The notes under the pieces were generated by a model, which saw only the letters and a program-made list of their open reading frames with translations, searched no databases and was not told the DNA's origin. A stretch of DNA of 37,787 bases from Victivallales bacterium (GTDB lineage Bacteria > Verrucomicrobiota > Lentisphaeria > Oligosphaerales > Oligosphaeraceae), in contig JAFZAB010000038.1 of the NCBI GenBank assembly GCA_017548425.1, positions 1-37,787 of the forward strand, written 5' to 3'. Within the stretch, counting starts at the first letter, position 1. Every line of letters begins with the position of its first letter. Shown in pieces: positions 1-37,787 of this stretch. The position numbers were made by a program, and so were the translations under genes.

Positions 1-2517
1 GACAGCCGCAACTTTGTTGGCATCCTTGTTGACAAGCGTTTCTTCCTTGAAATCTTCCGCCTGAACGACGATGGCATGGTCGATCTGAGGTTTGTAGGCG
101 GAGACATCGGGAGCCTGATAGAAGTATTTGGCCAGTTCAGGCGGAGCGTTTCCCGCCGTAAGCGTCATAGTGATGGAGCCTTTCTGGACAGGTTGGTCCA
201 TGAAAACGCCTATTCGGTTCGGGCCGAGGGCTCCGAATTGGCAGACAATCCGCTCGGATTTGGTCGTAAATGGGGCGTCCGCCGTGATTTGGATATTCAG
301 GCACCTGTCTTCGCGGTTGTAAATCGTGCATTTTTCGGTTGATAGGATGAAGACGTGTTCATTGCTGACGAGTGCGGTGCTGAAGTCTTTCGGCTCCGTG
401 AATTCGACGGCGTCCGTCAAGGTAATCGTCTTGTTCGGACGGTTGAAGACGAACGTTCGGATGAGCGACTTGAGTTCGGGAACGTCGTAGGCGGATGTGA
501 AATCAATGACGAGCGTATCCTGTTCATCTGTCAGTTCCGTCTTGATGACTTTTCCTTGTGCTTGAGGGCCAGGGGATTGCAGTTTCCCCGCGACGACGGG
601 GACAGGATGTCCGAAGGAGTTGAGCTTGTTGAACGTGTAGCGTTTGTCGCTGAAAACGTCCCGTGTATAGGCTTCGCCGCCCGGATCAATGACGAAACGG
701 CAGCTATTCCATGAGACAACGAATGAACCGACGTCGTTGTGATTGTGGTGTTCGGCATTGTGGCCGCCTTTGATGGCGGCGCCGAAAACGCGTCCTTTTT
801 CATCCGTGTCGCGGAAGACATAGATGCCCGCCAGTGGGAATTCCGAGCGGATGGGATAGGGCGCGTCTTCCGGCAAGGCTTGGCTGTATTGCGTCTCGTC
901 GTCGAAAGCGATCAGCGGCATGAAGGGAAAACTGAGATCCAATATCTGGCGTGGCTTGAGGCGTTTGCGTAGAGCCTGCGGCCAATGGCGCTGGATGAGG
1001 ACAAGATGTTCGATGGACGGCTGGATGTTGATATTGCAATCCGCGAAGGCGGGCGCGATGCCGTCTTCAATCTGGATGTTCTTGGCGAAAGCGGCGATTT
1101 TACCGACTTTTGGATTCGCGAAGATGTTCACTTTGCCGCCTGTGTTTTGCAGGATGTGTTCGCCCATGGCAAGAAAATGGCCGAAGCCATAGCCCCAGTA
1201 GGCAAGGCCCTCGGAGCAGTATCCGTCATCCGTGAAGCCGGAAAGGAAGTTTTCCTGTGCGAATTCAGACGCCACAATGGCTTCCGCCCGTATCAACTTG
1301 TCATCCGCGAGCGTGAGAATGCAGTTGACCATGTTGCCTGGGCAAACAGCGGTCCAATTGTTCGTGCCGTACATCCAGCCATGCCCGTATGTATCGCCTG
1401 TGTGGAGCATGGCGATGAATGGATTGATGGAGCGGCGGAAGACCTCCTGTTTCAGCAAGGCGCGTGTCTCCGGCTTCAGTTTGTCTTGAAACAACCAATC
1501 GACGGTTGCAAGATTGGAGGCCCGTTCCGAGGCGAAAAGATCTGAATACAAGCGTGTTCCGTTGAAATTCGTAAGCCCCGAATCATGGGCGGGGACGACC
1601 CAGCTCCGTTCATGAAGGATGGCGTTGATTTCGCGTTCGAGAGCCGGCAGGAAACGCCCCCTGTTTTCAATGCCTTCCGCAACGGCGAAGGTGAACAATC
1701 GGTATGTCCGTTCATGGTAAGGTTTTTCGTATGTCCCGCGATCGCCTTTTTCCAAGAACAGCATGTAGTCTTCATCTTTCAGTGCTGGCGGTTCGGATTT
1801 CATGAACGTGGCCGCCCGTTCGATGATTTTATCTGAATCGGTCGGATTGGGGAGATGGTCCCATTTATCACGACGAGTGACGGGATAGCCGACGCCCTGT
1901 GGCTTGTCCGGCAGCCAGTCATAGACTTGCCAGACTTTGACTGGAGCAGGGGCTGGAAAACCGGAATAGGAAAGATAGGGGATTTTTTTCGTTTCGTCCG
2001 GCGTGAGTTCATAGAGGGCGAAATCATCGAACGCGTCATTGACTTTTGAATTGCCGGGGGAATGGATCCAAAGTTGGGCGGTGTAGGCGTTTTTGCAGGC
2101 GATGAAGTAGAGGCTGTTCAGCGTCCATTCAAACGTGTCCTGCATGCGCAGAACAATCTCGCCGCGTGTTTCGCGGGCGGGCTGCATGTTGCCGTTTTCA
2201 TCAAAGACCTGTACATAGACACAGGTTCTGTCCGAACCGCCTGGCAGTCTTTTCGACCAGAAATCGAGCCTGTATCCAAAGCCCGGTTTGACATGGAAGG
2301 GGGCGGAATAGGTACTTGAACCACCTTGCCCATCGGTATTTAGGACGTGAAGACCAAAATTGCCTGAGCGTGCGGCCACCGCATCCGCAGACGCGAGATC
2401 GTTGCGGTTCAGCCAGCCATTGAGTTGTTGTTCAAAATCGAAATTGGGCACATGGACGACAGTCTCAGCGAAGACGCATGAGACGAGAAGCAGAAATGCC
2501 AGAATGTGATTTTTCAT
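1..2517 (-). CDS. Heparinase II/III-like polysaccharide lyase, exported, 3' end outside window
   Basis: An uninterrupted frame runs from the ATG at 2517 down to position 1 (839 codons, no stop), so the C-terminus lies off the left edge. The N-terminus (MKNHILAFLLLVSCVFA) is a Sec signal; LVSC at 11-14 also fits a lipobox, so lipoprotein anchoring is possible. Residues about 20-160 look like a beta-sandwich carbohydrate-binding region (FDFEQQLNGW). Residues about 200-480 form the alpha-toroid part with family hallmarks NNW (386-388), DDGYCSEG (430-437) and YWGYG (440-444). Residues 584-599 carry GGHNAEHHNHNDVGSF and about 610 DPGGEAYT, typical of the heparinase II/III C-terminal beta domain. 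The family cleaves uronic-acid polysaccharides by beta-elimination; which polymer cannot be told. An AAAGGA lies about 11 nt upstream of the start. Confidence 0.85.
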   Translation of the reverse strand, partial: MKNHILAFLLLVSCVFAETVVHVPNFDFEQQLNGWLNRNDLASADAVAARSGNFGLHVLNTDGQGGSSTYSAPFHVKPGFGYRLDFWSKRLPGGSDRTCVYVQVFDENGNMQPARETRGEIVLRMQDTFEWTLNSLYFIACKNAYTAQLWIHSPGNSKVNDAFDDFALYELTPDETKKIPYLSYSGFPAPAPVKVWQVYDWLPDKPQGVGYPVTRRDKWDHLPNPTDSDKIIERAATFMKSEPPALKDEDYMLFLEKGDRGTYEKPYHERTYRLFTFAVAEGIENRGRFLPALEREINAILHERSWVVPAHDSGLTNFNGTRLYSDLFASERASNLATVDWLFQDKLKPETRALLKQEVFRRSINPFIAMLHTGDTYGHGWMYGTNNWTAVCPGNMVNCILTLADDKLIRAEAIVASEFAQENFLSGFTDDGYCSEGLAYWGYGFGHFLAMGEHILQNTGGKVNIFANPKVGKIAAFAKNIQIEDGIAPAFADCNINIQPSIEHLVLIQRHWPQALRKRLKPRQILDLSFPFMPLIAFDDETQYSQALPEDAPYPIRSEFPLAGIYVFRDTDEKGRVFGAAIKGGHNAEHHNHNDVGSFVVSWNSCRFVIDPGGEAYTRDVFSDKRYTFNKLNSFGHPVPVVAGKLQSPGPQAQGKVIKTELTDEQDTLVIDFTSAYDVPELKSLIRTFVFNRPNKTITLTDAVEFTEPKDFSTALVSNEHVFILSTEKCTIYNREDRCLNIQITADAPFTTKSERIVCQFGALGPNRIGVFMDQPVQKGSITMTLTAGNAPPELAKYFYQAPDVSAYKPQIDHAIVVQAEDFKEETLVNKDANKVAAV

Positions 2518-2536
2518 TCTCTTGGATTCCTTTACA

Positions 2537-2565
2537 ATATTAATGTCAAATCAGAATTTAACCAA
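2537..2565 (-). promoter_or_regulatory. Candidate sigma-70-like promoter for the heparinase-like gene
   Basis: On the minus strand TTGGTT (2565-2560) and TAATAT (2542-2537) are separated by 17 nt, 20 nt upstream of the ATG. The -35 box overlaps one arm of an inverted repeat (2560-2592). Pattern only; not proven. Confidence 0.4.
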
Positions 2566-2592
2566 TAGCATCAGCAGTTTTCATCATTGGTT
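2560..2592. repeat. Inverted repeat AACCAAT/ATTGGTT overlapping the promoter
   Basis: Perfect 7-bp arms at 2560-2566 and 2586-2592 separated by 19 nt, in the space between the SGNH hydrolase gene and the lyase gene. One arm covers the predicted -35 box of the lyase gene, so it could be an operator; it could also be a weak hairpin at the end of the upstream transcript. No T-run follows. Confidence 0.3.
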
Positions 2593-2611
2593 CCTATGCC
2601 TGCTAGATTCC

Positions 2612-3433
2612 TTATGGATTCTGGAGTTTCTTGAGGGCTTCTTCCACGTCAGGCGGATTGGGGCCGCCCGCAATGGCGGAACAGCATTTGCTGGCCGCGT
2701 CGTACATGCCGAACGTGCGCAGGATTTCATTGGCGATTTCCAGATGGCCGCGGGCGCTGGGGTGGAGCGGGTCGTCACTCCAGAAATTCATGATGGCGGG
2801 TTCGGCTGTATAGTATTTCCAACGTTTGTAATTGTCAACGAGAATGATATCTTGTTCTGTTGCAATCTGCCGCAGGGCTTCGTTGAATTCATCGAATTTG
2901 CTGTAGCGGATCATGATGCGGCGGATGTAGTCCGATTCTGGATTGCCGATGTATTTGATTGTGTTGTAGGTTTGCAGGACGGGAATGATGCCGTCTTTGC
3001 GCAGCCGTTGGACGAATTGGGTGATGTTGGATTTCACGGTTGGAATAGGCGTCGTGACAATGTCGTTGCAGCCGATGAGAATGATGACGACCTGCGGCTG
3101 GTAGCGTGCCACACGCCGTTGGTAATGATGTTCTTTGAGGCAGGAGCCGCTGTTGTCGCCGTTGTTGCCGCTGTTGATGACGTAGTCCATCACATGGCCC
3201 AATTCAAACCGCAGACGTTCCTCGAAGATTTCAGGAAAGCTGCGCCATCCGTATGTGTGCAGGGCGCCGTGGGTGATGGAGTCGCCGAAGAAGACCCATG
3301 TCCATTCGCTCGCTTCGCCTTCCCGTTTGACATGCTTTTTGATGGTTTCCAGATCCTTTTCCGCAAGCGGTCCCGCCATGCTCAACAAACTTAAAGAAGC
3401 AATCATCGTGGTAAAAAAAGATTTCATATGCAT
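2612..3433 (-). CDS. SGNH/GDSL-type hydrolase, exported
   Basis: 273-residue esterase-like protein. Block I is GDSIT (50-54, nucleophile S52), block III is GCND (121-124) with the oxyanion-hole Asn123, and block V is DPLHP (221-225) with Asp221 and His224, so the whole SGNH catalytic set is visible. N-terminal residues 3-24 (KSFFTTMIASLSLLSMAGPLA) look like a signal peptide. The first ATG is at 3433 and a second, equally usable one is two codons in at 3427; neither has a clear Shine-Dalgarno. Family members remove acetyl or other acyl groups from carbohydrates, which fits its position just upstream of the lyase gene on the same strand, where it may help clear ester decorations. The true substrate is not visible from sequence. 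Confidence 0.8.
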   Translation of the reverse strand: MHMKSFFTTMIASLSLLSMAGPLAEKDLETIKKHVKREGEASEWTWVFFGDSITHGALHTYGWRSFPEIFEERLRFELGHVMDYVINSGNNGDNSGSCLKEHHYQRRVARYQPQVVIILIGCNDIVTTPIPTVKSNITQFVQRLRKDGIIPVLQTYNTIKYIGNPESDYIRRIMIRYSKFDEFNEALRQIATEQDIILVDNYKRWKYYTAEPAIMNFWSDDPLHPSARGHLEIANEILRTFGMYDAASKCCSAIAGGPNPPDVEEALKKLQNP

Positions 3434-3465
3434 TGTTATCAGTTATTACATTGAAAGATAAATTA

Positions 3466-3744
3466 CTATCCGAATAGGTCGCTGTGCGTCCCTGTACGGA
3501 AAAGTTCCAAAACAAGTATGTTGTCGAAGAGTTTGTAGATAAGCAACCAGTCCGGTGTTATATGGCATTCGCGGCATCCATGGTAGTTTCCCATGAGCGG
3601 ATGGTCATGGAACTCATCAGGAAGCGTCTGGCCGTCTGCGAGTATTTCAATGACTTTTTCCAATTCAGAGATGTCAAGCCCTCGTTTTTTGGCGAGCTTG
3701 TAGTCTTTCTTGAAATGTGTTGTGAACTTGACCGTGTACTTCAT
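3466..3744 (-). CDS. YafQ-family mRNA interferase toxin
   Basis: 92-residue RelE/YafQ-type toxin. His48, His61, Asp65, Trp66, His87 and Phe91 line up with the residues described as catalytic or ribosome-contacting in E. coli YafQ, so it appears intact. YafQ-type toxins bind the ribosomal A site and cut mRNA during translation. The start ATG overlaps the antitoxin stop by four bases (ATGA at 3744-3741), giving translational coupling as in dinJ-yafQ. The gene is downstream of the antitoxin, the usual order. It could be named by the broader RelE/ParE superfamily, but the spacing of His residues and the C-terminal HSDLFG favour YafQ. Confidence 0.85.
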   Translation of the reverse strand: MKYTVKFTTHFKKDYKLAKKRGLDISELEKVIEILADGQTLPDEFHDHPLMGNYHGCRECHITPDWLLIYKLFDNILVLELFRTGTHSDLFG

Positions 3745-4016
3745 GAGTTAAGCGCCTTGCGAAGGCTATCCATATCCTTGTATCCAGGCACGTTGGGATC
3801 GTGCGCAATACGTTCACCTTCTTCAATAGCCTCAAGAGTCTCCCGGTTCGGGACAGGCGCGGAAGTCACAATGAAAGGAATAGCCTTTATTCTGGCGATT
3901 TGCCGCAAATAGATGTTGATGGCTGTGGACATGTTCATTCCCATGTCCGAAAGACATTTTTCAACCTCCGTCTTCAAGGCGGAGTCCACTCTTACACTGA
4001 ATGTTGAAGTGCTCAT
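3741..4016 (-). CDS. RelB/DinJ-family antitoxin
   Basis: 91-residue protein. The N-terminal STFSVRVDSALKTEVE followed by a helix and STAINIYLRQI is a ribbon-helix-helix DNA-binding domain of the RelB/DinJ type; the C-terminal tail (EGERIAHDPNVPGYKDMDSL) is the toxin-wrapping part. An upstream in-frame ATG at 4028 would add four residues, but it sits directly on the GGAGGA (4026-4021) that is correctly spaced for the ATG at 4016, so 4016 is chosen. It is expected to neutralise the downstream YafQ-type toxin and repress its own promoter. The following 205 bases up to the next gene hold only its promoter and no other recognisable feature. Confidence 0.85.
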   Translation of the reverse strand: MSTSTFSVRVDSALKTEVEKCLSDMGMNMSTAINIYLRQIARIKAIPFIVTSAPVPNRETLEAIEEGERIAHDPNVPGYKDMDSLRKALNS

Positions 4017-4031
4017 ATTATCCTCCATTAT

Positions 4032-4044
4032 GTTATAAAATAAC
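4032..4044. promoter_or_regulatory. Candidate antitoxin operator (GTTAT-N3-ATAAC)
   Basis: Perfect 5-bp inverted repeat with a 3-nt spacer between the predicted -10 box and the antitoxin start codon. Ribbon-helix-helix antitoxins autorepress by binding short inverted repeats at exactly this place. Confidence 0.4.
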
Positions 4045-4047
4045 TAT

Positions 4048-4075
4048 AATGTAGCACAAATAGAATCAAATGCAA
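4048..4075 (-). promoter_or_regulatory. Candidate promoter of the toxin-antitoxin operon
   Basis: On the minus strand TTGCAT (4075-4070), a 16-nt spacer and TACATT (4053-4048), 31 nt upstream of the chosen antitoxin start. The surrounding region is AT-rich. Confidence 0.45.
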
Positions 4076-4221
4076 CACAAAATTATTGATGAATCATAAT
4101 ATGGTATAGAGAGTGATTGACCGTTCTTTTCGACAAAATCTGCCTGATAATGTGATATATTTTACTTTCCCTTTCTTAATGCGATTTGCTGCCGTATGGG
4201 GGCGTGGAAATTCCCAAGGCA

Positions 4222-5382
4222 TCATTTCCCCAATGCTTTTGCGAATGGTTCGCCGATGGGAAGAATCTGAACGTTCGGATGCTCAGGTAAGTATTTTCCG
4301 CCGTTGCCGGAGGCGACGATGTGACCGCCGCGTTCCAGAAAATCCAGAATCTGTTTCTTCTGGAATTCATTTTTCATAAAGTTCTTGTAGGAGAGATCCA
4401 AGCCGTCAGGCAACACGACCACATCGTAATGGCGCAGCCGTCCATCATTGATTTCATGAAGATTGAAGATTTCCACGTCAAAAGCGGCTTCATTGTCCAA
4501 CGCCAGTAATTCATGGGCGGCTCGTGTCCCTCTGCAAGCCAATGAAAACCATCCGACACGCAATGGACGGCTGATTTTTGCGGGATAGAACGGAACGGGC
4601 TTGACGCCTGTCACAGCCAGCACGTAGCCCAGGGCGATGTCATGGGTTGATTCGTAGGATTCTGGATGGCAGCTACTTGCGAGAACCTTTCCTTTGCCGT
4701 ATTGCCCTAGAACGACAGCCGGCGTGTTCATGTAATTAAATGGCGCTTTGCCGTAGGCGCTGACGGAGCTTTTGAAGACGCCCAGAACCTTCGCCTCCCC
4801 CATGGGAGCGGTTGGCTCCGTCGGCTTCATGATATTGCCGCCATGATAGCGGATGATATGGCGTCCGGGCTTGATGTCCAGCAATTTGGCGCTTTCTTGA
4901 TCGAATTCGAACGCCAGATCCGCCAGCTGCCCGGATGCGTTTGGAATATAGTCATACGGGAGAAGGCAGATTCGTCCTTCTCTGTTCATGGCGCTGAAGC
5001 TTCCCGCACAGACGCCGATGTAGTTGCCACCATTTTCAATGAATTGTTTCACTTTCTGGACGCCGTCGGGGCCCATCATGTCATATTGCGTCTTGCTGGA
5101 ACCGCCGGGGCAGAGCAACAGTTGCAATCCGTCCAACTTGCCGTTGCGGATATCGTTGGCGTCCAGCAAGGTCAAATCTAGTTGCGGGCAATGGGCTAGA
5201 AGCCTTGCCCACTGCAAGGCGCCGTTTCCGCTGCAACCTTTGTCCAGAAACAGGCCAACCTTCACTTTCGGTCCGTCATAGGCGGGTGGCTCATTGTTTT
5301 CAACGACTTGCACCGACGCGCAGGAGGTCAGAAGCGACAACGCTGCGATGCCCAAAACAGTTCCATAACATCTTGTTTTCAT
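4222..5382 (-). CDS. Lipoprotein with two class-I glutamine-amidotransferase-like (BPL_N-type) domains
   Basis: 386 residues. The signal ends in the lipobox LTSC (Cys21), so this is a lipoprotein. Domain 1 (about 40-260) has the nucleophile-elbow GVCAGSF (Cys125) and a SSCHPES box (His239, Glu241), i.e. a complete Cys-His-Glu triad of the class-I amidotransferase/BPL_N type. Domain 2 (about 272-380) has the same flavodoxin-like layout (RVGWFSLACRG, VVVLPDGLD) but its elbow reads ASGNGGKY, without cysteine, so it is probably non-catalytic. Its start lies 9 nt after the oxidoreductase stop, with an AGGA overlapping that stop, so the two form an operon. A peripheral envelope hydrolase or sugar-linked role is conceivable; no substrate can be named. 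Confidence 0.75.
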   Translation of the reverse strand: MKTRCYGTVLGIAALSLLTSCASVQVVENNEPPAYDGPKVKVGLFLDKGCSGNGALQWARLLAHCPQLDLTLLDANDIRNGKLDGLQLLLCPGGSSKTQYDMMGPDGVQKVKQFIENGGNYIGVCAGSFSAMNREGRICLLPYDYIPNASGQLADLAFEFDQESAKLLDIKPGRHIIRYHGGNIMKPTEPTAPMGEAKVLGVFKSSVSAYGKAPFNYMNTPAVVLGQYGKGKVLASSCHPESYESTHDIALGYVLAVTGVKPVPFYPAKISRPLRVGWFSLACRGTRAAHELLALDNEAAFDVEIFNLHEINDGRLRHYDVVVLPDGLDLSYKNFMKNEFQKKQILDFLERGGHIVASGNGGKYLPEHPNVQILPIGEPFAKALGK

Positions 5383-5391
5383 GATTTTTTC

Positions 5392-6687
5392 CTATTGCCA
5401 GCATTCATGGATGGGCAGATTTTTGTCAAGTGATTTAAAGGCGACGGCGCCGGCTGCTTCACCGGATTGGTTCATATTGATCATGACGCGCAACGCACCG
5501 TATGCTCCTGCATCCGCATCAATCATGCGTCCTGCCGTGATGAGATTATCGAATCCGACGGGAATCTGGCTGCGGACAGGCCATGTGTAGTACGGCGGCG
5601 TGGGGAGCGATTCGTCTCGCCATCGGGAGGTTTCGGCTGGTTTGTACGGTGATTGGAAAATCTGTGTGCCGTCCAGATAGCGGAACAGCGTGCCGACCGG
5701 ATTGCGCATATGGATGTCACTGCGGTAAGTGCCTTTCCCTGCGGTATCAGGGAAGACTTTCCCTGAAAGCAGTTCATCTGTCGTAATCTGATGGAGCGAG
5801 CGGATATGCCATGTCTCGCGGATGCCGACGAGCGACGGCAACGCCTCGATGACAGGGCGCGGGCGGCCTGTTTCCGCGATGATGTCCATGAAGGCCCGCA
5901 TCTGCCTGCGGCCTTCGATTTCGGAGGCGGTCAGACCGGCCTGAGTGGATTCGTCGATGTTCGGAATATTCGTTCCCGCAAGCATATACGTGTTGCTCCC
6001 GACGGATTTCTTGCCCCAGATGAAGCCTTCCGGAAGATTGTATTTCGCGGCGTATTCATGGATGAGTTTGCCTGTGCTGATGCCGACGGGCCATTGGCTG
6101 ACTTTAACGCAGGCGGTGGACGTCTGCATGACGTCGTTGCGCCAAAGTTGACCGCCTGCGTAGCGGACGATGTCGCCGTCTCCCGTCGCGTCGATGAAGA
6201 TTTTCGCTTTGATAACGCCGAGGCCGTCTTTACTGGCGACCACGAGCCCTGTGAGTGTTCCGTCGTCCGCCTTTAGAATCTGGACGGCGCGTGAATGGAG
6301 GAACGGCGTGACATGTGCTTCCTGCACCATTTCATCCAGTTCCATGCAGAGCTCTTCCGTGTTCAGATTGACATAGCAGTGCGGATTCGGTTTATCCCAG
6401 AATTCCACAAGGTTACGGCGATTGAGTCGATCAACGACTTCTTGGCTGAGGCCGAAGACAATCTGCGTCTTATCGTCGGTCGCGAAAAAGGAATGCCATA
6501 TGCAGACCTGTCCCGCAGTGCATGTTCCGCCGAAACGGTTCTGCGGTTCGATGACAGCGACATGAGCGCCTTTTCGTGCGGCGGTGATTGCGGCGAAAAC
6601 GCCTGTGCAACTGCCGCCAGCCACGACGATATCGACGTCCGCGATGACGGGAACGGACATTGTTGGAAGCTGAATGGTTTCAGCCAT
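5392..6687 (-). CDS. FAD-dependent oxidoreductase (FAD_oxidored family)
   Basis: 431 residues. The Rossmann FAD-binding motif is at 20-40 (VVAGGSCTGVFAAITAARKG), a variant of GxGxxG, followed by the FGGTCTAG flavin-contact segment (52-59) and the second nucleotide-binding strand FIDATGDGDI (164-173). This is the layout of the FAD_oxidored family common in Planctomycetes, Verrucomicrobia and Lentisphaerota; most members are uncharacterised and are often found near glycan-degradation genes. There is no signal peptide, so it acts in the cytoplasm. The ATG at 6687 has AGGAG (6698-6694) six bases upstream. First gene of a two-gene operon with the amidotransferase-like lipoprotein. Confidence 0.8.
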   Translation of the reverse strand: MAETIQLPTMSVPVIADVDIVVAGGSCTGVFAAITAARKGAHVAVIEPQNRFGGTCTAGQVCIWHSFFATDDKTQIVFGLSQEVVDRLNRRNLVEFWDKPNPHCYVNLNTEELCMELDEMVQEAHVTPFLHSRAVQILKADDGTLTGLVVASKDGLGVIKAKIFIDATGDGDIVRYAGGQLWRNDVMQTSTACVKVSQWPVGISTGKLIHEYAAKYNLPEGFIWGKKSVGSNTYMLAGTNIPNIDESTQAGLTASEIEGRRQMRAFMDIIAETGRPRPVIEALPSLVGIRETWHIRSLHQITTDELLSGKVFPDTAGKGTYRSDIHMRNPVGTLFRYLDGTQIFQSPYKPAETSRWRDESLPTPPYYTWPVRSQIPVGFDNLITAGRMIDADAGAYGALRVMINMNQSGEAAGAVAFKSLDKNLPIHECWQ

Positions 6688-6752
6688 GGTTTTCTCCTGA
6701 AAGGCAGATTGGAAAAAGCTATTATCTATAATGTATAACGTTTTTCATGGAT

Positions 6753-6780
6753 TTGAAGTTGATTTCAGTCATGGTATGTT
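6753..6780 (+). promoter_or_regulatory. Candidate promoter for the beta-mannosidase gene
   Basis: TTGAAG (6753-6758), 16-nt spacer and TATGTT (6775-6780), in the 131-bp space between divergent genes. An AAGGA at 6808-6812 follows, six bases before the ATG. A second TTGACA at 6789-6794 has a TATAAG too close downstream (10 nt) to make a normal pair. Confidence 0.35.
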
Positions 6781-6818
6781 ATCATGTTTTGACAAAAACA
6801 AAAATATAAGGAAAAACA

Positions 6819-9146
6819 ATGGAAAACATGTTGCTCAATGACGGATGGATGTTGTCGTTCACGCATCCTCTGACAGGACAATTGCACTGCCTTCCCGCCA
6901 GCGTTCCAGGCAATGTGGAACTGGATCTGCAACGGGCGGGATTGATCGGTGATCCGCTGCCGCCGGACGATCCCGTCTGCGAACGGTGGATTGATTTGGC
7001 GGACTGGATCTACGAACGTGATTTCACATTCGACGGACTACCTTCCGGTTGCGAAAAGGCCATGCTGGTTTTCGACGGCATTGATACGGTGGCGGCCGTC
7101 TATCTGAATGGCGAGAAGCTGTTCGACTGCGCGAACATGTTCATTGAGCACCAGGCGGATGTGACAAGTCGTTTGCGTATGGGAGCAAATCACTTGCGTG
7201 TTGAAATCACATCGCCGGAAATTGCGTCGCGGCAGTTTGTGCAGACGCCGTTTTCGTCCATGCGGCATCCGACGTCCGCCTGCCTGCGGAAGGCGCGGCA
7301 TAGTTGGGGATGGGACAATTCGCCTGTGCGGGTCACATCCGGTCTATGGCGCGGCGTCCATCTCGACTTTCTTCCTGCTGTGCGCTTCCTGTCTGTCTAT
7401 ACCTATACGGAAAGCGTCAGCGACGACTGGAGCCGCGCAAGTCTCGGCTGCCGCTACACGTTTACGTCGCCGGATCGTGACTTGAGCCATTACCGCCTGA
7501 AAATCCGGATGTCTTTCAAGGGCGAAACCGTGTTGGAACGTGAGACGTTCGCAAGCCACACATCCGGAAGGCTTTGCGGCGAATTGACAATCGCCAATCC
7601 AAAGCTTTGGTTCCCTGCGGGCAACGGCGAACCGAACTTGTATGATTTCGCGTTGATTCTGACGAAGGACGGCATCGAAGTCGCGCAGCATGAACATCGC
7701 GTCGGCATCCGCACGCTGTATCTTGTCCGAAGTGAGACGACGTCGCCGGATGGAGACGGCGAATTCCAGTTCTATTGCAATGGACGGAAGATTTTCGTCC
7801 GCGGTACGAACTGGAAGCCGCTTTCGGCCTTCCATTCGCAGACGCCTGAACGCCTCGAACGCGCTCTGAAACTCGCCAAAGACTGCAATTGCAACGCGAT
7901 ACGTGTCTGGGGCGGCGGTGTCTATGAAGACACCGCCTTCTTCGACTACTGCGATGAAAACGGCCTGATGGTCTGGCAGGATTTCATGATCGCATGCGAA
8001 TTTCCGCCACAGGACGAATGGTTCCTCAAAGCGATGGAAGAAGAAGCTGTCAGCGTTGTGACGAAGTTCCGCAACCATCCGTCGCTGGCGTTGTGGTGCG
8101 GCGACAATGAGACGGACGACATGTTCACATGGGGCGAACTGATTGAACGCGGAATCCGTCCGTCCGACAACAAAGTGACACGTCAAATTTTCCCGAAAGT
8201 GACGCAGAATCTCGATCCTGCGCGTAGCTATCTGCCGAGTTCGCCGTATCTTGCGGATGAAATTGCGGATCGCCGCCTGGGTTATGGGCCGATGAAGCCG
8301 AAGACGAAATACGCACCGGAAGTCCATGCGTATTGCGGCAATCTGCCGGCGGGCGGTTTCCGCGAATTCTTCAAAGGCGTCGCATCGCATCTGACAAGCG
8401 AAATCGGGCCGCTAGGCATGAATGCGATGTCGGAATCGCCGGATTTGCTGGAACGCGAACAGCCTCGGCTCAAACGACTTTGGAATGCGGCACCGTCGGA
8501 TCTAAAGCCGCAGGACGCGCCTGGAGACGCGCATCAGACGGATCGTTATTGTTTCAACTGCTGCCAAAAGGCGAAGGAGGTCATTCGAAAGATGTTCGGA
8601 CGCGACTTCTCGCCGGAGGATCCCGATGAATTGGTGGCGGCCGTCAATTTCTATGTGGCGGATTTGTTCAAATTCGCCGTCGAATGGTGGCGTGTGCTGA
8701 AATATCGTCATACAGGGCTCTTATGGTGGTCGTTGATGGACATGTGGCCGATGGCGTTCAACTACTCCGTCGTCGATGTGAACGGCCGTCCGAAACTGCC
8801 GTACGACTATCTGCGGCTGTCTCAGCAACCGTTCGCGCTGATGGGGCATGACGCTGAAACAGAAGGCGAAAACGCCACGCTGTATGCCGTTAACGACTGG
8901 ATGACAACAGTTTCAGGCCGATATACCGTGACACGTGAGGATGGCTCTATCATGGGGCAGGGCGAATTGTCCGTTCCAGCGAACGGCAAGATGCTGATCG
9001 GAGAATTGGAGCTGGCTGTTGGTGAGTTCTGCTTCTTCTCGTGGGAGGCGTCCGCCGGAAACGGACGCAACTTCTACATGAAGCCAGGCGAACCGCTTGA
9101 TTTCGACCATTGCAGGAAATGGGCGGACAGCGTCCGTAAATGGTAA
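6819..9146 (+). CDS. GH2 beta-mannosidase, cytoplasmic
   Basis: 775 residues in the GH2 arrangement: N-terminal jelly-roll sugar-binding domain beginning with the beta-mannosidase signature PASVPGNVELDL, then RKARHSWGWDNSPVRVTSGLWR, a beta-sandwich, and a TIM barrel from about 330. The acid/base is Glu431 in LWCGDNETD, and the nucleophile is Glu528 in LTSEIGPLG. IRVWGGGVYE and VWQDFMIACEFP are further barrel hallmarks. No signal peptide, so it would act on imported beta-mannosides, releasing mannose from non-reducing ends. The C-terminal domain is short compared with classical 850-residue enzymes. It opens the long plus-strand run and has its own promoter region shared with the divergent oxidoreductase operon. 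Confidence 0.88.
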   Translation: MENMLLNDGWMLSFTHPLTGQLHCLPASVPGNVELDLQRAGLIGDPLPPDDPVCERWIDLADWIYERDFTFDGLPSGCEKAMLVFDGIDTVAAVYLNGEKLFDCANMFIEHQADVTSRLRMGANHLRVEITSPEIASRQFVQTPFSSMRHPTSACLRKARHSWGWDNSPVRVTSGLWRGVHLDFLPAVRFLSVYTYTESVSDDWSRASLGCRYTFTSPDRDLSHYRLKIRMSFKGETVLERETFASHTSGRLCGELTIANPKLWFPAGNGEPNLYDFALILTKDGIEVAQHEHRVGIRTLYLVRSETTSPDGDGEFQFYCNGRKIFVRGTNWKPLSAFHSQTPERLERALKLAKDCNCNAIRVWGGGVYEDTAFFDYCDENGLMVWQDFMIACEFPPQDEWFLKAMEEEAVSVVTKFRNHPSLALWCGDNETDDMFTWGELIERGIRPSDNKVTRQIFPKVTQNLDPARSYLPSSPYLADEIADRRLGYGPMKPKTKYAPEVHAYCGNLPAGGFREFFKGVASHLTSEIGPLGMNAMSESPDLLEREQPRLKRLWNAAPSDLKPQDAPGDAHQTDRYCFNCCQKAKEVIRKMFGRDFSPEDPDELVAAVNFYVADLFKFAVEWWRVLKYRHTGLLWWSLMDMWPMAFNYSVVDVNGRPKLPYDYLRLSQQPFALMGHDAETEGENATLYAVNDWMTTVSGRYTVTREDGSIMGQGELSVPANGKMLIGELELAVGEFCFFSWEASAGNGRNFYMKPGEPLDFDHCRKWADSVRKW

Positions 9147-9154
9147 GTGGGGAG

Positions 9155-9174
9155 GGCCGCGCGCCTGCGCGGCC
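9155..9174. repeat. GC-rich hairpin after the beta-mannosidase gene
   Basis: GGCCGCGC (9155-9162), 4-nt loop, GCGCGGCC (9167-9174): a perfect 8-bp stem starting eight bases after the stop codon. No T-run follows; instead a heptamer array starts at the next base. Could slow or stop transcription, or be the edge of a repeat element. Confidence 0.5.
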
Positions 9175-9230
9175 AGTGGTTAGTGGTTAGTGGTTAGTGG
9201 TTAGTGGTTAGTGGTTAGTAGTTAGTGCGT
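9175..9230. repeat. Heptamer tandem array, unit AGTGGTT
   Basis: Six perfect copies of AGTGGTT (9175-9216) and two degenerate ones (AGTAGTT, AGTGCGT). It lies between the beta-mannosidase hairpin and the acetyltransferase start. Each unit junction makes TAG on the plus strand and TAA on the minus strand; since 7 is not a multiple of 3, stops appear in all six frames. Confidence 0.95.
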
Positions 9231-9244
9231 AGAGACATAGGAAT

Positions 9245-9736
9245 ATGGGAATTGTCATTAAAAAGTACACGGAAGCGGATGCGGAGGAAGCCATCGCGAT
9301 TTGGAACGACGTCGTGAGGGACGGCGTGGCGTTTCCGCAAACGGATGAATTGGACACGGAAAGCGGCCATGCGTTTTTTGAAGGACAGTCGTTTACGGGA
9401 ATTGCCAAGGATACGGAAACGGATGCTGTTGTTGGTCTCTACATCCTGCATCCCAACAACATCGGGCGTTGCGGACATATTTGCAACGCCAGTTACGCCG
9501 TCTGGAAGACTTGCCGTGGACGGCATATCGGCGAACTGCTTGTGAAGGATTGCATGGCGCGAGCCAAGGAGTTGGGATTCAAAATCTTGCAGTTCAACGC
9601 GGTCGTTGCGACGAATCATGCGGCGCTGAAGCTGTACGCCCGTCTGGGCTTTGTCCAGCTGGGTGTCATTCCGGGTGGTTTTCTCATGAAAGACGGCCAT
9701 TACGAAGACATCATCCCGCATTACCATTTGCTGTGA
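9245..9736 (+). CDS. GNAT-family N-acetyltransferase
   Basis: 163 residues. Acetyl-CoA binding motif A is visible as CRGRHIGELLVKDCMARAKELG around 90-111 (R-x-x-x-x-G pattern, Arg91 to Gly96), followed by the motif-B strand and helix FNAVVATNHAALKLYARLGF. Members transfer an acetyl group from acetyl-CoA to amines; this one resembles general amino-group or amino-acid acetyltransferases, but the acceptor is not predictable. The ATG is preceded by AGGA at close spacing. It stands between two repeat features and may be its own transcription unit. Confidence 0.8.
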   Translation: MGIVIKKYTEADAEEAIAIWNDVVRDGVAFPQTDELDTESGHAFFEGQSFTGIAKDTETDAVVGLYILHPNNIGRCGHICNASYAVWKTCRGRHIGELLVKDCMARAKELGFKILQFNAVVATNHAALKLYARLGFVQLGVIPGGFLMKDGHYEDIIPHYHLL

Positions 9737-9742
9737 GAGCGA

Positions 9743-9768
9743 AGCATGATGGCGATCGCCATCATGCT
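9743..9768. repeat. Perfect 26-bp palindrome
   Basis: AGCATGATGGCGA at 9743-9755 is followed without a gap by its exact reverse complement to 9768. It begins six bases after the acetyltransferase stop. The centre contains GCGATCGC. As RNA the inner bases would form the loop of a roughly 11-bp hairpin. Confidence 0.9.
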
Positions 9769-9788
9769 ACCCATGATTGAACCAAGAG

Positions 9789-9827
9789 AAACTTCCAAAT
9801 CAATGGGTGGAAAAGTTTGTTTTTTTT
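9789..9827 (+). terminator. Candidate rho-independent terminator
   Basis: AAACTTCC (9789-9796) can pair with GGaaAAGTTT (9809-9818) with a small bulge and a 12-nt loop, followed by eight T at 9820-9827. The stem is AT-rich, hence weak, but the T-run and its position after the acetyltransferase gene support it. Confidence 0.4.
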
Positions 9828-9928
9828 CTTGTAGCCTTCATATTAATAGGTTTATCAAACACATTGGATGAATCCATGGGACAAGAGAACTCAAGGAACA
9901 CCAACAGGGAAAAAGGAGACCGATCAAT

Positions 9929-12424
9929 ATGAAGAAGAAACTGAACAACAACGACATTATGAAGATGATCACCAACGAAATTGACGTGGAGAACGCCAGT
10001 TTCGATAAACAGGTGCAAATCTTCCGCACAGGCTATATTTTCCATTTGCGCTATACGCTTGGCGCGAATCCGCTTCGCCTGACGGAGCAGATGCGCTATC
10101 TGGCGTTTTCGTACGCCGTTCGTGACCAGATCATCTTGCGGTGGCGTCGGTGGCTGGAAACATGCCATAACGCGAATTCCCGCGAAGTCTATTATCTTTC
10201 GCTGGAATATTTAATCGGGCGTCTCATCACGAACAACATCATCAATCTCGGCCTGAAGGACGCCTGCGAGGCGGCGCTGAAGGAGCAGGGGATGAAGTGG
10301 GAGAACCTTTGCGCATGCGAAGCCGACGCAGGGCTCGGAAACGGCGGTCTCGGCCGTCTTGCCGCATGCTTCATGGATTCCATGGCGACGATGGGCTTGC
10401 CATGCTATGGCTATGGACTGCGCTACGATTTCGGCATCTTCCGCCAGCGGCTGGAGAAAGGCGAGCAGCTGGAAGAGCCCGACAACTGGGTCGGCATCGG
10501 CTATCCATGGGAAGTCATGCGTTCGGAGAACCAAGTCCATGTCCAGTTCGGCGGCCGGCAGATAGTTTTGCGTGAAAACGGCCGTGAAGTCTGGCGGTGG
10601 GAGGCGGACGAGCATGTGTGCGGCATTCCGTATGACATTCCCGTGGTCGGTTACGGCGGCAAGACGGTCAACACGCTTCGCCTTTGGTCCGCAAAGGCTT
10701 ACAACGAAATCGACTTAGAGAATTTCAACCGTGGCGAATACGTTGGCGCCGTCATGAACAAGATGAAGGCGGAGACGCTGACGAAGGTCCTGTATCCGAA
10801 CGACAACACGGAGCAAGGCAAAGAGCTTCGCTTGCGTCAGCAGTACTTCTTCGTCTCCTGCACGCTGCAGGACATTCTGCGTCGCCACGTGATTCGTGAA
10901 AACACGCTGGATACGCTGCCGGAGAAAGTCTTCATGCAACTGAACGACACGCATCCCACGCTCGTGATTCCCGAACTCATGCGTATCTTGGTGGACGAGA
11001 ACGAGATGGAATGGGACGACGCATGGCGGATCACGACGTCGTGCGTCGGCTACACGAACCATACGATTCTTCCTGAAGCGTTGGAGACATGGGGGCTTGA
11101 TCTGATGCGGAAACTGCTGCCGCGTCATGTGCAGATCATCGGCGAAATCAACTTCCGCTTCCTGGGGCTTGTTCGTTCCATGTATCCGGGCGACACGGAT
11201 CGCATCCGCCGGATGAGCATCTTCGATGAAGACCATGGCAAGAATATCCGCATGGCGCATCTGGCGGTCATTGGCTCGAAGAAGGTCAACGGCGTCGCGA
11301 AAATCCATTCGGAGATTCTCAAGCAGAATTTGTTCCGTGACTTCGCGGAGATGAATCCGGAGAAATTCACGAACATGACGAACGGCATCACGCAGCGCCG
11401 CTGGCTGTTGCTGTCCAATCCGGAACTTTCCAAACTGATTACGGAGAAAATCGGAGACGGATGGATCTGCGATTTGTCACAACTGCGTAAGCTGGAAGAA
11501 TTTCTGGATGATGACGCGTTTCTTGAGAAGCTCGGCGCCATCAAACAGGCGAACAAAAAGAATCTGGCGGAAGTCATCAGCGAGACGACTGGCATCCGCG
11601 TCAATCCGAATTCGTTGTTCGACGTGCAGGTGAAGCGAATCCATGAATACAAACGGCAGCTGATGCTCGCCCTGTACATCATCATCATGTACAACCGTCT
11701 GATTGACGATCCGGACTACGACATGGTTCCGCGCACGTTCATTTTCGCAGGCAAGGCGGCTCCCGGCTACGCCATCGCGAAGAAAATCATCAGCCTCATC
11801 AACCATGTTGCGGAGGCCGTGAACAACAACTCACGGCTGAATGAGAAGCTGAAAGTCATCTTCCTGCCGGACTACCGCGTATCGTTGGCGGAAAAGATCA
11901 TGCCGGCCGCGGAGGTCAGCGAGCAGATTTCACTGGCGGGAACGGAGGCTTCCGGAACGGGCAACATGAAACTGATGCTCAACGGCGCGTTGACCGTCGG
12001 CACGATGGACGGCGCCAATGTGGAGATCTACGACGAAGTCGGTGAAGAGAACATCTTCATCTTCGGCCTTCGTACGGAAGAAGTTGAAGAAACACGTAAA
12101 AACTACCGCGCATGGGATGTCTATGACAGCGACGCGGAGATCCGCCGCGCCATCGACAACATCCGCACGAACGTGTTCAGCATGGCGGAGCCAGGCGAAT
12201 ACGACGGGCTGGTGCATACGTTGATGGACAAAGATTTCTATCTCGTGCTCAAAGACTTGCGTTCGTATATCGACATTCAGGCGAAGGTGGATGAACTCTA
12301 TCGCGACCGCAAGGCGTGGTTGCGGAAGTCGCTGATCAACATCGCCCGTTCGGGCAAGTTCTCCAGCGACCGGACGATTTCGGACTACGCGAATGAAATC
12401 TGGAATCTGAAACCGCTTATCTAG
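9929..12424 (+). CDS. glgP: Glycogen/alpha-glucan phosphorylase (GT35)
   Basis: 831 residues, the normal length for bacterial glycogen phosphorylases. Hallmarks in order: YYLSLEYLIGR (about 90-100), EADAGLGNGGLGRLAACFMDS (about 130-150), MQLNDTHP, NMTNGITQRRW (glucose-site region), VQVKRIHEYKRQ, and the pyridoxal-phosphate segment EASGTGNMKLMLNG with the cofactor lysine at Lys681. It releases glucose-1-phosphate from alpha-1,4-glucans using phosphate. The start has GGAG 10 nt upstream. No other glycogen gene is adjacent. Its stop codon touches a heptamer repeat array. Confidence 0.96.
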   Translation: MKKKLNNNDIMKMITNEIDVENASFDKQVQIFRTGYIFHLRYTLGANPLRLTEQMRYLAFSYAVRDQIILRWRRWLETCHNANSREVYYLSLEYLIGRLITNNIINLGLKDACEAALKEQGMKWENLCACEADAGLGNGGLGRLAACFMDSMATMGLPCYGYGLRYDFGIFRQRLEKGEQLEEPDNWVGIGYPWEVMRSENQVHVQFGGRQIVLRENGREVWRWEADEHVCGIPYDIPVVGYGGKTVNTLRLWSAKAYNEIDLENFNRGEYVGAVMNKMKAETLTKVLYPNDNTEQGKELRLRQQYFFVSCTLQDILRRHVIRENTLDTLPEKVFMQLNDTHPTLVIPELMRILVDENEMEWDDAWRITTSCVGYTNHTILPEALETWGLDLMRKLLPRHVQIIGEINFRFLGLVRSMYPGDTDRIRRMSIFDEDHGKNIRMAHLAVIGSKKVNGVAKIHSEILKQNLFRDFAEMNPEKFTNMTNGITQRRWLLLSNPELSKLITEKIGDGWICDLSQLRKLEEFLDDDAFLEKLGAIKQANKKNLAEVISETTGIRVNPNSLFDVQVKRIHEYKRQLMLALYIIIMYNRLIDDPDYDMVPRTFIFAGKAAPGYAIAKKIISLINHVAEAVNNNSRLNEKLKVIFLPDYRVSLAEKIMPAAEVSEQISLAGTEASGTGNMKLMLNGALTVGTMDGANVEIYDEVGEENIFIFGLRTEEVEETRKNYRAWDVYDSDAEIRRAIDNIRTNVFSMAEPGEYDGLVHTLMDKDFYLVLKDLRSYIDIQAKVDELYRDRKAWLRKSLINIARSGKFSSDRTISDYANEIWNLKPLI

Positions 12425-12469
12425 AGCTAAAAGCTAAAAGCTAAAAAAAGCTAAAAGCTTAAAGCTTAA
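12425..12469. repeat. Heptamer tandem array, unit AGCTAAA
   Basis: Three copies of AGCTAAA (12425-12445), a 3-nt insertion, one more AGCTAAA (12449-12455) and two AGCTTAA copies (to 12469). It begins at the very next base after the glycogen phosphorylase stop. Every unit carries TAA on the plus strand, and TAG (or TTAAGC) on the other. Confidence 0.93.
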
Positions 12470-12496
12470 AGCAAATACAGAAGGATTCATTAACAT

Positions 12497-13264
12497 ATGA
12501 CGACATTCATGCATAACGGCGTGACGGCGCATCGCGGCGAACCCGTCCATTATCCGGAAAACACGCTGCCCGGCTTCGCAGCCGGAGCGCTTTGCGGAGC
12601 GGATTGGGTGGAGACGGATGTCCATCTGACGAAAGATGGCGTCGCCGTCCTATGCCATGACACGACGACGGGGCGGACGGCGGACGCGAATCTCGTGATC
12701 GCCGAATCGACGCTGAAAGAGCTGCGCGAACTGGATTTCAGCCATTCCTACAGAACGGCGCATAATCTCGATGCGGCGGTTTGTCCGCGCACGGTGATTC
12801 CGACGTTGGAAGAGGCGTTGCAGATGATCCTTTGGACGAAAAAGGCGCGTTTTTCCATCCAACTGAAGGCGGACGGCATCGCGGAGGAAGTGGCCCGCGT
12901 CGTCAGACGGGCGGATGCCGTCGAATGGACAGGATTCAACGAAGGGACGTTGCAGCGGCTGATCGATATTCGCAAATTTCTGCCGGAAACGTACGTTTTT
13001 TACGATGTCGGTAAGAAAGATGTGCCAGTGGAGGACTATATAGATGTATGTCGAACCAACGGCTTCCAGGAGCTGGTGATGCACCATCAGTATGTGACGG
13101 CGGAGAAATGCGCGAAAATCCGCGCGGCGGGCGTTCTGCCTGGAGCGTGGAACATCGGTGACGCGGAGAAGATGCGGCAACTGCTGGACATGGGCGTGTT
13201 CCGCATCTACGCGGATGCCCCGCTGGTCATGCTGGATGTCGTGAAAGAGAGGGAAAAACGTTGA
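12497..13264 (+). CDS. Glycerophosphodiester phosphodiesterase
   Basis: 255-residue GDPD TIM-barrel enzyme. Catalytic and metal residues are all present: HRG (His12-Arg13), ENT (21-23), ETD (Glu39, Asp41), HDTTTGRT (His54-Asp55). The end of the barrel keeps WNIGDAEKMRQLLDMGV. It hydrolyses glycerophosphodiesters from phospholipid turnover to glycerol-3-phosphate and an alcohol; some family members act on other phosphodiesters. No signal peptide, so it resembles the cytoplasmic UgpQ type. An AGAAGGA precedes the start; an alternative ATG exists four codons downstream. It follows the AGCTAAA array and is 27 nt before the UPF0210 gene, probably co-transcribed. Confidence 0.9.
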   Translation: MTTFMHNGVTAHRGEPVHYPENTLPGFAAGALCGADWVETDVHLTKDGVAVLCHDTTTGRTADANLVIAESTLKELRELDFSHSYRTAHNLDAAVCPRTVIPTLEEALQMILWTKKARFSIQLKADGIAEEVARVVRRADAVEWTGFNEGTLQRLIDIRKFLPETYVFYDVGKKDVPVEDYIDVCRTNGFQELVMHHQYVTAEKCAKIRAAGVLPGAWNIGDAEKMRQLLDMGVFRIYADAPLVMLDVVKEREKR

Positions 13265-13291
13265 TAATCAGACGTCAGGAGACGATTGCAA

Positions 13292-14671
13292 ATGATGCGT
13301 TCCGATCAAATCATCAGTACGGTTGGCATGATCCAGAAGGACAATCTGGATGTGCGAACCATCACCATGGGTATCAATCTGTTGGACTGCCGCCATCAGG
13401 ACGTAGATGTCATGTGCCGCCGCGTTGTCAACAAGATTGAAAAGTACGCCGGTGATTTGGTGGATGTCTGTGATCAGATTGTGACGAAATACGGTGTGCC
13501 GATTGTGAACAAACGTCTGGCCGTCAGTCCGGCCGCCGACGTGGCGGCGGGCCATGACGCGGCGGGATTTGTCGCGTTGGCGAAGGCGATGGACCAGGCC
13601 GCGCGGTCGGTCGGCGTGGATTTCATCGGCGGATACAGCGCACAGGTTCAGAAAGGCGCGAGTGCGGCGGATGACATTCTGATGGAGACACTTCCGCAGG
13701 CGTTGCTTTCGACGGGAAAAGTCTGTGCGTCCATCAACGTCGGTTCCAGCCGGGCGGGCATCAATATGACGGCGGTCGGCAAGCTTGGCAAGATCATCAA
13801 GCAGTTGGCGGAAGGCAGCCGTGAACAGGATGGTTTCGCATGCGCGAAATTGGTGGTTTTCACGAACCAGCCGGAGGACAATCCGTTCATGGCGGGAGCG
13901 TACCATGGTCATGGCGAACCGGAAGTCGTCATCAACGTCGGCGTCAGCGGCCCGGGCGTTGTTCGTAGAGCGTTGGAACGGAGGATTGAACGAGACGGAG
14001 CGGAAAATCTCGGTCTGGACGATTTGGCGGAGGAGATCAAGCAGACGAGTTGCCGTGTGACGCGGTGCGGTGAGCTGATTGGACGCGAAGTCGCCAAACG
14101 GCTGGGCATTGGTTTTGGTATTGTTGATTTGTCGTTGGCGCCGACACCGAAGGTTGGCGACAGTATCGGCGAAATTCTCTATATGCTTGGTTTGGACGCG
14201 ATTGGAGCGCCTGGTTCGACGGCGTGCATCGCGATGCTGAACGACGCCGTGAAGAAAGGCGGGGCGTTTGCGTCGCAATCCGTCGGCGGCCTGAGCGGCG
14301 CGTTCATTCCTGTTTTGGAAGATTCCGCCTTGGCGGGAGCCGCGGAACGCGGCGAACTGAGCGTCGAGAAGCTTGAGGCGATGACATGCGTTTGTTCCGT
14401 CGGTTTGGACATGCTCGCCTTGCCGGGCGACACGCCGGCGGAGACGTTGAGCGCCATGATCGCCGATGAAATGGCGATCGGCATGATCAACAAGAAGACG
14501 ACGGCCGTGCGGTTCATTCCCGTGCCCGGAAAGAAGGCCGGCGACCGCGTCGAATTCGGTGGCCTGTTTGGCGGCGGGACGGTCATGCCCGTCCCGAACG
14601 TCGGCAAATCCGCACGATTCATTCAATATGGCGGCCACATTCCCGCCCCGATCCACAGTTTGAACAATTAA
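13292..14671 (+). CDS. UPF0210/DUF711 (PFL-like) family protein
   Basis: 459 residues, full length for the UPF0210 family. Family stretches recognisable by eye: N-terminal IISTVGMIQKDNLDVRTITMGI, the AKAMDQAARSVGVDFIGGYSA region, MTAVGKLGKIIKQLAE, VGVSGPGVV, SLAPTPKVGDSIGEIL and C-terminal GGHIPAPIHSLNN. The biochemical function is not established to my knowledge. A TTG six bases earlier is in frame, but AGGAG at 13277-13281 spaces correctly (10 nt) only for the ATG at 13292. Many genomes place a small ACT-domain gene (UPF0237) just upstream of this family; none is seen here, where a glycerophosphodiesterase gene precedes. Confidence 0.88.
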   Translation: MMRSDQIISTVGMIQKDNLDVRTITMGINLLDCRHQDVDVMCRRVVNKIEKYAGDLVDVCDQIVTKYGVPIVNKRLAVSPAADVAAGHDAAGFVALAKAMDQAARSVGVDFIGGYSAQVQKGASAADDILMETLPQALLSTGKVCASINVGSSRAGINMTAVGKLGKIIKQLAEGSREQDGFACAKLVVFTNQPEDNPFMAGAYHGHGEPEVVINVGVSGPGVVRRALERRIERDGAENLGLDDLAEEIKQTSCRVTRCGELIGREVAKRLGIGFGIVDLSLAPTPKVGDSIGEILYMLGLDAIGAPGSTACIAMLNDAVKKGGAFASQSVGGLSGAFIPVLEDSALAGAAERGELSVEKLEAMTCVCSVGLDMLALPGDTPAETLSAMIADEMAIGMINKKTTAVRFIPVPGKKAGDRVEFGGLFGGGTVMPVPNVGKSARFIQYGGHIPAPIHSLNN

Positions 14672-14696
14672 CATCCGAGATGGCAGAACGGATACT

Positions 14697-15446
14697 ATGA
14701 AATACGCGATTTTAGGAGACATACACGGAAATCTGGAAGCCATGGAGGCGGTTTTGGCCGCTTGCCGCGAGCTTGGTGTGGACAAATACGCATGTATCGG
14801 TGACGTCGTTGGTTACAACGCGAATCCGAAGGAATGCCTAGACCTGCTACGAGGGCTGGGCGACAATTTGGTCGGCGTCGTGAAAGGCAATCATGACGAA
14901 TACGTCTCCAACGGCAAGGAGACGCTTGGCTTCAATCCGCTGGCGGCCACCGCCGTGGAATGGACGCGGCGGAAACTGGGTCCATCGGATTTGCAATGGC
15001 TGCATGAACTGCCGTACATGCTGCATTGCGCGGTTCCAGGCTTCGGCCGTTTCCAATTGGTCCATGGGACGTTGGACAATCCAAGCGGTTGGGGGTACAT
15101 TTTCGACCGTTTCAGCGCGGAGACGAGTTTCCAATATCAAACCTTCTCGCTGTGTTTCATAGGGCACACCCATGTGCCGTTGGCGTTTGAAAAGAACGAC
15201 ATGACGATCACGGGCGGTTTCTACGAAAGCGTCCAGTTCGGTCAGAACAGGAAATATCTGATCAACGTCGGAAGCGTCGGACAGCCGCGTGACGGTGACT
15301 GGCGGGCGGCGTTCGCTGTGTTTTCGCCGAAAGAGGCGCTTGTGCAGCTGTATCGCGTCGAATACGATATCGCCACGACACAGCAGAAGATCATCGACGC
15401 GGGATTGCCGCAACGGTTGGCGGATCGTTTGGCGGTAGGAAGATGA
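14697..15446 (+). CDS. Calcineurin-like metallophosphoesterase (YfcE/MJ0936-type)
   Basis: 249 residues. Metal-binding motifs are complete: GDIHGN (Asp8, His10), GDVVGY (Asp36), GNHDEY (Asn65, His66), VHGT (His123) and GHTHVP (His157, His159), with NVGSVGQPRDGD near the C-terminus, which is characteristic of the single-domain Metallophos_2 group. These enzymes hydrolyse phosphomonoesters or phosphodiesters with two divalent metals; substrates vary (cyclic nucleotides, sugar phosphates, ApnA). No export signal. It begins 25 nt after the UPF0210 stop, so probably in the same transcript. A TGCTGAA array begins four bases after the stop. Confidence 0.9.
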   Translation: MKYAILGDIHGNLEAMEAVLAACRELGVDKYACIGDVVGYNANPKECLDLLRGLGDNLVGVVKGNHDEYVSNGKETLGFNPLAATAVEWTRRKLGPSDLQWLHELPYMLHCAVPGFGRFQLVHGTLDNPSGWGYIFDRFSAETSFQYQTFSLCFIGHTHVPLAFEKNDMTITGGFYESVQFGQNRKYLINVGSVGQPRDGDWRAAFAVFSPKEALVQLYRVEYDIATTQQKIIDAGLPQRLADRLAVGR

Positions 15447-15450
15447 GCAA

Positions 15451-15485
15451 TGCTGAATGCTGAATGATGAATGCTGAATTGATAA
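15451..15485. repeat. Heptamer tandem array, unit TGCTGAA
   Basis: TGCTGAA, TGCTGAA, TGATGAA, TGCTGAA, TTGATAA, exactly in phase. Begins four bases after the metallophosphoesterase stop. Each unit carries TGA on the plus strand. The same unit recurs at 21273. Confidence 0.92.
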
Positions 15486-15515
15486 TGATTTAGAAAAGAT
15501 GAAAAGGAGTCAACC

Positions 15516-16562
15516 GTGAGGTTACTGGTGATAAAACCGAGCAGCCTGGGAGACGTGGTTCACGCGTTTCCGGCGGTTGACATGCTTCGACGCCGTTTGG
15601 GAAATGAATTGGAATCCCTTACGTGGGTGGTGAACGACAGTCTGGCGGGCATTCTGGGGATGTTTCCAGGCGTTGACCGAATTGTCAAATTCCCGCGTTC
15701 GAAGATTTGGCATGGCGATGCACGAAGGGCGTTTCTGGAAGATCTTCGAAAGGAAAACTATGACGTATCCATTGATTTCCAAGGACTTTTGCGAAGCGGC
15801 CTGATGTCGTGGGCAAGCCGTGCGCCACGGCGGATTGGTTTTTCGACGGGGCGTGAAGGCTCTCCGTTCTTCTATACGGAAAAATATGCTCCTGAAGCGA
15901 AGCTTCGGCATGCCGTCGAAAAAAACGGCGATTTGGTGCGGCAGGCGTTTCCGGGCTGTGATGAATTGCGGATTCCGGATTTGAACGTCAATCCGGAATG
16001 GCTGACGGCGGCGGACAGCCTTCTGGCGGATTGTGAAGGGGACGGGCCTGTTTTGGCCGTCGGTTGCTCTTCGCGATGGCCGAGCAAGAATTGGCCGACG
16101 GATTTTTTCGCAACCGTACTGGATGCCGTTTCAAGAAGATTGAACAATGTTCGGATATGGTTGCTGGGCGCGCCAGATGAACGGCCCATTTGCGATCAAG
16201 TCATCTCTGGATGCAAGATGGCCAAGCCGTTGAATCTGGCGGGAAAGAGCAATATGACGGGGCTGGTCGGGCTGCTGGCCAGAAGCGATGCGCTGTTGAC
16301 GAATGACAGCGGCCCCATGCATATCGCGGCGGCTTTGAAAAAGCCTTGCGTGGCGTTGTTTGGGGCGACGAATCCTGTGTTGACGGGGCCGTACGGGCCA
16401 GGCCTGCATGTCGTTTTTCGCAGCGGATGCTCTAAAAGTCCATGTTTCAAGAAACAATGTCCATTGAACGGTGTCCAATGCAGTCATTGGACGGATGCGG
16501 AAGCGGTGGCAGACACCATTGTCGCGAAGCTTGGGAAAGCAGGCGGCGTGCAACAATCATGA
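15516..16562 (+). CDS. Glycosyltransferase family 9 (heptosyltransferase-like)
   Basis: 348 residues, typical of ADP-heptose:LPS heptosyltransferases. N-terminal acceptor domain begins LLVIKPSSLGDVVHAFPA (hallmark K-x-S-S-L-G-D-V/I), continues with DFQGLLRSGLMSW and RRIGF; the donor-binding C-terminal half has TNDSGPMHIAAA (Asp264-Ser-Gly-Pro-Met-His269) and VALFGATNP. It should add a heptose or related sugar to lipid A core at the inner face of the inner membrane. GTG start, set by AAGGAG at 15504-15509 with six-base spacing. The C-terminal cysteine-rich segment CSKSPCFKKQCPLNGVQCSHW is usual for this family. It supports a lipopolysaccharide-bearing host, together with the adenylyltransferase gene at 27583. 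Confidence 0.88.
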   Translation: MRLLVIKPSSLGDVVHAFPAVDMLRRRLGNELESLTWVVNDSLAGILGMFPGVDRIVKFPRSKIWHGDARRAFLEDLRKENYDVSIDFQGLLRSGLMSWASRAPRRIGFSTGREGSPFFYTEKYAPEAKLRHAVEKNGDLVRQAFPGCDELRIPDLNVNPEWLTAADSLLADCEGDGPVLAVGCSSRWPSKNWPTDFFATVLDAVSRRLNNVRIWLLGAPDERPICDQVISGCKMAKPLNLAGKSNMTGLVGLLARSDALLTNDSGPMHIAAALKKPCVALFGATNPVLTGPYGPGLHVVFRSGCSKSPCFKKQCPLNGVQCSHWTDAEAVADTIVAKLGKAGGVQQS

Positions 16563-16604
16563 TCATAGGATTTGGAAAATAGACAGATAACCAAGGAGGA
16601 AAAG

Positions 16605-17471
16605 ATGGCTTATCGGAAAATGTTGGTTATGGCTGGCGCCATGCTGCTGCTTGGCATGGCCGCGCATGCGCAGCTGGGCATGAAGCTTGAGGCCGAACAG
16701 AACTGCTATCTTCGCTATGAACGCATAAAAATGCGACTGACAGTGCGCAACTACAGCGGCAACACGCTTGTCTTCGGCGGTGCGGATGCGACCGAACGTG
16801 GCAAGTTGACGTTCAGTGTCCGCCGTCAGTCCGGCCAGATGGTGAAATGCCTGGATCCATCCGCGAATCCAATGGAAGACATCATTCTCGCGCCAGGCCT
16901 GAACCGTGAGCTTGTTCTGGACATCAACTCATTGTTTGACATGCAACGTCCTGACGTCTATAAAATCGAGGCCCGTATCAGCCACCATCGTCTGCCGCAT
17001 GACTGCGCATCCGAACCGATCATCGTTGAAGTGAAGGAAGGGAATGTCATCAAGGAGAAGGTCATCGGCCTGCCGATGAAGAAAGAGACGGACCAGATCC
17101 GCAATGTGAAAGTGAAGCTCATCCAGTTCACGGACAACGTGGGCAGCATGTGGTGCCTTCGCGTGGAGGATGACGAATTGGTCTATGGTGTTTTCCGTTT
17201 AGGGCCGTTCATGGGCTCGTCCGTTCCGCAGATGGATGTCGATGGAAGCAGCGCCATCCATATTCTCATTCAAGTGGCGCCGCATCTGTATTCCTATTCT
17301 GTTTACAGCATGATCGGTGAGGTTGTAAAGCTCAGACAGCAAGTTTACTATGTGGCGGATGGCGGTTATCCGCAGTTGAGCCGCGCGTCCGGTTATTTGA
17401 AGGTGGAGCATGCGCGGGTCGCGCAGCAGGGAAAGGACTACAATTTGAAGGAAACGGCGCCACGCCAATAA
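16605..17471 (+). CDS. Secreted protein of unknown function, Ig-like N-terminal fold likely
   Basis: 288 residues. An in-frame TTG 33 bases upstream exists, but AAGGAGG (16593-16599) five bases before the ATG at 16605 decides the start. The N-terminus MAYRKMLVMAGAMLLLGMAAHA is a clear Sec signal with cleavage after AHA. The next 100 residues (RYERIKMRLTVRNYSGNTLVFGG, LAPGLNRELVLDINSLFDM, YKIEARISHH) read like a beta-sandwich of the kind in BsuPI or CARDB-like domains, but I do not recognise a named family. The second half alternates beta strands without visible catalytic residues. It is followed by the SppA-like gene and precedes a solute-binding protein and a coiled-coil protein, all exported. 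Confidence 0.6.
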   Translation: MAYRKMLVMAGAMLLLGMAAHAQLGMKLEAEQNCYLRYERIKMRLTVRNYSGNTLVFGGADATERGKLTFSVRRQSGQMVKCLDPSANPMEDIILAPGLNRELVLDINSLFDMQRPDVYKIEARISHHRLPHDCASEPIIVEVKEGNVIKEKVIGLPMKKETDQIRNVKVKLIQFTDNVGSMWCLRVEDDELVYGVFRLGPFMGSSVPQMDVDGSSAIHILIQVAPHLYSYSVYSMIGEVVKLRQQVYYVADGGYPQLSRASGYLKVEHARVAQQGKDYNLKETAPRQ

Positions 17472-17551
17472 TATATATAATGTAAAGTAAAAACGACGGC
17501 TTTTTGTAAAATGAGCCTGTCAAAATACAAATACGTCGGAGGGCGAAAATC

Positions 17552-18883
17552 ATGAGCGAACAGAACGGTCAGCCATTGGAGAATCAAAGGGCGCAGGAAA
17601 ATCCCGCCATGGCGCAGCAGCCAATGGGCGGCGTTGGTGCGCCGCCGCCACCACCGCCGATGGCGACACCTATCAATCCACAGGACTACCGCCAGACGAT
17701 TCCGCCGCAAGGTGGCTATTATCAGGCTCCTCCACCGCCGTCCATGACTAGCGGCTATTATCAAGTTCCTCCGCAACAGCCGCCACAGCAACCACATACG
17801 TCCTATCATCGGTTTGGCCCCGTTGTCTGCCCGTATGCAGGTAAACGGTCCCATGGATGGCTGTGGGGCTTTTTGATCGCCGTTTTGATTTTCTTCATTC
17901 TGCTTCCGATTCTGGCGATTGTCGCGTTGGGGGCGTTGGGAGCGTGCATTGGATCGTTTGTTGATACGCAGATTGGCGAAGTTTCCACCACGTTGGGCGG
18001 AAGCGAATTGACGGCGAAAAGCGATTTGACGCGCCGTGTCATCGTGAAAAGCGAGAGCAAGCGTGAAATCGCTGTGATTGACGTGAAAGGCATTATCCTT
18101 CGTGGTCGTGGCGGCACGGGTGTCGCGTCCGCTGGCGACCTTTGCAAGATTCTTCAGGAGCTGAAGAAGAACAAGAATGTCGTGGCGATTCTGCTGGATA
18201 TGGATTCGCCTGGCGGAGAAATCGTCGCGACGGATGAAATCCATCGCGCGTTGCAGGATTGCCGCGCCGCGGGCAAGAAAGTCGTGACGTGCATGCACAG
18301 CCTTGGTGCGAGCGGCGGCTACTATCTGGCGGCTGGCGGCGACTGGATTGTCGCGAACAGAATGACGATGACGGGCAGCGTCGGCGTCATTTTGTCGTCC
18401 TACAATCTGAGCGGGCTTGCGGAAAAGGTTGGCGTCAAACCGGTTGTCATCAAATCTGGCGACATGAAGGACATGTTGTCGCCGATGCGCGATTTAAGCG
18501 AGAATGAAAAGAACTATTTGCAGAAGCACATCGACGAATCGTTCGGTGAATTCGCGAAAATCGTGGCAGAGGGACGTCCTGCGTATGCGGATGAAAACGC
18601 TGTCCGCCATGCGGAGTTTGCGGACGGCCGTGTCGTCAGCGGCGCAAGAGCCTTGGAATTAGGGCTTATCGATGAATTAGGCGGCATGCCGGAAGCTCTT
18701 GCGAAGGCGCGGGAGTTGGGAAATGCAGAGAAGCCGTGCGTCGTGAAATACGGTGTTCGCGGTCGTTTTTGGGACAGCCTGATGGAAATGCGTTCAGCGA
18801 ACAATCCGCTGATGAAGGCCGCCGCGATTCAGCTTCAGCCCGGCCGTCTTTATTATCTGGCTCCCGGCGTTTTAGGCCTGTGA
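17552..18883 (+). CDS. sppA: SppA-like signal peptide peptidase (S49) with a Pro-rich N-terminal extension
   Basis: 443 residues. Residues 1-95 are Pro/Gln/Gly-rich with two near repeats (GGYYQAPPPP, SGYYQVPPQQ); 103-130 is one transmembrane helix; the S49 protease core follows (about 170-400). Catalytic serine is Ser254 in SLGASGGYYLA, and the general-base lysine lies in IKSGDMKD, Lys306 by its spacing of 52 from Ser254 as in Bacillus SppA. DMDSPGG (oxyanion region) and TGSVGVI are also present. SppA degrades cleaved signal peptides in the membrane. Single-core length matches Bacillus/archaeal-type SppA, not the double-core E. coli form. The cytosolic Pro-rich tail is unusual and suggests a protein-binding role. 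Confidence 0.85.
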   Translation: MSEQNGQPLENQRAQENPAMAQQPMGGVGAPPPPPPMATPINPQDYRQTIPPQGGYYQAPPPPSMTSGYYQVPPQQPPQQPHTSYHRFGPVVCPYAGKRSHGWLWGFLIAVLIFFILLPILAIVALGALGACIGSFVDTQIGEVSTTLGGSELTAKSDLTRRVIVKSESKREIAVIDVKGIILRGRGGTGVASAGDLCKILQELKKNKNVVAILLDMDSPGGEIVATDEIHRALQDCRAAGKKVVTCMHSLGASGGYYLAAGGDWIVANRMTMTGSVGVILSSYNLSGLAEKVGVKPVVIKSGDMKDMLSPMRDLSENEKNYLQKHIDESFGEFAKIVAEGRPAYADENAVRHAEFADGRVVSGARALELGLIDELGGMPEALAKARELGNAEKPCVVKYGVRGRFWDSLMEMRSANNPLMKAAAIQLQPGRLYYLAPGVLGL

Positions 18884-18905
18884 CTATTCCAAAGGAGTGC
18901 TTTCC

Positions 18906-20651
18906 ATGAAGAAAATCAGCCTGCTTGTTTTGATGGTGGCGTGCATGCTGTCCGCCGTGGAATTTTATCCGAAGGCCAGTCGGATTGGCCAGCCGGATCC
19001 GGTCGCCAGTCCGCTGGCGGAGCAGGGCGGCTTGCTCAAGGAGTATCTTGGGGCGTCGCCGAAAAGTCTTAACTACTTGCTGGACAGCAACTTCATGAGC
19101 GCCCGTGTTTTCGGTGCAATGTTCGAGAGTCTGATTGAAATGGATTCGAGCACGTTGGAATACGACCGCGCGTTGGCGGAAAAATGGACGATTTCCGATG
19201 ACAAGTTGGAGTTCACGTTCTGGCTGGATCCGGCGGCACGCTGGAGCGACGGAAAGCCCGTGACCGCCGAAGACGTCGTCTGGACGTACAAGACGATTGT
19301 TGATCCAAAGAACATGACCGGTTCGAACAAACTGGCTCTTGAACGTTTGGAAGTCCCTGAAATCGTGGATGATGGAAAAGCCGTTCGTTTCCGCGCGAAG
19401 GAAGTCCATTGGCAGAATCTGGGCGCGGTGGGCGGCATGGAAATCCTGCCGAAGCATGTTTGGGAAGGGCAGGACTTCAACAAAATCAATTTTGAGTTTC
19501 CTGTCGTGTCCGGTCCGTATCGGATCAAGGAGCTGAAGGAAGGTTTCTATCTTGTGCTGGAAAAGCGTCAGGACTGGTGGCGGAGCGGCTGGAAGAACCA
19601 GCAGAATCTCAACAACTTCGATGAAATCAAATGCGTCTTTTTTGAAGATCAGGACAATGCGTTCGAGGCGTTTCTGAAAGGCGAAATCGACGTTTTCCAC
19701 GTCTATACGGCGAGCCAGTGGCATAAGATTGAAGATCGCGTGGCGGCAGTCCGTCAGAACTGGATTGTGAAGCAGTCGATCTACAACTACAGTCCCGTCG
19801 GTTTCCAAGGCTTCGCGATGAACATGCGTCGTCCACCATTTGACGATGTCCGTGTACGCAAGGCACTTGCGCATTTGGTTGACCGCGAGACGATGAACAC
19901 GACGATGATGTACAGCCAGTATTTCATGCATCGTTCCTTCTGGGAGGATTTGTACGACGCGGAGCATCCGTGCAAGAATGAACTGATCAAATTCGATCCC
20001 CCCGCCGCGCGGAAACTGCTGGCGGAGGCCGGATGGAAGGCGAATCCCGCCACGGGTATTTTGGAAAAAGACGGTAAGGAGTTCAGTTTCGTCTTTCTGA
20101 ATCGCGGCGGCAATTCGGACAAATATGTGACGATGTTTGGTTCGGCATTGAAAGACGTCGGTATCAAGATGACCATTGAGACGAAGGACTGGTCCGCTTG
20201 GGCGAAGGACATGGATGCGTATAATTTCGACATGACATGGGCGGCGTGGAGCTCCGGTCTGTTCAAGAATCCGGAATCCATGTGGTCGTCGAAAGAAGCG
20301 GATCGTGAAGGCGGCAGCAATCTTACTGGTTTCCGCAACGCGGCGGTTGATGCGTTGATTGAAAAGCAGAAATCGATTTTCAGCGTGACGGAACGGAATG
20401 AAATCTGCCGTCAGATCGACAAGCTGATCTATGACGAATTCCCGTATGTCCTCCTGTGGAACATCAACTACATTAGGTTGTTGTATTGGAACAAGTTCGG
20501 AACGCCAAAGACGGTGTTGGGCAGATACGACAGCGGTGGTGGATATAGCGCCTACTGGTGGCTTGACGAAGATGCGGTCGCGGAATTGGAGGAGGCGCGC
20601 AAAGGGAATCAGGCATTGCCCGCGCGTCCAAAAGTCGTGAAATTCGAATAG
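18906..20651 (+). CDS. ABC-transporter solute-binding protein, family 5 (oligopeptide/YejA type), orphan
   Basis: 581 residues. The ATG at 18906 is chosen because AAAGGAG (18891-18897) is correctly placed for it, while the in-frame GTG at 18897 overlaps that site. MKKISLLVLMVACMLSA is a Sec signal. Family-5 hallmarks: LYD-like ARVFGAMFESLIEMDS, ALAEKWTISDDKLEFTFWLDPAARWSDGKPVTAEDVVWTYKT split around 90-120, GPYRI, and FDDVRVRKALAHLVDRETM. Such proteins bind peptides, nickel chelates or oligosaccharides in the periplasm; the AEDVVWTYK and F-N-M-R-R pattern is closest to YejA/oligopeptide binders. No permease or ATPase gene is adjacent, so the transporter must be elsewhere or the protein works alone. 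Confidence 0.88.
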   Translation: MKKISLLVLMVACMLSAVEFYPKASRIGQPDPVASPLAEQGGLLKEYLGASPKSLNYLLDSNFMSARVFGAMFESLIEMDSSTLEYDRALAEKWTISDDKLEFTFWLDPAARWSDGKPVTAEDVVWTYKTIVDPKNMTGSNKLALERLEVPEIVDDGKAVRFRAKEVHWQNLGAVGGMEILPKHVWEGQDFNKINFEFPVVSGPYRIKELKEGFYLVLEKRQDWWRSGWKNQQNLNNFDEIKCVFFEDQDNAFEAFLKGEIDVFHVYTASQWHKIEDRVAAVRQNWIVKQSIYNYSPVGFQGFAMNMRRPPFDDVRVRKALAHLVDRETMNTTMMYSQYFMHRSFWEDLYDAEHPCKNELIKFDPPAARKLLAEAGWKANPATGILEKDGKEFSFVFLNRGGNSDKYVTMFGSALKDVGIKMTIETKDWSAWAKDMDAYNFDMTWAAWSSGLFKNPESMWSSKEADREGGSNLTGFRNAAVDALIEKQKSIFSVTERNEICRQIDKLIYDEFPYVLLWNINYIRLLYWNKFGTPKTVLGRYDSGGGYSAYWWLDEDAVAELEEARKGNQALPARPKVVKFE

Positions 20652-20672
20652 TGTTGGAGGAGAGGAACTTCC

Positions 20673-21272
20673 ATGTGGAAAATGATGGTCATGGTGGCAG
20701 TGGCGATGGCTTGTCTGGCCACCGCCGTGCAGGCTGAATTGGCGGAGACGCTGAAGCGTGTCCGCCCGAACGTCGAAGCGGAGGCCATGTTGGGCTATTA
20801 TCGCGAGAACGCTCCGGATTTGCTGGAGGAGATTGAAAAGCGCCGCAAAGCGTATCCAGAGGCTATGGATGCGTATTTGGGGCAGTTGGCGGATCATTTT
20901 CAGGAAGTGGACAAGTTGCGCGGAGAGGACAACGCGGCGTATGACCGCATGGTCAAGAAGGAGAAGCAGCAATGTCAGGTGAGACGGCTCAGCCGCGAAA
21001 TCCAGCAGTTGGCGAAGCCTGCCAAGAATGAAGCGAAAGATGCGGCGGATCAACGGCTTGCGTTGCTGAAGGAATCGCGTCTCCAGTTGCGAAAACTATT
21101 GGAGCAGGCGTTTGATGAAGCGCAGCAACAGCAGTTGATACAAATCAACAAACTGGAGTCGGAAGTCCGTGATCTGCGGCGTCTTGCGACGGAACGTAGC
21201 AAAAACCGCGCGAATATTCTACAGGAGCGTTTCCGCACATTGACGGGCGAAGACTGGCCAGAAGAGAAATAA
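20673..21272 (+). CDS. Small secreted coiled-coil protein of unknown function
   Basis: 199 residues. MWKMMVMVAVAMACLATAVQA is a Sec signal with cleavage after VQA. The rest is almost entirely helical and charged, with long heptad-rich stretches (EIEKRRKAYPEAMDAYL, VRRLSREIQQLAKPAKNEAK, LLEQAFDEAQQQQLIQINKLESEVRDLRRL) that should form coiled coils in the periplasm. AGAGGA six bases before the ATG fits. It begins 21 nt after the solute-binding protein and is probably co-transcribed with it. No named family recognised; periplasmic chaperone-like (OmpH/Skp-like) helices are a loose analogy only. Confidence 0.6.
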   Translation: MWKMMVMVAVAMACLATAVQAELAETLKRVRPNVEAEAMLGYYRENAPDLLEEIEKRRKAYPEAMDAYLGQLADHFQEVDKLRGEDNAAYDRMVKKEKQQCQVRRLSREIQQLAKPAKNEAKDAADQRLALLKESRLQLRKLLEQAFDEAQQQQLIQINKLESEVRDLRRLATERSKNRANILQERFRTLTGEDWPEEK

Positions 21273-21293
21273 TGCTGAATGCTGAATACTGAA
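21273..21293. repeat. Heptamer tandem array, unit TGCTGAA
   Basis: TGCTGAA, TGCTGAA, TACTGAA, starting at the base after the TAA stop of the coiled-coil gene. Same unit as at 15451. TGA is repeated every 7 bases. Confidence 0.85.
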
Positions 21294-21316
21294 TGTTATA
21301 GAAAGAGGAATGGATT

Positions 21317-22339
21317 ATGATTAGAGTCGGTTTGATAGGCTATGGCAACATGGGGCGTTCTCATGGGCAGTTGCTGCTGAAGCATGAGGATGTCAAACTT
21401 TTGGCTGTTGCGGATGCCCGTGAGGAGCGTCGCGCCATGGCGGCGCGCGAGCTTGGCGTGCCGAAAACGTATGCGGACGGGGCGGATATGATTGCGGAAG
21501 GCGATTTCGACGTCGTGTTCGTCTGCGCTCCGACATATTTGCATAAGCCGTTTTCCATTATGGCTTTGGAGAAGGGCAACCATGTGTTCTGCGAGAAGCC
21601 GATGTCACTGAATGTCGATTGTTGCCGTGAAATGGCGGAAGCCGCCGAGAAGTCGGGCAAGAACTTCATGATTGGTCAGGTCCTGCGTTTTTGGGATGAA
21701 TATATCTATTTGAAAAAAGCCATCGATGACAAAATCTATGGTGAACTGAGGGCGTTGTCCATGACGCGCGTCGGCGGCGTATCCGTCGGTTTCGAAGGAT
21801 GGTTTTTGGACGAAGAGCGTGGCGGCATGCAGATTTTCGACCGCCATATTCATGACACGGATGCGATCCTGTGGATGCTCGGAACGCCGAAAGCGGTTCT
21901 CTCCCATGGCGTTAGCTATGACAACCGCACACAGGGCGGTATCTTCCACAATTTCACGCAATATCTGTATGACGGCAACATCATCGTGAGCGCGGAAGGC
22001 AGCGCGGACGCGCCGCAAGGCTTCCCGTTCACGGCGAGTTATCGCGCTTTCTTTGAAAACGGCCTGCTGGAATTCAACAGCCGCAACAAGCCCGCGCTGC
22101 TGGTCTATAAAGGCGGCGCTCCTGAGGAAGTCGATCTGTCGTCCAGCCTCGCGGAGTTGAAGAGCGGTCTGAACATCACGACGGCTGGCCCGTATTTCAA
22201 TGAACAGGCCTATTTCTTCGACTGCATCCGAAAAGGCGTCAAGCCGACGACGGTCACGGCGGCTTCGGCGATGGAGACGATCCGCGTCGTGAAGGCGGAA
22301 ATCGAAAGCGTCCGCAGCGGCAAAGCCGTTGCGCTGTAG
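21317..22339 (+). CDS. Gfo/Idh/MocA-family NAD(P)-dependent oxidoreductase
   Basis: 340 residues. N-terminal Rossmann domain with GYGNMG (8-13) and the family lysine in CEKP (92-95, Lys94). The C-terminal domain carries DRHIHDTD (175-182), whose His179/Asp180 match the sugar-substrate catalytic region. Members oxidise or reduce hydroxyl groups of sugars, inositols or amino-sugars with NAD(P). The specific substrate cannot be read. AGAGGA precedes the ATG. It is followed 28 nt later by a GT4 glycosyltransferase, so a sugar-nucleotide or surface-glycan role is plausible but so is catabolism. Confidence 0.9.
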   Translation: MIRVGLIGYGNMGRSHGQLLLKHEDVKLLAVADAREERRAMAARELGVPKTYADGADMIAEGDFDVVFVCAPTYLHKPFSIMALEKGNHVFCEKPMSLNVDCCREMAEAAEKSGKNFMIGQVLRFWDEYIYLKKAIDDKIYGELRALSMTRVGGVSVGFEGWFLDEERGGMQIFDRHIHDTDAILWMLGTPKAVLSHGVSYDNRTQGGIFHNFTQYLYDGNIIVSAEGSADAPQGFPFTASYRAFFENGLLEFNSRNKPALLVYKGGAPEEVDLSSSLAELKSGLNITTAGPYFNEQAYFFDCIRKGVKPTTVTAASAMETIRVVKAEIESVRSGKAVAL

Positions 22340-22367
22340 AAGGAATCATTCCAAAACAGGATGAACC

Positions 22368-23471
22368 ATGCGTTTGTTTGTGTCATGCGTTCCGTTTGAC
22401 GATGGCCGTTCAGGCATATCGGTCTATATCCGTCATGTTATCCGTGAACTTGCCGCGCAAGGGCATGATTTGACGTTACTTGTTGAATCTGGCATGTCCC
22501 ATCATTTCAATGGTTTCAAGACGATTGAAATGCCGAGTTTCACACGCCGCGCCGTGTTTTCCATGCTCTATCATGCGTTCGTTGTGCCGTTCATGATTTC
22601 GCGTGACAAATACGACGCATGTTTGATCACGGCGGCGAACAGGCGTTCCTTCCTGTTCTATCCGGTCCCCACGATGTCGGTCGTCCATGATCTGTCGCAG
22701 TATCATGTTGAAAACAAATATGATGCGTTTCGGACATTCTATATCAAGAAAGTGCTGCCGTGGCTGATTCGCGGCAGCAAATTCGTGGCGGCGGTCAGTC
22801 ATGCGACTGCCACGGATTTGGAGCGATACTGGCATGTCCCGCATGAAAAAATCCATGTGGCGTACAATGGTTTGAGCCTGCCGGAAACGCATCGAAGCGG
22901 ATGGCTTGCGGCTCACCCGCGGCTGCGTTCGGGCCATTATGTGTTTTATGTGTCGCGACTTGAGCATCCGGGCAAGAACCATGTCCGCCTGATACAAGCC
23001 TATGAAGGCTTGCCGGAGGAATTGCGGCACGATTTTCCGCTCGTTCTGGCGGGAGCGGATTGGCCTGGAAGCGAAGCAATCCATGCGGCGGCGGAGGCGT
23101 CGCCCGCGAAAGACGATATCGTGTTCTGCGGTTTCGTGGATTCCGCCGACATGAAGGAGGCGTATGAAAACGCCGCCTGCTATGTCTTTCCGTCGCTGTT
23201 CGAAGGGTTTGGGCTGTCGTTGATTGAAGCCATGCACTATGGCGTTCCATGCGGCTGTTCAAATACTTCCAGCCTTGGGGAGATTGGCGGAGATACGTCA
23301 GTCCAGTTCGATCCGACATCCGTTGACGAAATCCGACGTGCGTTGACAACGTTGCTGACGGACGAGAATGAACGGGCGCGTCTTCATGCGGAAGGTCCGA
23401 AACGCGCCGCGCAATTCAATTGGCAGAATCATGCGCGCATCCTCTCGGATGCTTTAATGCATAATTCATAA
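22368..23471 (+). CDS. Glycosyltransferase family 4
   Basis: 367 residues in the GT-B fold. The N-terminal half starts LFVSCVPFDDGRSGISVYIRHVIREL, the usual nucleotide-sugar glycosyltransferase entry with the G-x-S/G loop; the donor-binding half has YVSRLEHPGKNHVRLIQAY (EHPGKN region), and the EX7E motif FEGFGLSLIE (Glu279 to Glu287). It transfers a hexose from a nucleotide sugar, probably to LPS, capsule or another surface glycan. The last codons, ATG CAT AAT TCA TAA, are formed by a heptamer repeat array, so the C-terminal four residues (MHNS) and the stop codon are repeat-derived. Confidence 0.88.
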   Translation: MRLFVSCVPFDDGRSGISVYIRHVIRELAAQGHDLTLLVESGMSHHFNGFKTIEMPSFTRRAVFSMLYHAFVVPFMISRDKYDACLITAANRRSFLFYPVPTMSVVHDLSQYHVENKYDAFRTFYIKKVLPWLIRGSKFVAAVSHATATDLERYWHVPHEKIHVAYNGLSLPETHRSGWLAAHPRLRSGHYVFYVSRLEHPGKNHVRLIQAYEGLPEELRHDFPLVLAGADWPGSEAIHAAAEASPAKDDIVFCGFVDSADMKEAYENAACYVFPSLFEGFGLSLIEAMHYGVPCGCSNTSSLGEIGGDTSVQFDPTSVDEIRRALTTLLTDENERARLHAEGPKRAAQFNWQNHARILSDALMHNS

Positions 23472-23485
23472 TGCATAATGCATAA
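23458..23485. repeat. Heptamer tandem array, unit TGCATAA, overlapping the GT4 stop
   Basis: TGCATAA, TTCATAA, TGCATAA, TGCATAA in phase. The first two units encode the last residues and the TAA stop (23469-23471) of the GT4 gene. TAA recurs every 7 bases in the array. Confidence 0.9.
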
Positions 23486-23549
23486 TTATTATTTGGCTGG
23501 TGCTTTATGCTCTAATTACATTTGTTCTAAATAATCATAACTTCTTCAT

Positions 23550-23584
23550 AATTGTAAATTCACAATTGATAATTGCTAATTGTG
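23550..23584. repeat. Heptamer tandem array, consensus AATTGNN, covering the hemW-like start
   Basis: AATTGTA, AATTCAC, AATTGAT, AATTGCT, AATTGTG. The last unit contains the GTG start at 23582 and an earlier one the alternative TTG start at 23573. The stretch 23486-23549 between the two arrays is AT-rich and shows nothing clear. Confidence 0.8.
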
Positions 23585-24694
23585 CCCATCGAACGCCGTC
23601 CATTTGAGTCATTGTATGTCCATGTGCCGTTCTGTCATGGAAAATGCTCGTATTGCGCATTTTATTCATTGGGACGCTATGGGCGGGCGGAGCAGGAGGC
23701 GTATCTTCAACGCATCCTGCAAGACATGGAAAAACAGTCGGACAATTGTGCGGCGTTGCGTTCCGTCTTCATCGGCGGCGGGACGCCGACGGCGTTGGAC
23801 GACGATTTATTCGAAAGACTTTTGACTGGCATTTGCAGTTACTTCCGCTTTTCCAATGACATGGAATGGACGGTGGAATCCAATCCGGAGTCGCTTTCAG
23901 AGCAAAAAATCGCCATCATGGCGATGCATGGCGTGACGCGTGTCAGCATGGGCATCCAGAGTTTCGAACCGCGAATCCGCAAGACGTTAGGGCGTTGCGG
24001 ACATCTGGAAGGTCTTGAAACAAAAGTGGATGCGTTGCGGAAGACTGGAATCCGCCATGTCAATTTTGATTTCATCTACAACGTGCCCGGACAGACGCCG
24101 GATGATTTCCGTTTGGATTTACATAAAGCCTTGCAATTGAAGCCTGATCATCTGTCCGCATATGCCTTGACCATTGAAGAGGGAACGCCGTTGGCGTCGC
24201 ATGGAACATGTGTGAACGATGATGACTTTCCTGAATATTGGCGGTTTGCCGATGAGATTCTGGCGGAAGGCGGCCTGCGACGCTATGAGATTTCCAATTT
24301 CGCGAAGCCCGCCTGTGAGTGCCGTCATAACAACGACATATGGCATGGCGGGACATATCTGGGCATCGGCCCGGCGGCGACGTCATTTGACGGAATGGAC
24401 CGTTGGACACAAGTTTCAAATCTATCGAAATGGCTAGAAAACGAGGCTGCTGAAATGGACATTTTGCCGTCGGGCAAACGGGACGCGGAGATTTTGGCGT
24501 TTGGCATGCGGACGGTTGACGGATGGACATGGCGGCAGTTTGCGGAAATCGTTGGCACTGACGCAAAAACGCTTCGTGGAAAAGAGCTTGAACGGTTGGA
24601 ACGGCTTGGTCTTGTCACAATTGACGACAAAGGCTTCCGCCCGACTGCGCAGGGATTGCTTTTTAATGACGAAATTGTGATGGAATTGCTTTAA
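23582..24694 (+). CDS. hemW: HemW-like radical SAM protein
   Basis: 370 residues from the GTG at 23582 (373 from a TTG at 23573). Radical-SAM CxxxCxxC motif is Cys18, Cys22, Cys25 in PFCHGKCSYCAFYS, without the fourth cysteine of true HemN, which marks the HemW group. GGGTPTALD, VNFDFIYNVPGQTPDDF and SAYALTIEEGTPL are family segments. HemW proteins bind heme and may insert it into membrane enzymes; older annotation as oxygen-independent coproporphyrinogen oxidase is misleading. No Shine-Dalgarno is visible: the start is embedded in a heptamer array, so either start codon may be used weakly. Confidence 0.85.
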   Translation: MPIERRPFESLYVHVPFCHGKCSYCAFYSLGRYGRAEQEAYLQRILQDMEKQSDNCAALRSVFIGGGTPTALDDDLFERLLTGICSYFRFSNDMEWTVESNPESLSEQKIAIMAMHGVTRVSMGIQSFEPRIRKTLGRCGHLEGLETKVDALRKTGIRHVNFDFIYNVPGQTPDDFRLDLHKALQLKPDHLSAYALTIEEGTPLASHGTCVNDDDFPEYWRFADEILAEGGLRRYEISNFAKPACECRHNNDIWHGGTYLGIGPAATSFDGMDRWTQVSNLSKWLENEAAEMDILPSGKRDAEILAFGMRTVDGWTWRQFAEIVGTDAKTLRGKELERLERLGLVTIDDKGFRPTAQGLLFNDEIVMELL

Positions 24695-24700
24695 AATTAT

Positions 24701-24729
24701 TTGCTTATTGCATTTCAAACAACTATATT
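24701..24729 (+). promoter_or_regulatory. Candidate sigma-70-like promoter of the tldD-tldE genes
   Basis: TTGCTT (24701-24706), 17-nt spacer, TATATT (24724-24729), 31 nt upstream of the ATG. Box quality and spacing are good and the region is AT-rich. Confidence 0.5.
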
Positions 24730-24760
24730 ATTAATTTTATAACATTGTGTATGGAGATTA

Positions 24761-26173
24761 ATGGCCTTGAGTGGCCGAAGAATCCATGGATTTTTGAAGG
24801 TCGATATGAAACAACGATTGCAGGATGCATTGAAAAAAGCGAACGCGGATTACGCGGAGATTCGTTTTGAAGAAAACGACGGCACGAATTTCGCCTATCG
24901 TGGCAAGGAATTGGAGGCCGCTTCAACTGCTTGCAACACAGGCGGTATCGTTCGCGCATGCAAAAACGGCGGCTGGGGAACGTGCATTTTCGATTCGCTG
25001 GACGATTTGGAACAGAAAGTGGCGGACGCTTGCGCAGACGCCGCGTTGGTCGGCAAGGAGAAGACGCAACTGGCGGAAGTCGAAGTGCCTGCCGATGTCG
25101 TCGCGCCGATCACCATGAAGCATGACTACCGTGGCGTCCCGTTTGCGGACAAGCTGGCCGTCATCAAAGAATACAACGACATCATCCTGGGGCAGAAGGG
25201 GATGGAGTCGAGTTCCGTCAGCTATTCGGAACAGTTCAGAAGAGTTTATTTCGCTTCGACGCGCGGCAACTATTTCATGGAAGAGCGGCCGCGGATCACG
25301 TTGGCTCTGGCCGGCGTGGCCCGTGACGGTTCGCAAGTTCAGCGCGCCCATGAGAGCTTTTCTTCGACGGACGACTACAATGTCGTTTTGAACCGTCAGG
25401 ACACGGCGTTGGAAGTCGCGCAGCGGACGTTGGATCTGCTGAAGGCTCCGAAATGCGATGGCGGCCGTTACACGGTCATCATGAATCCCGTGTTCGCGGG
25501 CGTGTTCGCGCATGAAGCTTTCGGTCATCTGAGCGAAGCGGACTTCCTGTTCGAAAATCCGCAGATGCGCGATTTGATGAAAATCGGCCGTGTGATGGGC
25601 AATACGGATTTGAACATCACGGACGACGGGACGTTGGCGACGCTGCTCGGCAGCCAGATGGTGGATGACGAAGGCACGCCGATGACGCGGACGCATCTGA
25701 TCAAAGACGGCATTCTGGCGGGCCATCTCCATTCGTTGGAGACGGCGGCCAAGATGGGCGAGAAGCCGACCGGCAACGCCCGCGCCATCCATCGTGGCTG
25801 CTGTCCGATCGTCCGCATGACCAACACGTTCATCGAGCCCGGCAAGCAGACGAAGGAAGAGCTGTTCGCGGGAGTTGATGACGGCATCTATGCCTGCGGC
25901 GCCTTCGGCGGTCAGACGATGATGGAAATGTTCACGTTCTCCGCAGCGTACGGCTACCGCATCCGCAACGGACAGATTTGCGAACTCCTGCGCGACATCG
26001 TCTTGACGGGAAATGTTTTCGAGACGTTGAAGGATATCGACGGCATCGCCGACGACCTGCTGCTTCCGCAGCATGGCGGCGGTTGCGGCAAAGGCGGGCA
26101 GGCGCCACTGCCGGTGACGTGCGGTGCGCCGCATATCCGCATCCGGAATGCAGTTGTCGGCGGCAAGGCGTAA
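24761..26173 (+). CDS. tldD: TldD metalloprotease subunit
   Basis: 470 residues. The zinc motif HExxxH is intact as HEAFGH (His251, Glu252, His256), and the C-terminal CGKGGQAPLPVTCGAPHIRIRN is TldD-specific. In the heterodimer with TldE, TldD is the catalytic subunit, unwinding and cleaving small peptides such as leader peptides of modified microcins or CcdA-like antitoxins. Start: ATG at 24761 has GGAG five bases upstream; an ATG 15 codons later (24806), preceded by GAAGG, would fit homologues that begin near KQRLQDALKKA, so the first 15 residues are uncertain. The tldE gene follows 44 nt downstream. Confidence 0.93.
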   Translation: MALSGRRIHGFLKVDMKQRLQDALKKANADYAEIRFEENDGTNFAYRGKELEAASTACNTGGIVRACKNGGWGTCIFDSLDDLEQKVADACADAALVGKEKTQLAEVEVPADVVAPITMKHDYRGVPFADKLAVIKEYNDIILGQKGMESSSVSYSEQFRRVYFASTRGNYFMEERPRITLALAGVARDGSQVQRAHESFSSTDDYNVVLNRQDTALEVAQRTLDLLKAPKCDGGRYTVIMNPVFAGVFAHEAFGHLSEADFLFENPQMRDLMKIGRVMGNTDLNITDDGTLATLLGSQMVDDEGTPMTRTHLIKDGILAGHLHSLETAAKMGEKPTGNARAIHRGCCPIVRMTNTFIEPGKQTKEELFAGVDDGIYACGAFGGQTMMEMFTFSAAYGYRIRNGQICELLRDIVLTGNVFETLKDIDGIADDLLLPQHGGGCGKGGQAPLPVTCGAPHIRIRNAVVGGKA

Positions 26174-26217
26174 TGGCTGGACAAAAGGTCGTGTAAACAC
26201 AGTTTTCAGGAAACAAC

Positions 26218-27537
26218 ATGCGTACATCATATATTGATAAAATGAGCCCGAGGATCAAGGCCGGGCTGGAGCTTGCGGAGAAGCTTGGCGCCAGTGCGGC
26301 GCGCATCACGTTCAACCATCACGAGTATCGTGGCTGCTCGTTCGAATCCGGCCGTTTGAAGAACACGGAAGGCGAGGAGGCCATGGGTTACCATGTCATG
26401 GTCATCGTCAATGGCCGTCGCGGCAATGCGTCCGGCAACGTTCCTGAAGCGATGGAAGACATGGTCCGCCGTGCGATTGATTTGGCGCATGTCGGTGCGA
26501 ATGCGCATTACAGCAAATTTCCGAAACCTGTTGCGTATCAAGATATTAAACATCATTCGGACAGTGTGCTGAAGCTGACGCGTGATTCAATGGTGACGGA
26601 CTGCCAGGAGATCGTCGATTATCTGAAAGGCGTTGACGACACGCTGGATATCAGCGCCAGTGCGGGGCGTTCGGAAGGCGAGGGAATCATCGCGAACAAC
26701 GCGGGCATGTTCGAAGTCAACCGCGACACGCATTGGTCTCTTGGCGGCGGCGTCCAGAAGACGACAGGCACGGACATGCTGTTCGCGCATGCCTATCGCG
26801 GCTGGCAGGAAGTCAACGGACTTTACGACAAAGAATACGTCAAGCGGACGATTGAGACGGATCTGCGCAGGGCTTCCCGTCAGGCTCAACTTTCGGATGG
26901 CTCCTATCCTGTCATCATTCCGCCGCAGTTCCTTGGCGGTTTCCTGTCGCCTGTCATCGGCGGCATGAACGGCCGGAATGTCTATAAAGGCACGTCTCCA
27001 TTGAAAGACAAGCTTGGCAAGCAGATCGCGGCGGCGAATTTCAGCATAGAGGACAATCCGTTCGTGGACTACTGCCCGCAGTCAGACAGCTATGACGGCG
27101 CGGGAATTCCCGCGCAACGTCGTTTCCTTGTGAAAGACGGCGTGCTGCAGCTTTTCCTCTACGATTTGGACACGGCCGGAATGGCCGGCGCGGAACCGAC
27201 GGGCAACGACAACTGCTCGCCGCATGCCGCGCGCGTCCTGCCCGGCAGCGAGACGTCGGACGAATTGTTCAAGAGCGTGAAACGCGGCCTGTTCATCAAG
27301 CAGTTGCTTGGTTTCGGACAGGGCAATCTCGCCAATGGCGATTTCTCCGCGAACGTGGCTTTGGGCTATGTCATTGAAAACGGCGAAATCGTCGGTCGTC
27401 TGAAGAACGCAATGGTCGCGGGAAACATCTTCGACCTTCTGATGGGCGATGTCCGGATCAGTTCGGACGTGGATGCGCAGTTGCAGCAGCCGTATCTGCT
27501 GGTTCCGAATGTCTCGGTGGTTTCCGCCAAGGGATGA
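26218..27537 (+). CDS. tldE: TldE/PmbA, non-catalytic partner of TldD
   Basis: 439 residues of the TldD/PmbA fold but without an HExxxH motif, which defines TldE. Recognisable pieces are GASAARITFNHHEYRGCSFESGRLKN (split over 25-48), GDGSYPVII-type SDGSYPVIIPPQFLGGFL, DLDTAGMAGAEPTGND and the C-terminal GNIFDLLMGDVRISSD. It forms the heterodimer chamber with TldD that admits unfolded peptides. AGGA six bases before the ATG. No adjacent modified-peptide precursor gene was recognised on either strand. Confidence 0.93.
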   Translation: MRTSYIDKMSPRIKAGLELAEKLGASAARITFNHHEYRGCSFESGRLKNTEGEEAMGYHVMVIVNGRRGNASGNVPEAMEDMVRRAIDLAHVGANAHYSKFPKPVAYQDIKHHSDSVLKLTRDSMVTDCQEIVDYLKGVDDTLDISASAGRSEGEGIIANNAGMFEVNRDTHWSLGGGVQKTTGTDMLFAHAYRGWQEVNGLYDKEYVKRTIETDLRRASRQAQLSDGSYPVIIPPQFLGGFLSPVIGGMNGRNVYKGTSPLKDKLGKQIAAANFSIEDNPFVDYCPQSDSYDGAGIPAQRRFLVKDGVLQLFLYDLDTAGMAGAEPTGNDNCSPHAARVLPGSETSDELFKSVKRGLFIKQLLGFGQGNLANGDFSANVALGYVIENGEIVGRLKNAMVAGNIFDLLMGDVRISSDVDAQLQQPYLLVPNVSVVSAKG

Positions 27538-27552
27538 AAGTCGCATAAAAGC

Positions 27553-27569
27553 CCCGCAGAACATGCGGG
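27553..27569. repeat. Small hairpin between tldE and the fusion gene
   Basis: CCCGCA (27553-27558), loop GAACA, TGCGGG (27564-27569), 14 nt before the next start. No T-run, so not a classic terminator; could modulate translation of the following gene. Confidence 0.35.
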
Positions 27570-27582
27570 CGGTTGGAACAGA

Positions 27583-28614
27583 ATGGATATTGAAGACAAA
27601 ATCATGACATTGGAGCAAGCCGTTGCTTGGCACGGCAAGCTGAAGGCCGAAGGCCGGAAGCTTGTCGCGACGAACGGCGTGTTCGACCTGCTTCATCGCG
27701 GCCATGCGGAATATCTCGCGAAGGCCGCGCAGGCGGGCGACGCGCTGTTGGTGGCCATCAACAGCGACGAATCCGTCCGTCGGATCAAGGGGCCGTCCCG
27801 TCCGATCGTGACGGAGGGCGACCGTGCGTATCTGCTTGCATGCATGTCATTTGTCGATGCCGTCGTCATCTTTGCTGAAGATACGGCGACGAATACGCTG
27901 GCGGCCGTCCGCCCGGAGATCTACGCGAAGGGAGGCGACTACACGGAGGAGACGCTGGTTCGCGAAGAGTATTTTGTCATGAAAGAGTTTGTGGAGAAGT
28001 TCGTGTTCATTCCGTTTGTGGCGGGTCGTTCGACGACTTCGACGATCCGGAAGGTCAACGGCGGGGCGATGGGGGAATCAGCGGAAGCCACAGACAGTGG
28101 TTTGAATCCGAAACTGAATCTTCTGTATGGCCGTCGCAGCGTGCGGCAATACCAGAAACGTCCCGTTGGGGATGATTTGGTTCAGGAGCTTCTTAAGGCG
28201 GCGATGGCGGCGCCATCTGCCTGCTGCAAGGATCCATGGCATTTCATTGTTTTGAAGAAAGAAGAGACGCGCAGGCAGGTTGCCGCGCTGTTGAAGAACG
28301 GCGGCTTTCTGGCTGACGCTCCGATGGGATTTGTCGTCTGTGGCGACCTGACGAAGGCGCATGGCGGTGAATTGTCGTATCTTCTGCAGGATTGTTCGGC
28401 GGCCACGGAGAATCTTCTTCTGGCGGCGCATGGACTTTCCCTAGGAGGATGTTGGCTTGGTGTCCATCCACGTTTGGAGCGTGTGGAGGGGATTCGGCGG
28501 CTGCTGGATCTTCCAGACACGATGATTCCTGTCGCGGCGGTCGCCATTGGGTGGCCCGCGCAGGATTTGAAGATAAGAACGCGTTTCCGCAAGGATGCGG
28601 TCACGGAGCGATAA
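27583..28614 (+). CDS. Fusion: heptose-phosphate adenylyltransferase (HldE C-domain type) with nitroreductase
   Basis: 343 residues in one uninterrupted frame. Residues 1-160 are an HldE/RfaE-type cytidylyltransferase-fold domain: NGVFDLLHRGHAEYL (31-45, nucleotide-binding HRGH at 38-41), AKGGDYTEE and the RSTTSTI motif (149-155), expected to make ADP-heptose from heptose-1-phosphate and ATP. Residues 178-343 are a nitroreductase: YGRRSVRQYQKRPV (FMN-phosphate-binding Arg), MAAPSACCKDPWHF, LAAHGLSLGGCWLGVHP. Linker 161-177 is short and acidic. An internal ATG (codon 163) lacks a Shine-Dalgarno. The kinase half of HldE is not in the window. No family of this architecture is known to me. Ties to the GT9 heptosyltransferase at 15516 for LPS biosynthesis. 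Confidence 0.85.
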   Translation: MDIEDKIMTLEQAVAWHGKLKAEGRKLVATNGVFDLLHRGHAEYLAKAAQAGDALLVAINSDESVRRIKGPSRPIVTEGDRAYLLACMSFVDAVVIFAEDTATNTLAAVRPEIYAKGGDYTEETLVREEYFVMKEFVEKFVFIPFVAGRSTTSTIRKVNGGAMGESAEATDSGLNPKLNLLYGRRSVRQYQKRPVGDDLVQELLKAAMAAPSACCKDPWHFIVLKKEETRRQVAALLKNGGFLADAPMGFVVCGDLTKAHGGELSYLLQDCSAATENLLLAAHGLSLGGCWLGVHPRLERVEGIRRLLDLPDTMIPVAAVAIGWPAQDLKIRTRFRKDAVTER

Positions 28615-28630
28615 TACAGTGGAGAAGAAG

Positions 28631-31600
28631 ATGCAGGGAATGTCCGACACATTGTTAGGAGGACGCTACAAAGTGATCGAAACGTTTGATCGCGGGTTAA
28701 AATGCCGCGATGAGCAAACGAACACGTTTGTCTGGCTGAAGCCTCTGCCGGAAGAAATTACCAATGATTCGGTATTGCTGGCGGATGCCATGCGTCGTTG
28801 TGAAACGTTGAAGAACATTCAGCATGCAGGGATTGCGAAGATGCTGGATGTACTGTCGGCGGAGAACGGCAAGACATACATGGTCATCGAGTATGTGGAA
28901 GGCATCACGTTGCGGCGTTGGATGCAGGAGCATCGTGAGGGCGGAATCGTTCCTCCAAAATTCGCCATACCGGTACTGAAGCTACTGGCCAGCGCGATTG
29001 ATGCGGCCCATGCGGCGAATGAAATCCATCGCCATCTGATGCCGGAATGCATCATGGTTGACGAAAAGGGACAGCCAAAGATTTTGAATCTGGGCATTCC
29101 GTATGTGGGCAGCGACAATGCCTGGATGCTGGAGCCGTGGAAGAGCACAGGCTGGGAGGCGTTCTATCGAGCTCCTGAGCAGTGGCGTGGCCAGATTTGC
29201 ACGACATGGACGGATTTGTACGCTTTGGGGTGCATCGCCTACGAAATGCTTTCCGGCCATGTGCCGTTCGACATTCCGGATATCAATCTGCTGCATGGCG
29301 CGGTTCTGACTGAAATGCCTCCGGCCATTATCAGCCTGGCTGTCGCCGCGCAGGGGACGATTGCCAGAAGTCTTGCCAAGCGTGGCAGCGAACGTTTCAC
29401 CAGCTGCGAAGATTATATTCGTTCATTGTCTTTTGAGACGGCGCAGACGACGACGGTTCCCAAAACAGTCACCGGCAATGTGCCGAAGGTCAATCAGCCG
29501 TATGCCGTTCCGGATATGCCGAACGGTGTATGGACGGCGACGACGGCCGCCGCCGCTGTCGCAGCCACTTCCAATACGCGGAATACGGGAACCATCAGAG
29601 GGATTACAAGAGGCATCCCGATCGCTCTTCCCAATATGCCGAACACTGGTACGGTCAGAAACATCACAGGGCCTCTCAAGACCGGCCCCGTAACTGGCCG
29701 CTATGGCAAAACAGGCCCGATCACAGGCAAATATACGAGAACCCATACCCATATTCTTTCGAACGCCAACGAAGAAATCTACGGTGTGTGGAGCGATGAA
29801 TCCAAAGGGGTGAAAAGCGTTCTGTTCAGGGTTGTCCTTCCCTTGATTCTCATCTCGGTGATTGCGGCGTTGATGTATTATCTCATCGTGAAGCAGGCTG
29901 AGACTTTGGATGAAACGGTCATTCCGCGTTCGGATATCGAACAGTATCAGGATATGACTCCTTTCGACATGTCTAACTTTGGTTCTTCAGAGGAGGAAAA
30001 GGCAGACGAAACCAAGGATGACGAACAAAAGGAGGATTCGGAGAATGACTCTCAGAAGCCTTCGGAAAATTCCTCTGAGAATCAGACGGATGATTCATCC
30101 AAAACAGACAATCAACCTCCAAAAGAAGATGAGAAAAACGATGATTCGAATCAAGAGGTGAAACCAGATGGTGACTCGCCTCATACGGACAAACCGTCTT
30201 CTGATGATGATTCATCGTCGATGAAAAACGACGATGAATCAACGGACGCGAATACCATGACCGCCAATCAGGATGAGACTCCGCAACCGCTGACACCGCA
30301 GGAAGCCACTAGAACAGAAGCTGCAACGGACAATGTCCCCAAGCGTAGTTCGTCAGTTCGTTCAGGCTTTGGAAAGGCTTATATCGAGGCGACCATTCAT
30401 GATAAAACGATCAAAGGCGCGAAATTGACGGTTGAGGAAAAAACATATTGGAATTCCGTGGAGATAGAAGCGTTTGCTCCTGATCTGCACAAAGTGGAAG
30501 TCACGGCGGAATATATTGATGAACACCATGTTTCCTATCGAGGAAAGAAGACATTTACAATTGACTGGGTTGGCAGACAAAAAATTCAAGTCGAGATGGT
30601 AAGGGAAGACGGCGTCGCAAAGATCGTGGCGATAGCGGATGGCAAGCCGCTGGACGGGGCGGATGTCTATATTGATGGACGGTTGTACAAGACACCGAAA
30701 TGTGAAATTGAGGCGACCTTGGGCATTGAGCGGAAAGTCGAAGCCAAGGCGTTTTTCAAGGATGACAAGAAAGGTCTGTTGTTCGGGTCGCAGTCGTTTG
30801 TCATTGACTGGAAAGGGGTGAAGACCATTTATGTGGAGATGAAGGAACGGAAGGCGGTTGCGTCGGCGGAACAGTCGGTCAGGCTTCTGCCGTTGAATGT
30901 TGATGATTTGGCTGATGGTTCAGCGGAAAAAGCCATGGCCGCATCGTATTCGGCTGACGGCGGAAAAGCATCCACCGACCAGAGTTCCGTGCCGAAGGAC
31001 GCAGGAGTCGATGGAATCAACAAGCCGATGTTCATGGAATTGATTTGGGTGGATTCCGGCAGTTTTGAAATGGGCAGCGATTCCAAAGACGCCAAAAAGG
31101 ATGAGAAGCCGCGTCATACCGTGCAGATTTCCAATGGCTTCTGGCTCGGAAAATACGAAGTGACGCAGGAGGAATATTGTGCGATGGCGCGTTATGCGGG
31201 GCTGGATGACGACCATTCGAAATACGTCGGCGCGCGTTTGCCAGTTGATTCGATTACCAAAAAAGAAGCTGAAAAATGGTGTGAAGCCTTGACGCGCAAG
31301 GAGCGCGATGCGGGGCGGTTGCCGTTTGGATACGAATATCGTCTTCCGACGGAGGCTGAATGGGAGTTCGCCGCAAGAGGCGGCCGGAAAAGCCGCGGAT
31401 ATCTGTTCAGCGGCAGCAACAAGCTGATAGATGTCGCTTGGTTTGACGCCAATAGAGGCACTGAAGACGGCACGCGAGAAGTCGGTGGCAAGGAAAAGAA
31501 CGAGCTTGGCTTCTATGACATGAGCGGCAATGTCCGCGAATGGTGCCATGATTTTTACGAAGCCTACTCATTGAAGCCTGTGACGGATCCGATGGGACGC

Positions 31601-31744
31601 GGTAGCAAGGTGATGGCTCGCGGCGGCAGCTGGCGTAACAATACGAACGGCAGCCGTGTGACGGAGCGCGCGAGTTACGAGCCGAACAAAGCGGATGATT
31701 TCATTGGTTTCCGCGTTGCGTTGGCGCCTGTCCTGCCGGAATAA
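28631..31744 (+). CDS. Transmembrane pseudokinase with acidic linker and C-terminal SUMF1/FGE-like domain
   Basis: 1037 residues from the ATG at 28631, chosen for GGAG at 28621-28624 (an earlier ATG at 28595 overlaps the previous gene). Residues 10-270: Ser/Thr-kinase-like fold with Lys37 kept (WLKPL), but no glycine loop, HRD changed to HRH (133-135) and DFG to NLG (153-155), so catalytically dead in appearance; IMVDEKGQPKIL and RAPEQW confirm homology. Residues 280-385: repeated Thr-Gly motifs (NTGTIRG, TGPVTGRYGKTGPITGKY). Residues 398-419: transmembrane helix. Residues 430-575: Asp/Glu/Ser-rich linker. Residues 583-737: two similar beta repeats, each ending FxIDWxGxxxIxVEM. Residues 800-1037: SUMF1-type fold (GSFEMGS, YEVTQEEY, RLPTEAEWEFAARGG, RGGSWRNN, GFRVA) without FGE cysteines. 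Confidence 0.85.
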   Translation: MQGMSDTLLGGRYKVIETFDRGLKCRDEQTNTFVWLKPLPEEITNDSVLLADAMRRCETLKNIQHAGIAKMLDVLSAENGKTYMVIEYVEGITLRRWMQEHREGGIVPPKFAIPVLKLLASAIDAAHAANEIHRHLMPECIMVDEKGQPKILNLGIPYVGSDNAWMLEPWKSTGWEAFYRAPEQWRGQICTTWTDLYALGCIAYEMLSGHVPFDIPDINLLHGAVLTEMPPAIISLAVAAQGTIARSLAKRGSERFTSCEDYIRSLSFETAQTTTVPKTVTGNVPKVNQPYAVPDMPNGVWTATTAAAAVAATSNTRNTGTIRGITRGIPIALPNMPNTGTVRNITGPLKTGPVTGRYGKTGPITGKYTRTHTHILSNANEEIYGVWSDESKGVKSVLFRVVLPLILISVIAALMYYLIVKQAETLDETVIPRSDIEQYQDMTPFDMSNFGSSEEEKADETKDDEQKEDSENDSQKPSENSSENQTDDSSKTDNQPPKEDEKNDDSNQEVKPDGDSPHTDKPSSDDDSSSMKNDDESTDANTMTANQDETPQPLTPQEATRTEAATDNVPKRSSSVRSGFGKAYIEATIHDKTIKGAKLTVEEKTYWNSVEIEAFAPDLHKVEVTAEYIDEHHVSYRGKKTFTIDWVGRQKIQVEMVREDGVAKIVAIADGKPLDGADVYIDGRLYKTPKCEIEATLGIERKVEAKAFFKDDKKGLLFGSQSFVIDWKGVKTIYVEMKERKAVASAEQSVRLLPLNVDDLADGSAEKAMAASYSADGGKASTDQSSVPKDAGVDGINKPMFMELIWVDSGSFEMGSDSKDAKKDEKPRHTVQISNGFWLGKYEVTQEEYCAMARYAGLDDDHSKYVGARLPVDSITKKEAEKWCEALTRKERDAGRLPFGYEYRLPTEAEWEFAARGGRKSRGYLFSGSNKLIDVAWFDANRGTEDGTREVGGKEKNELGFYDMSGNVREWCHDFYEAYSLKPVTDPMGRGSKVMARGGSWRNNTNGSRVTERASYEPNKADDFIGFRVALAPVLPE

Positions 31745-31772
31745 GCCTTTCCTCCGCTTGTCGGGTCTTGTT

Positions 31773-31851
31773 CTGGATTAGCTGGATTTTCTGGAGTTGC
31801 TGGATTCAAAAGTATCTCCAGATATTCCAGTATATCCAGTCCATCCAGTCT
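31773..31851. repeat. Quasi-palindromic array with 9-bp period
   Basis: Four direct units CTGGA(T/G)NNN (31773-31808), a 7-nt centre, then four units of the reverse complement, NTCCAGNNN (31816-31851). The halves can pair into a long imperfect hairpin. It lies 28 nt after the pseudokinase stop, before the fucosidase gene; the rest of the 219-nt spacer (31852-31963) is AT-rich with nothing further recognised. Confidence 0.85.
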
Positions 31852-31963
31852 CATTCAATATGTTTTTTTGAACGGCCTGCTTGAAAAACCATCAAACATG
31901 CGTATTGTGAAAACAGTTTTTCGTTTTGATCGTCATTGAAAGAATCACAAACAGGAGCTGAAA

Positions 31964-33253
31964 ATGGGCAAGTACGGAAAAGGCGACACGAGTTGGTTTA
32001 CGCATGATCGGTTTGGCATGTTCATCCACTGGGGGCTGTATTCCATGTTGGCGCGGCATGAATGGATCCGCCACTATGAACAGATCTCCAATGAAGAATA
32101 CCAGAAGTATTTTGATTTGTTCTATCCGGACATGTTCAATCCGAAGGAATGGGCCAAAGCCGCCAAAGAGGCCGGCATGAAGTATTTCGTCATTACGACG
32201 AAACACCACGAAGGTTTCTGTTTGTTCGACAGCAAATGGACCGATTACAAAGCTCCAAACACGCCGATTGGCAAAGACTTGCTGCGCGAAGTCGTGGACG
32301 CCTTCCGCGCGGAGGGCCTGCATGTCGGTTTCTATTATTCATTGATCGACTGGCATCATCCGGACTTCACGCTGGACCGCGTCCATCCCATGCGCAACCG
32401 CGCGAAGCCTGAAGAATTCAATAAAGGCCGCAATATGAAGCGCTATGCCAAATACATGCGCGACCAAGTGACGGAATTGCTGACAAACTACGGCAAGATC
32501 GACATCATGTGGTTCGATTTCAGCTATCCGGGCGAAAACGGCAAAGGGCGCGACGACTGGGAGTCGGAGAAACTCGTGAAGCTCGTTCGCAAGCTCCAGC
32601 CAGACATCATCATCGACAACCGTCTGGATCTGCCTGGCTCCGGCGATATCGTGACGCCCGAGCAGTACACGCCCGACAAAGGGATGGTCGATGAAAAGGG
32701 CAATCCCGTCGTGTGGGAAGGTTGCCAGACGTTCAGCGGATCGTGGGGCTATTTCCGTGATGAGGCGACGTGGAAGTCGCCGAAGATGTGCGTCGAGATG
32801 CTGATCAACCATGTGTCGCGCGGCGGCAACCTGCTGATGAACGTCGGCCCGACAAGCCGCGGCTACATCGATCAACGCGCAATGGACCGCTTGGCGGCGT
32901 TCGGTTTCTGGATGAAATACAATGCGCGTTCCATCTACGGCTGCGGACAGGCCCCCGCCGAATTCGTCGCGCCGAGCGACTGCCGCTATACCTATAATAA
33001 AGAGACGAAACGCCTCTATCTGCATCTCTTCAGCTGGCCGTTCAAGCATATCCATCTGCCCGGCTTGGCGGACAAAGTGAAATACGCGCAGCTGCTCTGC
33101 GACGGCAGTGAAATCAAATTCCGCACGAGCGGCAGCGCCGTTCATACGGCGTTGAACAGTTCGTCGCCTGAAAACGCGCTGACGTTGGAACTGCCGGTCG
33201 TCCTGCCGCAATCCGCAGGCGAAGTGCCTGTGATTGAACTGATTCTGAAGTAA
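31964..33253 (+). CDS. Alpha-L-fucosidase GH29, cytoplasmic
   Basis: 429 residues, GH29 catalytic domain with short C-terminal beta domain. Hallmarks: HDRFGMFIHWGLYS (14-27), GMKYFVITTKHHEGFCLFDSK split over 71-92, and the nucleophile Asp185 in DIMWFDFSYPGE, followed by QTFSGSWGY and LLMNVGPTSRG. It releases L-fucose from non-reducing ends by retaining hydrolysis. The acid/base residue is variable in this family and not assigned. No signal peptide, as with the GH2 enzyme, so substrates are probably imported. Start ATG has AGGAGCTGAAA upstream. Confidence 0.94.
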   Translation: MGKYGKGDTSWFTHDRFGMFIHWGLYSMLARHEWIRHYEQISNEEYQKYFDLFYPDMFNPKEWAKAAKEAGMKYFVITTKHHEGFCLFDSKWTDYKAPNTPIGKDLLREVVDAFRAEGLHVGFYYSLIDWHHPDFTLDRVHPMRNRAKPEEFNKGRNMKRYAKYMRDQVTELLTNYGKIDIMWFDFSYPGENGKGRDDWESEKLVKLVRKLQPDIIIDNRLDLPGSGDIVTPEQYTPDKGMVDEKGNPVVWEGCQTFSGSWGYFRDEATWKSPKMCVEMLINHVSRGGNLLMNVGPTSRGYIDQRAMDRLAAFGFWMKYNARSIYGCGQAPAEFVAPSDCRYTYNKETKRLYLHLFSWPFKHIHLPGLADKVKYAQLLCDGSEIKFRTSGSAVHTALNSSSPENALTLELPVVLPQSAGEVPVIELILK

Positions 33254-33264
33254 ATTTTGTTCAT

Positions 33265-33373
33265 GGTGTGGCGGAGGCGAATGCCTCCGCCCGACGGCTT
33301 CCGCCGCCGGCACTGGACAGAAGCAACGCGGGCATAGCCCCGCGTGCGACGGCGTGGACGCCGCCGCCACACC
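33265..33373. repeat. Nested GC-rich inverted repeats between convergent genes
   Basis: Outer arms GGTGTGGCGG (33265-33274) and CCGCCACACC (33364-33373), perfect 10 bp. Inside, a 9-bp hairpin GGCGGAGGC-GAAT-GCCTCCGCC (33270-33291) and a bulged hairpin CGCGGGC-ATA-GCCCCGCG (33327-33344), plus shorter GGCG/CGCC pairing (33351-33362). The first inner stem overlaps the outer arm, so alternative folds exclude each other. May act as a two-way terminator or be a small repeat element. Confidence 0.7.
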
Positions 33374-33380
33374 GTACTGG

Positions 33381-34160
33381 TTAGATTTCCATTAATTCGC
33401 CTGGAAGGGGCGCGAATGTGTTCGGAAAAATGGCTTGGGCGGCTTTCAGATTCTCTTCGCGAAGGCGTGGATAATAATGGACGAGCCCAAGCTTGCCGAC
33501 GCATCCATTTTTGGCGAGTTCCGCCGCGTCGGGAGCGCCCGAATGGCCGCCTGGCAGCAGCGGATCGCGTTTGTTCGGCCCGTAGGAGGCTTCATGCAAC
33601 AGGAGATCCGCGTCTTTCACATAGCGGATGAGTCCATCGTATTGCGCTGTATCCCAGCAACATACAAAAGACTTTCCTGTTTCATTTTCTGTGAAGCGAT
33701 AACATAGGCCGGGCACTGGATGGATGGTCGGGCAGGTCTTGACAGCGTATCGCAGCGTTTCAAAGGTTTCGCCTGGATTCAGTTCGATGATATTCAAATC
33801 CAGCCCATTGAAGAAATGAAATTGGTCGTTCCGCAGGAATTGGAGTGACCGTTCCACGACCATGCCGACTTCTGGTCTTGGCCCGATGATTGTGAACGGA
33901 TTGCTTTTTGTTTTTCCGCGATTCTTCATCGCATGGTAGAAAAGAATCTGCGGCAGCCCCATGTAGTGGTCGTGATGGCAATGCGTGATGAACAAATAGT
34001 CCAGATCGCAGGGCGTGACACCATGGCGAAGCATGTTCGCGGCGGCGCAGAAGCCAGCGTCAATCAAGATGTTATTATCGATTAGAGCGCATGTGCAGTC
34101 TTGATTCGGTTCGTTTTCCGGCACGGCGCAGCATGTGCCGAGCATTCTTATGGAAGCCAT
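33381..34160 (-). CDS. MBL-fold metallohydrolase, RNase Z-like
   Basis: 259 residues. Metal motif HxHxDH is complete: His60, His62, His63, Asp64, His65 in FITHCHHDHYMG, then PTIHPVPGLCYRF, HEASYGP and GHSGAPDAAELA with the last metal ligand in LVHYYPR. This arrangement is the RNase Z/ElaC-like branch of the family, but the exosite of true tRNase Z is not evident, so a phosphodiesterase or general hydrolase is equally possible. No export signal. AGGA lies about 9 nt before the start. It follows the GH36 gene by 17 nt on the same strand. Confidence 0.85.
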   Translation of the reverse strand: MASIRMLGTCCAVPENEPNQDCTCALIDNNILIDAGFCAAANMLRHGVTPCDLDYLFITHCHHDHYMGLPQILFYHAMKNRGKTKSNPFTIIGPRPEVGMVVERSLQFLRNDQFHFFNGLDLNIIELNPGETFETLRYAVKTCPTIHPVPGLCYRFTENETGKSFVCCWDTAQYDGLIRYVKDADLLLHEASYGPNKRDPLLPGGHSGAPDAAELAKNGCVGKLGLVHYYPRLREENLKAAQAIFPNTFAPLPGELMEI

Positions 34161-34177
34161 ATGAAAATTCCTGTGGT

Positions 34178-36133
34178 TTAGCGTTTCATGGAATATTTGA
34201 AGACGGTGGCGGTGCCGGGCTTTAGAACGAGTTCGACGGTTCGGCCACCTTCGAAATGACGGCCCGTATAGAGGTCTTCATAGGCAAGTCGTTTGGCGGT
34301 AACGGCTTTCAGGGAAAGAACGAGCGATGCGTCTGTATTCTTTTCGTTGCGGACCACCTGCAGAACGCCCGACTGCGTGATTGGATCATGGAATTGGCAG
34401 ACCCACCATTGGTCGATGCCAAAGACTTCCGGCGTCAAGAGATAGTAATCCGCATCTACTTGATACGGAGAGACTTGGCGGCAGATTTCGTTCCATTTCT
34501 TTTCGGCTGAAATATCTTCGCGCAAATAGGCGGGAGCATAGACGGTGTGGAACGGCGCGATGTCGATGACGGATTTCCACTGATTGAGCTTGGCGCCGTC
34601 GTAGCAGTGCTGCGCAATATTCTTATAGTAAAGGAACCATTGGTTCAGCATGTGGTGGTAGCGCTGTTTCGCGATGAAATCTGTGTAGCCGACATCGCTG
34701 TAATGGAGCGGAACGGCGCCTTGACGGAGCGTCTCCAAGTCGTTGCGTCTTCCACCGGAAGCGCATACGTCGATGAGCAGACCGGGCTTTGCTTTTTTGA
34801 GGCCGTCCCAGAAACGGAACATGCCTTGGATGGCCTGATTTTCAACCATGCCGCGGCGGCCGTCGTTCAACGCTTTTTCGCTGCTCATCCAGAAATGGAT
34901 TGGGCCTGCGCCGTTGGAGTCCTGCCGATAAAAGCTGACACCGTTGTCCTGCAACGACTTGCCAATGGTTTTGATGAGATGGTCAACGACGGCGGGATTG
35001 GAGAGATCGTAGCGTTTTGAAAGGATGTGATTGGCTGGTGCAAGATATTTCGAAACGTCTGGCAGGACGGGCGATTTCTCATGGACGCGTTCAGGCTCGT
35101 ACCAAAGGACGAGTTCGGAGCCTTCGAGGGCGAGTTCGTTCGACAAAGGCTTGAACATCCGCGGAAAACGCTTTGGATCGGGCGTCCAGTCGCCGACAAG
35201 AAACCATTGTCCGATAGGCGGATTCTGCAGCAGTTCACGGATGTACCATCCTGCGTCAATCCACCATGAATCCATATGCAACCCTTTGCTGCGCAATTGT
35301 CTGACAAGTTCGATCTGGCGGTCGCAGGTGATTTCCGTGTAAAGTTCGCCATGTTCATGTCCGTCCGCCACAAGGCGCGGACGGATGACACGTCCATCCG
35401 TTTCGCGCGGCAGGATATATTGGCGGAACCATTTCCGCCAGAGGTTGACGGCGTCGTCTTCTGTTTCATAGGAAAGGACGGTGATTCGTGGCGCGATGAC
35501 TTTTTCGCCTGGTTTCAGATAGAAATCGACGGTTTGCTGCCCCGCACGGACGGCAACGCCGTTGTTTTGTTTTTTGATGGATGCGTGCCATTGGCCTTCC
35601 CATCCAATGGCAACCGTATAGCCGCGTTTCGGTGAATAGACGCGGAAATAGGGGAATGCATTGAAACTCGGATATCCTTCAATTGGAGTCATTTCGATGG
35701 ATTTTTCATCTTCCAGCGGGATGCGAGTGAAGGAGTAGTTGTCCGGCGGATTGGGGGCTTCGCCGATGCCTTTCCAAAGCGTGACGGCTTCGTTTTTGCC
35801 GAATGGCAACGTGAAATCCGCAGCGGAAATCCGTGTGAAACGACCGGTCGGTTGAAGGGTATGGTTTTCAAACGACAGCATCCATTCGACGACAGGATGG
35901 TTCGTGTAAACGGTCTTTTCCAGAATGAGCGTGACGCCGTCTGGCTCCGTCGCCGTGATGGTTTCAATTTGTTTGTCCTTCTGTTTCAACAACTTCCTTT
36001 CCTGCGTCCAACTGCTTGGAATATTCATGAGATCCAATCCGCGATATGTGAAGGAAAACTGCGGAAGCGGATTCGGAGCGGCAATCGCGCTGACGGAGAC
36101 GGCAAGACAGAGGATGGAAATTAGTGATTTCAT
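34178..36133 (-). CDS. Exported GH36-type alpha-galactosidase
   Basis: 651 residues. MKSLISILCLAVSVSAIAA is a Sec signal. A beta-supersandwich N-domain (about 25-225) precedes the TIM barrel. WWIDAGWY (290-297), WYEPERV (344-350), the nucleophile Asp405 in FYRQDSNG (KWD variant), the loop CASGGRRND (457-465) and the acid/base Asp480 in HYSDVGYTD follow the GH36/GH27 (clan D) pattern. The usual KWD-x-N reads RQDSN, so substrate contacts may differ. It should release terminal alpha-galactose (or N-acetylgalactosamine) in the periplasm or outside. The start is 12 nt after the uvrC stop; no strong Shine-Dalgarno, suggesting translational coupling. Confidence 0.85.
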   Translation of the reverse strand: MKSLISILCLAVSVSAIAAPNPLPQFSFTYRGLDLMNIPSSWTQERKLLKQKDKQIETITATEPDGVTLILEKTVYTNHPVVEWMLSFENHTLQPTGRFTRISAADFTLPFGKNEAVTLWKGIGEAPNPPDNYSFTRIPLEDEKSIEMTPIEGYPSFNAFPYFRVYSPKRGYTVAIGWEGQWHASIKKQNNGVAVRAGQQTVDFYLKPGEKVIAPRITVLSYETEDDAVNLWRKWFRQYILPRETDGRVIRPRLVADGHEHGELYTEITCDRQIELVRQLRSKGLHMDSWWIDAGWYIRELLQNPPIGQWFLVGDWTPDPKRFPRMFKPLSNELALEGSELVLWYEPERVHEKSPVLPDVSKYLAPANHILSKRYDLSNPAVVDHLIKTIGKSLQDNGVSFYRQDSNGAGPIHFWMSSEKALNDGRRGMVENQAIQGMFRFWDGLKKAKPGLLIDVCASGGRRNDLETLRQGAVPLHYSDVGYTDFIAKQRYHHMLNQWFLYYKNIAQHCYDGAKLNQWKSVIDIAPFHTVYAPAYLREDISAEKKWNEICRQVSPYQVDADYYLLTPEVFGIDQWWVCQFHDPITQSGVLQVVRNEKNTDASLVLSLKAVTAKRLAYEDLYTGRHFEGGRTVELVLKPGTATVFKYSMKR

Positions 36134-36145
36134 GGCAATAGGTAG

Positions 36146-37630
36146 TTAGATGAGATGGGAGGTGAGATAATCGATGATTTTCTTGGCGGTTTCAAGACCG
36201 ACGCCGTCTGCCTTTTCGGCCAGTTCTTCTGGCGTCATTTTGGCGATGGCTTTGACGGAGCCGAATTGCTTAAGTAGCTGTTGGCAACGGTTTTTGCCGA
36301 TTCCGGGAATATCCGAAAGGAGAGAATCCGCAATCCGCTTGCTTCTCAGCATGCGGTGGTAGCCGTTGGCGAAACGATGCGCTTCGTCACGAATGGCTTG
36401 AAGGAGACGGAGGCCTGGATTTTCACGCGGAAGCTCTTGTTCGACGTCGCTGTCGGGCCAGATGATATGTTCATGGCGTTTGGCGAGGCCGATCATGACG
36501 ATGTTCGGCATGCCGATTTCTCGGAAGACCTCCATACCGATACGAAGCTGTCCTGCGCCGCCGTCGAGAATGATCAGATCGGGCAGAGGGAGGTTTTCGC
36601 GGAGGAGACGGCCGTAGCGGCGTGTCAGGACTTCCCGCATGAAGGCGGTGTCGTCGTTGGTTGTTTCGGAACGGATGCGGAATCGGCGGTAGTCGCTGTT
36701 GGATGGGCGGCCGTTCTTGAAGCAGACCATGGAGCCGACGGCGAGCACGCCCGAGATATTGGACATGTCGAAACATTCCATGACGAGCGGCGGCTTCTCC
36801 ATGTTGAGGGCTTTTTGAAGGGCTTCGATGGCCGCCATGTTGGTCGCTGTCAATCGTGTGCTGAGCGTATGGTTGATGAAACGGCGGTTGGGCTCCAGAA
36901 CGGATTTGAGATTGGCGATCATGTCGCGGATGGTGGCGGCGCCTTCGAAATCCATCTGGCGGGCCTTGTCCGTCATGTCCGCCGTGAGCTCCTCCACGAG
37001 TTCGCGGCAGTCGCCGCGAAGGATGGCCATGACCTTTTCGAGGCGTTCATGATATTCCTCTTTCGTCACCTTGCCCATGCATGGGCAGAGGCAGTCGCGG
37101 ATGACGTCTTCATGGCAGTGAAGTTTCGTGTCTTCAGTAGGTTCCGCAACGGGACAGCTGCGCAGACCATAGCGGACTTCAAGAAAACGGATGGTCGTCC
37201 GCAAAGCGGTCGCCCACGGAAACGGCCCGAAATAGATTCGTGCGTCTTCACGGCGGATGCGAGCCGTCTGGAGGCGTGGGAAGGTCTCCGTCGGATCGAT
37301 GCAGACATGCAGATATCGTTTGTCATCCCGCAGATCGACGTTGTATCGCGGATTGTACTGCTTGATGAAACGGTCTTCCAGCAGGAGGGCTTCCTGTTCC
37401 GTTTCCACGGGAAAGATTTCGTAACTTGCGATGCTGTGGATGAGAGCGCGGCGGCGCGGATCGCTTTGCATGGCTCCAGACGGACGGAAATAGGAGGACA
37501 TGCGGCTGCGCAAATTGCGGGCCTTGCCGACGTAAATCACTTCGCCGCCGCTGTTTCGATAGACATAGACGCCTGGCACGCGCGGGACGTCCTGGCTGCG
37601 AAATATGGTCTGTTTGGAATCTTCAGGCAC
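36146..37630 (-). CDS. uvrC: UvrC excinuclease subunit, compact form
   Basis: 494 residues, against about 600 in most bacteria. GIY-YIG nuclease (20-100: GVYVYRNSGGEVIYVGKAR, Glu80), the four iron-sulfur cysteines Cys159, Cys172, Cys180, Cys184 (spacing 13-8-4, like E. coli 12-8-4), UVR motif (about 212-246), RNase H-like nuclease (FDMSN with Asp288, LDGGAGQL with Asp356, DEAHRFA with His418) and C-terminal helix-hairpin-helix (438-490, IPGIGKNR) are all there. Only about 45 residues separate UVR from the RNase H start, compared with about 150 in E. coli. It makes the dual incisions in nucleotide excision repair. GTG start, with AAGGA eight bases upstream. Confidence 0.93.
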   Translation of the reverse strand: MPEDSKQTIFRSQDVPRVPGVYVYRNSGGEVIYVGKARNLRSRMSSYFRPSGAMQSDPRRRALIHSIASYEIFPVETEQEALLLEDRFIKQYNPRYNVDLRDDKRYLHVCIDPTETFPRLQTARIRREDARIYFGPFPWATALRTTIRFLEVRYGLRSCPVAEPTEDTKLHCHEDVIRDCLCPCMGKVTKEEYHERLEKVMAILRGDCRELVEELTADMTDKARQMDFEGAATIRDMIANLKSVLEPNRRFINHTLSTRLTATNMAAIEALQKALNMEKPPLVMECFDMSNISGVLAVGSMVCFKNGRPSNSDYRRFRIRSETTNDDTAFMREVLTRRYGRLLRENLPLPDLIILDGGAGQLRIGMEVFREIGMPNIVMIGLAKRHEHIIWPDSDVEQELPRENPGLRLLQAIRDEAHRFANGYHRMLRSKRIADSLLSDIPGIGKNRCQQLLKQFGSVKAIAKMTPEELAEKADGVGLETAKKIIDYLTSHLI

Positions 37631-37681
37631 AAAGTTTTTCCTTATGCATACGCTTTCATTGATTTTTGCTAAGAATAATTT

Positions 37682-37709
37682 AAAGTAAAAGGATACGAAA
37701 ACAAATCAA
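37682..37709 (-). promoter_or_regulatory. Candidate uvrC promoter
   Basis: On the minus strand TTGATT (37709-37704), 16-nt spacer, TACTTT (37687-37682), about 52 nt upstream of the GTG. Weak -10; low certainty. Confidence 0.3.
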
Positions 37710-37750
37710 CGGTGCATGAAAAGCCACGAAAACATCTTTAGCCGCACATC

Positions 37751-37787
37751 ATTCATTAATCATTATTCATTAATCATAAATCATTAA
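37751..37787. repeat. Heptamer tandem array, unit AWTCATT, reaching the window edge
   Basis: ATTCATT, AATCATT, ATTCATT, AATCATA, AATCATT, then AA at the last base. Period 7 throughout. On the minus strand each unit gives TGA. The array may continue outside the window. Confidence 0.85.

Follow-up and report, generated by a model that had tools for sequence, protein, structure and literature searches.

The window analysed here is a 37,787-nucleotide stretch of contig JAFZAB010000038.1 from an uncultured gut bacterium whose nearest relatives are rumen Victivallales, and carries at 28631-31744 a gene for a predicted membrane-spanning pseudokinase ending in a SUMF1 domain; this and every other feature given by window coordinates lie on the plus strand. 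The product is 1037 aa long from an ATG at 28631, which is preceded by a Shine-Dalgarno GGAG at 28621-28624, with an alternative in-frame ATG at 28595. Its domain order is a kinase fold, a Thr-rich juxtamembrane region, a transmembrane (TM) helix, an acidic linker, two beta repeats and SUMF1, and it therefore shares the layout of the PVC kinase-TM-SUMF1 family, with the kinase N-terminal, a single TM and SUMF1 C-terminal. Pfam, hydropathy and related analyses found no domain beyond kinase and SUMF1, the COG3899 fusion of CP1 pseudokinases being absent. The gene starts 16 nt after an RfaE-domain-II adenylyltransferase fused to a nitroreductase (27583-28614), a fusion kept in all five congeners at 66-92% identity. 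No operon or partner gene could be linked to the receptor, its neighbours being housekeeping or metabolic. The genome is a metagenome-assembled genome (MAG), 85.8% complete and in 248 contigs, and absences from it are provisional.

The kinase-fold domain spans residues 9-270 (28655-29440) and includes a Pfam Pkinase match at residues 23-215 (E 3e-22, far above chance). Its AF2 model (pLDDT 86, pTM 0.85) has mycobacterial PknA/PknB as best Foldseek matches, and by predicted fold the domain can confidently be placed in the Hanks-type protein kinase superfamily. The beta3 lysine, K37 (28739-28741), is kept in all three orthologues described below and in both other pseudokinase-SUMF1 groups. The glycine loop is reduced to the remnant FDRGLKCR (residues 19-26; 28685-28708), with a beta1-beta2 loop five residues shorter than that of active relatives and no GxGxxG. 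The catalytic loop reads HRHLMPEC (residues 133-140; 29027-29050) where HRDxKxxN is expected, with H135 (29033) in place of the HRD Asp, M137 for the catalytic-loop Lys and C140 for the Mg-binding Asn. The metal-binding motif is NLG (residues 153-155; 29087-29095) instead of DFG, N153 (29087) replacing the Asp, and Trp175 stands where active relatives have the P+1 Thr (SGTRxYxAPEQW). Among the features of an active Ser/Thr kinase, the beta3 Lys is thus present, and the HRD Asp, DFG Asp and glycine loop are missing. As loss of either the HRD or the DFG Asp is the usual criterion for a pseudokinase (PMC12599244), and both are lost here, the kinase end is classed as one; from its motifs, it is most likely unable to transfer phosphate and would signal by binding partners instead.

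The Thr-rich cytosolic juxtamembrane region (residues 271-395; 29441-29815) contains a conserved PNTGTV[RK]xIT, and leads into the only strong hydrophobic segment, a single TM helix at about residues 396-420 (29816-29890; Kyte-Doolittle 2.67). Beyond it lies an acidic, fast-evolving linker (residues 421-570; 29891-30340) with 45 D/E against 13 K/R, followed by beta repeat 1 (residues 581-656; 30371-30598) and beta repeat 2 (residues 661-737; 30611-30841), which are 35% identical in self-comparison (E 6e-10), show their strands in matching order in the AF2 model, and were found in the receptor orthologues only in a search of 29 genomes. A PEGA identity for the repeats was considered and rejected, there being no Pfam match. 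An earlier sequence-only reading of this stretch had recognised K37, the changes of HRD to HRH and DFG to NLG, the missing glycine loop, the one membrane helix with its very acidic linker and the two beta repeats, and translation, alignment and modelling bear it out on each of these points.

The SUMF1/FGE-fold (C-type-lectin-like) sensor domain occupies residues 803-1030 (31037-31720), matched over its whole length by Pfam FGE-sulfatase (E 1.9e-43, far above chance). The fold is recovered in an AF2 model of the ectodomain (pLDDT 85, pTM 0.67, the lower pTM making the placement of the repeats relative to SUMF1 uncertain), for which Foldseek gave Treponema denticola TvpA and human FGE as closest. 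Structure prediction of both ends, as had been suggested, thus yields the expected folds. There is no Cys in RGGSWRNNTNGSRVTERAS (31619-31675), the region of the FGE catalytic cysteines, and the catalytic pair (C336/C341 of human FGE) was not found, RGGSWRNNTNGSRV being without Cys. A SUMF1 fold lacking these cysteines had been correctly called, and both ends had been thought inactive; motif loss upholds this for the kinase end, but not for SUMF1 as a secondarily inactivated enzyme. Of the 60 SUMF1-like domains compared, drawn from this genome and relatives and including those linked to intact kinases, none has a C-x4-C pair at the catalytic position, so Cys-less SUMF1 is the norm of the clade, uninformative for this protein, and is rejected as the sign of a second dead enzyme. 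By the same pattern, the fold in this clade evidently serves a role other than formylglycine generation. An ungapped count, in which 38 of 51 domains had an equivalent of one catalytic Cys, was discarded because the human FGE alignment puts a 3-residue insertion there; the Cys conserved in those domains is probably not the catalytic one. TvpA is a target of a diversity-generating retroelement, and with an Asn-rich motif its likeness raised the same identity for the receptor, which was rejected for want of a reverse transcriptase gene (PF00078 had no match in the assembly, itself 85.8% complete). Elsewhere in the genus, a frame of at least 1302 aa carries four tandem SUMF1-like domains (L072:1491-5399, G004:C179).

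Orthologues of the receptor were found in two congeneric species, one (G004) 61% identical over its full length and the other (G002) split by a contig break, in the assemblies of uncultured bacterium RUG12186 and of a water-buffalo reticulum MAG assigned to Victivallales. This genome, G002 and G004 carry HRHLMPEC and NLG without a single difference, though with only three orthologues inference at individual residues has little power. The order of adenylyltransferase-nitroreductase gene then receptor is common to the three genomes. The receptor is missing from the two other congener assemblies searched (G001 and G003), where an hldE-like gene is directly followed by other genes with no kinase gene among them; absent from two of five congeners, its function is dispensable within the genus. 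Between orthologues, the kinase domain is 75-77% identical, and dN/dS (NG86) is 0.15-0.16 for it and 0.14-0.16 for the SUMF1 domain, ratios that are approximate at a dS of about 1; the linker is 28-31% identical, with dS saturated. Both ends are clearly under constraint, and equally strongly so. With dN/dS near 0.15 in both, the gene is functional and a pseudogene is rejected.

The suggested search for the same architecture revealed two further conserved pseudokinase-SUMF1 orthogroups in the same three species (this genome, G002 and G004), so motif loss is not unique to the receptor; neither group has a close match in G001 or G003. The C20 type (L060:1586-4543 on contig C20 of this genome, L073 and L112) has HPALKPGC and DYD, and shares the glycine-loop deletion and Asn-to-Cys change with the receptor. 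In the C163 type (L061:1250-4132 on contig C163, L071 and L074), HRN replaces HRD and DFG is intact, the catalytic Asp being the only change. Proteins of the C20 type also bear a long Glu-Ala-Lys coiled-coil stalk, and the gene in this genome comes immediately after an ORF that at its start looks, by eye, like an M50-type membrane peptidase. Active kinase-SUMF1 fusions, which the sequence-only reading had noted in PVC bacteria and myxobacteria, are present in relatives and in this genome itself, where a paralogue with the receptor's domain order, of the kind that reading had proposed looking for, sits on contig C95; another such paralogue is in G004 (C209). In a tree of the kinase domains, the receptor and both other inactive groups are nested (99/98) within a same-family clade of active (KDD-intact) kinase-SUMF1 receptors, a placement stable when long branches were dropped one at a time, and the receptor therefore descends from active kinase-SUMF1 receptors. 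An AU test (p 0.22) neither established nor rejected a single inactive ancestor of the three groups. Outside the genus, the loci surveyed, a sample of best matches rather than a census, include 14 KDD-intact fusions and one inactive (G035); L036 (G035:C12), of another family, has HGN and EPG for HRD and DFG and is apparently an independent pseudokinase. A further degenerate kinase in this genome (L063:1341-4163, contig C8; HGSLTLDG/SCG) is joined to ankyrin repeats and has no SUMF1.

Taken together, the protein is probably a single-pass inner-membrane pseudoreceptor, with an outer SUMF1 ligand sensor and an inner kinase fold that acts as a protein-interaction or allosteric module without phosphotransfer. 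A scaffold or receptor function had been proposed from the sequence, and would be the most economical reading of a membrane-spanning pseudokinase that is real and under selection. Outside the membrane, SUMF1 and the beta repeats would bind a ligand or surface, the signal would pass via the one helix, and the kinase fold would work allosterically or through a bound partner, the likeliest being an active Ser/Thr kinase in the same cell. Alternatively, the Thr-rich juxtamembrane tail may be displayed for phosphorylation and docking, for instance by FHA proteins. The genome has 10 FHA-domain matches, and these proteins are possible phospho-Thr readers, just as the KDD-intact kinases, the same-order paralogue on C95 being one, are possible partners; others could be missed, since the MAG is 85.8% complete. 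Topology and sensing role are read from the families to which the domains belong, and any ligand, partner or direction of effect is conjectural. Against this explanation count the retention of K37 in every member, as it would also fit residual nucleotide binding, the want of a linked partner gene, and the gene's absence from two of the five congeners.

Four other explanations were weighed. The SUMF1 sensor might titrate ligand away from active kinase-SUMF1 receptors, the kinase fold being kept only for dominant-negative heterodimers. Kinases of the PknA/PknB group dimerise through the N-lobe, and both the PknA/PknB-like fold and the active same-order paralogues here (C95) and in G004 (C209) are compatible with such a decoy. 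It is nevertheless unlikely, as the nearest active relatives (C168 and C209) are confined to G004, absent from this genome and G002, and the two beta repeats unique to the receptor mean that its sensing end is not a simple copy of the active ones. Slightly less credible is a non-canonical enzyme, in which K37 and other residues hold a nucleotide for some other transfer reaction, as in SelO (AMPylation) or SidJ (glutamylation). The conservation of K37 across the three orthologues and two other pseudokinase groups, and these precedents (PMC12599244), are set against the loss of both metal-ligand positions (C140, N153), the catalytic Asp, Lys and glycine loop; SelO, unlike the receptor, keeps DYG and an Asn (PMC12599244). 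That SUMF1 alone matters, the kinase fold being an inert cytosolic anchor drifting to loss, would accord with the lost catalytic residues and the gene's absence from two congeners, but is quite improbable given 75-77% identity and a dN/dS of 0.15 in the kinase domain, constraint equal to that on SUMF1, and three pseudokinase orthogroups maintained in parallel. Finally, the gene might encode an active kinase that was misread or misassembled at 29033 or 29087. Sequencing errors there had been named by the sequence-only reading as a potential refutation, and are conceivable for a genome with one MAG assembly only, but this explanation is excluded for practical purposes because orthologues in assemblies of two other species carry identical dead motifs, and the losses extend to the glycine loop, the P+1 Thr and the Lys and Asn of the catalytic loop.

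A bolder extension of the preferred pseudoreceptor reading is that the three co-inherited receptor pseudokinases (this one and the C20 and C163 types) might together make up a layer of sensing independent of phosphorylation, with SUMF1 sensors controlling active kinases via heteromeric pairing, a bacterial parallel to pseudoreceptors like HER3; this is a long shot.

Receptors with the kinase-TM-SUMF1 layout have already been published from PVC bacteria, and in the PVC set SUMF1 ranks third by frequency among the domains partnered with STKs (PMC11032199). The receptor resembles them in its N-terminal Hanks fold, one TM and outer C-terminal SUMF1, and its kinase falls in such a clade, whereas it keeps the Lys without both Asp residues and the glycine loop, and adds an acidic linker and a pair of beta repeats all its own. 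Chlamydial Pkn1, a kinase-DUF323 protein of similar architecture, has been reported to be cytoplasmic and active (PMC1262709). Catalogued families of bacterial pseudokinases comprise ActPs1-3 (including MviN), GLW, CP1, DYD and DLHK, described mostly by sequence and hardly tested (PMC12599244). These too have an STK-derived fold without catalytic motifs, and several are membrane-linked, but their motif replacements differ and a SUMF1 sensor is not described for them in that review: GLW pseudokinases have GLW for HRD where the receptor has HRH, and CP1 pseudokinases are COG3899-fused without a TM, where the receptor has both TM and SUMF1. It mentions neither sulfatase/FGE domains nor Planctomycetes or Lentisphaerae, and a literature search for a pseudokinase with a formylglycine-generating domain found nothing relevant.

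Human SUMF2/pFGE (1y4j), T. denticola TvpA (2y3c) and PorK/GldK share this fold and likewise lack the FGE Cys pair, TvpA being the best sequence and fold match of the receptor's SUMF1 domain, yet none is fused to a kinase. Receptor pseudokinases of the HER3, ROR and PTK7 type, with an outer sensor, one TM and a catalytically impaired kinase fold, offer a works-like analogy only. Both kinase-TM-SUMF1 receptors and bacterial pseudokinases were known already; what is new is the conserved combination of the two. As the genus has a receptor-type pseudokinase together with active receptors related to it in sequence, and keeps three inactive groups side by side under selection, the role of a kinase fold without catalysis in a bacterial receptor becomes directly testable.
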